Assembly (NCBI GenBank): GCA_028687575.1
Contig: JAQTZW010000001.1
Coordinates: forward strand, 294,098 to 358,097
Reading direction: 5' to 3'
Source of the DNA: Gallionella sp.
GTDB lineage: Bacteria > Pseudomonadota > Gammaproteobacteria > Burkholderiales > Gallionellaceae
Length of the DNA: 64,000 nucleotides
Shown: positions 1-64,000 of the stretch, one piece after another
Layout: each line of letters starts with the position of its first letter
Position numbering within the stretch: position 1 is the stretch's first letter
The notes under the pieces: generated by a model
What the model saw: the letters and a program-made list of their open reading frames with translations, nothing else
Told to the model about the DNA's origin: nothing
Databases searched by the model: none
Made by a program: the position numbers and the translations under genes

Positions 1-7
1 TCTGGGC

Positions 8-529
8 GTGGCAGTCTTTATCATCGGTGTGACGATGGTGAAAGGGTATGAGACCGAGCGGGACGTGCGCATGAACGTCGGCGACACGGTGATGGCTGGC
101 GGTTATGAGTTCCGTTTCGATGGTGTGACCGAGAGCGAAGGCCCGAACTATGTGGCGGGCGTAGGTCATGTGACCATCAGTCAGGACGGCAAGGTGGTCA
201 GTGAGCTGAACCCCGAAAAGCGCCAGTACAACGTGTCCGGCATGCCGTTGACTGAGGCTGCCATCCAGCCCGGACTGTTCCGCGACTTGTATGTGTCGCT
301 GGGCGAGCCTATCCCGGAATCGGAAGGTGCCTGGGCGGTGCGCGTCTACATCAAGCCTTTTGTGGACTGGATTTGGGCGGGCTGTTTGCTGATGGGACTG
401 GGCGGCATCCTCGCGATCAGCGACCGCCGTTACCGTATCCACCGCAAGGCTGCTGAGCAAAAGTCAGTTGCCGGTTCGTCGGATTCATCCTCCGTGGTCT
501 ACAACACTCCCCAGGAGCAAGCATCATGA
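8..529 (+). CDS. ccmF: Cytochrome c-type biogenesis protein CcmF, C-terminal part (gene starts before the window)
   Basis: ORF open at the left edge; C-terminal CcmF-like sequence (VRVYIKPFVDWIWAGCLLMGLGG) followed by ccmG/H/I homologues. Confidence 0.9.
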   Translation: MAVFIIGVTMVKGYETERDVRMNVGDTVMAGGYEFRFDGVTESEGPNYVAGVGHVTISQDGKVVSELNPEKRQYNVSGMPLTEAAIQPGLFRDLYVSLGEPIPESEGAWAVRVYIKPFVDWIWAGCLLMGLGGILAISDRRYRIHRKAAEQKSVAGSSDSSSVVYNTPQEQAS

Positions 530-1080
530 TGCGTTTCATCCTTCCATTCCTGTTGTTTGCGATTCTGGCAGGCTTTTTGTTCAAGGGGTTGTCCAACGTC
601 AACAACAATCTGGAGCAGGGTAAAGACCCGCGCGAGATCGCTTCGCCGCTGGTGGACAAGGCTGCCCCGGACTTTTCGCTGCCGTTGTTGCACACCCCGG
701 ACAAAAAGTTCGCCCCCGGCGAGCTGAAGGGCCAGGTCTGGCTGCTCAACGTCTGGGCTTCCTGGTGCGGTGCCTGCAAGGACGAGCATCCGGTGCTGAT
801 GGAGTTGTCCAAGCAGAATCTCCTGCCTATCGTCGGCGTGGACTACAAGGACAAGCGTGAAGATGGTGAAGCGGTGCTGAGCAAAGTGGGCGACCCCTAC
901 ACGCTGGTGATCGCCGATGCTGACGGCAAGGCGTTCTTCAATTATGGCGTGTATGGCGTGCCTGAGAGCTATCTGATAGACAAGCAGGGCATCATCCGTT
1001 ACAAGCTGACCGGTGCCATCAATGCGCAGAACTGGAGCGAGAAGTTATTGCCACTGATCAAGGAGTTGCAGGCTAAATGA
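526..1080 (+). CDS. ccmG: Thiol:disulfide interchange protein CcmG/DsbE
   Basis: Thioredoxin fold with WASWCGACKDEHP motif; overlaps ccmF end. Confidence 0.93.
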   Translation: MMRFILPFLLFAILAGFLFKGLSNVNNNLEQGKDPREIASPLVDKAAPDFSLPLLHTPDKKFAPGELKGQVWLLNVWASWCGACKDEHPVLMELSKQNLLPIVGVDYKDKREDGEAVLSKVGDPYTLVIADADGKAFFNYGVYGVPESYLIDKQGIIRYKLTGAINAQNWSEKLLPLIKELQAK

Positions 1081-1559
1081 GATATTTCTACATCCTGTTA
1101 ATGTGTCTGTTGCCGGCATTTGCCCACGCCGGTCAGGCCAAGGACATCGCCGACGATCCGGTGCTGGAAGCACGCATGATCAAACTGGCCGAGAAGGTGC
1201 GCTGTCTGGTGTGCCAGAGTGAGCCGGTGTCCACTTCCCATTCCGACTGGTCCAACGACGTGCGTGCCATCATGCGCGACAAGATGAAGGCCGGTGCGAC
1301 CGACCAGGAGATCATGGACATGCTGGTCGAGCGTTTCGGCAAATCAGTGCTGTTCGATCCACCGGTGGACAAGGAGACTATGCCGCTGTGGGCCGCGCCG
1401 TTTGCATTGTTGCTGATAGGCGGTGCGCTGCTGGTTTACCAACTAAGGAAGCGTCGCGGTCTGGTGGCCGAGGCCGAGCTCTCCGCACAGGATGCCGCAC
1501 GTGCGGCGCTGCTGCTGGACGAATCCGCATCAAATCAAGAGAAAGATACCAACGCATGA
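1077..1559 (+). CDS. ccmH: Cytochrome c-type biogenesis protein CcmH
   Basis: Signal peptide and VRCLVCQ (CXXC) motif; operon context. Confidence 0.93.
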   Translation: MRYFYILLMCLLPAFAHAGQAKDIADDPVLEARMIKLAEKVRCLVCQSEPVSTSHSDWSNDVRAIMRDKMKAGATDQEIMDMLVERFGKSVLFDPPVDKETMPLWAAPFALLLIGGALLVYQLRKRRGLVAEAELSAQDAARAALLLDESASNQEKDTNA

Positions 1560-2812
1560 CTTCATTCTGGATGCTGAGCGCGCTGCTGGTGCTGGCAGCG
1601 CTGCCATTCGTGGCATGGCCGCTGTTGTGCAAGACGGCTAAGAACAACGATGTGCTGCGCGATGCGGCCAACCTGGAAATCCTGCGCGACCAGGCAGCCG
1701 AACTCGATAAAGACCTGAACAACAGTTTGTTGACCCAGGATGCCTATGATCAGGGCAAGCGCGAATTGCAGGTACGTTTGCTGGACGAGGTTAAATCCAC
1801 TGATAAGCCACAGCTTGAGGCGCGCAACCCAGCCAAGGTGCTGGCAGTAGTATTGATGGCATTGATTCCGCTGGTCAGTGGGGGGCTGTATCTGAAATTG
1901 GGTAACAGCAAGGCTTTACTGCCAGTCTCACAGCAGGGCGTGTCCGCCGAGGGCTTCGGCGTGCTACGTTCGGAAGCAGCGTTGCAGGAGCTGGAAGCGA
2001 AGATGCAAAAGTTCCACGACGACCCCAACGGTTGGGCGGTGCTGGCGCGTTCCTATAGCGAGTTGCAGCGTTACGACGACGCGGTGCGTGCCTACGGCGA
2101 ATTGGTCAAGCTGGTGCCCAACGAGGCGCAGATCTGGACCAATTATGCCGACGCGATGGCGATGAAGAACGGCCAGTCGCTGCTGGGCGAGCCGACCAAG
2201 TTCCTTGCCAAGGCGCTGGAACTTGAGCCTGAGAACACCACCGCGCTGGCGCTGGCTGGTTCGGCGGGCATGGAGCGCGGCGATTATGTCGCTGCGGTTA
2301 CCTACTGGCAGAAACTGCTTACCCTGTTGCCGGCGGATTATCCTGAAATCAACATGGTGCGCGACGGCATCAAGCAGGCGCGCCAGTTCCTGGCCATGCA
2401 GCCGGGCGGCAAGGAGCAGTTGGCCAAGCTCCCTGAACTTGCAGAACCCGCGAAACCGGCTGCCGATGCGGCCAAGGCGATCACCGGCAAGGTGACGTTG
2501 AGCGCAGCGCTGAAAGCCAAGGCATCGCCCGACGATTTCGTGTTCATCCTGGCGCGCGCGGCAGAAGGTCCGAAAATGCCGCTGGCGGTGATCAGAAAAC
2601 AGGTCAAGGACTTGCCGCTGGAGTTCACGCTGGACGACAGCATGGCGATGCAGCCGCAGATGAAGCTTTCCGGTTTCGATCAGGTGGTGGTAGTCGCGCG
2701 CGTCTCCAAGACCGGTACGCCGATGTCGCAGCCGGGCGATCTGGAAGGCACGGCAGGCACGGTCAAGCCGGGCAGCAAAGGGCTGAATATCGTCATTGAT
2801 ACCGTGAAATAA
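1556..2812 (+). CDS. ccmI: Cytochrome c-type biogenesis protein CcmI (TPR)
   Basis: In-frame ATG at 1556 (MTSFWMLSALL); TPR region; operon position. Confidence 0.88.
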   Translation: MTSFWMLSALLVLAALPFVAWPLLCKTAKNNDVLRDAANLEILRDQAAELDKDLNNSLLTQDAYDQGKRELQVRLLDEVKSTDKPQLEARNPAKVLAVVLMALIPLVSGGLYLKLGNSKALLPVSQQGVSAEGFGVLRSEAALQELEAKMQKFHDDPNGWAVLARSYSELQRYDDAVRAYGELVKLVPNEAQIWTNYADAMAMKNGQSLLGEPTKFLAKALELEPENTTALALAGSAGMERGDYVAAVTYWQKLLTLLPADYPEINMVRDGIKQARQFLAMQPGGKEQLAKLPELAEPAKPAADAAKAITGKVTLSAALKAKASPDDFVFILARAAEGPKMPLAVIRKQVKDLPLEFTLDDSMAMQPQMKLSGFDQVVVVARVSKTGTPMSQPGDLEGTAGTVKPGSKGLNIVIDTVK

Positions 2813-2902
2813 CGCGGCAGGAAGAGTAGTGATGGCATCCATGCGTGTGGATGCCGTTTTGTATTCAGGGGCAGTTTTTCATTCGTTTTACAAGGAGGAG
2901 TT

Positions 2903-3772
2903 ATGTTGCATTTCACTCGAATCATCAAGGCCGCATTGGCCGCCATTACCGCCGCGATGTTGTTGGCACCCGCCGTTTCCAACGCAGAAGCCGTGCTGCG
3001 GGTCTCTGCCATCCCCGACGAATCGCCGACCGAGTTGCAGCGCAAGTTCAAGCCTCTGGGCGAATATCTGGAAAAGAAACTCGGTATGAAAGTCGAATTT
3101 ACGCCGGTGACAGACTATGCGGCCTCGGTCGAGGGGCTGGTCAACAACAAGCTGGACATGGTGTGGTTCGGCGGCTTCACCTTCGTGCAGGCCAAGGTGC
3201 GCAGCCACGATCAGGTGATCCCGCTGGTGCAGCGCGCGGAAGACGAAAAATTCAGGTCCGTGTTCATTACCACCAAGTCCGACATCAACTCATTGGCCGA
3301 CCTGAAGGGCAAGACCTTCAGTTTCGGTTCGGAGTCATCCACTTCCGGTCACCTGATGCCGCGTTACTACCTGTTGGGTGCAAAAATCAATCCCGATCTG
3401 GACATGAAGCGTATCTCCTTTTCCGGCGCGCATGATGCCACCATTGCAGCAGTCGCCGGCGGCAAGGTGGATGCTGGGGCGTTGAATATCTCTGTGTGGG
3501 AAAAGATGCTGGCGCAAGGCAAGGTTGATACCAAACTGGTGCGCGTGTTCTACACAACCCCCGGCTACTTCGACTACAACTGGACGGTACGTGCCGACAT
3601 GAACGCCGCGCTGCGCAAGAAGTTGGCCGATGCTTTCCTGGCGCTGGACATCAACAACCCGCAGGACAAGGAAATCCTCGACCTGCAACGTGCCAGCCGT
3701 TTCATTCCCACCAAGGCCGAGAACTATCGCAGCATCGAAGAGGCTGCACACAGCGCCGGGTTGTTGAAGTAA
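2903..3772 (+). CDS. Phosphate/phosphite/phosphonate ABC transporter substrate-binding protein (PhnD family)
   Basis: Signal peptide, PhnD-like sequence (DMVWFGGFTFVQA...), followed by ATPase and two permeases. Confidence 0.88.
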   Translation: MLHFTRIIKAALAAITAAMLLAPAVSNAEAVLRVSAIPDESPTELQRKFKPLGEYLEKKLGMKVEFTPVTDYAASVEGLVNNKLDMVWFGGFTFVQAKVRSHDQVIPLVQRAEDEKFRSVFITTKSDINSLADLKGKTFSFGSESSTSGHLMPRYYLLGAKINPDLDMKRISFSGAHDATIAAVAGGKVDAGALNISVWEKMLAQGKVDTKLVRVFYTTPGYFDYNWTVRADMNAALRKKLADAFLALDINNPQDKEILDLQRASRFIPTKAENYRSIEEAAHSAGLLK

Positions 3773-3774
3773 CC

Positions 3775-4587
3775 ATGACCTTCGCCTTGCGTGGAGTCGG
3801 CGTGCGGCGCGCGGGCGCAGTGCGACCCGCACTGAGCGAGGTGACGCTGGGCATCGAGGCTGGTGAACAGGTTGCATTGATCGGGCCATCCGGTGCCGGC
3901 AAGACCACTTTGCTGCATGTGCTGGCGGGCGCAATCCAGCCCTCGGACGGAGAGTTGTCTGCGTTTGGTGAGTTGCCCTGGCAGTTGCCGCATGGCGCGC
4001 GTCACGCCTTGCGCTCACGCATCTTCCTCGCGCCGCAAACCCCGCCCATGCCGCCGCGCCAACGCGTGGTGACGGCGGTGCTGGCTGGCTGCCTGCCGCG
4101 CTGGGGATTCTGGAAGTCGCTGGCTTCGCTGATCAGGCCGGCAGCACCCGATGCCGCCTTTGACGCGCTGGCGCGTTTCAACTTGCAGGACAAGCTCTAT
4201 GAGCGCGTGGACAGACTATCCGGCGGCGAGCGCCAGCGTTGCGGTATGGCACGCCTGCTGGTGTCTGACGCATCCGCACTGCTGGTTGACGAGCCGCTCT
4301 CGGCGCTTGATCCGACGCTGTCGCGGCAGACGCTGGCGGTGTTGCAGCAGGAGGCCGCTACCCGCCGGGCCGTGCTGGTGTGCAGCCTGCATCAGGTGGA
4401 ACTGGCACGTAGCCTGTTCCCGCGCATCATCGGCTTGCGCGATGGTCAGGTGGTGTTTGACGCCGCCCGCGAAGCAGTGACCGACCAGATGATAGATGCG
4501 CTCTATCATCACGCCGCCGTCACGCCTGCGCCGGAAACGGCTGCCGGCGACCTCTCCGCTCAGCCGGTACGGGGCGCCCGTTGCTGA
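3775..4587 (+). CDS. PhnC-type ABC transporter ATP-binding protein
   Basis: Walker A GPSGAGKTT, signature LSGGERQR, Walker B ALLVDEP. Confidence 0.9.
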   Translation: MTFALRGVGVRRAGAVRPALSEVTLGIEAGEQVALIGPSGAGKTTLLHVLAGAIQPSDGELSAFGELPWQLPHGARHALRSRIFLAPQTPPMPPRQRVVTAVLAGCLPRWGFWKSLASLIRPAAPDAAFDALARFNLQDKLYERVDRLSGGERQRCGMARLLVSDASALLVDEPLSALDPTLSRQTLAVLQQEAATRRAVLVCSLHQVELARSLFPRIIGLRDGQVVFDAAREAVTDQMIDALYHHAAVTPAPETAAGDLSAQPVRGARC

Positions 4588-5414
4588 GTACGGCAGTACA
4601 TCGCCATCCCGACCCGGCTTGGCGTGGACGCGTGATCGGTGCGTTGCTGCTGGCCGTGCTGTGCTGGCCGATGCTGGTCTACACCGAGTTCAACCCACTC
4701 ACCCTGCTGGAAGCGCAGAGCCTTGAGGCGACCTGGCGTTTCCTGTCAGACTTTTTTCCGCCGGCGCATTCGGCAGAATTCCTGATGATGGCGTTGCAGG
4801 CGACCTGGGAAACGGTCGCCATCGCGACCGCCGGCCTGACGTTGGCCTTGCTGGGTGCAGTGCCGCTGACCCTGATGGCGACTTCCATAGTGTCGGTTTC
4901 GCAACTGGAAAGCGGGCGGATGCGGCTGGCTGGCCGCTTGCTGCGGCAGGCGGTGCGCTGGCTGCTGGTGTTGCTGCGCAGTGTGCCGGAACTGGTGTGG
5001 GCCTTGCTGTTCGTGCGCATCGTGGGGTTGGGGCCGACCGCCGGCGTGTTGGCCATCGCGCTGACCTACTGCGGCATGCTGGGCAAAGTCTATGCCGAGA
5101 TCCTCGAATCGTCCGACGGCCACGCGACCGCGACACTGCTTGAGAATGGCGCGGGGCGACTTGCCGCGCTGTGTTACGGCGCATTGCCGGAAGCGGCAGC
5201 GGAATTGCTTTCCTACACCACCTACCGCTGGGAATGCGCGATTCGCGGCTCGGTGGTGATGGGCTTCGTGGGCGCGGGCGGACTGGGGCAGCGCATGGAC
5301 GAATCGCTGAAAATGTTGGCGGGCGGCGAAGTCGCCAGCATGTTGCTGATCTTCGTGCTGCTGGTCGCCTGTGCCGACGGCATCAGTTCGGCGCTGCGCA
5401 AAAGGCTGGGCTAA
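4581..5414 (+). CDS. PhnE-type ABC transporter permease
   Basis: Hydrophobic, RSVPELVWALLFVRIVGLGPTAG loop typical of PhnE permeases. Confidence 0.87.
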   Translation: MLSTAVHRHPDPAWRGRVIGALLLAVLCWPMLVYTEFNPLTLLEAQSLEATWRFLSDFFPPAHSAEFLMMALQATWETVAIATAGLTLALLGAVPLTLMATSIVSVSQLESGRMRLAGRLLRQAVRWLLVLLRSVPELVWALLFVRIVGLGPTAGVLAIALTYCGMLGKVYAEILESSDGHATATLLENGAGRLAALCYGALPEAAAELLSYTTYRWECAIRGSVVMGFVGAGGLGQRMDESLKMLAGGEVASMLLIFVLLVACADGISSALRKRLG

Positions 5415-5417
5415 GTC

Positions 5418-6206
5418 ATGCAAAGACCGCCAGTCCCGCCACTGATGTCACGCTCCACCGCCGCCCTGTTGCTGGGGTTGCTGGCGCTGGTCGCGGCCAG
5501 TTTTCATTCGCTATCCATCAAGTGGGGCGATCTTTTCAGCGCTGATGCGCTGCGCTCCAGCGCCGAATTTGTCGCGGGCTTCGTTCCGCCCGAACTGGCC
5601 TCCGCATTCCTGTCCCGGGTCGGCGGCGCGCTGCTGGAGACGCTGTCCATGTCTGCGCTGAGCACCCTGATCGCGTTCTGCGCCGGCCTGCTGCTGGCCA
5701 TCCCCGCCAGCGGGCGGATGGGCTCGTCGCTGCGTGCCGCGACCCGCTTGCTGCTCAATGTGTTGCGCTCCATCCCGGAACTGGTATGGGCCTCCATCCT
5801 GTTGATCGCGGCCGGTCTGGGGCCGTTCGCCGGCACACTGGCGCTGGCGGCGCACACCGGCGGTGTGCTGGGCAGACTGTTCGCCGATACGCTGGAGAAT
5901 CTGCCGCGCGCCCCGGAGGAAACCTTGCGCATCAATGGCGCAAGCCCGCTGGCGGCCTTTTTGTATGCCGCCTTGCCGCTGGCCTGGCCGCAATTTGTCT
6001 CCTACGCGCTGTATCGCTGGGAAAACAACATCCGCGCGGCGGCCATCCTCGGCGTGGTCGGGGCGGGGGGGCTGGGGCAGATGCTCAAGTACCACCTGTC
6101 GCTGTTCCAGATGCAACAGGCCGCCACCGTGATTCTCGCCATGCTGGTGATGGTGGCGCTGGTGGATGCCATCAGCTTCTGGCTGCGTCATCGTTTGATG
6201 GAATGA
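5418..6206 (+). CDS. PhnE-type ABC transporter permease (second)
   Basis: RSIPELVWASILLIAAGLGPFAG; paralogous to the preceding ORF. Confidence 0.87.
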   Translation: MQRPPVPPLMSRSTAALLLGLLALVAASFHSLSIKWGDLFSADALRSSAEFVAGFVPPELASAFLSRVGGALLETLSMSALSTLIAFCAGLLLAIPASGRMGSSLRAATRLLLNVLRSIPELVWASILLIAAGLGPFAGTLALAAHTGGVLGRLFADTLENLPRAPEETLRINGASPLAAFLYAALPLAWPQFVSYALYRWENNIRAAAILGVVGAGGLGQMLKYHLSLFQMQQAATVILAMLVMVALVDAISFWLRHRLME

Positions 6207-6279
6207 GCCGCCAACCGCATTCCTTAAACTGACAGGCTGCTGTCAACAACCTGTCTGGCGGAATATCAGAAAATCCATA

Positions 6280-6312
6280 TATAATGTAAGCAAATCGTAA
6301 GCATTCGCTTAC
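6280..6312 (+). promoter_or_regulatory. Putative -10 (TATAAT) followed by an operator-like repeat GTAAGC-N5-GTAAGC-ATTC-GCTTAC
   Basis: TATAAT at 6280-6285; GTAAGC at 6286-6291 and 6297-6302, inverted GCTTAC at 6307-6312; 31 bp before the small ORF at 6343. Confidence 0.35.
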
Positions 6313-6342
6313 CCGCTTGATTTCCCTGAGGTTGTTCGTGTC

Positions 6343-6573
6343 ATGAGAAACAAAACACATAATCTGTTGTTGTGCCTGTTTTCCCTGCTTTTTATGGTGT
6401 ACCCGCCCGTTGCTTCGGCTTATATCGGCCCGGGCCTAGGTGCCGGTGCTGTCACGGTGGTGCTGGGTATCGTTTCAGGCCTGTTGATGCTGGTGGTCGG
6501 TGTGGTCTGGTATCCGCTAAAAAAATTGATCCGTCGTCTCAAGGGCACAAGTGAAGACAAGCGCGAGGAATGA
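6343..6573 (+). CDS. Small secreted/membrane protein of unknown function
   Basis: Signal peptide (MRNKTHNLLLCLFSLLF), glycine-rich TM segment (YIGPGLGAGAVTVVLGIVSG). Confidence 0.6.
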   Translation: MRNKTHNLLLCLFSLLFMVYPPVASAYIGPGLGAGAVTVVLGIVSGLLMLVVGVVWYPLKKLIRRLKGTSEDKREE

Positions 6574-6623
6574 TGCTCTGTTCTGTGCATTTTGCTCTGT
6601 GCCATCCATCTGACTAATACCTG

Positions 6624-8036
6624 ATGGCTAGCCCTTCGCAACTCCGCGCTCATGGCATAGGATTCTGGCTCTGGCTTACCTGCGCCTCGTTGTTGCTGAT
6701 TTTCTTTTCATTTTTCCTCGGTGCATGGGCGGTTCGTCACGCAACCATTGGCGATGGAAATTCGCGTTTCAGCGAACAGCAGGTCGAGATCATCCTGTAT
6801 ATCGCCGATTTCCCTTGGTATGCCCGTAATGCCATCGAAGAACTCTGGTCCCAGCGCAAGGGTGAGGCTGCTCCCCAGTTGATGGAAAGGAAGGTCGTCG
6901 AGCGGCCCGAATGGCAGCGCCATTTTCCAGCTCCAGAAGATAGCGGCTACCTGTTGTTCTCAGGGATAGACCCGATTGCCGGAAAGACGGTCATTAAGCT
7001 GATCAGGGTTGCCGACGGGACGATTATGGGCAGATGGTTTCCGGATGCCGACCGGATCAACGACCACATCACCGGCAACAATGCTCCCAAGGTCAACTGG
7101 AGGCATCTGCGCGCCCAGCATCCGCTGCTGCTGGACGACGGCGACATCATTTACAACACCAGTTTCCTGCTGGTGCGCCAAAAACCTTGCGATACCCGAC
7201 CGGTCTGGGTGTTGGACGAGACCATGCACCACTCGAACGAGATGGATGTTTCCGGCAAGGCGTTCTGGGTGGGGGCGGTGGCCAGGGACAGTTTCCCCGA
7301 GAACTCCTGGTTGCGAGACAAGATTCGCGACGATGCACTGGCGCTGGTTTCGCTGGATGGAAAATTGCTGGAGAAGCGTTCGATACTGAAGATATTGAAG
7401 GACAACGGTCTTGAAGCTATCGCATTGGGAACCTCGGGATTGCAGACGCCCACCGACCCCATCCATGTTAATCAGATACGCGTGGCGCGCATCGATTCCC
7501 GTTACTGGAAGCGCGGCGACCTGCTAGTTTCGGCGCGCAACATCAGCACAGTGTTCCTGTATCGTCCCTCTACCAACAAGATCATCTGGTACAGGATAGG
7601 GCCGTGGCTGAACCAGCATTCAGCCAACTTTATTGATGATCACCGCATATCGGTATTCAACAACAACGTCGTTTCCGGCCCGGAAGAAGAAGGACAGAAG
7701 CTGTTCCTGAATCCACAGGAAACCAGTCAGGTGCAGGTCTACGACTTCGATACCGACAAGGTGTCGCGGCCATTCCAGAAACTGCTCGCCAGCGTCAGGC
7801 TGCGCTCGGTCACGGAAGGGCGTGCGCGGGTGCTGCCGGATGGCGGCCTGTATATCGAGGAGACCAATTACGGCAGGCATCTGCGTTTCACCAAGGATAA
7901 ATTATTGTGGTCGCGGGTCAACGACTATGACGAAGAGCATGTCGGCATGGTGTCCTGGAGCCGTTACCTGACTGCCGATGAAGCGCGCATTCCCCTGCAG
8001 GCGCTGGTGTCTTTGCAATGCAAGCCGCAACAGTGA
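6624..8036 (+). CDS. Arylsulfotransferase-like membrane-anchored protein
   Basis: N-terminal TM; overall pattern (YNTSFLLVRQ...MHHSNEMDVSGKAFWVGAVA, FLYRPSTNKIIWYRIGPWLNQHSANFIDDHRISVFNNN) resembling the ASST beta-propeller family. Confidence 0.6.
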   Translation: MASPSQLRAHGIGFWLWLTCASLLLIFFSFFLGAWAVRHATIGDGNSRFSEQQVEIILYIADFPWYARNAIEELWSQRKGEAAPQLMERKVVERPEWQRHFPAPEDSGYLLFSGIDPIAGKTVIKLIRVADGTIMGRWFPDADRINDHITGNNAPKVNWRHLRAQHPLLLDDGDIIYNTSFLLVRQKPCDTRPVWVLDETMHHSNEMDVSGKAFWVGAVARDSFPENSWLRDKIRDDALALVSLDGKLLEKRSILKILKDNGLEAIALGTSGLQTPTDPIHVNQIRVARIDSRYWKRGDLLVSARNISTVFLYRPSTNKIIWYRIGPWLNQHSANFIDDHRISVFNNNVVSGPEEEGQKLFLNPQETSQVQVYDFDTDKVSRPFQKLLASVRLRSVTEGRARVLPDGGLYIEETNYGRHLRFTKDKLLWSRVNDYDEEHVGMVSWSRYLTADEARIPLQALVSLQCKPQQ

Positions 8037-8194
8037 CGGGCTGCTACGCTGATAACGGGGTAGTGTTCCCCGGTGACCTGGTCGTGTTGTTCTGCCTGCG
8101 TCGTTCCTTGTACTAAGTCCATTTATTGATCCGGCCAAGTTATGTTTGAACCTGGAAGCTCAACTTAACCCCTCCCATGTCCCCTCGCTACGCT

Positions 8195-8960
8195 TTCCCC
8201 TTATCAGGCGCGGAGCGGACTTGGCTCTCCCTCTGATAAGGGGGAGTTGGAGGGGGTTGAGATTTTGACTTTCTGTCCCCTGCGACCCGCCGAGTAGCCT
8301 GGTAGGGCGCAATATCCAACGGGCATTGCGCCGGATGGTTAAAGTCAAAACCGCCGGTGGTTGACCGGCGGCAAGTTACTTCTTCTTGCGTCGCCAAGAA
8401 GAAGTAACCAAGAAGAAGGCGACCCCAGTTTACCGCCGCCTATGGCGGTTCCCTGCGTTGCTCGGCTGGTCAGGCGGCTGCGGAACTCGCGCTGCGCGCT
8501 CAGACAGTCCTCGCCGACGACCCCTGACCCGCCTGCGCTACTCGGCGGCGCACAGGGGAGCTTGAAAAGCCGGTTTTGTGTGCGCTGCGCGCACGCCTTT
8601 GGTGGAGCGCGAGGAGGGCGCGCCCTCCTCGCGGGGTGGGGGTTCCGGTTTTGATTTATTTCCCCTGAGAGCCGCCTCGTTCTGGCGCAAACGGGCGGTG
8701 CATTTGGGCGAGCACTGTCTGAGCACGTGGCCGCGTAGCGGATCGTGCGAGTTGCGCAGCCCCGCCCGTTTGCGTCGGAACGAGGGAACCGCCGCAGGCG
8801 GCGGCGAACCGGGGGCGATTTCTTTTGGTTCCTTTTCTTGGCAAGACAAGAAAAGCAACTTGCTGCCGGTCAACCACCGGCGGTTTTGGTCAAGCTATCC
8901 GGCACCATGCCCGCTGGAAATTGCGCCGAACCTTGCTGTTTATGGGGATGGCGGGACAAC
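8195..8960. repeat. Converging inverted pair of long interspersed repeats (arms about 8285-8420 and 8820-8960, with related sequence between)
   Basis: CAAAACCGCCGGTGGTTGACCGGCGGCAAGTTAC...AAGAAGAAGTAACC on + (about 8346-8410) matches the reverse complement of 8826-8900 (GCAACTTGCTGCCGGTCAACCACCGGCGGTTTTG); flanking GGGCGCAATATCCAACGGGCATTGCGCCGGAT also matches inverted. Confidence 0.75.
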
Positions 8961-9037
8961 AGAAAACCGTGGTCTGTCACCTATTATTCTTTTCCTCGAC
9001 CCTGCTCAGGGCAGGTATGGCGACCATGCTACGAAGC

Positions 9038-9086
9038 TAGACCTGACCCTAGACTCCTAGATGCCCCTAGACTCCTGGACTCCTGC
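9038..9086. repeat. Short degenerate tandem repeats (CTAGACTCCTAG-type)
   Basis: Repeated (c)ctagactcct units at the 3' end of the minus-strand ORF. Confidence 0.5.
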
Positions 9087-9815
9087 ATGAAGCCGAATTA
9101 TGTGGCGCATAAAAGATGACGAAATTTCAAACACGAACTCGATTTCTTCCTCCACTACTGCGTCGTCGTGTTTGATGTATGTGTTTTGGTATTTCGCGTA
9201 GTAGTCGATCAGCTTCGAGAACATGTTCGAGAACTCTTTCGATCCACCAGCCTCGCTGACGAAACTGCCGACATTGCCGAGCTGGTTTTCGAGAGACTTA
9301 TCGTTCTTGAAAACACTTTTTAGTAATAGCTCCAAGCTGAGGCGGAGATCATCAAGTAAGTTTCTGCTGAAGATTCCGTGTTTGTATTTGTGAATTGCCT
9401 GCAAATACAACTCTAGTGCATTAGGGAAACTGTCGAGCCAGTGGCGCGTTTCTTCGGTGAGTGTCTCGTTAAGCTTAGAAAACTCGTCTTTGGGGGCTAG
9501 GTGCGCGAATTGGGAGACGAGCTTTACCTTTAGCGATTTCAGCTCGTCGTATTGCTTGTTGGAAAAGGTTCGGTGACTACACAACTCTCGAATAATTTTG
9601 AATTGAAGAGGGGGAGGGAAGCACTTCAGATTTTCTAGCAGCGCAGTTCGTTTGTTTGGGGCTTCAAACGGATAAGCTGCGTGAGGGATATTGATGTTGT
9701 ACTCGACAGCGTAGGCGTTAAAGGCTTTCACAACTTCGTTTCCACTTAAACCTCGGTTGGTATCAGCCAAGATGTCAGAAGCTAAGCTCAGAAAAGGGAG
9801 AGGGATATGCGGCAC
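9057..9815 (-). CDS. HEPN/abortive-infection-like hypothetical protein; probable stray integron cassette gene with a replaced 3' end
   Basis: ORF on minus; start 19 nt from a GTTAGAG core-like box (9828-9834) followed by an IS110-type left end; sequence (LSGNEVVKAFNAYAVEYNINIPHAAYPFEAPNKRTALLENL... DDLRLSLELLLKSVFKNDKSLENQ) resembles AbiJ/HEPN-type proteins. Confidence 0.55.
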   Translation of the reverse strand: MPHIPLPFLSLASDILADTNRGLSGNEVVKAFNAYAVEYNINIPHAAYPFEAPNKRTALLENLKCFPPPLQFKIIRELCSHRTFSNKQYDELKSLKVKLVSQFAHLAPKDEFSKLNETLTEETRHWLDSFPNALELYLQAIHKYKHGIFSRNLLDDLRLSLELLLKSVFKNDKSLENQLGNVGSFVSEAGGSKEFSNMFSKLIDYYAKYQNTYIKHDDAVVEEEIEFVFEISSSFMRHIIRLHAGVQESRGI

Positions 9816-9834
9816 GAGATGTATAGCCTCTAAC

Positions 9835-10005
9835 GAATGAAAGAAACTTCCCCAACCCGCAGGGGCAGTGAAGTTTCGGCGAGCGGCATCGAATGTGCCA
9901 CGATGGAATTTGCAGATTTCATCAAAACCGACGAGAGGGTGGAAGTGGCGGCATTATCACCGTCGGCATCGCGCTTGCCAAGATTGTTTTTTCGGTACAG
10001 GGGGT
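9835..10005 (+). mobile_element. Solo left end of an IS110-family element (copy A), transposase truncated after the N-terminus
   Basis: Aligns to 60807-60955 and 63881-64000; ends with GGCATTATCACCGTCGGCATCGCGCTTGCCAAGATTGTTTTTTCGGTACAGGGG (IITVGIALAKIVFSVQG, IS110 transposase N-terminus). Confidence 0.7.
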
Positions 10006-10172
10006 TAACGAGTCTGCCCGGACGTAACGGTGCAAGTCGAGGGTGGCCGTGAGCCATTGCCGCCGCCGCCCTCTGCGTAGCTGTCACCCGGCCCGCCCGG
10101 CGCTTCGTGCCGATCAGGAACGAACTGTTTGCTATCATGGCGTCCCCGTACCAATCCGACGCATACCCGCCC

Positions 10173-12167
10173 ATGTTAAGCAAACTCAATTCCGTGCAGC
10201 GCGAGGCAGCTAAGTATCTCGGCGGGCCGTTGCTGGTGCTGGCCGGGGCGGGTAGCGGCAAGACGCGGGTCATCACCCACAAGATCGCCTATCTGGTCGA
10301 GGAATGCGGCTACGAGGCGCGCAACATCGCGGCGATCACCTTTACCAACAAGGCCGCCAACGAGATGCGCGAACGCGTCGGCCATCTGTTGCAGGGCAAG
10401 AATGCCAAGGGCCTGGTGGTCAGCACCTTCCATTCGCTGGGCATGAACATCCTGCGCCAGGAGGCGAAACTGCTGGGCTACAAGCCGCAGTTCTCCATCC
10501 TGGATGGCAGCGACACCTGGAAAATCATCAGCGAACTTTCCAATTCGACCGACAAGCAGGAGTTGCGCGACATCCAGACGCAACTGTCCAACTGGAAATC
10601 GGCTTTCATCTCGCCGGAGCAGGCCATCGCCCAGCCCGGCAGCCGCGAGGGCGAGGCGCATGCGCGGCTCTACCTGCGCTATCAGGAGACCTTGCGCGCC
10701 TATCAGGCGGTGGATTTCGACGATCTGATCCACCTGCCGGTGGTGCTGTTCAAGGATCACCCGGAGGCGCTGGAGCGCTGGCAGCACAGGCTGCGCTACT
10801 TGCTAATAGACGAGTATCAGGACACCAACGATTGCCAGTATCAGCTGACGCGGCTGCTGGCCGGGCCGCGCGCGGCGTTCACCGCCGTGGGCGACGACGA
10901 TCAGGCGATCTACGCCTGGCGGGGGGCCAGCATCGAGAACCTGCACAACCTGCGCACCGATTATCCCAATCTGCGGGTCATCAAGCTGGAGCAGAATTAC
11001 CGCTCTTCGCAGCGCATCCTCAAGGTGGCGAACCATCTGATCAACCACAATACCAAGGTGTTCGAGAAGCGGTTATGGAGCGAGCACGGCATCGGCGACC
11101 CGATCCGCGTGTATGCGGCGCGCGACGAGGAGCACGAGGCCGAGAGCGTGGTGATGAAGCTGCTGTCGCACAAGTTCGAGTGCAAATGCAAGTTTTCGGA
11201 CTACGCCATCCTGTATCGCAGCAACTACCTGGCGCGCATCTTCGAGGAGCATCTGCGCGCCCAGCGCGTGCCCTACACGGTCAGCGGTGGCACGTCGTTC
11301 TTCGACAAGGCCGAGATCAAGGACATCACTTCCTATCTGCGGCTGATCGCCAATCCGGACGACGACCCGGCCTTCATCCGCGCCATCACCACACCCAAGC
11401 GCGGCATCGGCAACGCCACGCTGGAGAAGCTGGGCAATCTGGCCGGCAGCCGTCATGTCAGCCTGTTCGAGGCGGCTTTCGACGCGCAGCTGGAAGATCT
11501 GCTGCCGCCGCGACAATACGAAGACCTGATGCTGTTCTGCCTCTTCATCAGCCGCATCGCTGACCGGGCAGAGGCCGACCCGTGCGGCGAGTTGCTGGAC
11601 GAGTTGCTGCGCGCCATCCACTACGAAGCTTGGCTGTACGACTCCTTCGAGTCGCGTCAGGCCGAGGGCAAGTGGAAGAACGTGGAAGATTTCACCGGCT
11701 GGTTGAAGCGCAAGGCCGAGGCCGACGACAAGTCGCTGCTGGAGATGGTGCAGACCATCGCGCTGATCAACATGCTGGACGGCAAGGATCAGGAGTCTGA
11801 CGCGGTGACGCTGTCCACGCTGCACGCGGCCAAGGGGCTGGAGTTCCCGCATGTGTTCATCATCGGTGCGGAAGAGGACATCCTGCCGTTCCGCGACAGC
11901 GACGAGAAGGGCATAGAGGAAGAGCGCCGCTTGATGTATGTCGGCATCACCCGCGCCGAACGCAGCCTGCAAATCAGCTACTGCAAGCGCCGCCGGCGCG
12001 GCAAGGACTGGGCGCTGTGCGAGTCCAGCCGCTTTCTGGACGAGATGCCCGAGGACGAACTGGTCTATGCCGGCATCCATGCCGAGGCGGCGCAGACCGT
12101 GACCAAGGAGGAGGGGCTGGACAAGCTGGCCAAACTCAAGGCGATGCTGAACAAGGCGGGGTCGTGA
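10173..12167 (+). CDS. rep: ATP-dependent DNA helicase Rep
   Basis: LNSVQREAAKYLGGPLLVLAGAGSGKTRVITHKIAYL, QNYRSSQRIL, TLHAAKGLEFPHVFIIGAEE; UvrD/Rep family motifs. Confidence 0.93.
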   Translation: MLSKLNSVQREAAKYLGGPLLVLAGAGSGKTRVITHKIAYLVEECGYEARNIAAITFTNKAANEMRERVGHLLQGKNAKGLVVSTFHSLGMNILRQEAKLLGYKPQFSILDGSDTWKIISELSNSTDKQELRDIQTQLSNWKSAFISPEQAIAQPGSREGEAHARLYLRYQETLRAYQAVDFDDLIHLPVVLFKDHPEALERWQHRLRYLLIDEYQDTNDCQYQLTRLLAGPRAAFTAVGDDDQAIYAWRGASIENLHNLRTDYPNLRVIKLEQNYRSSQRILKVANHLINHNTKVFEKRLWSEHGIGDPIRVYAARDEEHEAESVVMKLLSHKFECKCKFSDYAILYRSNYLARIFEEHLRAQRVPYTVSGGTSFFDKAEIKDITSYLRLIANPDDDPAFIRAITTPKRGIGNATLEKLGNLAGSRHVSLFEAAFDAQLEDLLPPRQYEDLMLFCLFISRIADRAEADPCGELLDELLRAIHYEAWLYDSFESRQAEGKWKNVEDFTGWLKRKAEADDKSLLEMVQTIALINMLDGKDQESDAVTLSTLHAAKGLEFPHVFIIGAEEDILPFRDSDEKGIEEERRLMYVGITRAERSLQISYCKRRRRGKDWALCESSRFLDEMPEDELVYAGIHAEAAQTVTKEEGLDKLAKLKAMLNKAGS

Positions 12168-12169
12168 GT

Positions 12170-12976
12170 ATGGAGACACCAGCGGAATTGCGGCAGGCCG
12201 CGCTGTTGTTGCTGCGCGAGCGCGATGTGGCGCAGAAAGCGGCGGGCGTACACCGGATGGCGGAAAACTGGCGTGCAGGAAACATGGCGCTGGACGCGTA
12301 TGGCGAATTGGCTGAGCCGTCGGATATCCCCGGACAGCCCGACAGACCATCGCTGATCGCGCCGATGTCGGTCAAGCGTCGGAAAATGAGTACCCCGGAA
12401 GGCCGCGCCGCGATGATCCACGCCTTGGTGCATATCGAATTCAACGCGATCAATCTGGCGCTGGATGCGGTGTGGCGCTTTGCCGGGCTACCGGAAGCGT
12501 ATTACGCAGACTGGTTGAAAGTCGCCGACGAGGAGGCCTTGCATTTCTCCCTGCTGGCCGGGCATCTACAGTCTATGGGCTACGGCTATGGCGACTTTCC
12601 GGCCCATAACGGCCTGTGGGAGGTGGCTGCCCGAACCAGTGGCGATGTGCTGGCACGGATGGCGCTGGTGCCGCGCACGCTGGAGGCACGCGGGCTGGAT
12701 GCCGTGCCGGTGCTGCGCGCCAAATTATTGCAGGCTGGCGACGAGGCGGCGGGCGCGATACTGGACATCATCCTGCGTGACGAGATCGGCCATGTCGGCA
12801 TCGGCAACCGCTGGTATGGGCATCTTTGTCGGCAGCGGGGCATGGAGCCCGTCGCCACCTATCGGTGTTTGGCGGAGACATATTCCGCACCCTTGCCACG
12901 CGGGCCTTTCAATCTTTCTGCGCGGCAGGCGGCGGGTTTCTCAGAGGCGGAGTTGGCTGACTTGGTGAAACCGTGA
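12170..12976 (+). CDS. DUF455-type ferritin-like protein
   Basis: HALVHIEFNAINLALDAVWRFAGLPEAYYADWLKVADEEALHFSLL and RDEIGHVGIGNRWY metal-ligand motifs. Confidence 0.85.
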   Translation: METPAELRQAALLLLRERDVAQKAAGVHRMAENWRAGNMALDAYGELAEPSDIPGQPDRPSLIAPMSVKRRKMSTPEGRAAMIHALVHIEFNAINLALDAVWRFAGLPEAYYADWLKVADEEALHFSLLAGHLQSMGYGYGDFPAHNGLWEVAARTSGDVLARMALVPRTLEARGLDAVPVLRAKLLQAGDEAAGAILDIILRDEIGHVGIGNRWYGHLCRQRGMEPVATYRCLAETYSAPLPRGPFNLSARQAAGFSEAELADLVKP

Positions 12977-13096
12977 GAATAGGCCATTGGATATATAGGA
13001 GAAATGCCTCGCAGGCGGTAGAATCCCGCCTCGCCAGATTCAATCAACAAGATTTTTATGTGATGGCAGGATTTTATTTTGTGTCGGGGGACATCC

Positions 13097-13297
13097 ATGC
13101 TTGATATTGTTAATACGCTTGGTAATTCGTTGATTCCGCATAAGTCGGAAACGTACAGTTGTCCAGTTTGCAAAACATCCCACCTGGGCCGCACCAGAAG
13201 ACGGCTGGTTGATCGTGTGATTAGTCAGTTCGTTCCGGTGAAACGTTGCCGGTGCGAGGTTTGCGGGTGGCAGGGCAACTTCGTTCATATGGGGTAA
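13097..13297 (+). CDS. Small zinc-ribbon-like protein
   Basis: CPVC...CRCEVCGWQG cysteine pairs; short ORF, coding status uncertain. Confidence 0.45.
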   Translation: MLDIVNTLGNSLIPHKSETYSCPVCKTSHLGRTRRRLVDRVISQFVPVKRCRCEVCGWQGNFVHMG

Positions 13298-13447
13298 TAA
13301 ACGGATTTTTCGGTAAGTTCTTTGGCGGTAACCCTATTTCTTCGTGCATCGTCTCCTTGGCGATGTGTCTGTATTATTCCGTTTCAAGCGTGACGTGACA
13401 GGCTGAGTCGTGATAGATTCCCGGCCTGTTTAGTGCTTGAGGCGATT

Positions 13448-13837
13448 ATGAATTCGAACAAGATTTTCTGGATAATAGCCATCCTGTTGGGCGTGGTGCT
13501 GGTGTCTCAGCGCCTGCAGGCATCTCAGGGCGTTGATGTGAAGCAGGCGCAGGCGATGGTCAGCCAGGGTGCGTTGCTGTTGGATGTTCGTGAACCCGAC
13601 GAATATGCTGCCGTACACGCGGTAAACGCCAAGCTGATCCCGCTCGGTCAATTGAGCTCGCATCTTTCCGACATTGCAGCCTATAAAGATAAGCCCATCG
13701 TGGTGATCTGTCATTCTGGACGTCGCTCTGCAAAGGCCGTTGGATTGCTGCAGGAGGCCGGTTTTACCCGAGTCAGCAATGTTGCCGGCGGCACCAGCGC
13801 CTGGGAGCAGGCCGGTCTGGATGTGGTTCGCAGGTAA
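13448..13837 (+). CDS. Rhodanese-like domain protein
   Basis: LLDVREPDEYAAVHAVNAKLIPL...VVICHSGRRSAKA. Confidence 0.9.
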   Translation: MNSNKIFWIIAILLGVVLVSQRLQASQGVDVKQAQAMVSQGALLLDVREPDEYAAVHAVNAKLIPLGQLSSHLSDIAAYKDKPIVVICHSGRRSAKAVGLLQEAGFTRVSNVAGGTSAWEQAGLDVVRR

Positions 13838-13916
13838 CACCAATGGCTGTTGCGTGTTTGGCCTATCTGTTGCCGCATGGCACAATCGCCGCCTGTAAAT
13901 ATTCTCCCGAAAATCC

Positions 13917-14762
13917 ATGCTGAGTTATCGCCACGCCTTCCATGCCGGCAATCATGCCGATGTGCTGAAACATTTCGTCGAAGTTCAGTTGTTGCGCTAT
14001 CTGACGCTAAAGGACAAGCCGTTCTGGTACATAGACACCCATGCCGGGGCGGGGTGTTATGCGCTGGATAGCGGTTATGCCGCACAGAATGCCGAGTACG
14101 AAAGCGGCATCGCACGTCTGTGGCAACAGGATGACCTGCCTGCCGCGCTGGCGGGATATCTGGCGCTGGTGAAAAATCTCAACCCAGATGGACAGATGAA
14201 ACTGTATCCCGGTTCACCGCTGGTGGCGGCTGAACTGCTGCGCGAGCAGGACAGGATGCGGTTGTTCGAGCTGCATCCTACCGACAGCGAACTCCTTGAG
14301 CAAAATTTCAGCGGATATGGCGCACAGGTGCTCACACAGCGGGCCGATGGCTTTGGCGCGCTGAAAGCCTTGTTGCCACCGCCGCCACGTCGCGCGCTGG
14401 TGCTGATGGATCCGCCCTATGAAGAGAAACAGGATTACCAGCGCGTGGTGACCGCGCTGGGCGAAGGCCTCAAGCGCTTTGCCAACGGCATCTACGCAGT
14501 GTGGTATCCGCAATTGCAGCGGGCCGAATCGCGTCAGTTGCCGGAGCGGCTAAAGCAGCTGCCGGTAAAGAGTTGGCTGCATGTTGCGCTGACGGTGCAG
14601 CACGAGAGTGAGGACGGTTTCGGGATGCACGGCAGCGGTATGTTCGTACTCAATCCGCCCTGGACGTTGCACGGGGAGTTGCAGGAGGTGATGCCCTACC
14701 TGGTGCGCCTGCTCGGACAGGATGCAGGGGCCGGATTTACGCTGGAACAGCAGGCGGCCTAG
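13917..14762 (+). CDS. rlmJ: 23S rRNA (adenine2030-N6)-methyltransferase RlmJ
   Basis: MLSYRHAFHAGNHADVLKH, LMDPPYEEKQDY motifs. Confidence 0.93.
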   Translation: MLSYRHAFHAGNHADVLKHFVEVQLLRYLTLKDKPFWYIDTHAGAGCYALDSGYAAQNAEYESGIARLWQQDDLPAALAGYLALVKNLNPDGQMKLYPGSPLVAAELLREQDRMRLFELHPTDSELLEQNFSGYGAQVLTQRADGFGALKALLPPPPRRALVLMDPPYEEKQDYQRVVTALGEGLKRFANGIYAVWYPQLQRAESRQLPERLKQLPVKSWLHVALTVQHESEDGFGMHGSGMFVLNPPWTLHGELQEVMPYLVRLLGQDAGAGFTLEQQAA

Positions 14763-14796
14763 TTATGAATCGGATATTGACGGAATAGAGGGAAAG

Positions 14797-16929
14797 ATGG
14801 CAGATAAACATATATGGAATTTCTTCCGTGCAGGCGGGTTCGATCAGGTGCAGATAAACAGCGGCGCGGATATGCTGGCGCTGAAGGAACTGAATCAGAA
14901 ACTGTGGGTGGCGTTGAGTTGTCCGACACGCGGTGTTGAGTTCGACTCCCGTACGTTGGATCTGATAGACGGCGACAATGATGCTCATGTGCGCGTAAAT
15001 GAGGTACTTGCGGCAATCGCCTGGGCCGGTGCGCTGCTGAAGTCTGCCGATTTATTGATTGAGGGCTCGGACAGGCTGGCGCTTTCCGACATCAATGACG
15101 ACAGTGCGGAGGGCAAGCAGGTGCGCGTTGCTGCGCAACACATACTTAAATCGCTGGGTAAGGCCGATGTGGGTGAGATCTCGCTGGCAGACATGAGTGA
15201 CAGCGAGAAATTGCTGGCGGCACAGATCTTCAACGGCGACGGCGTGGTCGGGGCTGAACAAACCGAGGATGCCGAGTTGCGCGCCGTCATCGCAGATATC
15301 GCTAAATGCGGTGGGACGTTGACTGGCAAGGGGGGTGACGACGGTATTAGTCAGGAGATATCTGATAAATTTTTTGCTGAGGCCGATGCCTATGTTCAGT
15401 GGCATGCGAAAAGTACCAACGATGCCGCCATTCTGTTCTTGGGAGAACAGACCCATACAGCGGCGGAGGCTTTGCACGCCGTTTTCGACAAGGTGAACGA
15501 TTATTTCACCCGTTGCCAGTTGGCCGCCTATGACACCCGCGCGGCGTTGCCTTTGAGTCGAGCCGTAGAAGACTATCAGCAGATCGCTTCGCAAAGTCTT
15601 TCGGCACAAAGTGCAGAATTGGCCAATTTCCCGCTGGCAACGGTGGCGGCTGACAAGCCGCTGTCGCTGGCGGCAGGCATCAATCCCGCCTGGCAGACAA
15701 AAATGGACGCCTTGCGCACTCAGGTCATCGTGCCGCTGTCCGGCGCCAAGGACAGCCTTGCGGCTGGCGAGTGGGCCGAACTGTGCGCCCGCTTCGCGCC
15801 GTTCGACGCCTGGCTGGCGGCCAAGCCTGCCACACCCGTCGAGCAACTGGGTGTGGCACGCCTGCTCGACTTGCTGGATGGTGGCTGGAAAGCCGCAGTG
15901 GATGGACTGATTGCGCAGGACAAGGCGGTCGAGGAAGAAATCAAAGCGATCAATGAACTCGAAAAACTGCTGCGCTACAAGCGCGACCTGTTTGCGCTGG
16001 TTAATAATTTCGTTTCATTCCGCAATTTTTATACTGGTAAGGACAAAGCCATCTTTCAGATTGGCACGCTGTATCTGGACGGCCGCAGCTGCGAGTTGTG
16101 CGTCAAGGTGGACGATGTGGCAAAACATGCGGCCTTCGCCGCCTCAAGCGGTGTGTGTCTGGTGTATTGCGACTGCGTGCGCAATGGTGGCAAGGAGAAG
16201 ATGAGCATCGCCGCTGCTTTCACAGCAGGCGACTCTGATTACCTGATGGTCGGGCGCAACGGCGTGTTCTACGACCGTAGCGGAGTGGACTGGGATGCTG
16301 GCATCGTGCGCATCATTGATCACCCGATCAGCCTGCGTCAGGCATTTTGGATGCCGTACAAAAAGCTGGCCAAGATGATTAGCGAAAATTTGCAGAAATT
16401 CGCCGCTTCCAAGGCCAGTGCGGCGGAGGGCAATATGCTCAAGGCAGTGGATGCGGGCGGAAAATCTGTCAGTGCCGGGCCAAGCGAGCCGCCCAAGCCT
16501 TTCGATGTGGGTAAGTTTGCCGGTATTTTTGCGGCTATTGGTTTGGCGATTGGTGCCATTGGCGGAATACTGGCCTCCATCGTCAGCGGCTTGGTCAGCT
16601 TGGCGTTATGGCAGATGCCTTTGGCGCTGGCTGGCTTGATGTTGTTGATTTCCGGGCCATCGGTGGCGCTGGCCTGGTTCAAGCTGAAGAAGCGCAGCCT
16701 GGCGCCGATACTGGACGCCAACGGCTGGGCGATCAACGCGCGGGCGCGCATCAATATCCCGTTTGGTACTTCGCTAACCAGTCTGGCAAATTTGCCGGAG
16801 GGGGCGAACCGCTCCCTATTCGATCCCTATGCCGACAAAAAGTCCGTCTGGCCCTACTATGCGCTGGGCCTGCTGACAATCGCGGCACTGGTCGCCCTGT
16901 GGTATTTCGGGATTTTCGGGTCTCGCTAG
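14797..16929 (+). CDS. Large hypothetical membrane-anchored protein with EF-hand-like segments
   Basis: MADKHIWNFFRAGGFDQVQINSGADML; C-terminal TM segments; DGDNDAHVRVNE and NGDGVVGAEQ acidic loops. Confidence 0.75.
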   Translation: MADKHIWNFFRAGGFDQVQINSGADMLALKELNQKLWVALSCPTRGVEFDSRTLDLIDGDNDAHVRVNEVLAAIAWAGALLKSADLLIEGSDRLALSDINDDSAEGKQVRVAAQHILKSLGKADVGEISLADMSDSEKLLAAQIFNGDGVVGAEQTEDAELRAVIADIAKCGGTLTGKGGDDGISQEISDKFFAEADAYVQWHAKSTNDAAILFLGEQTHTAAEALHAVFDKVNDYFTRCQLAAYDTRAALPLSRAVEDYQQIASQSLSAQSAELANFPLATVAADKPLSLAAGINPAWQTKMDALRTQVIVPLSGAKDSLAAGEWAELCARFAPFDAWLAAKPATPVEQLGVARLLDLLDGGWKAAVDGLIAQDKAVEEEIKAINELEKLLRYKRDLFALVNNFVSFRNFYTGKDKAIFQIGTLYLDGRSCELCVKVDDVAKHAAFAASSGVCLVYCDCVRNGGKEKMSIAAAFTAGDSDYLMVGRNGVFYDRSGVDWDAGIVRIIDHPISLRQAFWMPYKKLAKMISENLQKFAASKASAAEGNMLKAVDAGGKSVSAGPSEPPKPFDVGKFAGIFAAIGLAIGAIGGILASIVSGLVSLALWQMPLALAGLMLLISGPSVALAWFKLKKRSLAPILDANGWAINARARINIPFGTSLTSLANLPEGANRSLFDPYADKKSVWPYYALGLLTIAALVALWYFGIFGSR

Positions 16930-16932
16930 CTG

Positions 16933-17565
16933 ATGTCCGCTTTATCCTTGGCTAGCAGCCTGATCGAGACACTGCCCTCCGGTTTGCCCGGACTATTCAA
17001 TCCTTGGAAAGCGGGTTGTCCGCATGATGCAGCGGGCAACGGTCCTGCCGAAAAGCTGTCCCGGTTGGCCCTTCATCTGGACTGTGACCCGGAATTTATT
17101 TTGACCGGTGAAGCGCCGGGTTATCAGGGTTGCCGCTACAGCGGCATTGCCTTTACCAGCGAACGGTTGCTGGGTGAGGGGGCGATTCCGCGTATCCCCG
17201 CTTCGAAAAGCCGGCTGTCAGACCGAAGATTGCCGTTTTCCGAGCCCTCCGCTACGATCGTTTGGAAGACGCTTTACCGACTGGGCATAGCCGAACGAAC
17301 CCTGCTTTGGAATGCCTTGCAACTGCACCCTCATCGAGAGGATACGTTGTGGTCGAACAGGACACCGACACCCGCCGAGATTAGTCTTGGCGAACCGGCT
17401 TTGCGGATGCTGGTTGCAGCTTTCCCGGCAGCCCGCATTATCGCTGTGGGCAAGAAAGCAGAAGGGTTGTTGCATGACATGGGCATTCCAGTCGCAGCTG
17501 CGGTGCGTCATCCTGCCAACGGCGGTGCAACTGAATTCTCAAATGGAATAAATAAGTTAATGTGA
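16933..17565 (+). CDS. Uracil-DNA glycosylase superfamily protein
   Basis: UDG-like [27 protein letters not shown]...[11 protein letters not shown]...AVRHPANGG. Confidence 0.75.
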
Positions 17566-19415
17566 GTCAAAAGCCCCTCGTTGCGGATGCTGAGTTGTTC
17601 GATCCCAAGCCAATCCTGGCTGGGTTGCCGCTGTTACCGGGCGTGTACCGTTACTACGACAACAAGGGCGCGGTGCTGTATGTCGGCAAGGCCAAACAAC
17701 TTAAAAAGCGCGTCTCTTCCTATTTTCAGAAGACCACTATTTCGCCACGCATCAGGTTGATGGTGTCACACATTGCGCGCATCGAAACGACTGTGACGCG
17801 CAGCGAAGCCGAAGCCCTGCTGCTTGAGAATAATCTGATCAAGTCGCTGCGACCTCGCTATAACATATTGTTTCGCGATGATAAATCCTATCCCTATATC
17901 GTAATCACTGGCGACGAATTTCCGCGTCTGACCTATTACCGGGGTACACCTGACCGCAAGAAGCAGTACTTTGGGCCGTATCCGAATTCGTATGCGGCCA
18001 AGGAGAGTATCCAGCTGCTGCAAAAGATATTCCGGATCCGCACCTGCGAGGACAGCGTGTTCAACAATCGTACGCGGCCTTGTTTGCAGCATCAGATCAA
18101 TCGCTGCACCGCGCCCTGCGTCGGCCTGATCGGGGTGGAACAGTACCGCGATGACATCCATCATGCCGTGCAACTGCTGCAGGGGCGGCACCGGGAGGTT
18201 GAGCAGACCTTGCGTATGGCGATGGAACAGGCGGCAGAGGTGATGCATTACGAACAGGCTGCCGTGTTGCGCGACCAGTTGAGCGCGCTGCACACCGTGC
18301 AGCAGAAGCAGTTCGTCGAATCCACCGGCGGCACCACCGATGCCGACATCATCGCGGTGGCGCAGTCCGGGAAACATTTGGCCGGGCACCCGCAGGACGG
18401 CATGGTCTGCGTGAATCTCGCCATGATGCGCGGTGGCCGGCATCTGGGCGACAAAAGCTTCTTCCCGGAACATGCCGAGGAACTGTCTACCGAAGAGATC
18501 GTTCAGGCGTTTGTCGCGCAGCATTACCTGAATCGCAGCGTGCCGCCGTTGCTGGTGCTGGCTGCGGAATGCAACGACGGGACGCTGGCGCAGCTGCTGA
18601 GTGAGCAGGCGGGACACACGGTTCACATCAGCACTGCGGCTGGCGGAGAACGCCGAAAGTGGCTGGAGATGGCGCAGCGCAATGCGGTGCTGGCCTTACA
18701 GCAGCGCGTGATTCGGCAAGGCGGCCAGCGGTTGCGGCTGGACAAGCTTCGCGCATGGCTGGATATGCCGGCATTGCAGCGTATCGAATGCTTTGATATC
18801 AGCCACACCATGGGTGAGGCGACCGTGGCCTCCTGTGTGGTCTACGACGAACTGGACATGCGTTCGGCGCAGTATCGCCGTTACAACATTGCCGGCATCA
18901 CGCCCGGCGACGACTATGCGGCGATGCGCCAGGCGCTGACGCGGCGCTACCAGAGATGCGCCGCAGGTGAGGGTGCGCGTCCCGATCTGGTGTTGATAGA
19001 TGGGGGCTTGGGGCAGTTGCATATCGCGATGGAAGTCATGCGGGCGTTGGGGCTGGATTTGGCGTTGGTGGGCGTGGCCAAGGGCGTGGAGCGCAAGGCG
19101 GGCATGGAGCAATTGATCTTTCCCGATGGCAGCGCTCGTCAATTGTCCAGTGACGACCCTGCGCTGCATCTTATTCAACAAGTACGTGACGAGGCGCATC
19201 GTTTCGCCATCACCGGGCATCGTGCCAAGCGCGGCAAGGCAAGGACAGTCTCAAGTCTGGACGCAATCAGCGGAGTGGGAGAGCAGCGCCGGCGGAGTCT
19301 GCTGAGTCACTTTGGTAGTGCGCGCGAAGTCGCTCAGGCCAGCATAGAACAGCTCTGTCAGGTAAAAGGCATTAGCAAATCACTTGCTGAACACATTTAT
19401 CAACAGCTACACTGA
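17562..19415 (+). CDS. uvrC: Excinuclease ABC subunit UvrC
   Basis: GIY-YIG domain ([30 protein letters not shown]), UVR, ERCC1-like C-terminus. Confidence 0.96.
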
Positions 19416-19419
19416 ACAC

Positions 19420-19986
19420 ATGTCCATAAATATACCCAATCTGCTCACTTGGCTGCGCATCCTGCTGATACCCGTGTTCGTAACGGTCTTCTACCTGTCC
19501 GACAGTACGATTCCCCCGCCTCTGAAAAACCTGTTTGCGATGTCCGTCTTCCTGCTGGCCTCACTGACCGATTGGCTGGACGGCTATCTGGCACGCAAGC
19601 TGAATCAGACATCTGCGTTTGGTGCATTTCTCGATCCCGTAGCGGACAAACTGATGGTTGCCGCCGCGCTGATTCTGCTGGTCAAACTGGGCCGTGCCGA
19701 TGCAGTCATCGCCTTTATTATCATCGGTCGCGAAATCACCATCTCCGCCTTGCGTGAATGGATGGCCAAGATGGGCGAGAGCAAGAGTGTTGCTGTTTCC
19801 ATGCTGGGCAAGATCAAGACCACCTTCCAGATGCTCGCCATCACGCTGCTGCTGTATCACGAAAATCTATTCGGCATGGATTGTCAGACGGTTGGCTCTC
19901 TGCTGTTGTATATGGCGGCACTGCTCACTTTGTGGTCCATGGGCTACTACCTGATGCTGGCAAAACAGCAGCTCAATAAAATTTGA
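19420..19986 (+). CDS. pgsA: CDP-diacylglycerol-glycerol-3-phosphate 3-phosphatidyltransferase
   Basis: MSINIPNLLTWLRILLIPVF; SLTDWLDGYLARKLNQTSAFGAFLDPVADK CDP-alcohol motif. Confidence 0.95.
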   Translation: MSINIPNLLTWLRILLIPVFVTVFYLSDSTIPPPLKNLFAMSVFLLASLTDWLDGYLARKLNQTSAFGAFLDPVADKLMVAAALILLVKLGRADAVIAFIIIGREITISALREWMAKMGESKSVAVSMLGKIKTTFQMLAITLLLYHENLFGMDCQTVGSLLLYMAALLTLWSMGYYLMLAKQQLNKI

Positions 19987-20032
19987 AATCAGGGTTGATT
20001 TATCAGTCTGCGTCTGTATAATGCGCAGCCTT

Positions 20033-20109
20033 CGGGGTGTAGCGTAGCCTGGTAGCGCGCCTGCTTTGGGAGCAGGATGTCGGGAGTTCGAATCTCTCCA
20101 CCCCGACCA
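20033..20109 (+). tRNA. tRNA-Pro(TGG)
   Basis: Cloverleaf CGGGGTGTAGCG...CTGCTTTGGGAGCAG...GTTCGAATC...CACCCCGACCA. Confidence 0.95.
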
Positions 20110-20164
20110 GGTTCTAGTAGTAAATGTGCTAATCGCGAATTCAATTCGCATAAGAATGGGATTT

Positions 20165-20241
20165 GTGCCCGTAGCTCAACCGGATAGAGCACCAGCCTTC
20201 TAAGCTGGGGGTTACAGGTTCGATTCCTGTCGGGCACGCCA
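20165..20241 (+). tRNA. tRNA-Arg(TCT)
   Basis: GTGCCCGTAGCTCAACCGGATAGAGCACCAGCCTTCTAAGCTGG...GGTTCGATTCC...GGGCACGCCA. Confidence 0.95.
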
Positions 20242-20283
20242 GTGTCTGTCAGGTAGCAGGGGGAAATCTCCTAAAGTTCAATG

Positions 20284-20359
20284 GTGGCTGTAGCTCAGTT
20301 GGTAGAGTCCAGGATTGTGATTCCTGTTGTCGTGGGTTCGAGCCCCATCAGCCACCCCA
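20284..20359 (+). tRNA. tRNA-His(GTG)
   Basis: GTGGCTGTAGCTCAGTTGGTAGAGTCCAGGATTGTGATTCCTG...GGTTCGAGCCC...CAGCCACCCCA. Confidence 0.95.
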
Positions 20360-20367
20360 AATAATCA

Positions 20368-20400
20368 AGCAGTTAGGGAGAATTCCTTAACTGCTTTTTT
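20368..20400 (+). terminator. Rho-independent terminator after tRNA-His
   Basis: AGCAGTTAgggagaattccTTAACTGCTTTTTT. Confidence 0.8.
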
Positions 20401-20524
20401 GTTGCTGTAGCCAATCTTGGCTACCCACAGCATGCAACCCGGAAAACTTCTTAACCTATCCCGCAAAGCGCTCACTGGATAGGTGCGCATACCGCCTATC
20501 AGAAACATCAAGGAAGCGCGGGCG

Positions 20525-22072
20525 TTATGCTTTCAGTCTGAGGACGGTTGCGACGAGACGGCGAGCGATCTTTCGTTCATCCACTTTCAGGGTGGTCCAT
20601 GCCCATCCGCCAAATAGCAAAAGTGCTGCCATGCAAAACAAGGCTTTGAGGCTTAGGGGGTCTATGGCGGCAGCAATCAGTAGTGTGACAGTCATGACCA
20701 AGAGGAACTGGAGGCACTGTCTGATGGCCGGGGTCGCTTCCGGCAGCAAACGTCTGGAAATCAGTAGCAGCACGATGGCATCCACCGCCATGCGTGCCAT
20801 GCTCGCGATGGCGACACCAGTGATTCCGTATGTTTTTAGCAGTACCAGCAAGGCAAGTAGATATAGCGGCAGTTCAGCTAGGTGCAGTTTGGCGACCAGT
20901 TCCGGCCTGCCGTTGCCGTGTATCAGTGCAACCGGCACTTGTGCCAGGCCATTCATGAAGATTCCGACCAACAGCCATTGCACCACCGGCGTGCTGTGGC
21001 GGGCGAAGGTTTCATCGATCCACATCGTCAACACCTCGTGCGCGAAGGTGAAGAGTATCAACACGATCGGGAAGGTCGAATAAATTACATATCTGGTGCT
21101 TCGCTGGAATAGTTGCGCTGCCCGCAATCTGTCTTCCAGCAGATGTCTGACAAAAGTCGGGAACAGTACGCCAACCAGTGCGGCGGGAATGATTGCCAGT
21201 TTGATGATGAGCGAGAAGGGCGCGGCGTAATAGGTGATGGCTGAGACCGAGATCAGGGCGCTGATAAAGAAGCGGTCAAGATAGGAGAGGATGGGCCCGA
21301 TGATGTTGGAAACGGTAATCCAACCTCCAAACGAAAGCAGAGACCGGATGTTTTTCTGGGTGAATTTAACTTTGTCACGCAATGCAGGAAATGCTGCAAA
21401 GCAAATCGTCAGTAATCCGGCGAATTCGATGATACGTCCGGCTAGTAAGATGGATGTCAGTGAAAGTAAGTCGTGAGAAAAGGGTAATACCAGTAATGGC
21501 CCGATAAAGCTGAAAATTCCCATCGGGATTTTGATTAGATTGATGGAGCCGAAACGGTGCAGTGCCTCAAGAAAGCCGCTCAATGCGGCAGTGCAGATAA
21601 CCACGGGCAGGCAGATGGCCAGTAGCTGTAAAGCCGGCAATGCCTCGCTTTTTAATCCATCGGAAGTCTTAAGGAGGTGTTCGATTAGCCAAGGTGAACT
21701 AGTGAATAATAATAAGGTGCCGACCAGGCTGGACATAAATATGACTGTGAGTGCGGTCCAGAAGATGGCCGGTACCTCAGCGCTGTGCTGCGAACTGACC
21801 TTTTCGGCAACCAGTTTCGTTATCGCACGACCTATTCCCAAGTCGAATAATCCGAAATAGCCGGCGACAACCCATATGAGTGTGAAAATCCCAAAGCGGT
21901 CGGCACCGAGGGCGAAAATCATCACCGGTATGGCATACAACGCAGCCAGCAGCGGGATGCCTTGGCCGAGTAGGTTGAAAATGGCGCTATGAGCCAGTTT
22001 TCTGCGGTGGGATAAACCGCTATTCAATCGGATGACTGAGCCGGCAGCTTTTCTGATGAGATGAAATTTCAC
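20525..22072 (-). CDS. Polysaccharide biosynthesis/flippase protein (Wzx-like)
   Basis: 12-14 TM MATE/MOP-like sequence, GLFDLGIGRAITKLVAEK. Confidence 0.85.
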   Translation of the reverse strand: MKFHLIRKAAGSVIRLNSGLSHRRKLAHSAIFNLLGQGIPLLAALYAIPVMIFALGADRFGIFTLIWVVAGYFGLFDLGIGRAITKLVAEKVSSQHSAEVPAIFWTALTVIFMSSLVGTLLLFTSSPWLIEHLLKTSDGLKSEALPALQLLAICLPVVICTAALSGFLEALHRFGSINLIKIPMGIFSFIGPLLVLPFSHDLLSLTSILLAGRIIEFAGLLTICFAAFPALRDKVKFTQKNIRSLLSFGGWITVSNIIGPILSYLDRFFISALISVSAITYYAAPFSLIIKLAIIPAALVGVLFPTFVRHLLEDRLRAAQLFQRSTRYVIYSTFPIVLILFTFAHEVLTMWIDETFARHSTPVVQWLLVGIFMNGLAQVPVALIHGNGRPELVAKLHLAELPLYLLALLVLLKTYGITGVAIASMARMAVDAIVLLLISRRLLPEATPAIRQCLQFLLVMTVTLLIAAAIDPLSLKALFCMAALLLFGGWAWTTLKVDERKIARRLVATVLRLKA

Positions 22073-22827
22073 GACTTGGTTGCGATTGCGACGAGGTTCA
22101 ACGCCTCTGGTTCGCTCATCTTGATGATGTTGAATCCGCAGTTACTTAAGTAATGCCTGAGCTTTGTCGGTGTGATTATGTTTAGGTGCTGATTGGCTAT
22201 ATTGCCGACATCACCATATATCCAGTGGGTAAATGCATAGATGTCCTTGTGGCCCCAGACATCGGCAGGATTGTGGAAATCCTCATCTTCTGGAAATCCA
22301 CATCTGACGAATTCATCCTTTTCTTGCTCCAAGATCGGTGCGAACCAAAATCCATAAGCCACGCCCAGTGCATTCGGGCATCTGATTGTGAGCAAGCCAT
22401 CGCGCTTCAGAATTCTGCGGAATTGCTGGAGTTGGTCAAGCAACTGATGCTCGGTCAAGTGTTCAATGACGTGGTTTGAATGGATGTGAGTGGCGTAGTC
22501 GGCGGGGATGAAATCCAAGTCGAGAATGTTGGTGACTATTTCGCGCTCGACACTGGGATGAGGGATGAAGTCTATATTGATGAACCCGTCGAGGTTTTTA
22601 TTGCCCCCGCCTATATTCAATTTGCAGTAGCCGGCGCGGATGAATTCCTGAAACTTTGATGTGACATTAAGGGCGGGAGGCTGAAAAACGCGGTCCGGTT
22701 GTGTCGCTGTTCGGAGAATATTCCTGAGTTTTAACGAAAACAGGCGCCAGCGTAATACAAGGAATACCAGTTTGCTGGCTAATAAATTGATGATGGGTGC
22801 CTTCCCGCCCCAATACCCATGCGCCAC
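22069..22827 (-). CDS. SAM-dependent methyltransferase-like protein
   Basis: KLNIGGGNKNLDGFINIDF...IHSNHVIEHLTEHQLLDQLQQFRRILKRDGLLTIRCPN. Confidence 0.8.
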   Translation of the reverse strand: MAHGYWGGKAPIINLLASKLVFLVLRWRLFSLKLRNILRTATQPDRVFQPPALNVTSKFQEFIRAGYCKLNIGGGNKNLDGFINIDFIPHPSVEREIVTNILDLDFIPADYATHIHSNHVIEHLTEHQLLDQLQQFRRILKRDGLLTIRCPNALGVAYGFWFAPILEQEKDEFVRCGFPEDEDFHNPADVWGHKDIYAFTHWIYGDVGNIANQHLNIITPTKLRHYLSNCGFNIIKMSEPEALNLVAIATKS

Positions 22828-23190
22828 TTTGTTCCCCTTGTTGAATGTTGACTTATGGAATCAAAAAATATTCTCTGGACTGTAAAGTTCCCTTTGAAGT
22901 AGCATTCTAGCGCAATTGCGTTTCGGCATCGGCGAGGGAGGGTGGATGAGCCCAAGCTAAAAGCCATCGGGGCCGCTCAAAATGCCATTTCTACTTTGAC
23001 TTTAATTGATTCTTCCGAAGGTTATCCCTTGAAAAAACTCGGTTTGCGTTCATTTTCTACGGCTACGCACTCTATTTTCTCCCGCCCCTTGTCTAATATC
23101 ACCCAATGCCGTTATACCGTGCTTTGGCTTGTTTAAGTCTGCGGCGAATGATGGTTGCCGTAATCCTTCAGTAGAAATCGGAAATCCACT

Positions 23191-24309
23191 TTGAAGATTG
23201 TATTTGTCATTAAAGCATTAAGTTCTGAAGGGGGCGGGGCGGAGCGCGTGCTGGTCGAGGTGGCTTCCGGTCTGGCGCGGCGCGGTCATTCCGTGACTGT
23301 GGTGACCAGTGATGCAATCGGGGCGGTTTCATTCTATCCGCTGGATCCTTGGGTTCGCCAGATAAACCTTGGCATCGGACAGGTTGCTCACAAGACAAAT
23401 GCTATCGAAGCCTTGAAGCGTGTGTTCGCAATGCGCCGGGTCATTGCGAATATCAAACCCGATGTGGTTGTCGGCTTCATGAATAGTTCCTACATGCTGT
23501 TATTTTTTGCCTTGAAAGGGTTGCAGATCCCTTTGATTGCAAGTGAGCATGTGGGGCCTGAATATTACGAAACTCGCCCCTTGCAAAGATTCCTGAGTCA
23601 TTTTATGCCTCTTGTAGCAGAAAAGATCGTTGTGGTTACTGAGCAGGTTAAAATAAAATTTCCTATCAAGGTTCATGGAGTGGTGAGTGTGATACCCAAT
23701 CCGGTTTGTTTCGAGCTTGGTAGTCGTGCGGACTTGTGCGGTGCCACTGACTCACCCAAGATTCTGCTTGCAATCGGAAGTCTGAATGAGGGTAAGAATC
23801 ACAGGGGATTGATTGCTGCATTTCATCAGATAGCCGATGCTGTGCCGGATTGGAATCTGCGCATTGTCGGTGAAGGGGAATTGAGGGCGGAATTGGATGC
23901 GCTAATAAGGGCGTTGCATTTTGAAGGTAGGGTGCAGTTGAGTGGTGCAACCAAAGAAATTTGGAACGAATATCTCAATGCCCAGTTATTTGTTTCTTCA
24001 TCCACTTACGAAAGCTTCGGGCTGGTTGTTGCTGAGGCATTGATTCATGGGTTGCCAGTGGTCGGGTTCGCGGATTGCCCGGGTATAAATCTATTGGTTC
24101 GACATAACGAGAATGGCTTGTTGGTGGACGGAGAAGATCGTGTCCATGCGCTAGCGAAGGCGTTGGAGTCGCTAATGCTGGATACGAATGAACGTAGTCG
24201 ACTCGGATCCGCGCCAGCGGATTGGTTGGTCCAACAATATGACATCAATTACATTCTTGATTTGTGGGAGCAGTTGTTGCATGACTGTATAGAGCCGCAA
24301 CCATGTTGA
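23191..24309 (+). CDS. Glycosyltransferase family 4 protein
   Basis: GGGAERVLVEVASGLARRGHSV; VSSSTYESFGLVVAEAL motif. Confidence 0.88.
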   Translation: MKIVFVIKALSSEGGGAERVLVEVASGLARRGHSVTVVTSDAIGAVSFYPLDPWVRQINLGIGQVAHKTNAIEALKRVFAMRRVIANIKPDVVVGFMNSSYMLLFFALKGLQIPLIASEHVGPEYYETRPLQRFLSHFMPLVAEKIVVVTEQVKIKFPIKVHGVVSVIPNPVCFELGSRADLCGATDSPKILLAIGSLNEGKNHRGLIAAFHQIADAVPDWNLRIVGEGELRAELDALIRALHFEGRVQLSGATKEIWNEYLNAQLFVSSSTYESFGLVVAEALIHGLPVVGFADCPGINLLVRHNENGLLVDGEDRVHALAKALESLMLDTNERSRLGSAPADWLVQQYDINYILDLWEQLLHDCIEPQPC

Positions 24310-25433
24310 AAAAGAAGAAGATTGTGATTGCCTTGAATACCGCGTGGAATTTGTTTAATTTCCGGGCGGGTTTGATTCGTGCATTGGTTGCCGCAGGTTA
24401 TGAAGTTGTTGCGGTTGCCCCAAATGATAGTTATGCCCCGCGTTTGGCGGAACTAGGTTGTCGATATATTGCTTTGCCGATGGATAATAAGGGCACAAAC
24501 CCGCTCATGGACACCATATTGTTCTTTAGATTTTTGAGGTTGTTTTGGCAGGAACGTCCTGAGGTATTTCTCGGCTATACCATCAAACCGAATATTTATG
24601 GGTCGCTGGCGGCTCATCTGACGGGAGTGGCGGTAATTAACAATATCGCGGGGCTGGGAACGGCCTTTATTCGGGATGGCTGGCTTACGCGTTTGGTCAG
24701 GCTGCTTTATAAAGTTGCTCTGTCAGGCTCTCGCCATGTATTTTTTCAGAATAACGATGATCTGGCTTTGTTTGTAGGGCGGGGTTTGGTTGCACCGGAC
24801 AAGGTGAGTCGTATACCTGGCTCCGGGATAGATTTGGCGGCTTTTCGCAATCAGGTCAGTAAGCAAGCGCAAAGCCAGTCATTCAGTTTTTTGTTGGTTG
24901 CTCGCTTGTTAAGAGATAAGGGTGTGGGCGAATACGTTGAAGCCGCACGTATTGTCAGGAGAGACAACCCCGCAGTGAAGTTTCAGATTTTAGGGTTTCT
25001 CGATGCACAAAATCCAACAGCGGTGACAAAAGCAGAAATGTCGGCCTGGGTAGAGGAAGGGGTTGTTGAATATCTTGGAGTATCCGATGATGTACGGCCT
25101 TTTCTGGCTGCTGCCGACTGCGTTGTGCTGCCCTCATATCGAGAGGGTGTTCCCCGTTCATTGTTAGAGGCTGCGGCAATGGCAAAGCCCATCGTGGCAA
25201 CAGATGTGGTTGGTTGTAGGGATGTTGTTACCGATAGGGTCAATGGTTTGCTTTGCAAGGTGGCAGATGCTAAGGATTTGGCTGGGAAAATGTTGGAGAT
25301 GTTGCATTTGCCTTATTGCGAACGAAACCAGATGGGGTTGGCGGGCAGAGCAAAAATGGAAGAGGAGTTTGATGAGGCAGTTGTTATTAATCAATATATT
25401 ACAAGAATAAATGGTTTGTCATTTGTTAATTGA
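24303..25433 (+). CDS. Glycosyltransferase family 4 protein
   Basis: NTAWNLFNFRAGLIRALVAAGYEV; VVLPSYREGVPRSLLEAAAMAKPIVATDVVG. Confidence 0.88.
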   Translation: MLKKKKIVIALNTAWNLFNFRAGLIRALVAAGYEVVAVAPNDSYAPRLAELGCRYIALPMDNKGTNPLMDTILFFRFLRLFWQERPEVFLGYTIKPNIYGSLAAHLTGVAVINNIAGLGTAFIRDGWLTRLVRLLYKVALSGSRHVFFQNNDDLALFVGRGLVAPDKVSRIPGSGIDLAAFRNQVSKQAQSQSFSFLLVARLLRDKGVGEYVEAARIVRRDNPAVKFQILGFLDAQNPTAVTKAEMSAWVEEGVVEYLGVSDDVRPFLAAADCVVLPSYREGVPRSLLEAAAMAKPIVATDVVGCRDVVTDRVNGLLCKVADAKDLAGKMLEMLHLPYCERNQMGLAGRAKMEEEFDEAVVINQYITRINGLSFVN

Positions 25434-25472
25434 AGATATTAAGGGTGTGCCTGTTTTTTATGGGGCAAAAAA

Positions 25473-26750
25473 ATGCTGATTACGTTGTCTAGTGTCTTGG
25501 TGTCTTTTTTTGTGTGCTATTTTTTGGTTCGGTACCAGGGGTTTCATGCTCGGTTCTCGCATGATCATACCGAAGCCGGGCCGCAAAAGTTTCATGCTCA
25601 ACCTACGCCGCGTATCGGTGGGGTAGGTATTTTCCTTGGGGTCATCGCAGCCTATGCTTATGTCTGGTTGAGTTTCCCGAATGCAGAATGGGTTGCAGAA
25701 TTTGGTTTCCTCGTACTGGCTTCACTTCCCGCGTTTGCCGGCGGTTTGGTTGAAGATTTGACCAAGCGCGTCAGTGTCCTAAAACGACTGATATTGTCGA
25801 TGGTTTCGGCATGTGTTGGTGTCTGGCTGCTTGATGCCGTAGTCACACACCTTGGATTTTTCCTACTGGATTGGATGTTCCAGTGGTCGTTCTTTGCCAT
25901 CGTTTTTACGGTATTTGCAGTGGGTGGGGTGGTCAATGCCGTAAATATTATTGATGGTTTTAACGGCATCGTCAGCGGTTTCGCTGGATTCATGTTGCTT
26001 GCGATTGCAATCGTATCGCTGCAGTTGGATGATATTTTTCTATTGAAAGCCTCGCTGGCCATGCTAGGCGCGATGCTGGGATTTTTATACTGGAATTATC
26101 CTTACGGAAAAATATTTCTAGGTGATGGTGGTTCGTATCTGGTCGGATTCTGGTTGGCTGAAATGGCGGTGCTTATCGTTGCGAGGCATCCTACCGTGTC
26201 GCCTTGGTTTGCTGCATTGCTATTGATACATCCGGTCTGTGAAACCCTGTTTTCTGTCTATCGCCGGAAGTTGCTTTACGGGAAGTCTCCTTGGCATCCG
26301 GATGGTTTGCATCTACATACTCTGATATTCAGGCGCTTAAATCACATCCAGTGGGCATCAAGCGATGCGCGTCACAAGGTTCATTGTAATTCCATGACAG
26401 CCCCATACTTCTGGGTGCTGAAGGCTGCTACGGCACTGCTGGCGGTGTTGTTTTGGAATAATTCTTTTGCGCTAATTCTTTCAACAATGATGTTTGTCAT
26501 GCTTTATGTGTGGCTATACTGGCGCATCGTGAAATTCAGAACGCCACGCTGGCTAGTCAGGAGGGATAGAAGAGGTTCGCGTGTGCGGGAACCTGGCGCG
26601 ACGCGCGACAGGCGGGCACCCTACAGATTTGGCTTTATACAGTTTAGATTGCCTCGTTGGGTGAGACGAAATCGTCGCCGCTTGAGTGAGGGAGAAATGG
26701 TTGTATATGACAGGCGCATGACTGACAAAAGACGTAACACAAATGAATAA
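25473..26750 (+). CDS. MraY/WecA-type undecaprenyl-phosphate sugar-phosphate transferase
   Basis: PTPRIGGVGIFLGV, VNIIDGFNGIVSG, GDGGSYLVGFWLAE motifs. Confidence 0.88.
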   Translation: MLITLSSVLVSFFVCYFLVRYQGFHARFSHDHTEAGPQKFHAQPTPRIGGVGIFLGVIAAYAYVWLSFPNAEWVAEFGFLVLASLPAFAGGLVEDLTKRVSVLKRLILSMVSACVGVWLLDAVVTHLGFFLLDWMFQWSFFAIVFTVFAVGGVVNAVNIIDGFNGIVSGFAGFMLLAIAIVSLQLDDIFLLKASLAMLGAMLGFLYWNYPYGKIFLGDGGSYLVGFWLAEMAVLIVARHPTVSPWFAALLLIHPVCETLFSVYRRKLLYGKSPWHPDGLHLHTLIFRRLNHIQWASSDARHKVHCNSMTAPYFWVLKAATALLAVLFWNNSFALILSTMMFVMLYVWLYWRIVKFRTPRWLVRRDRRGSRVREPGATRDRRAPYRFGFIQFRLPRWVRRNRRRLSEGEMVVYDRRMTDKRRNTNE

Positions 26751-26844
26751 GTGGGGGGGGGTATCCTTGCGACTTAGTACAGCGTGGTTGAATTGTTTTC
26801 ATGTTGTGAATCACATGCAGGTGAGTTATTGAAATGGATAGTGA

Positions 26845-28260
26845 ATGTCTCTGAATGAAAGTGCGATTTTTGCAGTGATTCTGGCGGGAGGAACCGGCAG
26901 TAGGTTATGGCCTTTGTCGAGGCAGAACTGGCCTAAGCAGTTTTTGACACTGGATGGTGACGTATCGTTGCTTCAAACGACCATAGATCGCTTGGCGGGG
27001 TGTATTGCTCCCGAGAATGTTTTGATTGTTACCCAAGAGTCGCATGCAAAAGGTGAGGCATATCATGCGTTGCGTCCCTATGCTTCGCTATTTGAACCGG
27101 TCGGGCGCAATACCGCACCGGCTATTGCTCTGGCTGCGGCAAATCTGATGTTGAATGGTGATGACCCGATTATTGTTGTGTTGCCGGCAGATCATGTCAT
27201 TAAGGACGCAGCGAATTTTCAATTGCGTCTGAAGTTGGCAATCGAGGCTGCTAACCAAGGGAAACTGGTTACATTCGGTATTCAACCCACTAGGCCTGAT
27301 ACGGGGTTCGGTTACATCAAGGCGCATTCATCCGGGGCATCAGAAGTCTTGCAGGTTGAGCGTTTTACTGAGAAACCCACACTGCAAATTGCTGAACAGT
27401 TTCTTGCGGAAGGTAATTATTTCTGGAATTCCGGCATGTTTGTTTGGCGAGCTTCGGTGATTCTGAGTGAGATCAGGGAGCATCTCCCCGCGGTTTATCA
27501 GGTGGTGCAGGATATTGTCGCAGAAAGTGGCCAGTCCGGAGATTTTCAAAGTGCCGTAGAGAAATACTTTGCTTCCATGCCATCCGTCTCTATTGATTAC
27601 GGGGTGTTGGAAAAGTCAGCCAATGTCTCCTTGGTGCCTTGTGATATTGGTTGGAATGACGTTGGTAGTTGGCACGCGGTACATGAGATTACCAACAAGG
27701 ACCAGCATGGCAATGCAGTGTTGGGAAATGTCATTGCTATTGATTGCAAAAATAGCCTAATCAGATCGGAGAAGCGTCTGGTCGCAGCGATTGGGCTTGA
27801 AGATGTCTGTGTGGTTGAAACTGCTGATGCCATTCTTATTGCTAAAAGCGATCAGACGCAGCGTGTCCGGGAAGTTGTTGATGCGTTAGAGCGGCGCGGT
27901 GCTTCGGAGCATATCACGCATGTGAAAGTAAATCGTCCTTGGGGTAGCTACGCCGTGCTTGAAGAAGAGCAGAGTGCTTTCAAAATCAAGCGTATTGAAG
28001 TGGCCCCAGGGGCAAGGCTCAGCTTGCAAAGCCACGGTCAGCGTTCGGAACATTGGGTCGTGGTGTCCGGCACGGCTACCGTGACCAATGGAGAAGAGGT
28101 TTTCACCATACATAAGAATCAGAGTACTTATATTCCTATCGGAACCAAGCATCGCCTTGAGAATCGCGGTGCTGAGCCCCTGCATATCGTAGAAGTTCAG
28201 GTTGGCGAATATTTGGGTGAAGATGATATCCGGCGTTATGAGGATAATTATGGCCGTTAG
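26845..28260 (+). CDS. manC: Mannose-1-phosphate guanylyltransferase/mannose-6-phosphate isomerase
   Basis: FAVILAGGTGSRLWPLSRQNWPKQFL; C-terminal cupin RPWGSYAVLEE...GARLSLQSHGQRSEHWVVVSGTA. Confidence 0.93.
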   Translation: MSLNESAIFAVILAGGTGSRLWPLSRQNWPKQFLTLDGDVSLLQTTIDRLAGCIAPENVLIVTQESHAKGEAYHALRPYASLFEPVGRNTAPAIALAAANLMLNGDDPIIVVLPADHVIKDAANFQLRLKLAIEAANQGKLVTFGIQPTRPDTGFGYIKAHSSGASEVLQVERFTEKPTLQIAEQFLAEGNYFWNSGMFVWRASVILSEIREHLPAVYQVVQDIVAESGQSGDFQSAVEKYFASMPSVSIDYGVLEKSANVSLVPCDIGWNDVGSWHAVHEITNKDQHGNAVLGNVIAIDCKNSLIRSEKRLVAAIGLEDVCVVETADAILIAKSDQTQRVREVVDALERRGASEHITHVKVNRPWGSYAVLEEEQSAFKIKRIEVAPGARLSLQSHGQRSEHWVVVSGTATVTNGEEVFTIHKNQSTYIPIGTKHRLENRGAEPLHIVEVQVGEYLGEDDIRRYEDNYGR

Positions 28261-28334
28261 CAGCTAAGTGTATTTTCACCGGGCTGTAATATGGAAGCTG
28301 TAGTATGTCTCTTCATTAAATGGTAAGTGAATAA

Positions 28335-29807
28335 ATGAGCAATGCCAGAGCGTTGTGGCGAGAGAAGGCTCAACTGTGGGCTTTTTTTGCTTTAATTGTT
28401 TTTGCTCCGTTACCTCTGGGCGGGAACAGGCCGTGGGCGTTGGCGTTGCTGGGTTTATTCACGGGCAGTTTGCTGTTGTTGAATATTTGGCTGGGGGGGG
28501 GGTGCCAGAATATCTTGCGGGAGCGTTTGCTGCGAGTCCCGCTGATTGCGTCGCTGCTGTGGATTTTGTTGCTGGCAATACAGCTTGTTCCTTTGCCTAT
28601 TGCGTGGGTTGAGGTGCTGGGTCGAAGAGAGTTTTACGGGCCGATAAGGCATGGTGGTGAATTCATACCCATTTCTATAGATGTTTATTCCACACGTCTA
28701 TATCTCGCGAAGGCATGCATTCTTAGTGCTGTGTTCTGGTTGGTGATTGTGCTGGTTAATTCTCGTCGGAGACTGAAGTGGCTGGCGCGGATTATTGTTT
28801 TTTCTGGCTTGTTGCAGGCTGTGGTTGGTATCTTTTTGATGGCCACTGGAACGACCTTTTCAATGTTCTTTGTGGAGATGTCCAATCCGCGCGGGCATGG
28901 GACATTTGTATCGCCCAACAATTTCGCAGGCTATCTGGAACTTACACTGGCAGTCGGTATCGGCTATATGATTGCCAAACTGGATGGTCATGCTGTTTCA
29001 AATTGGAGAGAACGTTTGCATGGCTGGCTCACGGTTCTTATTAGTGAGAAGGCCTTGTTGCGACTATCCTTAATCATCATGGTGGTAGGCTTGGTCGCAA
29101 GTCGTTCGCGCATGGGGAATGCCGCATTCTTTGCAAGTCTGTTAATAGTCGGAACGTTGGCGATTTTTCTGATCAGGCAAGCGGCGAAAAATGTGCAGGG
29201 CGGTCGTGAGAAGAATACTTTGCAGGTCATGATGGTTTTCATCGCCAGCTTGGTCGTGCTAGATGTTTTTATTATTGGCGGAGTTGTCGGCGTTGAAAAG
29301 GTGGTTCAGCGAATTGAAAATACTAATATTGCACTTCTTAACAATCAGCAGGCTGGAAACGCTTCAGGGAGGATTCATCTGCAGGAGCAGTCACTGGAAG
29401 AGCGTGGGGAAGTCGCAGAAGTTTCGCTTCGACTCATAAGGGATTTTCCCTGGATGGGGACCGGTGGCGGAACATTTCATCTTGCCTTTATGCATTATCA
29501 GCCATTGGAAATGAAAGGTTATTTCGATCATCCACATAACGACTTTATTGAATTTCTTAGCGAAACGGGGGTTGTGGGTGGGCTGTTATTACTGGCAATT
29601 TTGTTGCACAGTATAAAATGTTCAGTGTTGCAGTTGATTAGGAGTCATGATCAATATGCAAGAGGTATGGCTTTTGCCAGTCTAATGGGAGTGATTTCGC
29701 TATTAATACATGGTGCCGTAGATTTTAATTTTCAAATTCTAGCCACCTCCATATTGTTTATGGTTGTAGTGAGTCTGCCGTACTTGAGTATATTATTGAA
29801 ACGCTGA
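28335..29807 (+). CDS. O-antigen ligase/polymerase family protein
   Basis: Multi-TM; HPHNDFIEFLSETGVVGGLLLLAILL motif of the Wzy/WaaL family. Confidence 0.85.
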   Translation: MSNARALWREKAQLWAFFALIVFAPLPLGGNRPWALALLGLFTGSLLLLNIWLGGGCQNILRERLLRVPLIASLLWILLLAIQLVPLPIAWVEVLGRREFYGPIRHGGEFIPISIDVYSTRLYLAKACILSAVFWLVIVLVNSRRRLKWLARIIVFSGLLQAVVGIFLMATGTTFSMFFVEMSNPRGHGTFVSPNNFAGYLELTLAVGIGYMIAKLDGHAVSNWRERLHGWLTVLISEKALLRLSLIIMVVGLVASRSRMGNAAFFASLLIVGTLAIFLIRQAAKNVQGGREKNTLQVMMVFIASLVVLDVFIIGGVVGVEKVVQRIENTNIALLNNQQAGNASGRIHLQEQSLEERGEVAEVSLRLIRDFPWMGTGGGTFHLAFMHYQPLEMKGYFDHPHNDFIEFLSETGVVGGLLLLAILLHSIKCSVLQLIRSHDQYARGMAFASLMGVISLLIHGAVDFNFQILATSILFMVVVSLPYLSILLKR

Positions 29808-29863
29808 GTATTTCAGGTACAATCCGGCGCACAGTTGTTTTGAATTTATTTCGGGGGAAAGTC

Positions 29864-31039
29864 ATGTTACATAAATATTCTGCTATTTCGGTTGCTGTGA
29901 TCGGAGTACTTTTTTCATTATCGTCATCAGCTGTCGAATTTGAGCCGGCTCAGACGAATGCGGGTGGTTTTGAAATAACTCCTTCCGCACGTTTATCTAT
30001 CGGTCGCGATAGTAATGTCGGGTTGACTAACGCTGCGCAAACTGCCACTAATTTTACAATGCTGGAGCCAAGTGTTGAAGTTGCGTTGCCGACCCATGGT
30101 CAGTTGTATGGGGCGAAATACCTCGGGAGATTGGTTCGGTATTCGGGCGGCACAACAGATAATTACAACGATCACAGCTTTAATGTTTTTGCAGATAATG
30201 TCTGGTCATCTAGGTTTAAAACGCTTGTGGATGTTAACTATCTCAAAGGGCATGATGGGAGAAATGCTTTACTTTTTAAAAACAAAGAGCTTTTTCACGC
30301 AACAGGCTTCAATGTTATGGGGCATTACGGCGCGGAAGGTGCGCAGGGACAGTTTGAGTTGTCAGCAGGCCAAGTTTCCAAGCGTTACGATACAAACAAT
30401 AGTGGGGCTACCCAGCTTTATGACAACAATCGGACTGATTTGATAGGAACATTCTTTTATAGAGTGGCTCCGGCAACACAGATGTTTGTCGAGGCAAGGA
30501 ATTCTAAGTTTAGTTATGTTGTGGCTTTGCCGGGAAAGAATCTTGATAGCACTGAGCAGGGCTATATGCTTGGCGTAAAATGGGACGCTACAGCCAAAAC
30601 TACGGGTAATATCAAGCTGGGTTCAATGAAGAAGTCTTTCAATTTGGGCCAGTTGCCTTCTGGTAGTACTGCTGTTTGGGATGTGGGTATTCAGTGGCTG
30701 CCCAAAACTTATTCAAAAGTAGATTTCAAGCTGCAACAAAGAGCAAACGAATACGGTGGTGTTGGTAGTTTTATTATCAGTAATGATAGCAGCCTCGCGT
30801 GGGCTCATGACTGGACTAGCTATGTTACGTCCACGTTGTCGGTTGGTGATGGCTCCGATAAATTTCAGGCATCAACTCGTACCGACAAGCGTCAGACCTA
30901 TGGGGCGCGTCTGACGTATGGTTTCAGGAGTTGGTTGAGAGTGGGCGTTGAATATCAACACAGTCGGAGAACTTCAACTGTTCCAGCAGTGGCTTACACT
31001 AAGGCTGTTACGATGCTGACCTTGGAAGGTTCTTTGTAA
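29864..31039 (+). CDS. Outer-membrane beta-barrel protein (EpsL/exopolysaccharide-associated)
   Basis: Signal peptide; beta-rich alternating pattern ending in aromatic-rich strands; position before Wza-like gene. Confidence 0.65.
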   Translation: MLHKYSAISVAVIGVLFSLSSSAVEFEPAQTNAGGFEITPSARLSIGRDSNVGLTNAAQTATNFTMLEPSVEVALPTHGQLYGAKYLGRLVRYSGGTTDNYNDHSFNVFADNVWSSRFKTLVDVNYLKGHDGRNALLFKNKELFHATGFNVMGHYGAEGAQGQFELSAGQVSKRYDTNNSGATQLYDNNRTDLIGTFFYRVAPATQMFVEARNSKFSYVVALPGKNLDSTEQGYMLGVKWDATAKTTGNIKLGSMKKSFNLGQLPSGSTAVWDVGIQWLPKTYSKVDFKLQQRANEYGGVGSFIISNDSSLAWAHDWTSYVTSTLSVGDGSDKFQASTRTDKRQTYGARLTYGFRSWLRVGVEYQHSRRTSTVPAVAYTKAVTMLTLEGSL

Positions 31040-31047
31040 TTTAATTC

Positions 31048-31719
31048 ATGCTCAAGTTGTTTATGGAAATCCTGTTTTCGGGTAGGGGGTGGCTGTTGTA
31101 CGATTTGAATGCTTGCATACGCAAACTCTGGGCGGTGTTTCGAGGTTGTGGTCGTATTCTTTCGGCTGCATTGATATTGATGGTTATCGCCGGCCTGCAG
31201 GGAGTGTCATGTGGCGCGGTCGAGTTGGTCGGTCAAGAGGCGCAACGTATAGGGGGTGCCCCTAATTTCCACCTTGGACCTGGAGATGTCATCAGCATTA
31301 CGGTGTACGGCGAGGAAGATTTGTCGCGTCAGCATTACCGTTTGCCGGATTCTGGTTTAATAATGTTCCCATTTGGCGAAGTTGCAGCATCGGGCTTGAC
31401 GATTTCTGAGCTTGAGAGTCGAATTGCCGATGGCTTGCGCGGTGGATATTTGGTGAATCCCCGAGTGTCGGTAAGTATTGAGGAGTATCGTCCTTTTTTC
31501 ATTAATGGCCAAGTGGCTCAACCAGGTGCTTATCCTTACAAGAGTGGACTTACGGTGAGAATGGCCGTTTCAATAGCGGGTGGTTTTAAAGAGAGAGCTT
31601 CTGAAAGTAAGATTTATGTCGTTCGTGAATCAGATCCTACTCATCAGCAAGTCAAGATAAGTCTGGATGGGGAAGTGTTCCCAGGGGATGCCGTCACTGT
31701 TGAAGAAAGTTTCTTTTAA
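31048..31719 (+). CDS. Polysaccharide export protein (Wza/EpsE-like)
   Basis: FHLGPGDVISITVYGEEDLSRQHYRLPDSGLIMFPFGEVAASGLT; SLBB segment. Confidence 0.88.
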   Translation: MLKLFMEILFSGRGWLLYDLNACIRKLWAVFRGCGRILSAALILMVIAGLQGVSCGAVELVGQEAQRIGGAPNFHLGPGDVISITVYGEEDLSRQHYRLPDSGLIMFPFGEVAASGLTISELESRIADGLRGGYLVNPRVSVSIEEYRPFFINGQVAQPGAYPYKSGLTVRMAVSIAGGFKERASESKIYVVRESDPTHQQVKISLDGEVFPGDAVTVEESFF

Positions 31720-33920
31720 TGCAACATATTGAAAATATCATTACTGAAAAATCCAGTCAGACAGAAGATGGTGCTATGGATTTGCTGGCTTACTGGCGAG
31801 TAATACAGCGTCGTAAGTGGGGGATATTAGGTTTATCTTTCTTTATCACGCTGTTGGTTGTTGTCATTGTTTATATGATGACGCCGATTTATAGCTCTTC
31901 AGTATCAATGCTGATTGAGCAGAATAAGTCCAAGCTTGCTTCTATGGACGATATTTATTCTGGTCAAAGTTCAGATAAAAATTATTATCAGACTCAGGTC
32001 GAGATGCTTCAATCTCGTGCGCTCAGGGAGGCTGTTGTTGATCGTTTGAAATTGACGAAGAGTTCATTGTTCAACGCACCTGTTAAGCCATCCCTAGTTG
32101 GCTCGCTCAAGACTGCACTAGGCATGGGCGCTGCCAAGGATGTGGTTCGCGATGAGCGGAGAGTACGAGAGGGGGTTGTGGCAGCACTTTCCGGGATGAT
32201 TAAAATTGAGCCGTCCAAGAATAGTCAGTTAGTCCGGATCGTTGTCGAGTCAGTAGATAAGGATTTAGCAGCTACCGTGGCTAACGCTGTTGCCGAAACC
32301 TATATTGATCTGGATCTCGAGGCGCGCTACAAGATGACCCAGAAGGCGACAAGTTGGATGAATGTACGTCTTGTTGCTTTAAAAGATAATCTGGATAAGT
32401 CAGAGCGTGAGTTACAGACTTACCGAGAGCAGCACAATATTATTGATACCAAAGGATTGGAACTCGGCGGGGCGACTAGTCAATTAGGCTCGGCCTTGAG
32501 TAATCTGGCGGAGGTTAGGCTGGCGCGTGCGCAAGCACAGACTAATCTTGAACAAGTCCGGCGCGCAAAAGGTAATGAGGTATCTCTTCCTATCGTTCAG
32601 CGTAATCCCTTGGTGGCAGGCTTGATCAGTGCAGTGGCCGATCACGAACGGAAAGTTTCTGAATTATCTAATCGCTATGGACCTCAGCATCCGAAGTTAA
32701 TTCAGGCGCAGGCCGAGTTAAAACAGGCAAAGGCCAACCTTCATGCTCAAGTCGCCGATGTTGTAAGTGGCTTTGAGCGTGAATATGAGATGGCCAGAGC
32801 GAATGAGGGTGCCATTGCAGGCGCAGTGGCTGAGGCAAAGAACGCCATTCAGGGTTCAAACCGCAAAGAGTATGAGTTGACGGCCTTGGAGCGGGAGGTT
32901 AAAACCAATCGCGAACTTTACGATATGTTTATGGGGCAGTTAAAGGGAACTGCGGCGGTAGGCGATATGCAGACTGTGGTCGCGCGCGTAGTTGACCCGG
33001 CAATTGTTAGTGATGCTCCTATCAAGCCTAGAAAGTTATTGATTGCCGGCTTTACACTTTTAGTTAGCTTGATGCTGGGCGTGGCTGTGGCATTTCTTCT
33101 CGAGTATCTGGATAACTCTGTTAGGTCGGCTCAAGATGCAGAGCGAAAATTGGGCTTGCCGCTTTTGGCTGCTGTTCCGGACATTGAATTGCCCTCAGGG
33201 AAAAGCGCCGGACTTTATTATCGAGATGCGCCGCAATCGTTGTTTGCTGAAGCAATTAAAACGATTCGTACCGGGATTTTGCTATCGGGTATTGATCATC
33301 CTAAGAAGACTTTGCTGGTTACCTCTTCTGTGCCTGGAGAAGGGAAGTCAACCGTGGCAATTGATTTGGCGTTGGCGCATGCTCAGACCAAACGAGTGTT
33401 GCTGATTGATGCTGATATGCGTAGGCCTTCTATTGCCAAGGTTCTTGGCTTGGATAATACCCATCCAGGATTGTCTATGCTGGTGTTGGGAATGGTGAAG
33501 CTTGAGAATTGCGTATACAAGATAGAGGGGTCTACGCTTGACGTGCTAACGGCGGGCAGTATTCCTCCGAATCCATTGGAGTTAATTCTGTCCGAAAAAT
33601 TCAAAGGTTTGCTTGCTGAGCTATCTAAGCAATATGACATCATTATGATTGATTCGCCGCCAGTGCAGTTGGTGAGTGATGCCGTAGTGTTGGCCAGTAT
33701 GGCTACAGGGGTTGTTTTTGTGTTGAAAGCAGACTCAACACCATTCCAGCTAGCTCGTAGAGCGATTTATTCTTTGCAAAGAAGTGGCGCTAATATGTTC
33801 GGTGTGGTGCTGAATAAGGCTAATTTCAGAAACGAGGAATATTACGGTGGTTATGGCAAATATAATTACCATGCCTACTATGGCGAAGATGCCGATAAGA
33901 AGTCTGGCAAGGTTGGTTGA
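31719..33920 (+). CDS. Wzc-like chain-length determinant fused to BY-type tyrosine kinase
   Basis: Wzz N-terminus; Walker A SSVPGEGKSTVAIDLA, Walker A' LLIDADMRRP; Tyr-rich C-terminus YYGGYGKYNYHAYYG. Confidence 0.92.
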   Translation: MQHIENIITEKSSQTEDGAMDLLAYWRVIQRRKWGILGLSFFITLLVVVIVYMMTPIYSSSVSMLIEQNKSKLASMDDIYSGQSSDKNYYQTQVEMLQSRALREAVVDRLKLTKSSLFNAPVKPSLVGSLKTALGMGAAKDVVRDERRVREGVVAALSGMIKIEPSKNSQLVRIVVESVDKDLAATVANAVAETYIDLDLEARYKMTQKATSWMNVRLVALKDNLDKSERELQTYREQHNIIDTKGLELGGATSQLGSALSNLAEVRLARAQAQTNLEQVRRAKGNEVSLPIVQRNPLVAGLISAVADHERKVSELSNRYGPQHPKLIQAQAELKQAKANLHAQVADVVSGFEREYEMARANEGAIAGAVAEAKNAIQGSNRKEYELTALEREVKTNRELYDMFMGQLKGTAAVGDMQTVVARVVDPAIVSDAPIKPRKLLIAGFTLLVSLMLGVAVAFLLEYLDNSVRSAQDAERKLGLPLLAAVPDIELPSGKSAGLYYRDAPQSLFAEAIKTIRTGILLSGIDHPKKTLLVTSSVPGEGKSTVAIDLALAHAQTKRVLLIDADMRRPSIAKVLGLDNTHPGLSMLVLGMVKLENCVYKIEGSTLDVLTAGSIPPNPLELILSEKFKGLLAELSKQYDIIMIDSPPVQLVSDAVVLASMATGVVFVLKADSTPFQLARRAIYSLQRSGANMFGVVLNKANFRNEEYYGGYGKYNYHAYYGEDADKKSGKVG

Positions 33921-33933
33921 TGCCAGAGTTTGA

Positions 33934-34665
33934 ATGATAGATCTTCACTGCCACTATCTGCCCGCCATTGATGACGGTTCACAATCAATGGCGGAATCTC
34001 TTGATCTTGCAAGGGCTTCTGTCGCAGATGGAATTACCCATGCGGTGATGACCCCGCATATTCACTTGGGGCGCTACGAGAACCTTCGTTCTACGGTTGT
34101 TGCCGCTACCGCAGAGTTCCAGTCGGCACTGATGGAGGCTCATATTCCCTTGCAAGTCTACCCCGGTGGAGAGGTGCGATTAAGCTCGGATATTCTCGAT
34201 TTGCTTGAGCAGGATGAGATTCCTTTTCTGGGTGATTTGGATGGCTATAAGGTACTGTTGCTGGAGTTTCCCTACAGCCAAATTCCAGTTGGAACAGAAA
34301 AGTTGTTGCGCCGCTTGATTGATTTTCGTATCCGGCCATTGATTGCACATCCAGAGCGTAATAAGGTCGTGCTGGCTAATATCGAAAGGATATCGCCGTT
34401 TGTCGGGATGGGTTGTTTACTTCAAGTTACTGCCGGATCTATAACTGGGGCGTTTGGCAAGCCAGTTCAACATGTTGCTGATTTATTGCTGGAACGCGGT
34501 TGGGTATCAGTAGTTGCATCCGACGCGCACAATTTACTGCATCGGGCACCTATTATGACGCAAGCAAGGAGCTTGCTGCGTGCACGTGGTTTCAGTGAGT
34601 TGGCAGACCGGATGACCATGAGGCTACCCGCAAAGATTTTGGGTTTGAAGGTCGGGGACATTTGA
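33934..34665 (+). CDS. PHP-type tyrosine-protein phosphatase (CpsB/CapC/Wzb-like)
   Basis: MIDLHCHYLPAIDDGSQSMAESLDLARASVADGITHAVMTPHIHLGRYEN; IAHPERN; ASDAHN. Confidence 0.9.
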   Translation: MIDLHCHYLPAIDDGSQSMAESLDLARASVADGITHAVMTPHIHLGRYENLRSTVVAATAEFQSALMEAHIPLQVYPGGEVRLSSDILDLLEQDEIPFLGDLDGYKVLLLEFPYSQIPVGTEKLLRRLIDFRIRPLIAHPERNKVVLANIERISPFVGMGCLLQVTAGSITGAFGKPVQHVADLLLERGWVSVVASDAHNLLHRAPIMTQARSLLRARGFSELADRMTMRLPAKILGLKVGDI

Positions 34666-35292
34666 TTGAGGCTTTTGGAGGTGGGGTTGTTCAGGAAAAT
34701 CCTTGTTACTTTGCTTGTCCTGCCGGGCTTCGTATTTCTTGTAAAGGCGGGTGTTGCGGACTTCCTGAGATTGGCTCCTTGCTCTTATATTGAATCAATT
34801 CAGCACGGTGCCCGTATCTATCCGACTGAACTTTTTGCCGCGCGTGAACAATTATTATCGGCCCGTCAATGGGATGCAAGCAATCCGATCGTCCCTGAGT
34901 TTTTGGCTCAGATTGCCCTGATTCGCTATCGTTTGGTCAGTTTTAGTCCCAAGTTGCAAGAGATGTTTCTAAATGAAGCCATTGATGAATTGCAACGAGC
35001 GATAGAATTGCGCCCCAATTTACCCCATTTGTGGGCAGCGAGAATGACCGCAGCCAGTTGGTTGATCGCTTCGAATGCACGAGGTGTGGTTGATGAGGCT
35101 CTCGTTAAACGAGAATTGGCTGCTATCAGCATAGCACTGCATCAAGCTTATGTTCTGGCTCCTTCCGAACCCATGGTGCTGCAGCAGATTGCTGTTGTTG
35201 GTCGACTGCATTACTCTGAACTCTCGGTTGAAGATCGCGATGTCATTGATGGTGCTGTGGAACAGGCCGGCAAGCTTAATTTAAAAATTTAA
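34666..35292 (+). CDS. TPR-like hypothetical protein of the EPS locus
   Basis: N-terminal hydrophobic segment, helical repeats; GTG/TTG start uncertain. Confidence 0.6.
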   Translation: MRLLEVGLFRKILVTLLVLPGFVFLVKAGVADFLRLAPCSYIESIQHGARIYPTELFAAREQLLSARQWDASNPIVPEFLAQIALIRYRLVSFSPKLQEMFLNEAIDELQRAIELRPNLPHLWAARMTAASWLIASNARGVVDEALVKRELAAISIALHQAYVLAPSEPMVLQQIAVVGRLHYSELSVEDRDVIDGAVEQAGKLNLKI

Positions 35293-35385
35293 AAATAATT
35301 TTATTTTGAGGATAAAAAAGTATTTTGCAATGAAGAATGATTTCAAGTACTATCACGCGTAATTAATTCAAATTGAGGTGTCCTA

Positions 35386-35868
35386 ATGAAAAACCTGAAA
35401 CTTATGATGAGTATCGTGCTGCTTTGCTTCTCGCAGTTTGTATTTGCGGCTGCAACTCCAGCACAATTAACTGCCTTGGAAAATGCATTGGCTGCAGTTG
35501 CGCTTGATCCTGCCAATCAGTCCTTGGCAAATGCGGCGGTTCAAGCAGCCGCTAATGCTGATATTGCTGAGAATGATATTGTGACTAGATTGTTTAACTT
35601 GGGCGTTCTGCCTGATGTTATTAGGGCCGCGATGTCAAACAATATTAATATCGGCACCGATGTTAGTGGTGTACAGCAATCATGCTCACCGCTGTGTGGG
35701 CCGGATCACTTGGCGGATGTCTCTTACAAGCTTACTGCCAATCCGATTGTTGAAAATACTCTAGGGCAACTAGCCGCTACTGGGGCGGGTGGTGGTGCTG
35801 GTGGTGGTACTGGTGGAAGTATGCCTGCTACTGGAAGCGGTCCCAATGGTGCTGTTACACCGGGTTAA
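35386..35868 (+). CDS. Secreted small hypothetical protein with Gly/Thr-rich C-terminus
   Basis: Signal peptide MKNLKLMMSIVLLCFSQFVFAAA; QSCSPLCG; GAGGGAGGGTGGSMPATGSGPNG tail. Confidence 0.7.
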   Translation: MKNLKLMMSIVLLCFSQFVFAAATPAQLTALENALAAVALDPANQSLANAAVQAAANADIAENDIVTRLFNLGVLPDVIRAAMSNNINIGTDVSGVQQSCSPLCGPDHLADVSYKLTANPIVENTLGQLAATGAGGGAGGGTGGSMPATGSGPNGAVTPG

Positions 35869-35887
35869 TTGTTTTTCTTGTAATTGC

Positions 35888-35916
35888 AAAAGGGGAGCTT
35901 GATGCTCCCCTTTTTG
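35888..35916 (+). terminator. Rho-independent terminator
   Basis: AAAAGGGGAGCttgatGCTCCCCTTTTT. Confidence 0.9.
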
Positions 35917-35973
35917 TTTTTGAATCGCGTATATTTTGCTTTGTTGCGATATGGCTAATGGTGATTTTCTGAC

Positions 35974-36642
35974 ATGCGCCGGTTTTCTCTAATGACGTTG
36001 ATTCTGCTGGCATTGTGTTCTGTGTTGCCGGCGGCGGAGCTTGTACAATTTTCGCCTGGATTGTTGCGGTACGTCGCGATGCGTTGGGGCAGCGATGCGC
36101 CCGAACGGTTGTCTGACTGGCGTACTGAAATTGCTCAACATATCAAGTCGCAACGAGGGGATGCGCCTTCCGCATCCCAAACCATCGATGATCTGGATGA
36201 CTTTAACTGGTACTGGAACAACATCCACTACTATCCGGATATTAGGCATTGGCGTGTCAATGATTATTGGGCTACGCCGGTGGAGTCGCTGGCCTCTGAG
36301 GGGGCAGATTGTGAAGATTATGCTATCGGGAAATACTACAGCCTGAAAGCTTTGGGTGTGCCGGTGCAAAATCTGCGCATCACCTATGTGCGTGCGTTAC
36401 GCTGGAATCAGGCGCATATGGTGTTGGCTTACTATCCAACTGTGGATGCTGACCCTTATATACTTGATAACTTATCCAGAAGTGTTGAGCGCGCTTCGGA
36501 TCGCCCTGATCTGGTCCCTGTATACAGTTTCAATGATGAAGACGTATGGATGGCGGGTGCTGCACAAACAAGCGGTAAATCCAGTCAGATACGTTTGTGG
36601 AGGGAGTTGCAGGATAAGATGGCAAGAGAGCGGGCCATGTAA
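35974..36642 (+). CDS. lapG: LapG-like transglutaminase-like periplasmic cysteine protease
   Basis: Signal peptide; Cys-His-Asp triad motifs EGADCEDYAIGKYYSLKALG, NQAHMVLAYY, DPYILDN. Confidence 0.88.
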   Translation: MRRFSLMTLILLALCSVLPAAELVQFSPGLLRYVAMRWGSDAPERLSDWRTEIAQHIKSQRGDAPSASQTIDDLDDFNWYWNNIHYYPDIRHWRVNDYWATPVESLASEGADCEDYAIGKYYSLKALGVPVQNLRITYVRALRWNQAHMVLAYYPTVDADPYILDNLSRSVERASDRPDLVPVYSFNDEDVWMAGAAQTSGKSSQIRLWRELQDKMARERAM

Positions 36643-36675
36643 TTCATGGGGAATAGATAAGCTAGGGAGATAGGC

Positions 36676-38667
36676 ATGACGTTGTTCAGGCAATTGTTTA
36701 TTGGTACTTCAATTGTTTTTCTGGTGTTAATGGCGCTTGTTGAGGGGGTATATATTACCAATGCGCGCTTTTACTTGCAGGAGCAGTTGGCATCCCACGC
36801 TCAAGATGTGGCAACGTCCTTGGGTATGGTGCTTCCCCCTTCATTGGCAGACAAGGATCTGGTGCGCGCTGATGTCACGGTGAGTGCTGTCTTCGATCGC
36901 GGTTATTATCAATCCATTGTAGTGGTCAGCTCGCGGGGTGAAAAGTTGATCGAGAAGAATCTTGCCGCCGCGCCTCCGGAAGTTCCAGTATGGTTCACGC
37001 AAGTTTTTCCGATACAAACGCCGTCTGCAGAATCGCTGATTACCAAGGGTTGGCAGCAATTGGGCAGGATCATAGTCACCAGTCATCCGAATTTTGCTTA
37101 TAAGCAATTGTGGCGTACTTCGGTGGAGGCTACTGCGGGATTATTCTTGCTATATATTCTGTCTTTGTTCGCGATCCATGCATTTTTGACGAGGGTGCTG
37201 CGTCCACTTAGCGATATTGAACAAGCTGCCAAGGCAATCAGTGAGCGAGATTTTCAGCAAATCAAGACATTGCCGAGTGCGCGCGAGCTAAGGAGTGTCG
37301 TGCTTGCAATCAACTCCATGTCGGCGAAGCTTTTTGACATTATTGCCCATGAGGTGCGTCAGGCAACGCGTTTTCGGGCCGAGTCCCGGAAGGATGTATT
37401 GACCGGGTTGGATAACCGGCGTGGGTTTGAAGAGCACGTCCACGCCTTGCTTGAGCATGGTGCGGATTTGACTTCGGGCGTGATGTTCATGCTGCAGGTT
37501 TCTGATTTCAAATTATTCAATATGAATAATGGGTATCAGGAGGGGGATGTGCTTTTGAAGGACATCGCTACTTGTTTGCGCGGCATCGGTGCTGAGCGCG
37601 AACTGCTGAGATGTCGTATCAATGGGGCTACGTTTGCCGTGATTGCGTTCAATATTGGTCGCGAGGAGGCGGATCAGTTGGGTAAGTCGCTGAGTACTGG
37701 AGTATTGGGTGTCATTGAATCTCGCAGTGCGCTGCCCGTGCTGACCTTGGGTTGTGGCGGGGTATTTTTCTCTGGTAATAAAGCGACTTTGAAGGCTTTG
37801 CTTGCGCAGTCGGATCGGGTGGTGTTGCAATCGGCATCCACTGGTACGGGTGCAAGCTTGCTAGAGGATCTACTTGGGGATGAACATGGCAAAGGGTCAC
37901 AGTATTGGCGGCAGTTGATTCAGGAGGCAATTAGCGAAGAGCGTATCGTGCTGTTCGCTCAGTCCGTGAAATATTTTGCTACTGACAAGCGCCCACTTTC
38001 TGAGGTGGTAGGTCGCCTGAAAAATGCGCAAGGGGAGTTAGTTCCAGCGGGTCAGTTCATCCCAATGGCGGATCGTTTTCAGCTTACCCCCATATTTGAC
38101 TTGTCGGTGCTGAAAAGATTGTTGGGTCGAATGGCTAGCCAAGGTGGGGACGACCAGGTTGCAATCAATCTCTCGATTCACTCCATTTGCAGTGAAGAAT
38201 TATTGAACTGGTTGACTCCTGTCCTGAAGAAATATCCGAGCATAGCAAATCGGCTGGTATTCGAATTTACGGAATTCGGCATCGTACAGGATCGTATTGG
38301 CATTGAGAAATTTGTCACTCAGATACGCAGGTATGGGGCGGAATTTGCAGTTGACAATTTTGGCTTACATCATTCGGCATTTGAATACCTGCAGCGACTC
38401 AAGCCCGTGTATGTGAAGTTGAGTCCAGCCTATATTCGTGGTTTGCATATTAATCATGAAAATCAGTTCTTTATTTCCTCGGTGGTGAATATCACTCGGT
38501 CGCTGGATATCCAGGTATTTGCTTTGGGTGTCGAAGAGTTGGAAATGCTTCCTTTGTTGCAGGAATTAGGTGTTGAAGGTATTCAGGGATATGTCAATGG
38601 TGGTCTGGTTGAGTCAATTTCCCCAGCTCCAGATGAAGTAGCCCGTCACTTGAGTATCGATCCATGA
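36676..38667 (+). CDS. lapD: LapD-like c-di-GMP receptor (LapD/MoxY periplasmic domain, HAMP, degenerate GGDEF-EAL)
   Basis: MTLFRQLFIGTSIVFLVLM; HAMP; GGDEF degenerate (INGATF), EAL degenerate; adjacent to lapG. Confidence 0.88.
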   Translation: MTLFRQLFIGTSIVFLVLMALVEGVYITNARFYLQEQLASHAQDVATSLGMVLPPSLADKDLVRADVTVSAVFDRGYYQSIVVVSSRGEKLIEKNLAAAPPEVPVWFTQVFPIQTPSAESLITKGWQQLGRIIVTSHPNFAYKQLWRTSVEATAGLFLLYILSLFAIHAFLTRVLRPLSDIEQAAKAISERDFQQIKTLPSARELRSVVLAINSMSAKLFDIIAHEVRQATRFRAESRKDVLTGLDNRRGFEEHVHALLEHGADLTSGVMFMLQVSDFKLFNMNNGYQEGDVLLKDIATCLRGIGAERELLRCRINGATFAVIAFNIGREEADQLGKSLSTGVLGVIESRSALPVLTLGCGGVFFSGNKATLKALLAQSDRVVLQSASTGTGASLLEDLLGDEHGKGSQYWRQLIQEAISEERIVLFAQSVKYFATDKRPLSEVVGRLKNAQGELVPAGQFIPMADRFQLTPIFDLSVLKRLLGRMASQGGDDQVAINLSIHSICSEELLNWLTPVLKKYPSIANRLVFEFTEFGIVQDRIGIEKFVTQIRRYGAEFAVDNFGLHHSAFEYLQRLKPVYVKLSPAYIRGLHINHENQFFISSVVNITRSLDIQVFALGVEELEMLPLLQELGVEGIQGYVNGGLVESISPAPDEVARHLSIDP

Positions 38668-38721
38668 TGATGGGTTGATGGTTATATGCTGATAATTTTT
38701 TAATTTCATAGCGCATTCATC

Positions 38722-40248
38722 ATGACTGTTATTCGCCAGCAGGATTTTATTGACAGCGTCGCAGACGCATTGCAGTTCATCTCTTACTACCATCCGAGCG
38801 ATTTTGTCTCGGCAATGGCAGATGCCTATCATCGAGAGGCATCGCCTGCGGCCAAGGATGCTATGGCGCAGATTCTGACCAATTCGCGGATGTGTGCGGA
38901 AGGGCATCGTCCCATTTGCCAAGATACAGGTATTGTCGTGGCTTTCGTCAAGGTGGGGATGTCGGTACGTTGGGAGGCAACTCTCGATGTCGCGGGTATG
39001 GTCAATGAGGGAGTGCGCCGTGCATATCTTGATCCGGATAACAAACTGCGTGCTTCTATCGTCTCTGATCCAGCGGGAAAGCGTACTAACACCGGAGATA
39101 ACACGCCAGCCGTGGTGCATGTCGAGTTGGTGCAGGGCGATCGGGTTGAGGTGAGCATCGCGGCAAAAGGTGGCGGCTCGGAAAATAAGGCTGTGCTGGA
39201 GATGCTGAATCCAGGAGACGACATCGTTGAGTGGGTGATGCAGCGTGTCGAGGGGATGGGGGCGGGATGGTGTCCGCCGGGTATGCTCGGTATCGGCGTC
39301 GGCGGGACGGCTGAGAAGGCGGCGCTTCTGGCGAAAGAAGCGCTGATGCAGCCTCTCGATATGCACGAACTCAAGGCGCGTGGCCCGCAGAATCGCCTGG
39401 AAGCGTTGCGTGTCGAGTTGTACGATAAAATAAATGCTTTAGGCATAGGCGCACAAGGGTTGGGAGGGCTGACGACCGTAATGGATGTCAAGATTCTCGA
39501 CTATCCGACACATGCTGCGTCAAAGCCTATTGCAATTATCCCCAATTGTGCGGCAACGCGGCATATCCATTTTGAATTGAACGGGGAGGGGCGGGCAGAA
39601 TTTTCGCCACCGAAAATATCGGACTATCCGGACGTACAGTGGCAACCATCTGCTGAAGCGCGACGCGTCAATTTGAATGGTGTAACCCGCGAACAGATTG
39701 CGCAGTGGCAGCCCGGTGAGACGATTTTGCTATCAGGAAAATTGCTGACAGGGCGCGACGCAGCGCACAAGCGTATCGCCGATATGCTGCGACGCGGAGA
39801 AAAGTTACCTGACGGCGTGGATTTTACTAACCGCTTCATTTATTATGTCGGACCGGTTGATCCGGTGCGTGATGAGGTGGTGGGGCCAGCTGGTCCAACG
39901 ACGGCGACACGAATGGATGGTTTCACCGAGATGATGTTGGCGCAAACCGGCTTGATGGGTATGGTAGGGAAGGCCGAACGCGGTGAGGCGGCAATCACTT
40001 CCATCAAGAATCATGGTGCGGTATATCTGATTGCGGTAGGTGGTGCTGCGTATTTGGTATCTAAAGCAATTCGTCATGCCAGAGTGGTCGCGTTCGCGGA
40101 CTTAGGCATGGAGGCAATCTACGAATTCGATGTCGAAGATATGCCGGTAACGGTTGCTGTCGATTCAAGAGGTCGCTCCGTGCATGACATCGGCCCTGGT
40201 GAGTGGCGAAAGCGTATAGGAGTGATACCACTGAAAGTGGTTTCCTGA
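38722..40248 (+). CDS. Fumarate hydratase, class I
   Basis: CQDTGIVVAFVKVGM, AAKGGGSENKAVLEMLNPGD, fused alpha/beta chain length. Confidence 0.93.
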   Translation: MTVIRQQDFIDSVADALQFISYYHPSDFVSAMADAYHREASPAAKDAMAQILTNSRMCAEGHRPICQDTGIVVAFVKVGMSVRWEATLDVAGMVNEGVRRAYLDPDNKLRASIVSDPAGKRTNTGDNTPAVVHVELVQGDRVEVSIAAKGGGSENKAVLEMLNPGDDIVEWVMQRVEGMGAGWCPPGMLGIGVGGTAEKAALLAKEALMQPLDMHELKARGPQNRLEALRVELYDKINALGIGAQGLGGLTTVMDVKILDYPTHAASKPIAIIPNCAATRHIHFELNGEGRAEFSPPKISDYPDVQWQPSAEARRVNLNGVTREQIAQWQPGETILLSGKLLTGRDAAHKRIADMLRRGEKLPDGVDFTNRFIYYVGPVDPVRDEVVGPAGPTTATRMDGFTEMMLAQTGLMGMVGKAERGEAAITSIKNHGAVYLIAVGGAAYLVSKAIRHARVVAFADLGMEAIYEFDVEDMPVTVAVDSRGRSVHDIGPGEWRKRIGVIPLKVVS

Positions 40249-40304
40249 TGTTGCTTTATGAATTTTGAAGTGCCTTGCGGATTTGTTGCGGGGTTTAATG
40301 AATT

Positions 40305-40403
40305 GGCGGGTCTCCCCGCATTGCAGGGTGGTGAATCTGGTCAGGTCCGGAAGGAAGCAGCCACAACTACTTGCTGCAAGTGCCGGGGGTAAGGCTCGCC
40401 TCC
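40305..40403 (+). ncRNA. ffs: Signal recognition particle RNA, small type (4.5S)
   Basis: GGCGGGTCTCCCCGCA...GGTCAGGTCCGGAAGGAAGCAGCC...AAGGCTCGCCTCC conserved SRP domain IV. Confidence 0.95.
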
Positions 40404-40423
40404 TTATGTGTTGTCACGGGAGA

Positions 40424-40960
40424 ATGATAATGAAGAAGTTCGGCGGTTTTCTTTGTGCACTATTGCTCAGTGGCAACGTCTTGGCCGTGGATGGCGTTTC
40501 TGTAGAGCTAGGCAATGGCGACTACACTGACACCGCACGCGTCGGTGCGATTTGGAAATGGGATAAGCAGTGGTTCACCGAGGGTGATTGGCTGGTGACT
40601 GGCTTCTGGGAAGCGACTGTCGGTTCGTGGAAAGGCCGTAGCTCAATCGGAAATAACCAGACCATTACTGACTTGGGTTTGACTCCCGTATTTCGGTTAC
40701 AAGAAAAATCTCCTTCTGCCATTGCCCCCTACTTGGAAGGCGCTATCGGTTTTCACATGATTACGCCGACATTTGTGTATGCAAATCGTCAATTTGGCAG
40801 CGCATTCCAGTTTGGTGATCATGTCGGTTTTGGTGTCCGTTTTGGCGAACATCAGCAATTTGATTTGGGCTACCGTTATCAGCATCTATCCAATGGCGGC
40901 ATCAAGAAGCCCAACCAGGGCATCAATCTGAATCAAGTACACTTCGCCTATCACTTCTAA
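40424..40960 (+). CDS. Lipid A deacylase PagL-like outer membrane protein
   Basis: Signal peptide MKKFGGFLCALLLSGNVLA; GYRYQHLSNGGIKKPNQGINLNQ (HxS motif); barrel C-terminus HFAYHF. Confidence 0.85.
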   Translation: MIMKKFGGFLCALLLSGNVLAVDGVSVELGNGDYTDTARVGAIWKWDKQWFTEGDWLVTGFWEATVGSWKGRSSIGNNQTITDLGLTPVFRLQEKSPSAIAPYLEGAIGFHMITPTFVYANRQFGSAFQFGDHVGFGVRFGEHQQFDLGYRYQHLSNGGIKKPNQGINLNQVHFAYHF

Positions 40961-40971
40961 CGTGGCTTAAC

Positions 40972-42612
40972 TTGTCAGACATATCGGTACTGGCGCGTAA
41001 ATGGCGACCTAGGAATTTCTCGCAACTGGCAGGCCAGGAGCATGTGGTCAGGGCGCTAAGTAATGCGTTGGTGCAGAATAGGCTGCATCATGCCTATCTG
41101 TTTACCGGGACGCGTGGCGTTGGAAAAACCACCATAGCCCGTATTTTTGCCAAATCCCTTAATTGCCTGACAGGCATCACTGCAACTCCCTGCGGAGAGT
41201 GCAGTGCCTGTAAAGAGATTGACAGTGGCCGTTTTGTTGACTTGGTTGAGTTGGATGCGGCTTCCAATACACAAGTGGACAATATGCGCGAGTTGTTGGA
41301 AGGGGCGTTATATGCACCCACCAGCGGTCGTTTCAAGGTGTATATCATCGACGAAGTGCATATGCTGTCTAAGTCAGCCTTTAATGCGATGTTGAAGACG
41401 CTTGAGGAGCCGCCACCGCATGTGAAATTCATACTGGCGACTACGGATCCGCAAAAAATTCCAGTCACGGTTCTATCGCGTTGCCTGCAGTTCAACCTCA
41501 AACAGTTGCCATCGGGACTGATTTCAACACACCTCCAGTTTGTATTGTCAGAAGAGGGTATTTCTTTCGAGCAAGGGGCAGTTAATCTGGTCGCGCGGGC
41601 AGCACAAGGTAGTATGCGTGATGCGCTAAGCCTGATGGATCAGGCGATCGCCTTTTCTGCAGGAAAAATCGAAGAGGTGGCGGTACGTGCGATGCTGGGG
41701 GCAATGGATCAGGGGTGTTTGTTCGATTTGCTTACGGCCCTGAGTGATTGGAATGGTGTGGCGATGCTTCAGGTCGCCGATGCGATGGCCACGCGCAGCG
41801 TGGCGTTTGAATCAGCCTTGCAAGAGTTGGCAGCCTTGTTACACCGAGTTGCCTTGGTGCAAACTGTGCCAGAGGCGATCCCCGAAGATGAGCCGGAGCG
41901 CGCAAGGCTGCTGGAGTTTGCTGCGATATTTGCTCCTGAAGATCTGCAATTGTTCTACCAGATTGCTATTCATGGCCGCGCTGAGATTGATTTGGCTCCC
42001 GATGAATATGCGGGGTTCACCATGACTTTGTTGCGTATGCTGGCATTTAGCCCATCGGTTGGTGTTGCAAGCAGGGGGCTAAGTGTGCGAGTCAGTTCGC
42101 AATCTGCAGTTGTGGGTGTCAGTGCGGTGGCTAAGGCATCTGCAGAGCCTCCGCTAATGCCGCTAGCGCCTGTTATGGGGAGAGATTCGGGTGAGGCGCA
42201 GCCAGCAAAGTCTGGCTTTACCAGTCTGAATGGAGCGCAGCCAAACTGGGCGTCATTGGTTGCGCAGTTGAATATCCAAGCCATGGCACAACAATTAGCC
42301 AAGCATTGTTTGTTGGAGGAGTTGGCGGAACAATTGGTAGTATTACGTTTGGCACCTGAATTCAAGCACCTACAGACGCGATTGGCAACAGAAAATTTGC
42401 AAGCTGCACTGGCGGAGTATTTTGGCAGGCCGCTCAAGCTCAGCATTCTGCTGGGCAAAGCTGTTGAGGCAACCCCTGCTAAGATCGAGCATCAGGCTAA
42501 GCAGAATAAACAACAGCAGGCAAGTGAGTCTATACAGGGCGACACTTTTGTAACAGATGCTCAAGAGGAATTGGATGCAACGCTGCTAGTTGAGTCAATT
42601 AAATCGAACTAA
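40972..42612 (+). CDS. dnaX: DNA polymerase III subunit gamma/tau
   Basis: [48 protein letters not shown] start. Confidence 0.95.
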
Positions 42613-42632
42613 CAAGCAAGAAGGGAAAGCAT

Positions 42633-42956
42633 ATGATGAAGGGTGGATTGGGCGGCTTGATGAAGCAGGCCCAGCAGATGCAAAAAAATGTTCAGAAAGC
42701 CCAGGCCGAGCTGGCTTTAGTGGAAGTGGATGGGCAGGCAGCATCCGGCATGGTTAAAGTAACGATGACCTGTTCGCACGAGGTGCGTCGAGTTGCGTTG
42801 GATGACAGTATTTTGTCTGACAAGGAAATGCTAGAGGATCTGCTAGTGCTGGCTTTGAATGATGCGGTAAAGAAGGCCGCAGAATTGACCGAGCAGCGTA
42901 TGAGTGCATTCAGTGCTGGCATGGGACTGCCTCCCGGGATGAAGTTGCCGTTTTAA
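42633..42956 (+). CDS. YbaB/EbfC nucleoid-associated protein
   Basis: [18 protein letters not shown]; between dnaX and recR. Confidence 0.95.
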
Positions 42957-43552
42957 TGACTGTTTCGTATCTGGATAACTTGATGGCGGCATTGCGCTGT
43001 TTGCCCGGAGTGGGGCCGAAATCGGCGCAACGCATGGCCTACCATTTGTTGCAGCGAGACCGGGTGGGAGCGTTGCAACTTGCGTCTGCCTTGCAAAAGG
43101 CGGCAAGTAATGTTCAGCATTGTTCGAAGTGCAACAATTTTTCCGAGCTGGAAGTGTGCGAGCTTTGTGCTTCGACTAGGCGTGACGAGGGGCAGTTGTG
43201 TGTGGTCGAGATGCCGGCAGATCTTTTGATGATCGAGCAGGCGCAATGCTATCGTGGTATGTACTATGTGCTGATGGGGCGTTTATCACCGTTGGATGGC
43301 ATAGGGGCCAAACAATTGCATTTGGAGCGATTGGTAAAACGTGTGCAGCAACATCCTTGTGAAGTCATACTGGCGACCAATTTTACGGTTGAAGGTGACG
43401 CAACTGCGCACTATTTGGCAACATTATTGCAGTCTCTGGGCGTTAGAGTGTCAAGAATTGCTAGGGGTTTGCCGGTTGGTGGTGAGTTGGAACAGGTAGA
43501 TAGTGGCACATTGGCGCAAGCCGTATTGGAGAGGCGTGAGTTAACGGTATGA
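42956..43552 (+). CDS. recR: Recombination protein RecR
   Basis: [17 protein letters not shown]; four-Cys zinc motif; Toprim. Confidence 0.96.
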
Positions 43553-44451
43553 ATGAGCAGGGCGAAAAACTACAGAAAGTCATGGCTCAAGCCGGATATG
43601 GTTCACGTCGCACGATGGAAGAATGGATTGCTGCCGGGCGTGTGAGTGTCAATGGTGAAACAGCCACCTTGGGGATGCGCGTGTTGCCAGGGGATATGGT
43701 TAAATCCGCCAATCGTACGATACGTGTCGGCGAGCGCGCTCAGACGGTACGCGTATTGTTGTACCATAAGCCGGAGGGCGAAATCGTCAGTCGGGATGAT
43801 CCTGGTAAGCGTGCCAGTGTGTTTGATAAGCTGCCCAGGCTGCGTGGTCAAAAATGGATAGCTATCGGGCGTCTGGATTTTAATACGAGTGGCTTACTCG
43901 TATTCACGACCTCTGGTACATTGGCGAACCGTTTGATGCACCCTCGTTTCGAAGTTGAGCGCGAATATGCTGTTCGGGTGCAGGGTAGCATGTCGGATGA
44001 ACAGATTCAGTCGACATTAGGTGATGGGGTCGAGTTGGAGGACGGTCCGGTGACCTTCGTTAAACTCGAGGATCATGGCGGAGAAGGCTTTAACCACTGG
44101 TATCGTGTGATACTGAAGGAAGGCCGAAATCGAATAGTAAGGCGTACTTTTGATGCACTGGGTTTTCCGGTGAGTCGATTGATACGGGTACGTTTCGGTA
44201 TAATCAACCTTCCTCCCCGACTGAAACGTGGCATGATGGCAGAGTTGGGTGATGGGGAGGTTGAGCAGGTGCTCAATTGGGTCGGGGAGACTGATATTGC
44301 TGTATTGGATGATGGGGCTGAGGAATCCTCTGGTGCTGAGCAAAGTCGGAATGATGATTCATTATCTCCTGCCACTCAAGTAAAGCCTGCTAGGCGGGTA
44401 GGTCGATTTGGTGGTCCAGTACGAACTGGCAAAAGTAGTGTGCGTCGCTGA
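43549..44451 (+). CDS. rluB: Ribosomal large subunit pseudouridine synthase B
   Basis: S4 domain; [27 protein letters not shown]. Confidence 0.9.
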
Positions 44452-44511
44452 GTTACGATGGCTGTTATAGAATGCCGTGCAATAAAAATTATCGGTGTAA
44501 TGAAAAGCTGA

Positions 44512-45798
44512 ATGGAAGAACGCAGTAACAAAACAATCATGAGCAGTGTGCTCTTTTTGGATATTGTCGAATATTCAAAAAAGTCTGTCTCAGGCCAAAT
44601 TTCCTTGAAAGAAAGGTTCAATACCTATCTTGCCAAGGCAATTCAGGACGCACCCGTCATTGATCGCATCATTCTGGATACCGGTGATGGCGCTGCAGTC
44701 AATTTCTTGGGGGATGTAGAAGATGCCCTGAAGGCTGCGCTCAGTCTGCGTGAAAGTCTGCTTAATGAGGAACCCGACCTTGAGCCAGAGTTGCTGGTAA
44801 GAATTGGCATCAATCTAGGGCCGGTCAGGTTGATGCGAGATTTAAATGGTCAACCGAATATCGTTGGTGATGGTATTAACGTTGCACAACGCGTAATGGG
44901 CTTTGCGGATCCGAGCCAGATACTGGTTTCTAGGTCATATTTTGATGCGGTATCACGTCTCTCTCCCGAATATGCCGGAATGTTCCACTATCAGGGTTCG
45001 CGTACCGACAAGCACGTTCGTGAACATGAGGTTTACGCCATTGGTTATCCGGGGGACTATACGACCAAGCGGTCGGCAGCCCATTCGGAAATAGATCAAG
45101 CTCAGAAAACTGGCGTTTGGGGGCAATTCCAGGCAGCTTGGGGCGCTTTGCTGGCGGGAGGGCATAATGATTCCCAAGGTTTTCTTGCACGCCTCAAAAA
45201 AGCTGATGGCAAACAGCAGGCTTTTTATGCAATCGCTTTGATAGTGCCTGTGTTGCTTATTGCCGTGATGTTCGTGAAAGATGGGGGGGGTGATAAGCAG
45301 CAAGTTACCAAAGCCGAAATCATGGAGCCATCGAGTGCGGTGCCTAGTGCGCCTACAATCAGCACGCCAGAAGTGGTGCCAGTCGCAAAGGAACATAGTG
45401 TTCCCGTAGACCAGAAAGCTCAGCCTGGCAAAGTAAACACTGAAGTGGTTCAGAAATCACATCCTACTACTGGAAAGACGAGTGCCTCGTCCAAAACGAC
45501 TGAAATCAAGTCTCAAGGCGTTAAGTCTGGCGTGTCCGGATCGGACAAGACGGCGGCTCCCGCAAATGATGCGCCAGTCGTAGTAGATGCCTACATGTTG
45601 GTCAATTGCGTGGATGGCGCACAAGTATTTCTGGATGGCCTGCTTAAGGGAACTGTCACCAATGGCGCTTTGACGCTTACTGCTAAACCTGGCAAGCATA
45701 AATTGATTATTAGTCATACCAGTTTTGGGTTGTACACTGACGAAGTTGAGCTTGAGTCGGGGAAAACTGAACGGGTGAAGCCTAGAGTGTGTAGGTAG
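44512..45798 (+). CDS. Adenylate/guanylate cyclase catalytic-domain protein with TM and C-terminal PEGA-like domain
   Basis: SSVLFLDIVEYSKKSV...LDTGDGAAVNFLGDVEDALKAAL; single TM; AQVFLDGLLKGTVTNGALTLTAKPGKHKLIISH. Confidence 0.85.
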   Translation: MEERSNKTIMSSVLFLDIVEYSKKSVSGQISLKERFNTYLAKAIQDAPVIDRIILDTGDGAAVNFLGDVEDALKAALSLRESLLNEEPDLEPELLVRIGINLGPVRLMRDLNGQPNIVGDGINVAQRVMGFADPSQILVSRSYFDAVSRLSPEYAGMFHYQGSRTDKHVREHEVYAIGYPGDYTTKRSAAHSEIDQAQKTGVWGQFQAAWGALLAGGHNDSQGFLARLKKADGKQQAFYAIALIVPVLLIAVMFVKDGGGDKQQVTKAEIMEPSSAVPSAPTISTPEVVPVAKEHSVPVDQKAQPGKVNTEVVQKSHPTTGKTSASSKTTEIKSQGVKSGVSGSDKTAAPANDAPVVVDAYMLVNCVDGAQVFLDGLLKGTVTNGALTLTAKPGKHKLIISHTSFGLYTDEVELESGKTERVKPRVCR

Positions 45799-45851
45799 AG
45801 AGCTTATGTTTGGGATGATGACAATAAACACGGGGTCGGTAGGTGGTTTTG

Positions 45852-47096
45852 ATGATTAGTCAGTTGGGGCGCTATGAAGTCCTTGGCGAACTCGGTCAGG
45901 GTGCAATGGGTGTGGTCTATAAGGCCAAGGACCCGTTGATTGATCGTCAGGTGGCTATCAAAACTATCAGTCTGAGTCTGGCTGGCGATGAGATTGATGA
46001 GTATGAAGGGCGCTTCTATCAGGAAGCCAAAGCTGCTGGGCGACTGAATCATCCTAACATTGTTACCATTTACGATGTGGGTAAGAGTGATGATATTGCC
46101 TATATTGCCATGGAGTTCCTGCAAGGACGCGAGTTGCGCGACATTATGCGTGACGATGGTGATATGCCGGTGGAGCAGGTGCTGGATATTGTTGCCCAGG
46201 TGGCGTCTGGACTGGCTTATGCGCACGAACACGGAATTGTTCATCGGGATATCAAGCCATCGAATATCATGGTAATTCGAGACGGCCTTGTCAAAATCAC
46301 GGATTTCGGAATTGCTCGCATGGCATCTTCTGCCGTCCGTACTCAGACCGGAATGGTGCTGGGCTCTCCAAAATACATGTCGCCTGAACAGGTGTTGGGC
46401 AAGGATATTGATCAGCGATCAGATATTTTCTCGTTAGGTGTGATGCTTTACGAGATGTTGACACGGGAAGCACCATTCTCCGGTGAAAACGTCAATGCCA
46501 TCATGTACCAGACACTGAACGCCATACCGAAATCTCCCAGCCAACTGAATAGTGGCGTGCCTGAAATGCTCAATTTCATCGTGGCAAAGGCACTGGCCAA
46601 AGAGCGGGATGATCGCTATCAGAATGCCAAAGATTTGGCTTCTGATTTGCGTGCTTGCCGTGAAGTGCTGCCACGATTCAGTCGGCCTGCTGATTCCGCA
46701 TCAGCAGGTGGTAAGAAGAAGGCACTTGATGCAATTGTTGCGACCTCTCGAAACGAGTCTGAGAGCACAGGCGAAGAGCCTGTTACTTCTTTAGGCTTGT
46801 CTAATGCGTTCGATTCCAATGAGGCGACCATGCGTCTTGCAATCATGACGGCTGATGTAATAGAAGTGGATGAGTTGGCGAGAACTTTGAAAATGGCCGT
46901 GCCTGTGATACCAGTTGTAAAGCCTGAGGCCGTCAAGTCGAAAGCTAAGACTTCCGTCAAATCCGGTAATGCACCGAAAGTTTCAGCGGCACCTGTAAAG
47001 GCCAAAACAGCGGAAAGTTCAGATGGTAGTAATTTCAAGTTTCTTATCCTTTTTCTAGTGCTGATTGTGCTTGTCGTGGTGCTCTACGTTTCCTGA
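45852..47096 (+). CDS. Serine/threonine protein kinase (Hanks type), C-terminal TM
   Basis: GRYEVLGELGQGAMGVVYKAKDPLIDRQVAIKTI; HRDIKPSNIMV; DFGIAR. Confidence 0.95.
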   Translation: MISQLGRYEVLGELGQGAMGVVYKAKDPLIDRQVAIKTISLSLAGDEIDEYEGRFYQEAKAAGRLNHPNIVTIYDVGKSDDIAYIAMEFLQGRELRDIMRDDGDMPVEQVLDIVAQVASGLAYAHEHGIVHRDIKPSNIMVIRDGLVKITDFGIARMASSAVRTQTGMVLGSPKYMSPEQVLGKDIDQRSDIFSLGVMLYEMLTREAPFSGENVNAIMYQTLNAIPKSPSQLNSGVPEMLNFIVAKALAKERDDRYQNAKDLASDLRACREVLPRFSRPADSASAGGKKKALDAIVATSRNESESTGEEPVTSLGLSNAFDSNEATMRLAIMTADVIEVDELARTLKMAVPVIPVVKPEAVKSKAKTSVKSGNAPKVSAAPVKAKTAESSDGSNFKFLILFLVLIVLVVVLYVS

Positions 47097-47116
47097 AAAC
47101 CCTTCGAGCAAACCTG

Positions 47117-47527
47117 ATGCTCGATCATTACTTCCTCAAGTCTTCTAGGATTTTCACTTTATTGTTGGTCGCCATGCTTGGGTTGGTGACAATCTCGGTT
47201 TGGCTTACTAATTTTTATTATTGGTGGCGGCTTGTGCTCGTCATGGTGGTTTGGCTTGGGGTTCTTGACGTGTTTTGGCGCGAAGTGTTGTTGAGACATG
47301 CGTCCTCATGGCAGTTTTTTTCCCTGACGGGGCGGCAACTTCAAGTCCGCATGCGTCGGGGTGAGGAGGTGCATGGTGAGGTTATGCCGTGCACGATAGT
47401 TACTTCCCTTTGCGTCGTATTGTGGGTTCGGCCGCAGCAGGGAGCACCTGTGAAACAGGTGATTTTTAGGGATGCCCTGCCAGAGGGTGCATTTCGTGAG
47501 TTGTGTGTGCGCTTGAAGTATTGCTAG
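47117..47527 (+). CDS. YgfX-like (CptA-type) inner membrane protein
   Basis: Two TM segments, small size and context next to nadB/rpoE. Confidence 0.5.
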   Translation: MLDHYFLKSSRIFTLLLVAMLGLVTISVWLTNFYYWWRLVLVMVVWLGVLDVFWREVLLRHASSWQFFSLTGRQLQVRMRRGEEVHGEVMPCTIVTSLCVVLWVRPQQGAPVKQVIFRDALPEGAFRELCVRLKYC

Positions 47528-49104
47528 CGGGTCTGGGGCGTAAGGATGGTCGGTTGTGGGTGTTCCAGCATTTCCGGGTAATCCTTGCTGTAATGCAAGC
47601 CTCGGCTTTCGTGACGCGACAAGGCACTTTGCACAATCAAATCTGCGTTGGTGACAAGGTTGCGAAGTTCAAGCAAGTCGGCGCTGATATGGAAGTGTGA
47701 GTAGTACTCATCAATTTCACTTTGCAGCAGTTGGATGCGGCGCTGGGCACGCTGTAAACGCTTGTTGGTGCGAACGATTCCGACATAATCCCACATGAAA
47801 TGGCGAAGTTCCGCCCAGTTGTGTGAGATCACGATCTGCTCATCAGCATCGGTTACTTTGCTGGCATCCCATGAAGGCAATGGCCGCGCTGCTTCACGCG
47901 ACTGAGTGAGGATGTCCTGTGCGGCATCTTCGGCAAATACCAAGCATTCCAAAAGGGAGTTGCTGGCGAGGCGATTGGCTCCGTGCAATCCGCTATAGGC
48001 TGTTTCACCTATCGCATAGAGATTCATTACGTCGGTTCTGGCGTGCGAGTCGGCGACTACGCCGCCGCAGGTGTAGTGTGCTGCGGGTACCACAGGGATG
48101 GGTTCTTTGCTGATGTTGATGCCCAAGCTGAGGCAGCGTGCAAAGATGTTAGGGAAGTGCTCTTGCAGAAACTCGACTGATTGATGCGAAATATCCAGAT
48201 AGACACAGTCCAGCCCACCTTTTTTCATCTCATAGTCTATTGCTCTTGCCACTATGTCTCTAGGAGCCAACTCTGCACGGTCATCATGCTGTGGCATAAA
48301 GCGTGTGCCATTGGGCAGTTTCAGAATGCCCCCCTCGCCGCGCACAGCTTCACTGATCAGGAATGATTTGGCGTTTTGGTGGTACAGGCAGGTCGGGTGG
48401 AACTGGATGAATTCCATGTTGGCCACTCGACAGCCGGCTCGCCATGCCATGGCAATGCCATCGCCAGTCGAGGTGTCCGGGTTGGTGGTGTACAGGTATA
48501 CCTTGCCACATCCTCCGGTTGCTAATACGGTGTATTGGGCCGAGATTGTGATGACGTCATCCGTTTCGGTGTTTAACGCATACGCGCCAAAACAGCGGTT
48601 ATCTGCAAGTCCAAGCTTATGGCCGGTTATCAGATCTACTGAAATATGCTTTTCGAGTACGGTGATGTTGGGGTGCTGGCATACTTTGGCTGAGAGTGTT
48701 TGCTGCACTGCGCGTCCAGTTGCATCGGCGACGTGAATGATGCGACGTTTGCTGTGTCCGCCTTCGCGGGTAAGGTGATAGCCGAACTGACTGTCGCTGT
48801 CTTGCGTAAAAGGCACACCCTGAGAAATGAGCCAGTTAATTGCATCTCTGCCATGCTCAACGGTGTGGCGGGTTGCCTCTTGGTCGCACAAGCCAGCACC
48901 GGCCAGTAAGGTGTCCTGGGTGTGTATCTCAGGGGTGTCTTCTCCCGAAAGCACTGCCGCAATCCCGCCTTGCGCCCAACTACTGGCGCCATCCATGAGC
49001 GTTCTTTTGGTGATCAGCCCAACTTTCTGGTGATCGGCCAGTTTCAGCGCCAGAGTAAGTCCGGCAAGGCCGCTGCCGATGATCAGCGTGTCGAATTGCA
49101 GCAA
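47524..49104 (-). CDS. nadB: L-aspartate oxidase
   Basis: DTLIIGSGLAGLTLALKLAD; GRDAINWLISQGVPF; HGANRLASNSLLECLVF. Confidence 0.95.
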   Translation of the reverse strand: MLQFDTLIIGSGLAGLTLALKLADHQKVGLITKRTLMDGASSWAQGGIAAVLSGEDTPEIHTQDTLLAGAGLCDQEATRHTVEHGRDAINWLISQGVPFTQDSDSQFGYHLTREGGHSKRRIIHVADATGRAVQQTLSAKVCQHPNITVLEKHISVDLITGHKLGLADNRCFGAYALNTETDDVITISAQYTVLATGGCGKVYLYTTNPDTSTGDGIAMAWRAGCRVANMEFIQFHPTCLYHQNAKSFLISEAVRGEGGILKLPNGTRFMPQHDDRAELAPRDIVARAIDYEMKKGGLDCVYLDISHQSVEFLQEHFPNIFARCLSLGINISKEPIPVVPAAHYTCGGVVADSHARTDVMNLYAIGETAYSGLHGANRLASNSLLECLVFAEDAAQDILTQSREAARPLPSWDASKVTDADEQIVISHNWAELRHFMWDYVGIVRTNKRLQRAQRRIQLLQSEIDEYYSHFHISADLLELRNLVTNADLIVQSALSRHESRGLHYSKDYPEMLEHPQPTILTPQTR

Positions 49105-49300
49105 TTGGATATTCCAGTGTTCATGACAATGGCAGGACTATAGCAAAACTGGGGTGAGTGAGAGGCAATATTTACAGTTTGGATGCTGGCGCAGATGAGA
49201 TTAAGTGAGTACGTTGGCTGACGAGTGTTGGTGCTTGCAGTTATACTGCGACCCTTTGCCAGTATTAAGTTGGCATGGATAACTATTGGAATTATCGAGG

Positions 49301-49900
49301 ATGGTGGATAGGGATATTGATCAACAGTTGGTAGAGCGCGTACAGCGTGGGGATAAGCGCGCCTATGACCTGCTGGTGGCGAAATATCAGCGGAAACTGG
49401 GGCGTTTGATTTCCCGTTTTGTGCGAGATCCTGCCGAGGCTGAAGATGTCACCCAGGAGGCCTTTATTAAGGCGTACCGCGCTTTGCCCGGCTTTCGTGG
49501 GGATAGTGCCTTCTATACTTGGTTATATCGTATCGGTATCAATACTGCCAAAAATTACCTGTTGGCAAACAAGCGGCGCGCACCTACCAGTACCCCTTTT
49601 GATGCCGAAGAGGCGGAGGCATTTGATGAGGCAGGATTGTTGCGTGAAGTTAGTACGCCAGAAAATGAACTCATGAGCAAACAAGTTGTCAACGTCGTGC
49701 AAACAACATTGCAGGAGTTGCCCGAAGATTTGCGTAGCGCTTTGACTTTACGTGAAATTGAGGGATTGAGTTATGAAGAAATCGCCAGTGTGATGAATTG
49801 TCCTATCGGCACGGTGAGATCGAGAATCTTTAGAGCACGTGAAGCGGTCGCCGAGAAGTTGCGTCCGTTATTGGGAACCAGCCAAGGTAATAGGTGGTAA
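49301..49900 (+). CDS. rpoE: RNA polymerase sigma factor RpoE
   Basis: ECF sigma; VDRDIDQQLVERVQRGDKRAYDLLVAKYQRKL. Confidence 0.95.
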   Translation: MVDRDIDQQLVERVQRGDKRAYDLLVAKYQRKLGRLISRFVRDPAEAEDVTQEAFIKAYRALPGFRGDSAFYTWLYRIGINTAKNYLLANKRRAPTSTPFDAEEAEAFDEAGLLREVSTPENELMSKQVVNVVQTTLQELPEDLRSALTLREIEGLSYEEIASVMNCPIGTVRSRIFRAREAVAEKLRPLLGTSQGNRW

Positions 49901-49902
49901 TT

Positions 49903-50403
49903 ATGAAGCATCAAATTTCAACATTAATGGATGGCGAGCTGTTTGAGGATGAGGCTGACATCTTGTTCGATCAAATCAAGCGTGATGAAGAAGCGCAATG
50001 TGATTGGGCTATGTACCATCTGATTGGTGATGCGTTACGTCAGCCCGAATACATCCATCAAGACATCACTGCCAAGGTGATTGAGCGTTTGCAGAACGAA
50101 CCTACCGTGTTAGCGCCTCGTGGCAATGTGCTGAAGCAAAAAGCAAGAGTTTTGGCCTTGTCCGCTGCGGCTTCCGTACTGGCGGTTGGGGTGGTGGCGT
50201 GGATGTCATTGCAAATTACGCCTGAAGCTGCGCCGCAGATGGCAATGCAGCAATCCAATATCCGTCCCGTAAATATGCAGATTCAGCCAAAATCAAACGA
50301 TTACCTGATGGCGCATCAAGAGTTTTCTCCCAGTAACGATATGAACGGCGGCGCTTCCTACATCCGTACCGTGACATATACCCCAGAGGAAAAATCTCAA
50401 TGA
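49903..50403 (+). CDS. rseA: Anti-sigma factor RseA/MucA-like
   Basis: MKHQISTLMDGELFEDEADIL; single TM; after rpoE. Confidence 0.9.
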   Translation: MKHQISTLMDGELFEDEADILFDQIKRDEEAQCDWAMYHLIGDALRQPEYIHQDITAKVIERLQNEPTVLAPRGNVLKQKARVLALSAAASVLAVGVVAWMSLQITPEAAPQMAMQQSNIRPVNMQIQPKSNDYLMAHQEFSPSNDMNGGASYIRTVTYTPEEKSQ

Positions 50404-51377
50404 GGTTGTGGGTGGGGGTGTGTGCGATGCTGTTGGCTGTCAATGTACAGGCTGCCGACGGGAAGTTCAGGCTGGATTGGTTGAAGACGGTTGCTTTTGC
50501 GGCTCACCAGACGGATTACAGCGGAGTATTCATTTATCAATACGGCAGCCACGTTGAAACTTCGCGAATTGCGCATATCACCGAGGCGGATAGCGAATAC
50601 GAGAAGTTGGAAAGTCTGGATGGCCCCAAGCGTGAGATCATCCGTCATCACGGTCAGGTATGGTGCTATAGCAACCACAAGATGGTGCAGGTGATGAGTC
50701 AGCCGGGCAAGGGGCGGTTTCCCGCGTTGTTGCCGGATCAGTTGTCAAATCTAGGTGAAAACTACCAAGTACAAGATGCCGGGGTTGAGCGTGTTGCTGG
50801 TTATCCAGCTCAGGTTATTCTGTTTCAGCCCAAAGATAATTTCCGCTATATCCACAAAATTTGGGTTCATACCGACTCCGGTTTGTTACTTAAGTCCGTC
50901 GTGCTCAATGACAAGAACCAGGTCGTCGAGCAGTATTCCTTTACGCAATTGAAAATCGGCCCCGAGGCAGACCGTTCATGGCTGACTTCCAACGAGGCGA
51001 TGGCGGCAACCACTACGGGTACCGGAAAGCCGGTCGTAGCAGCGGGTGGGCAAGCAAATACTGTGAAGAGCATCAATAGCGGCTGGGTAGTGGACGCCAT
51101 GCCGAGTGGCTTCAAAAAAACCATGGAGATATTGCGTCCCATGCATGGCAAGCATGCACCGGTGATACAGCTGGTGTTCTCGGATGGTTTGAGTGCTATT
51201 TCAATCTTCATTGAACCAGCCGACTCGGACGAGGATGACAACGATGGTTTGTCCAGTCGGGGTGCGGTCAATCTTTATCATAAGGTGGTGAACAAGACGC
51301 TGTTCAATGTGGTTGGCGAAGTTCCGCCGCTGACCGTTATGCAAGTGCTTGATTCTGTTCGATATAATGGGAAGTAG
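50400..51377 (+). CDS. rseB: Sigma-E regulatory protein MucB/RseB
   Basis: Signal peptide; RseB family sequence and operon position. Confidence 0.92.
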   Translation: MRLWVGVCAMLLAVNVQAADGKFRLDWLKTVAFAAHQTDYSGVFIYQYGSHVETSRIAHITEADSEYEKLESLDGPKREIIRHHGQVWCYSNHKMVQVMSQPGKGRFPALLPDQLSNLGENYQVQDAGVERVAGYPAQVILFQPKDNFRYIHKIWVHTDSGLLLKSVVLNDKNQVVEQYSFTQLKIGPEADRSWLTSNEAMAATTTGTGKPVVAAGGQANTVKSINSGWVVDAMPSGFKKTMEILRPMHGKHAPVIQLVFSDGLSAISIFIEPADSDEDDNDGLSSRGAVNLYHKVVNKTLFNVVGEVPPLTVMQVLDSVRYNGK

Positions 51378-51379
51378 CC

Positions 51380-51817
51380 ATGCTGGAGACGCGTGTGGTT
51401 GTGGTGCAATTACTGAATGAAGAATTTGCACTGGTTCAGGCCAGTCAGGGCGGTGGTTGTGGCCAGTGCAGTGGCAAGGGCTGTGGCGCAAGCAAACTTT
51501 CTCAGGTTTTTTGCAGCAAGCCACGTCAATTCAGGGTGGTGAATGGCATAGCTGCGGTTGTCGGTGACGAAGTGATAGTCTCGTTAGTCGAAGGGACGGT
51601 GCTGCAAGGCATAGGGCTTGTCTATCTATTGCCCTTGTTGATGCTATTGGTCGGGGCGGCCCTGGCTGGTTATGTTGCACCTCATGCCGATCAGCATGAC
51701 GGATATGCCGCGTTTGGTGCTTTATTTGGCTTGATAGCCGGATTCGGCTGTGCCAAGTGGATTTCATCCCGTCAAGCATTCCAGAAGCCCTATATCGCAA
51801 GGAAGGTTCTCGATTAG
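51380..51817 (+). CDS. rseC: SoxR-reducing/RseC family protein
   Basis: Cys-rich GGGCGQCSGKGCG motif; two TM segments. Confidence 0.88.
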   Translation: MLETRVVVVQLLNEEFALVQASQGGGCGQCSGKGCGASKLSQVFCSKPRQFRVVNGIAAVVGDEVIVSLVEGTVLQGIGLVYLLPLLMLLVGAALAGYVAPHADQHDGYAAFGALFGLIAGFGCAKWISSRQAFQKPYIARKVLD

Positions 51818-51862
51818 TCGGGTTGTCCTTGTATTTGAATTTTTTAATATGAGGAGGTTTGC

Positions 51863-53257
51863 ATGCTAAAAAAATTTATCGTTTCTGCTGTTTTTTCACT
51901 TGGAATTCTCTTCAGCAGTCTTGCGCCAGCGACGAACTTGCCTGACTTTACAGGGTTAGTAGAAACGCAGGGTGCGGCGGTGGTGAATGTCAGTACCACC
52001 CAGGTCATCCGTAATGCGCATGGCTTTCCCAATATTCCCGAAGGCGATCCTTTTTTTGAATTCTTTAGGCGTTTCGCGCCGCAAATGCCGCAATATCAAG
52101 AGTCCCAGTCCCTGGGCTCCGGTTTCATCATCAGTTCGGATGGCTACATCCTGACCAACGCGCATGTGGTGGACAGCGCCGAGAAAATTACTGTGCGTCT
52201 GACAGATAAACGCGAATTTTCTGCCAAGGTCATCGGCGCGGACAAGCGCACCGATGTGGCGCTGCTGAAGATAGAAGCCAAGAATCTACCTAAGATCACG
52301 GTTGGTGACCCGAACAAACTCAAGGTCGGTGAATGGGTGCTGGCCATCGGCTCGCCATTCGGTTTTGACAGCAGCGTGACTGCGGGCATAGTCAGCGCCA
52401 AGGGGCGCTCCTTGCCAAACGATAATCTGGTGCCCTTCATTCAAACCGATGTCGCCATCAATCCCGGCAATTCGGGTGGTCCGCTGTTCAACATGAACGG
52501 CGAAGTCGTTGGCATCAATTCGCAAATTTATACCCGTTCGGGTGGTTCCATGGGCTTGTCATTTGCCATCCCGATTGATGTTGCCGCGCAGGTTGCGGAG
52601 CAGTTGCGCACGACCGGCAAGGTGACGCGTGGCCGTATCGGCGTGACGATACAGGAAATGACACGAGAGTTGGCCGAGTCGTTTGGGCTGAAAACTGCAG
52701 ACGGTGCTTTGGTAAGCAGCGTAGAAACGGGTGGGGCAGCCGACAAGGCGGGTATCGAAGTCAGCGACGTGATCCTGAAGTTCGATGGCAAGGACGTAGC
52801 CGGCTCCACTGATCTGCCCCGTATCGTGGCGGCAACCAAGCCTGGCAGCAAGGTGGCTGTGGTGCTGTGGCGCAAAGGCGCCTTGAAAGAATTGACGGTC
52901 GTAGTCATGGCAATTCCCGAAGACGCTAGGGTGGTTGCTGCCGTGAAGCGCTCGGCAGAGGATGAGTTTACGAGGATAGATCGTCTTGGCATTGCGGTCA
53001 GTGAATTGAGCAATGAGCAATTGGCTGAATTGAAAATTAACGGTGGCTTGCTGGTTGAAGAGGTTAGAGGTGCTGTTGCTCATGTCGCAGGCTTGCAGCG
53101 TGGCGATGTGTTGCTGGCGGTGGGCAATATGCCGATCCGTAGTTTGAAGCAATTCGATGAGTTGATTCGCAAGTTCCCTGTCGGTCGCAACGTCGCGCTT
53201 TTGGTGCGCCGGGGCGAGAATGTCTCCTATATAGCCATCAAGCTGGATGAAAAATGA
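51863..53257 (+). CDS. mucD: Periplasmic serine protease DegP/MucD-like
   Basis: Trypsin-like GNSGGPLFN, two PDZ domains. Confidence 0.93.
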   Translation: MLKKFIVSAVFSLGILFSSLAPATNLPDFTGLVETQGAAVVNVSTTQVIRNAHGFPNIPEGDPFFEFFRRFAPQMPQYQESQSLGSGFIISSDGYILTNAHVVDSAEKITVRLTDKREFSAKVIGADKRTDVALLKIEAKNLPKITVGDPNKLKVGEWVLAIGSPFGFDSSVTAGIVSAKGRSLPNDNLVPFIQTDVAINPGNSGGPLFNMNGEVVGINSQIYTRSGGSMGLSFAIPIDVAAQVAEQLRTTGKVTRGRIGVTIQEMTRELAESFGLKTADGALVSSVETGGAADKAGIEVSDVILKFDGKDVAGSTDLPRIVAATKPGSKVAVVLWRKGALKELTVVVMAIPEDARVVAAVKRSAEDEFTRIDRLGIAVSELSNEQLAELKINGGLLVEEVRGAVAHVAGLQRGDVLLAVGNMPIRSLKQFDELIRKFPVGRNVALLVRRGENVSYIAIKLDEK

Positions 53258-53423
53258 TTCTAAAAATCATCAGAGTCCAGCGTATTGTGGCCAATTAGGC
53301 TAAAATCCGCGCTTTACGAACATACCGTACGTCCGTTGTTCAGTCACCCGCATCGGCAGTCAGGCAATCTGCTGTTGATGTGGCGGTGGCATGCGCGGGC
53401 TGTCGGTTTTTATTTGGAATTTC

Positions 53424-55214
53424 ATGCAGCTAATCCGTAACTTTTCCATCATCGCCCATATTGATCACGGTAAATCTACGCTGGCTGATCGCATCATCCA
53501 TTTGTGCGGCGGCTTGAGTGATCGCGAAATGGATAAGCAAGTGCTTGACTCCATGGATATTGAGCGTGAGCGTGGTATCACCATCAAGGCGCAGACCGCC
53601 GCGCTGAACTACCAGGCCAGGGATGGCAAGGTCTATAACCTCAATCTGATCGACACGCCCGGACACGTGGATTTTTCCTACGAGGTTTCGCGTTCACTGT
53701 CCGCTTGCGAAGGCGCGCTGCTGGTGGTGGATGCGTCGCAGGGGGTTGAGGCTCAGACCGTGGCTAACTGCTACACGGCGTTGGATTTGGGCGTCGAGGT
53801 TGTGCCCGTGCTGAACAAGATAGACTTGCCTTCTGCCAATCCTGATAACGCCATCGAGGAGATCGAGGAGGTTATTGGCATTGAGGCGCACGATGCGGTG
53901 CACTGTTCTGCCAAAACCGGTGTGGGCATTGAGGATGTGCTCGAATCCCTGATCGTTAAAGTGCCCCCACCCAAAGGTGACATCAACGCGCCGTTGCAGG
54001 CATTGATTGTCGACTCCTGGTTCGATAATTACGTGGGTGTGGTGATGCTGGTGCGGGTGATAAACGGCACACTCAAGCCTAAAGAGAAGATTCTCTTTAT
54101 GGCGACTGGGGCGAATCATTTGACCGAGCATGTCGGCGTATTTACGCCGAAATCACAACCGCGAGAATCCTTGAGCGCGGGGCAGGTGGGTTTTGTCATC
54201 GCCGGTATCAAGGAACTGAAATCCGCGCGGGTGGGCGATACCATCACGCATCAGGCAAGACCGGCAGCCGAAGCATTGCCGGGTTTCAAGGAGGTGCAGT
54301 CGCAGGTATTCTCTGGACTATTCCCGGTTGAATCCAATCAGTACGAGGCGCTACGCGACTCGCTGGAAAAGCTGAAGCTTAACGATGCGGCCTTGATGTA
54401 TGAGCCGGAAGTCTCACAGGCACTGGGTTTTGGTTTCCGCTGTGGTTTCCTGGGTTTGCTGCACATGGAAATTGTCCAGGAGCGGTTGGAACGCGAGTTC
54501 GACATGGACTTGATTACCACCGCGCCAACCGTGATTTACGAGGTGGTGTTACGTGATGGCACGACCATTTCGGTGGACAACCCCTCCAAGATGCCCGACC
54601 CGTCCAAGATTGAACAGATCCGCGAGCCGATAGTGACGGTCAATTTGTACATGCCAAATGAATATGTCGGTGCGGTCATTACGCTGTGTACCCAGAAACG
54701 CGGTTCGCAAATCAACATCAGCTACCACGGCAAGCAAGTGAAGTTGGTGTACGAGATGCCGATGGCCGAGATCGTGATGGACTTCTTTGACAGATTGAAG
54801 TCGGTATCTCGCGGCTACGCTTCGATGGATTACGAGTTTAAGGAATACCGTTCTGCCGATGTGGTCAAGGTGGATATGCTGATTAACGGCGACAAGGTGG
54901 ATGCGCTGGCGATCATCGTGCATCGTGCCAACAGCCAGTATCGTGGGCGTGAAGTGGCGGCCAAGATGCGGGAGCTGATCCCGCGCCAGATGTACGATGT
55001 GGCGATCCAGGCGACCATAGGTTCCAACATCATCGCGCGCGAGAACGTCAAGGCGATGCGCAAGAACGTGTTGGCCAAGTGTTATGGTGGCGACATATCA
55101 CGCAAGAAAAAACTTCTTGAAAAACAAAAAGCTGGCAAGAAACGCATGAAACAGGTGGGCAATGTTGAGATTCCGCAGGAGGCTTTCCTGGCGATCTTGC
55201 GTGTGGATGATTAA
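53424..55214 (+). CDS. lepA: Elongation factor 4 (LepA)
   Basis: [25 protein letters not shown]-terminal LepA domain. Confidence 0.97.
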
Positions 55215-55217
55215 GGG

Positions 55218-56024
55218 ATGACGATGGATTTTGCACTGATACTGTTTTTGTTGTTGCTGGTCACCGGTGGTGTTTCGCTGCTGGATCGTTACGCGCTGTC
55301 CGCAAAACGTGCCAGCGGTGTCGTAGAACCTTGGTGGGTGGAGTATGCCAAGAGCTTTTTTCCGGTCATCCTGATCGTCTTTTGCATACGCTCGTTTCTG
55401 GTTGAACCTTTCAAGATCCCTTCCGGTTCGATGATTCCCACCTTGCAGGTGGGCGACTTCATTCTGGTCAACAAGTTCACCTACGGTATCCGTCTGCCCA
55501 TCATCAATCAGAAACTGGTGCAACTGAACGATCCGCAGCGTGGCGATGTGATGGTGTTTCATTATCCGGAAGACCCTTCGGTGGACTACATCAAGCGCGT
55601 GGTCGGTGTGCCGGGCGATGTGATCGAATATCGCCATAAGCATCTGTCGATCAATGGTGTCGAACAGGTTCAGCAATCCGTGGGGCAGTATAACTATCTG
55701 GAGAGCGGGCTGAATATCGTTCATACCGAGAAATATGCCGAAACCCTTGGGGCAGTCACTCACGATATGCTGGTCAATCCAGATATGCCCAATGTGCACA
55801 TGGGGTCAGTAGCGGAATTCAAGGGCCGGGAAAATTGCAGCTACGACGAAGATGCGGTGCGCTGCACCGTGCCTCAAGGCAGCTATTTCATGATGGGCGA
55901 TAATCGCGATAATAGTCGAGACAGTCGTTACTGGGGCTTCGTGCCGGATAATCTGATTGTCGGCAAGGCATTTTTTGTGTGGATGAACTTTTCAGATATG
56001 AAACGTATTGGTCTGTCTATATAA
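55218..56024 (+). CDS. lepB: Signal peptidase I
   Basis: FKIPSGSMIPTLQVGDFILVNKF; MGDNRDNSRDSR. Confidence 0.96.
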   Translation: MTMDFALILFLLLLVTGGVSLLDRYALSAKRASGVVEPWWVEYAKSFFPVILIVFCIRSFLVEPFKIPSGSMIPTLQVGDFILVNKFTYGIRLPIINQKLVQLNDPQRGDVMVFHYPEDPSVDYIKRVVGVPGDVIEYRHKHLSINGVEQVQQSVGQYNYLESGLNIVHTEKYAETLGAVTHDMLVNPDMPNVHMGSVAEFKGRENCSYDEDAVRCTVPQGSYFMMGDNRDNSRDSRYWGFVPDNLIVGKAFFVWMNFSDMKRIGLSI

Positions 56025-56037
56025 CGATGGAGGGCAT

Positions 56038-56412
56038 ATGAAGATCGCATTACCAGTGAGTCAGCGCGGCCTGAGTTTTTGGGGATTCCTGCTTGGAGCT
56101 TTCATCCTGGTGCTGATCAGCATTACCGCGTTGAAGGCGATTCCGGCTTATGTTCAGAATGCCGAGATTAAGCAGATACTCGTGGAGATTGCCAAGGATA
56201 CCGATATGCGTGAGGCCTCCCTGCACGATCTTCGCGAATCTTTCAACAAGCGCGCCGGGATAAACAATATTACCGTCATTCAAGGGTCGGACATCGACAT
56301 TTCCCGCAATGACGGGGTTCTGGTACTGAGCGCCGATTACGCCGTAAAAGTGCCAATCATCGCCAATGTCAGCCTCTACCTTGAGTTCAGCCCAAGTAGT
56401 GCGGCTCACTAA
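56038..56412 (+). CDS. DUF4845-type membrane protein
   Basis: QRGLSFWGFLLGAFILVLISI; conserved lepB-rnc intergenic gene. Confidence 0.85.
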   Translation: MKIALPVSQRGLSFWGFLLGAFILVLISITALKAIPAYVQNAEIKQILVEIAKDTDMREASLHDLRESFNKRAGINNITVIQGSDIDISRNDGVLVLSADYAVKVPIIANVSLYLEFSPSSAAH

Positions 56413-57097
56413 GGGGCATGACCATCTGTGCCAGCAACTGGGATATGTCTTCACCGATCCCCAGTTGTTGCAGCGCGCCCTTACGCACCGCAGTTATTCG
56501 GCGGATCATTATGAGCGCCTCGAATTCCTTGGTGACAGCATCCTCGGTTGTGCCATCGCCAAATACCTGTTTAATGCTTACCCTGATTTGAGCGAAGGTG
56601 AGTTGTCGCGCCTGCGTTCAAATCTGGTCAAGGAAGCTACGCTGGTGATCTTTGCCCAGCAACTCCATCTGGGCCGGCTGATGTTGCTGGGCGAGGGAGA
56701 AATGAAGAGCGGCGGTTCCCGTCGCCCCTCTATTCTGGCTGATGCGGTAGAAGCGTTGATCGGTGCGATCTGTCTGGACGGCGGTTACCCGGCTGCCGAG
56801 CAGGTAGTGCTGAAGCTGTTCATCCCTTATCTTGATCAGGCGGATGTCAGGACCTTCGGCAAGGATGCCAAGACCTTGTTGCAGGAATATTTGCAGGCGC
56901 AGCGGCTGGTATTGCCGAACTACACCGTTACCGATACGCAAGGCGAGGCACACGCGCAACTATTTCGGGTGGAATGTGTCATTGCGCCACTCGGTATAAC
57001 GACCCGGGGCGAAGGCACCAGCCGGCGCAACGCCGAACAACAGGCCGCACAAGCGGCCTATCAATTGATTTGCCAAAAGACTGGAAACGAAAAATGA
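56366..57097 (+). CDS. rnc: Ribonuclease III
   Basis: [20 protein letters not shown]; dsRBD C-terminus. Confidence 0.95.
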
Positions 57098-58020
57098 CGG
57101 AAATATCACACGATGATCAGCATGATGCCGGGCAGGATGTACCCTTTCGCTGCGGCTATGTCGCTATCGTCGGGCGTCCCAATGTGGGCAAGTCCACGCT
57201 GCTCAACCACCTGATCGGACAGAAGATCAGCATCACCTCGCGCAAGGCGCAGACCACGCGCCACCGCATACACGGCATTTTTACCGACGAGCATTCGCAG
57301 TTTGTGTTTGTGGATACGCCGGGTTTTCAGACCAAACACCTCAACGCCCTGAATCGCGGCATGAACCGTGTCGTCACGACCAGTTTGCGCGATGTGCAGG
57401 TGGTGTTGTATGTGTTGGAAGCGATGCGTTATGACGAGCGCGACAAGGAAGTGCTGAAACTGCTGCCGAAAGATCAGCCGGTCATTCTGGTCATCAACAA
57501 GATAGATGAAGTGGCGGACAAGGGGAAATTGTTCGATTTCGCCGAGCGCGTGGCTGAAGATTTCAATTTCACCTCTATCGTCCCGGTCAGCGCCAAGCTG
57601 GGCAAGAAGGTGGACGAACTGCGCGAGGCGATACGCGGCCTGTTGCCGGAAAGCGAAATGATCTACGAAGAGGACGACATCACCGACCGCAACGAGCGTT
57701 TCCTGGCCTCTGAACTGCTGCGCGAGAAGGTATTTCGTTTCACTGGCGACGAGCTGCCCTATTCGGTCAGCGTGGTGATCGAGCAGTTCAAGATGGAAGG
57801 CACTATGCGCCGCATCAGTGCCGCCATTTTGGTGGACAAGGACGCGCACAAGGCCATGCTGATCGGCAAGAAGGGCGAGAAACTCAAGGAAATCGCCACT
57901 CAGGCGCGGCTCGACATGGAAAAACTGTTCGACGGCAAGGTGTTCCTCGAAGTGTTCATCAAGGTGCGCAGCGGCTGGGCCGACAGCGCACAAATGCTCA
58001 AGACGCTGGGTTACGAATGA
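57094..58020 (+). CDS. era: GTPase Era
   Basis: [39 protein letters not shown] domain. Confidence 0.97.
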
Positions 58021-58064
58021 GTGTCGTGCGGTATCGGTGATGAATCAAGGTTAGCCAGTTTGAG

Positions 58065-58793
58065 ATGACTGCAGCCAGCCGGCAAAACAGGCAACAGGAC
58101 GAATTGGCGTTCATCCTGCACAGCCATCCGTTTCGCGAGACCAGCCTGCTGCTGGATGTATTCAGTCGCCACCACGGCCGGCTGGCCATCGTGGCGCGCG
58201 GTGCGCGTCGCCCCCGTTCCGCCTTGCGCGGCGTGCTGATGGGCTTCCAGCCGGTGACGCTGTCTTGGTTTGGCAAGGGCGAGGTGCGCACTTTGCACAG
58301 CGCCGAGTGGCAGGGCGGCCAGCCCTACTTGCAGGGTACGGCGCTGATGTGCGGCTTCTACCTGAACGAATTGCTGGTCAACCTGCTGGGGCGCGACGAT
58401 GCGCACGAGCAGTTGTTCGATTATTACCGCGCCACCCTGCAGCGTCTGGCGCACGAGGCCGATCACGCCGCCACCCTGCGCTGTTTCGAGAAGCACTTGT
58501 TGCAGGAACTGGGCTACGCGCTGGAGTTGGAACGGGAGGCGGGTAGTCGCCAGCCGGTTCTGGCAGAAGCCCGTTATCGGTATGTCATCGAGCATGGTGT
58601 GGTTGCGGATGACGGTCGCATGGACGGCTTCCCGATATCGGGCAAGACGCTGTTGGCGATGACGGCGGACGACTACAGTGACCCGCAGGTGGCGCAGCAA
58701 AGCAAGCAGTTGATGCGCGTCTTGATCAACCATCATCTTGGCGGCAGGGTGTTGCATACGCGGGAACTGGTCAAGGACTTGCAGAAACTATGA
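58065..58793 (+). CDS. recO: DNA repair protein RecO
   Basis: AFILHSHPFRETSLLLDVFSRHHGRLAIVARGARRP. Confidence 0.94.
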   Translation: MTAASRQNRQQDELAFILHSHPFRETSLLLDVFSRHHGRLAIVARGARRPRSALRGVLMGFQPVTLSWFGKGEVRTLHSAEWQGGQPYLQGTALMCGFYLNELLVNLLGRDDAHEQLFDYYRATLQRLAHEADHAATLRCFEKHLLQELGYALELEREAGSRQPVLAEARYRYVIEHGVVADDGRMDGFPISGKTLLAMTADDYSDPQVAQQSKQLMRVLINHHLGGRVLHTRELVKDLQKL

Positions 58794-58817
58794 AGTATTT
58801 GAAAGAAGGATTTACTG

Positions 58818-59534
58818 ATGAAAAAACTCGGACTGAATATTGATCATGTCGCCACCCTGCGCCAGGCCAGGGGCGCGCGTTATCCCAACGTGGTACGCGC
58901 CGCGCTGATCTGCGAGGAGGCGGGCGCGGACGCGATCACGCTGCATCTGCGCGAAGATCGCCGCCACATTCAGGACCGCGATGTCGAGATATTGCGCGAC
59001 ATGCTGCAAACCCGCATGAACCTGGAATGCGCCGTCACCGAAGAGATGGTCGCCAACGCCTTGCGCATCAAGCCGCACGACCTGTGTCTGGTGCCGGAAC
59101 GCCGCGAGGAATTGACCACCGAGGGCGGGCTGGATGTGGTGCGCTACTTCGATACCGTCAAATCCGCCTGCGAGCGCTGCGCCGAGGCCGGCATCCGCGT
59201 CTCGCTGTTCATAGACGCCGACCCGCGTCAGATAGACGCGGCGGTGCGCGCCGGCGCGCCGGTGATCGAGCTGCATACCGGCAAATATGCCGATGCCGAC
59301 AGCGTGCCTGCTCGGGAATTCGAGCTGGAGCGCATCCGCAAAGGCGTACACCACGCCCACGCGCAGGGCTTGCAGGTCAATGCCGGTCATGGCCTGCACT
59401 ACCACAACGTGCAGGACATCGTCGCCATCCCCGACATCGTCGAGCTCAACATCGGCCACGCCATCGTCGCCGAATCGGTGTTCATCGGGCTGGACGCGGC
59501 GGTGCGCAGGATGAAGGCGCTGGTGACGGCATAA
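58818..59534 (+). CDS. pdxJ: Pyridoxine 5'-phosphate synthase
   Basis: [48 protein letters not shown]. Confidence 0.97.
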
Positions 59535-59538
59535 CAAC

Positions 59539-59919
59539 ATGATATTTGGAGTCGGAACCGACATCGTCGAATATTCCCGCATCGAAGAGATGTGGCAGCG
59601 GCACGGGCTGCGGCTGGCCGAGCGCCTGCTGAACGCGGGCGAATTGCCGGAATTCCATGCCCACGCGCATCCCGCCCGCTTCCTCGCCAAACGCTTCGCC
59701 GCCAAGGAAGCCTTCGCCAAGGCGGTCGGCAGCGGCCTGCGCCATCCGGTCAGCCTCGGTCGCATCGGCGTCACCCACGATGGCCTAGGCAAGCCGGTGT
59801 TGCAATTCGACGCTGAATTGCGCACCTATCTGGCGCAACTGGGCATCAGCGGTCATCACCTTTCCATCAGCGACGAACGCAGCATGGTGGTCGCCTTCGT
59901 GGTGCTGGAAACGCTTTAG
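59539..59919 (+). CDS. acpS: Holo-[acyl-carrier-protein] synthase
   Basis: FGVGTDIVEYSRIEEM; RFAAKEAFAKAVGSGL. Confidence 0.96.
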   Translation: MIFGVGTDIVEYSRIEEMWQRHGLRLAERLLNAGELPEFHAHAHPARFLAKRFAAKEAFAKAVGSGLRHPVSLGRIGVTHDGLGKPVLQFDAELRTYLAQLGISGHHLSISDERSMVVAFVVLETL

Positions 59920-60131
59920 TGCGTGGGTCGGGGTGAGGTAGGGCGTCAACAGCGTTGCCTACGTTGGCGCGGCTGGTCAGGTTCAACGAAAACCGCCGTG
60001 GGGGGCACTCGCAAGGAATAGGCCGTGTTGAAAGGGGCTAAAGCTCCACCAAATACGCTGTCAGGTCGCCAATTACTTCTGCCATCCTACCTCTATGCTC
60101 GCCTATTGAGTTGGCCATAGCAGTAGCGATG

Positions 60132-60779
60132 CTACTTGCTTCCGTAGTTTTCAATCTCTCGAAGCAGGTCTCTAAGCACAAGGCGCAAGCTGTCTGCCAT
60201 AGCCACTCGCATCGCTTGTTCGATGAAGCTTACCTGGCTTCCACTGTAGTCTGGATCATTATCGGTAACGACATGCTCGATTTTGCGTTCCCATACGACA
60301 TTCCCGTTCCGTTCCAACCAGAACCGTACGGCAGCGATTCCTTCCACACGAACAATGAGGAAGCCATGGGTTTTCGAGCAAAATGCATATATTTCTGATT
60401 TAAGTGTGAGCCGCTCTGGTGGGGGCGAGGTTGAAAGCGCCTGCTCGATCAAGCGGGACGAGGACAGTTCCTGATTTACTCGTTCGTAGAGGATGGAAGA
60501 GGCAGTGTCTAGCCATAATGCATCTGTATCACAGTCTTTGGATGATGATCCAGCGACCCACTCACCATAATGTTTTGACCTAGAGTCAATCGGTTGTTGC
60601 ACGTCAATTGCCAGAGCAAGCGGTTGTTTCGCCGTGAAGCCTGTAGCGGTTTTTGGAAACGAAAACGAGGCACCTGGAATGCGTAGTGCTGATCTGTTGG
60701 AGCTACAACCAGCTATGAATGCACAGGCTATGAGGATAGAGAGCAGTAGACGGAAATTCAATCTGGTAGGTTGGCGCAT
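60132..60779 (-). CDS. Hypothetical lipoprotein; probable integron cassette gene
   Basis: Lipobox LIACAFIAGCSS; starts about 27 nt from a GTTAAC core-like box at 60800-60806 that abuts an IS110-type left end. Confidence 0.65.
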   Translation of the reverse strand: MRQPTRLNFRLLLSILIACAFIAGCSSNRSALRIPGASFSFPKTATGFTAKQPLALAIDVQQPIDSRSKHYGEWVAGSSSKDCDTDALWLDTASSILYERVNQELSSSRLIEQALSTSPPPERLTLKSEIYAFCSKTHGFLIVRVEGIAAVRFWLERNGNVVWERKIEHVVTDNDPDYSGSQVSFIEQAMRVAMADSLRLVLRDLLREIENYGSK

Positions 60780-60806
60780 GGCGAGGTGTGTTTACGATGG
60801 GTTAAC

Positions 60807-60955
60807 GAAAGAAAGGGATTTTCCTGTTCCGTCGGGGCGGTGAGGTTTTAGCGAACGGCAGCGAAAGTGCCGTGATGGAATTTGCAGATTTCATTAAAAA
60901 CAACGAGTGAGCAAAGTGGTGGGCATTATCCCCATCGGCATTGATCTTGCCAAGC
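60807..60955 (+). mobile_element. Solo left end of an IS110-family element (copy B), transposase decayed after GIDLAK
   Basis: Aligns to 9835 and 63881 copies; ends GTGGGCATTATCCCCATCGGCATTGATCTTGCCAAG (VGIIPIGIDLAK). Confidence 0.75.
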
Positions 60956-60985
60956 GCATGTAGGCGCGATTGGCGTAGCGTAGCC

Positions 60986-61234
60986 TTCTTCAAAGGCAAA
61001 GCGGGGCAAGAGAGTTATACCGAGCAGATGAAGCGACGCATCGACAGCGCCGAGGGACGTGCACGTTATGGCAGACGCTTCGCCACCGTGGAGCCGGTAT
61101 TTGGCAACCTGCGACACAACAAGCGGCTGGATCGCTTCACGTTGCGCGGGCGGAAGAAGGTGGACGGACAGTGGAAGTTATATTGCCTGGTACACAACAT
61201 CGAGAAACTGGCGCATCACGGCTATGCGCAGTAG
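60986..61234 (+). pseudogene. C-terminal fragment of IS1182-like (DDE) transposase
   Basis: FFKGKAGQESYTEQMKRRIDSAEGRARYGRRFATVEPVFGNLRHNKRLDRFTLRGRKKVDGQWKLYCLVHNIEKLAHHG; no N-terminal catalytic part. Confidence 0.8.
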
Positions 61235-61312
61235 GGAGTGAGAAAGGCAGCAATGCGGCTGCATTGAAGCGCAAGCATCGGAATATCGTCTGACATAAGA
61301 GAAGCGAAAAGT

Positions 61313-61342
61313 AAAAAAGCGCGGGAGTGGCCGCGCTTTTTT
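61313..61342 (+). terminator. Rho-independent terminator-like hairpin downstream of the transposase remnant
   Basis: AAAAAAGCGCGGgagtggCCGCGCTTTTTT. Confidence 0.8.
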
Positions 61343-61379
61343 GGGACTGACGTTTCGTGAAAAAAGGGTTTTTCTACAG

Positions 61380-61457
61380 CGTCAACGTGGAGCTGAGGGG
61401 CGCGCCGTAGGCGCGTCCCAGCCCCCGAAGGGGGCGAACTCGAGCGTAGGGTTAGCC
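61380..61457 (-). repeat. Integron attC-like site 1 (R' box degenerate)
   Basis: CGTCAACGT...GGCGCGCCgtaGGCGCGTCC...CCCCCgaaGGGGG...GTTAGCC; follows the stop of the TPR gene. Confidence 0.65.
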
Positions 61458-61464
61458 CTCTTTT

Positions 61465-62175
61465 TCATTTTGGCTCAGGCATCTTTTCTTCAAGGGCTTT
61501 AATGAACTGCGGAGGGAATTGCGCACCTCGCGATCGGGCGGCACTTACCTTTTGCCACGCTTCGGCAAAGCGACCTTCGAAATACAAAGACCTTGCCCAG
61601 CTGCGCCAAGAGTTCGGATACGTAGCATCAAGCGTAGTGCTTTCCTCGAAGAACTGATTCGCTAGCGAGAAGTACTTCGTGCGCTCGTTGGAGCCATTCG
61701 CACTGTTGTTTGCTTTCACCGAATAAACCGTGGCAGTGTCCGCAAGCAAAGCAACTTTTTGATACTCATCGTCAACGAGTTGATTGGCCTTCTCGAGGTA
61801 ACTGATAGAGTCATCAATCTGCCCTTGCTCAAGTAAGACACGCCCAAAACCCCAATAGGGGCGGAAGCTGTTTGGGTTTAGCAACCATGACTGATTGTAT
61901 CGACGCATGGCGTAGTCGAGGTTGCCCTCTCTCATATATTTGTCGCCTTCCATCCACCAAGCCACGCTTGCCTTTTCTCGACTTCCGATGCCTTCGGATG
62001 CTGTCTTAACAAACGCTTCGTCAGCGAGCTTCAGTGCCGCCGGTCGTTCAATGGCGGGTTGTCCGTACATTGGAACATTGTCTATTCGAGTGCCGCCTGT
62101 CGTTTCGCAACCAGACAGAAGGCCGACAGCAGCGAAAGCAGCGATTAGAAATTGCGGAGATAGTAATTTAGGCAT
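61465..62175 (-). CDS. TPR lipoprotein, integron cassette gene
   Basis: Signal peptide with lipobox LLSGCETTGG; TPR-like NLDYAMRRYNQSWLLNPNSFRPYWGFGRVLLEQGQ. Confidence 0.8.
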   Translation of the reverse strand: MPKLLSPQFLIAAFAAVGLLSGCETTGGTRIDNVPMYGQPAIERPAALKLADEAFVKTASEGIGSREKASVAWWMEGDKYMREGNLDYAMRRYNQSWLLNPNSFRPYWGFGRVLLEQGQIDDSISYLEKANQLVDDEYQKVALLADTATVYSVKANNSANGSNERTKYFSLANQFFEESTTLDATYPNSWRSWARSLYFEGRFAEAWQKVSAARSRGAQFPPQFIKALEEKMPEPK

Positions 62176-62196
62176 GGCGTTGAAGTTCCTAAAGAG

Positions 62197-62268
62197 GGCT
62201 AACGTGCAAGCTCAGGGGCGCGGAGCCGGCTTGCCGGCGTAGCGTCCCTCTGGAGCGTAGGGTTGGGC
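62197..62268 (-). repeat. Integron attC-like site 2
   Basis: GGCTAACGT...AGGGGCGCGGAGCCGGCttGCCGGCGTAGCGTCCCTCT...GTTGGGC; imperfect palindrome between core boxes. Confidence 0.85.
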
Positions 62269-62270
62269 AG

Positions 62271-62753
62271 CTATAGCCATTTCAAACCAGCAATGCCAAC
62301 GTAGGCGAAGATCAAGAGCACATGCATTCCGATGAAGAACCGCACGGATGTGGGTGCTTTGACTGGCAACGCCATCAAGCCAACAGAAAGTAGCGGACCT
62401 TGACCATCGACAGATTGAAGCTTCGCTCCATCGAAGCAACCAAGTAGGTTTTCAAGACGAATCATTCGCTCAATACATGCAGCGTAAAGATTGAAAAGCG
62501 TTCTTGTCAGAATAATGCCGATGGTGGCCATACCGATAGGGATCGCCATGAGCGCCACAGACTGAGCAGCAGTAACTTTGTCACCGAATGCCAGCCCGAC
62601 GAATATGAGACATGCAGAAACGATGAGAACGTTTGCATTTACGATCAATTGCTCGTAGTGGCGAGTCCAGTTCTGGGCTTCTGAATACAACTGGCGAACT
62701 GTCGCCACGTCGTGATCATCGAGAGGAGGGCGGAATGTGATGGGTGAGGTCAT
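62271..62753 (-). CDS. Hypothetical membrane protein, integron cassette gene
   Basis: ATG at 62753 (MTSPITFRPPLDDHDVATVRQLYSEAQNWTRHYEQLI); several TM segments; stop abuts attC. Confidence 0.75.
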   Translation of the reverse strand: MTSPITFRPPLDDHDVATVRQLYSEAQNWTRHYEQLIVNANVLIVSACLIFVGLAFGDKVTAAQSVALMAIPIGMATIGIILTRTLFNLYAACIERMIRLENLLGCFDGAKLQSVDGQGPLLSVGLMALPVKAPTSVRFFIGMHVLLIFAYVGIAGLKWL

Positions 62754-62759
62754 GGTGAT

Positions 62760-62822
62760 GCCCAACGTAAAAGTGAGGGGCTGCGCGCTTCTGCGCAGTC
62801 CCTCTCGACTGATGGGTTGGGC
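62760..62822 (-). repeat. Integron attC-like site 3
   Basis: GCCCAACGTAAAAGTGAGGGGCTGCGCGCTTCTGCGCAGTCCCTCTCGACTGATGGGTTGGGC. Confidence 0.92.
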
Positions 62823-63404
62823 TTATTGGAGTTCAACTTCAATTTCTCCAGCCGGACCAGTGCGGGTATATAGGTAGCCTCCAGGCTGATCGTGATCTCG
62901 CATACGCATCGTCCGGCTACGCTCCATATCGCTGGTATGAACGATTACATAATTCGCTTGAGGAGGAATAGGCAAATCGACTCTCCAAGCAGATTCCCCG
63001 ATTCCGTATCGAGGGCCTTGAACAGTGAACTCTGGCGAGATTGACGAGATTACGCTGTAGCTACTAGATAAGAATGTGATGCGAGGAACAAATACATGGC
63101 CGTCAGGGTTGTAGAGCATGTTCTGGGGGTATGTGCGAATAATGAGTGTCGAACTATCGCTGACCCGATTAAGACGGACGGCTAAGAAATAGCTCTTTCC
63201 TTCCGGGAACAAAAACGTAGGTGTGTCAGGGCCGACGAATGCTCGAATTGGTTGGCCCATATTAAGGGCGCGGAATGGCAAATCTGAAAATGTTTCGCAG
63301 CATGGACGGGTACTCGCCAACGTAGCCTCATGCTTTGGCGGAAGGAAACCTGTACACCCCGTGAGAATCAGTACAGATGCAATGATGATAAAGAGAGTTT
63401 TCAT
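62823..63404 (-). CDS. Hypothetical lipoprotein, integron cassette gene
   Basis: Lipobox ILTGCTGF; stop directly abuts attC. Confidence 0.78.
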   Translation of the reverse strand: MKTLFIIIASVLILTGCTGFLPPKHEATLASTRPCCETFSDLPFRALNMGQPIRAFVGPDTPTFLFPEGKSYFLAVRLNRVSDSSTLIIRTYPQNMLYNPDGHVFVPRITFLSSSYSVISSISPEFTVQGPRYGIGESAWRVDLPIPPQANYVIVHTSDMERSRTMRMRDHDQPGGYLYTRTGPAGEIEVELQ

Positions 63405-63411
63405 AGATTAG

Positions 63412-63471
63412 GCCCAACGTTGGAGTTCAGAGGCCCGCCGAAGGCGGGTCCGCTGGAACGGATTGTTGGGC
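63412..63471 (-). repeat. Integron attC-like site 4
   Basis: GCCCAACGTTGGAGTTCAGAGGCCCGCCGAAGGCGGGTCCGCTGGAACGGATTGTTGGGC. Confidence 0.93.
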
Positions 63472-63879
63472 ATAGTTACACTCCTTTTCCAGCAATCCTT
63501 CTAGCGCTTCAATTTCTTCCCCAAGCCTTAGAAAATGAAGCGAATTTTTCTCGGCATCGAACTTTTCGGGGGCGTCCACAGCTGCCGAATCAGCACCATT
63601 GGCCTTTAAGTATTCGGTTATTGAATTGTGACCAAAATCAACTGCGACTCTCAATGGCGTAAACCCAAGCTCGCCTTGTTGATTTACGTTGATGCCATTT
63701 TCGACAAGTAGTTTTGCGGCCTCTAAGTCACCCCAGACACAAACGCAGTGAAGAGCGTTGTCGCCAAGTTCATTTGTGGCGTTGATAGAGTCAAATTTAA
63801 CGTAGCCAAAGTCAGCTGTACTTTTGACTTTTTTAAGTAACTCAACGACGCGCTCGTTCAGTGACATGGTTAGGCCCAA
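63427..63879 (-). CDS. Ankyrin-repeat protein, integron cassette gene; 3' end runs into attC
   Basis: NELGDNALHCVCVWGDLEAAKLLVENGINVNQQGELGFTPLRVAVDFG ankyrin repeats; likely ATG at 63867 (MSLNERVVELL); stop inside attC. Confidence 0.78.
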   Translation of the reverse strand: MGLTMSLNERVVELLKKVKSTADFGYVKFDSINATNELGDNALHCVCVWGDLEAAKLLVENGINVNQQGELGFTPLRVAVDFGHNSITEYLKANGADSAAVDAPEKFDAEKNSLHFLRLGEEIEALEGLLEKECNYAQQSVPADPPSAGL

Positions 63880-63880
63880 C
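63874..63880 (-). other. attC core (R') box GTTGGGC interrupted by an IS110-type left end
   Basis: GCCCAAC identical to the box at the two preceding cassette boundaries, followed directly by the conserved IS left end. Confidence 0.75.
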
Positions 63881-64000
63881 GAATAAAAGGGACTTCCCCG
63901 TCCTGAAGGAGCGGAGAAGTTACCGCGACCGGCAACAAAAGTGCCAAGATGGAATTTCTGGATTTCATCTAAACCTACGAGAGGGGGAAGTCATGAGCAT
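63881..64000 (+). mobile_element. Left end of an IS110-family element (copy C), continuing beyond the window; transposase ATG at about 63993
   Basis: Aligns with copies A and B over the full 112-bp noncoding region; ATGAGCAT aligns with the IS110 transposase N-terminus in A/B. Confidence 0.75.

What the first reader, a model, noticed from the sequence alone, without database searches (positions are those of the whole stretch)
9835..10005. Three left-end copies, all directly after an (attC-like) AAC core and all in the same orientation
Copies at 9835, 60807 and 63881 align over their noncoding length. All three begin with GAA(A/T)(A/G)AAAG directly after ...TAAC or ...CAAC (CTCTAAC, GGTTAAC, GCCCAAC). 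In every case a minus-strand cassette-like gene starts 7-27 bp to the left. This is repeated, orientation-specific insertion at one site type. Core boxes of A and B are degenerate, so their attC identity is inferred.
Basis: seen in the sequence. Interest (0 to 1): 0.75.

Follow-up and report, generated by a model that had tools for sequence, protein, structure and literature searches.

The report
Integron-targeting jumping gene's left ends

Summary
The repeats at 9835, 60807 and 63881 are left ends of one IS1111-type (IS110 superfamily) insertion sequence. Three more copies lie elsewhere in this genome (C3, C20, C23), and 31 of 200 relatives carry copies. Across 49 distinct sites the triplet left of the element is AAC in 44, always on the same side. 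Full-length copies in relatives have an IS110-family transposase, imperfect subterminal inverted repeats (AAGGGaCTTCCCC / GGGGAAGCCCTT) and a downstream non-coding region holding the guide-like string CTAACGA(A/T)TGAGG. Right flanks complete attC hairpins in 15 of 31 CTAAC-guided elements (3 of 33 others), or are attI next to intI. In sister elements with the same ends the guide changes and the left flank changes with it (TATCC/TATCC, TTAGC/TTAGC, CCGCC/CCGCC; permutation p<5e-5). This is seekRNA-guided insertion as published for the IS1111-attC group (ISKpn4, ISPst6). Two corrections: the window copies are truncated stubs (A, B) or run off the contig (C), and no attC is detectable at A. New points are modest: a Gallionellaceae-type member, insertion at the attI/first-cassette junction, and array-head stubs in a genome whose intact intI lies on another contig.

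The parts
9828..9834 (.). target core CTCTAAC left of copy A (reverse complement of a GTTRRRY-type cassette core)
   Evidence: sequence; core statistics
9835..10014 (+). copy A: truncated left end (LE) of the IS1111-type IS, degraded tnp start; weaker similarity continues to about 10085 by eye
9057..9815 (-). cassette-like ORF (252 aa, no Pfam hit) starting 19 bp left of A; no attC found at its far end
60800..60806 (.). target core GGTTAAC left of copy B
60807..60955 (+). copy B: truncated, most diverged LE stub (about 150 bp)
60132..60779 (-). cassette-like ORF (215 aa) starting 27 bp left of B
63874..63880 (.). target core GCCCAAC left of copy C
63881..64000 (+). copy C: LE running off the end of the contig (window end = contig end); the right half is possibly contig C25, which starts inside a right end followed by an attC
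63427..63867 (-). ankyrin-repeat cassette gene next to copy C
63412..63471 (.). attC site of the array (model R1, 61.0 bits; this site was one of the model's training sequences)
62760..62822 (.). attC site (70.9 bits; training sequence of R1)
62197..62268 (.). attC site (56.4 bits; training sequence of R1)
61379..61456 (.). degenerate attC site (21.5 bits, E 0.0009; not a training sequence)

Best explanation
The copies are left ends of an IS1111-type insertion sequence of the kind called IS1111-attC. Shown by sequence: in full-length relatives the element is GAATGA + subterminal repeat AAGGGaCTTCCCC ... IS110-family transposase ... downstream non-coding region ... GGGGAAGCCCTT + GTA. It sits between the C of the core ...YYAAC and the following G(T) of an attC (or of the attI/first-cassette junction), with the transposase pointing away from the adjacent cassette gene. 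Shown: the non-coding region carries a segment identical to the left half-site plus the element tip (CTAAC+GA(A/T)TGA) and a second segment (TTGTAGT..) resembling the right tip plus right flank; both covary with the flanks across related elements. Inferred from the published IS1111 mechanism: the non-coding region is transcribed from the circular intermediate as a seekRNA, the transposase-seekRNA complex finds YYAAC|G at the integron recombination site by base pairing, and inserts the circle there in one orientation. In this genome the copies in the window have since decayed to stubs that keep only the cassette-side end (A, B), or are cut by the assembly (C).
For: Domain hits PF01548 and PF02371. 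Four identical full copies in one closed genome at four sites, all CTAAC on the left. 44 of 49 LE sites with AAC. Guide 5-mer equals left flank in 47 of 64 elements and at least 4 of 5 bases in 59 of 64; for 22 elements with other guides, 87 of 110 positions match against 51.7 expected, p<5e-5. The right-hand segment covaries too, p=2e-4. An attC stem in the joined empty site in 15 of 31 CTAAC-guided elements against 3 of 33 others, two of which are attC copies with no guide found. intI lies right of several copies, in two cases directly at attI. Published mechanism and target for ISKpn4 and ISPst6: PMC11187229; right-end bridge RNAs in the IS1111 group: PMC11208160.
Against: No intact copy of this element is present in the assembly of this genome: the only intact IS110-family transposase, on C29, is a different element. 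Copy A has no detectable attC and no syntenic empty site, because the region upstream of rep differs in all relatives examined. 5 of 49 sites lack AAC, apparently by mutation of the core. RNA expression and transposition are not testable here.
Confidence: 0.94

Rival explanations
1. The conserved left sequence is part of the integron itself (an attI or attC variant, or a cassette) moved by the integron integrase, not an insertion sequence.
For: It always abuts a cassette core and often lies at an array head or near intI.
Against: It leads into an IS110-family transposase with inverted repeats at both ends. The same ends occur at non-integron sites in sister elements with other guides. attI of the G087 copies lies outside the element.
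Confidence: 0.02
2. The several stubs in this genome arose by duplication of one array end (segmental duplication or homologous recombination) rather than by independent insertions.
For: All five true stubs found with the left-end query keep the same end, and A, B and C3 share a variant around the tnp start.
Against: Left-flank genes differ at every site apart from the core, right flanks differ, and the stubs differ in length and divergence.
Confidence: 0.03
3. The stubs are retained because the left end carries an outward promoter that drives the neighbouring cassette, replacing the integron promoter. (This concerns why stubs persist, not what they are.)
For: TTGGCA-17-GATAAT on the strand facing the cassette. 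All 12 positions intact in all five stubs (0 of 60 changes against 116 of 645 elsewhere). B and C3 stop just past the -35 box.
Against: The hexamers overlap conserved codons (I-I, L-A-K), a similar site exists in non-integron sister elements at 8-9 of 12, shorter stubs of 19-93 bp without it occur in relatives, and the test was post hoc.
Confidence: 0.1

Closest known systems
IS1111-attC group (ISKpn4, ISPst6, ISPa25, ISPa21; [quoted passage not shown] 2024 PMC11187229)
   Same: IS1111-type transposase, sTIR with short unequal extensions, downstream NCR with segments matching the target, one position and one orientation at one end of attC
   Different: New sequence members in Gallionellaceae and other Betaproteobacteria. 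Some copies sit at the attI/first-cassette junction. The window copies are truncated. Direct identity to the named elements was not measured.
IS1492 (P. putida) and relatives in Burkholderia and Cupriavidus
   Same: About 75% transposase identity and near-identical element ends
   Different: Guides and targets are TTAGC, TAATC, TATCC or CCGCC, not the integron core
IS5708-like elements of Enterobacteriaceae plasmids
   Same: 66-68% transposase identity and the same ends
   Different: Many related copies sit at CTTAAC|GTACAATAATTTTCGATATCC.., a conserved non-integron target
IS621 / IS110 group bridge-RNA elements (PMC11208160)
   Same: RNA-guided DEDD recombinase
   Different: Bridge RNA lies in the left end, long sTIR absent

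Membership tests
IS1111 family | IS110-type DEDD transposase | tested here: met
   PF01548 and PF02371 above cut-off in the full-length relative; the window stubs keep only the first codons
IS1111 family | subterminal inverted repeats with short unequal extensions | tested here: met
   AAGGGaCTTCCCC / GGGGAAGCCCTT (one base longer on the left) with about 6 and 3 bp outside, in full copies
IS1111 family | longer non-coding region downstream of tnp with target-matching segments | tested here: met
IS1111 family | circular intermediate and seekRNA bound to the transposase | not testable with these tools
   needs PCR and RNA sequencing
IS1111-attC group | insertion at one position and in one orientation next to the attC core | tested here: met
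   44 of 49 sites with AAC; attC completed by the right flank in full copies
IS1111-attC group | attC present at each window copy | tested here: inconclusive
   clear attC sites in the array beside C, one degenerate site near B, none at A
IS1111-attC group | sequence relation to ISKpn4 / ISPst6 | not tested
   their sequences were not found in the searched collections under those names

The most novel reading that the evidence does not exclude
IS1111-attC insertion at the attI/first-cassette junction, followed by decay of intI and of the element's far half, may be a route by which integrons turn into integrase-less cassette arrays. The surviving left end may serve as a substitute promoter for the stranded cassettes.
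Probability: 0.1. Interest if true: 0.55.

Novelty: new member of a known kind. Interest (0 to 1): 0.3.

Why it matters
It extends RNA-guided integron-targeting insertion sequences to Gallionellaceae and many other environmental Betaproteobacteria. It also gives a natural data set in which guide and target change together among elements with otherwise equal ends, a direct sequence-based test of the seekRNA model. The attI-edge copies suggest a concrete, testable effect on integron function.

Tried and rejected
Rfam has no family for these sites in the window. No empty site for A: the region upstream of rep shows neither the cassette nor the stub in any of the 19 other rep loci examined, and is not syntenic. 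The cassette next to C has no homologue in 200 relatives, so no occupied/empty pair could be shown for C. Retention of the left-end promoter as an adaptation was tested and left as a weak idea. The idea that only left ends survive was weakened by a right-end stub at C21:64693-64946. The isolated fold of the NCR is not more stable than shuffles (z -1.2), so folding alone gives no support. A first permutation for the right-hand guide had a register error and was redone.

Full report
Observation. Using copy A as query, the genome (2.9 Mb, 29 contigs) gives five places: A, B and one each on C3, C20 and C23. C was not listed there; the contig ends 120 bp into it, but it aligns at 87-89% to other copies. 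A cassette-side minus-strand ORF begins 19, 27 and about 13 bp to the left of A, B and C; the other three genomic copies have the same arrangement.

What the sequence is. In L008 the repeat leads into the start of an IS110/IS1111 transposase (..ITIGSDLAKNVFSVHGVNEAGRAELVKPRVAREQLLPLIG.., read by eye). Searching 200 relatives found copies in 31. A closed 2,717,229-bp genome (G087; its length fits Ferriphaselus amnicola OYT1, 2.72 Mb in PMC6256698, so that name is an inference) has four copies identical over more than 1.4 kb. The G087 copies show the whole element: GAATGA, then AAGGGACTTCCCC, a 341-aa transposase (PF01548 and PF02371), a non-coding region, and GGGGAAGCCCTT, GTA. These are the hallmarks of IS1111-type elements: subterminal inverted repeats with short unequal extensions and a long region downstream of the gene (compare PMC11187229).

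Target. Over 49 distinct left-end sites, the commonest bases at -5 to -1 are C 46, T 42, A 48, A 46, C 46; AAC is exact in 44. The next base on the other side of full copies is G, usually GT. Joining 7 bases of left flank to the right flank yields a strong attC-like stem ending in GTTRRNY in 15 of 31 CTAAC-guided elements and 3 of 33 others. Two of those three (L222, L167) are visibly attC, with no guide found in the element. Several of the remaining CTAAC-guided sites look like attC with one altered box (L023, L214, L215, L087) or are attI: in G087 intI starts 183 bp from the right end of L043, and only a 38-codon stretch of intI homology remains beside L046. A covariance model built from 15 attC sites, three of them from this window and so matched by construction, finds these and a fourth, degenerate site (61379-61456) in the window's right-hand array. 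It finds none near A. Elsewhere in the genome it finds attC at C7 (two) and C9.

Mechanism. The non-coding region of CTAAC-class elements contains CG(A/G)CTAACGA(A/T)TGAGG-like sequence, i.e. the left half-site fused to the element's own tip. Sister elements with 65-76% transposase identity have the same ends but other guides, and each sits beside its own guide sequence: L148 TATCC, L146 (IS1492) TTAGC, L147 TAATC, L149 CCGCC, L169 TACAT, L174 ATAAG, L181 TTATC, L184 ATAGC, L213 GAAAT. Over 64 elements the guide and flank agree exactly in 47 and in at least 4 of 5 bases in 59. For the 22 with non-CTAAC guides, 87 of 110 positions agree against 51.7 on shuffling (p<5e-5; the de-duplicated set gives the same). 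The second segment, GTTGTAGTNN, agrees with the right flank beyond chance. Related elements are not independent, so the p-values are indicative. CCAAC sites fit a G-U pair at that position; this is inference. The whole picture matches published seekRNA/bridge RNA guidance, including for attC-targeting ISKpn4 and ISPst6. That an RNA is made and used here is inferred, not shown.

State of the copies here. A and B, and the copies on C3, C20 and C23, are stubs of about 150-250 bp. C runs off the contig. Contig C25 begins inside a right end followed by an attC and a cassette-like gene, and may be the other half of C. C21 holds a right-end stub. One intact intI lies on C9, whose contig ends 256 bp upstream of it. 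The stubs keep an outward promoter-like pair unchanged in all five, but the pair overlaps conserved codons and resembles the site in non-integron sisters; I treat retention for expression as a weak possibility.

Verdict. The element belongs to a described kind (IS1111-attC), so interest is moderate to low. The attI-edge copies and the stub-headed arrays are the parts worth following; whether attI-edge insertion has been reported before could not be checked, because the two founding papers are not in the held library and the seekRNA paper does not mention attI.

Noticed in passing
window 60960-61235: Fragment resembling the C-terminal part of an IS1182-type transposase (..RRFATVEPVFGNLRHNKRLDRF..) lies directly right of stub B; identification by eye only.
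   Followed up: no
L043-L046 (G087): Three of four identical IS copies sit at attI-like sequence beside intI or its remains: one intI intact, one reduced to a 38-codon match, one with little more than the start left.
   Followed up: partly
L180, L150, L155, L197-L201: Enterobacterial sister elements share a 30-bp right flank, GTACAATAATTTTCGATATCCAAACTGACCCC, next to CTTAAC; it looks like a transposon end used as a fixed target.
   Followed up: no
window 8300-8930: Large imperfect inverted repeat (AAGTTACTTCTTCTTGC.. / ..GCAACTTGCTGCCGGTCAACC) between the 470-aa gene and the cassette-like ORF left of A.
   Followed up: no
L009 1170-1215 and window 60955-60990: Stubs C3 and B both end at CTTGCCAAGC and continue with a similar GTAGGYGCGATTRGCG repeat, suggesting a shared way of truncation.
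   Followed up: no
L042 (G000:C29) 1-140 and 1049-1495: A different, intact IS110-family element, with a GCCCAACGAATAGC core-like sequence several hundred bp beyond its transposase near the start of contig C29.
   Followed up: no

Follow-up and report, generated by a model that had tools for sequence, protein, structure and literature searches.

The right end of the window (the whole 64,000 nt stretch of Gallionella sp. DNA analysed here) raises the question of what kind of mobile element has entered an integron cassette array, and what the structured noncoding sequence at its left end does. A preliminary description had placed an IS110-superfamily element exactly at an attC core box, and inspection of the window agrees: GCCCAAC (63874-63880) directly abuts GAATAAAAGGGACTTCCCC, and an ATG follows at 63993. 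The adjoining box corresponds to R′ box GTTGGGC on the minus strand, which is the cassette direction. The box belongs to a Gallionella-type cassette array. Also on the minus strand are the cassette gene next to the insertion (63427-63867) and two intact attC sites of the same array (63412-63471 and 62760-62822). An integron integrase is encoded on contig C9 of the same genome (467 bits).

The left noncoding end occupies 112 nt on the plus strand (63881-63992), and its first G (63881) is possibly shared with the target. The transposase gene begins with ATG AGC AT (63993-64000) and is cut there because contig C16, and with it the window, ends at 64000. Three other contigs of this genome (C9, C11 and C15) also end in the same left end, with approximately 120-127 identical bases, and the flanks to its left are GGCCCAAC on C16, GCCCAAC on C9, CTCATAAC on C11 and GCTCTACC on C15. 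A further contig, C25, opens with a matching right end of 127 bases, beyond which lies an attC-like remnant, and this right end carries a subterminal repeat, as does the left end in the window. Neither the element body nor a matching intact transposase was found in the genome assembly, and the guide and the right junction were consequently read in relatives. The sole complete IS110-superfamily transposase in the assembly (328 aa, C29; L009:518-1504) is unrelated, and its tree position is far from the attC-type elements.

Four contigs ending in one shared left end are what a collapsed multi-copy repeat would give. The lack of an intact matching transposase in the assembly, and the presence of truncated left ends both in the window and on three contigs (C3, C20 and C23), could alternatively mean that the copy at 63881 is a truncated left-end remnant and nothing more. 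We consider this improbable, because the four contigs share approximately 127 bases up to their ends, the right end with which C25 opens is exactly 127 bases long, and the window copy is complete as far as the contig runs, as judged by a covariance model. This model, which was built from 32 left ends including that of the window, scores 63881-63995 with 102 bits (E 5e-25). It also recovers the two other left ends that had been reported to align with this one, and both are degenerate: 9835-9947 (plus strand, after CTCTAAC; 73 bits) and 60807-60921 (plus strand, after a TTAAC box; 52 bits). Less than about 100 bases beyond the latter lies an apparent C-terminal fragment of another transposase (ORF 60941-61234), such that the region 60807-61240 resembles a nested remnant within the cassette region.

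Matches to the left end occur in 14 of 76 Gallionella genomes. Three intact copies in the genus span 1454-1493 bp and consist of a 110-nt left noncoding region, a gene for a 341-aa DEDD transposase, and a right noncoding region of 318-357 nt. The expected DEDD/Tnp20 enzyme is thus present in relatives, whose transposases match NF033542 (370 bits), PF01548 and PF02371, carry DEDD_Tnp_IS110 and Transposase_20 domains, and match the solved IS621 and ISCro4 enzymes in sequence. The frame at 63993 begins with MSI (MSIIT on C11 and C15), and homologues carrying the same left end have both PF01548 and PF02371. The relatives have subterminal inverted repeats, which read GAATGAA followed by GGGACTTCCCC on the left and GGGGAAGCCC followed by TTGTAG on the right. 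When the flanks of intact relatives are joined around one ambiguous G, attC-type sites are restored that fold with paired R boxes. In the genus copies with a visible left flank the element follows an AAC box in a single orientation, and the position relative to the attC box is identical; the one exception is a copy in a tRNA gene (see below).

Which subgroup does this layout indicate? The structured left end had been mentioned as a hint of the IS110 subgroup, where the guide is located in the left end (PMC11208160) and the left end is longer than the right. This assignment is not supported. Most of the wider relatives have a right end of 318-462 nt, compared with approximately 78-127 nt on the left, and they show the IS1111 layout, with subterminal inverted repeats and, judged by sequence only, a guide downstream of the transposase. 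Loops that match the target are found in the right end, which is also where the guide of the IS1111 group is located (PMC11208160). These loops correspond to the two-segment guide that has been reported for IS1111 elements (PMC11187229).

The guide assignment rests on 80 further relatives collected in a genome scan. Loop 1 of the right end (guide 1) copies the left target flank, of the CTAAC|GA type; examples are GACTAACGA for attC, CTAGAGAATGAG for a TTAGA target in Paraburkholderia and GTCAGCGAA for TCAGC. The observed match to the left flank was reached in none of 10,000 flank permutations. Loop 2 (guide 2) is complementary to the right flank, on the L-box side of attC (e.g. AGYTAA), and in seven elements all eight of its eight bases are complementary. 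Its mean match is 6.53 versus 5.62 (sd 0.13) for permuted flanks, again reached in 0 of 10,000. Kinship among the sequences can inflate such permutations, and the signal is carried by targets that differ between close relatives. A search of the Rfam database at an E value of 0.1 matched neither the left nor the right RNAs.

An analogous test of the left end, on either strand, gave no target-flank match beyond permutation, and the left end was rejected as a guide RNA for this reason. The idea that the bridge RNA is this structured left end, which would make the element an attC-targeting member of the IS110 subgroup, draws on the end's length of about 112 nt, its covarying fold and the left-hand guide of that subgroup. 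We find it barely credible, given that the flanks match two loops of the right end, that the subterminal repeats are long and that the right end exceeds the left in most relatives. Because the flanks match right-end loops and not the left end, the guide is placed on the right, as in the IS1111-attC group.

We therefore read the element, with a probability of roughly 0.9, as an IS1111-type, RNA-guided insertion sequence that targets attC and has inserted next to the R′ box in the attC site of a cassette. Its target, its layout and the guide position predicted in relatives assign it to the already known IS1111-attC kind. On a tree of the 80 transposases, elements with attC-like flanks do not form one clade, and at least eight changes between attC and non-attC targets are forced, a count that is indicative only since the target labels contain noise (the right flanks of L112 and L114 suggest attC, and L082 is perhaps not attC). 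One locus, L051, has two attC-type right ends approximately 1.2 kb apart (motifs at 5248 and 6445, minus strand), one beside an attC half and the other beside a degenerate flank.

The exceptional copy, on C15 (L012:7-185), interrupts a tRNA-Val(CAC) gene of the window's genome at the D-loop. Intact orthologues give the target as GCTCTACC/ACTGAGCTAAC in the orientation of the element. Neither the other half of the interrupted gene nor another tRNA-Val(CAC) match was found in this assembly. Within the target, TGAGCTAA is the exact guide 2 target in relatives L074 and L076, guide 2 of close relatives is identical to the D-arm (TTAGCTCA), and CTACC differs by one base from CTAAC. It thus seems that a guide of the attC type, as read in relatives, can also recognise a tRNA D-arm.

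If the left end is not the guide, what is its fold for? As had been suggested, the roughly 112 nt segment is structured, and it adopts a covarying multi-branch fold. The left subterminal inverted repeat GGGACTTCCCC (63889-63899, plus strand as for all leader features) forms the 5′ strand of a closing helix. Within this helix are hairpin 1 (GCGG/CCGC; 63911-63926), on which minimum free energy and covariation agree, hairpin 2 (GGCA/TGCC; 63931-63945) and hairpin 3 (AGATGGAATT/GATTTCATCT; 63947-63970). The 3′ strand is GGGGAAGTC (63984-63992), which is complementary to the left repeat (GACTTCCCC), lies just 5′ of the ATG and spans the Shine-Dalgarno sequence.

In a sequence-only alignment of the 32 left ends, 11 pairs are changed on both sides, and the covariation of 0.186 compares with 0.087 for shuffled alignments; sliding the partners gives nothing comparable. 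Searched against 59 further loci, the covariance model detects 38 left ends, all of which lie directly 5′ of a transposase, and the leader recurs in elements whose transposases are down to approximately 48% identical. In an alignment fitted to the model, 8 of the 10 closing pairs show changes on both sides. A similar fold also emerges when 26 distant left ends are aligned separately by sequence alone, and one closing pair there occurs as A-U, G-C and U-A. Covariation thus supports the fold predicted for the left end, which we regard as real and conserved and which looks like a transposase leader rather than a guide.

Complementarity between the repeat and the ribosome site averages 7.97, versus 5.95 (sd 0.22) on permutation and 4.33 for shuffled ribosome-site segments. 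Averaged over 15 elements, the predicted probability that the Shine-Dalgarno sequence is unpaired is 19%, and it rises to 42% when the leaders are shuffled. The window copy by itself shows a modest difference (0.22 against 0.38 in shuffles, 5 of 50 of which are as low). The fit is less clean for IS4321/IS5075, where the pairing is shorter and interrupted, and IS5708 pairs a segment other than the subterminal repeat. In IS5708 and a Klebsiella relative (L177:915-1000 and L178:915-1000), the pre-start segment pairs with the first bases of the element plus the left flank (AACGAAT/ATTCGTT).

Two further observations bear on the role of this leader. Joining the right and left ends brings a TTG-type −35 sequence to approximately 16-17 bases before a TAGGAAT-like −10 sequence in most elements, from which we infer that transcripts of the circle would begin near the left repeat. 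Furthermore, a mini-element of ISEc11 whose left end measures 50 bp is mobile if transposase and RNA are provided (PMC11187229), and therefore the greater part of the leader does not have to serve as a DNA end. Together with the leader fold, these points lead us to read the left end as a putative translational brake on the transposase. Judging from experimental papers on the family, transposase and right-end RNA would release the element in circular form and direct its insertion into a matching site. Under our proposal for the left end, a promoter formed at the circle junction would drive an mRNA starting at or near the left subterminal repeat. This mRNA would fold into the three-hairpin leader, and pairing of the repeat with the Shine-Dalgarno sequence would hold transposase translation low.

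Complementarity of the pre-start segment to the left repeat is conserved, and the segment resembles the right subterminal repeat. It might accordingly act at the DNA level, as a third copy of the repeat to which the transposase complex binds in autoregulation, with the RNA fold being secondary. This is conceivable but rather unlikely, as attC-type elements match the complement of the left repeat (GTCC) and not the right repeat (GCCC). The helix also contains G-U pairs and there is covariation in the inner hairpins, which favours an RNA structure over a DNA site. Translational control would be the likeliest function of the leader. More specifically, we give about even chances to an IS1111-family, multi-branch riboregulator in which the left subterminal repeat, a DNA end, doubles as an anti-Shine-Dalgarno sequence that limits transposase translation.

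Insertion of such elements should freeze integron cassettes, because the R′ box is separated from the rest of the attC site. Guides of this family are programmable, and the clade offers many natural retargeting events in which both guides can be read. A conserved leader would also provide a concrete step at which transposase production could be controlled in RNA-guided elements of the kind being studied as genome-editing tools.

Among known systems, the IS110 subgroup (IS621, ISEc21; PMC11208160, PMC11187229) shares with the relatives a DEDD recombinase with a Tnp20 domain, whereas the relatives have a right-end guide, a long right noncoding end and long subterminal repeats. The IS1111-attC group is represented by ISPst6, ISKpn4 and ISPa25 (Tetu and Holmes, 2008; Post and Hall, 2009; both as cited in PMC11187229). 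As described there, its members resemble the window element in targeting one end of attC sites and in having subterminal repeats, and they resemble the relatives in a guide RNA 3′ of the transposase, parts of which match the target on either side. The window element differs in residing in a Gallionella-type host, and it is likened to the group by target, repeats and guide position. The relatives differ in their conserved leader fold, which is the fresh part relative to known IS1111-attC elements: no IS1111 leader or Shine-Dalgarno fold was found described in the mainly open-access literature searched.

The proposed leader has its closest likeness outside this family. In the transposase brakes of IS10 and IS50, as proposed for this leader, the transcript contains sequence from the end of the element that folds over the ribosome site of the transposase. 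Only read-through transcripts are masked in those elements, whereas the fold proposed here would also form on the circle-junction transcript and contains further conserved hairpins.
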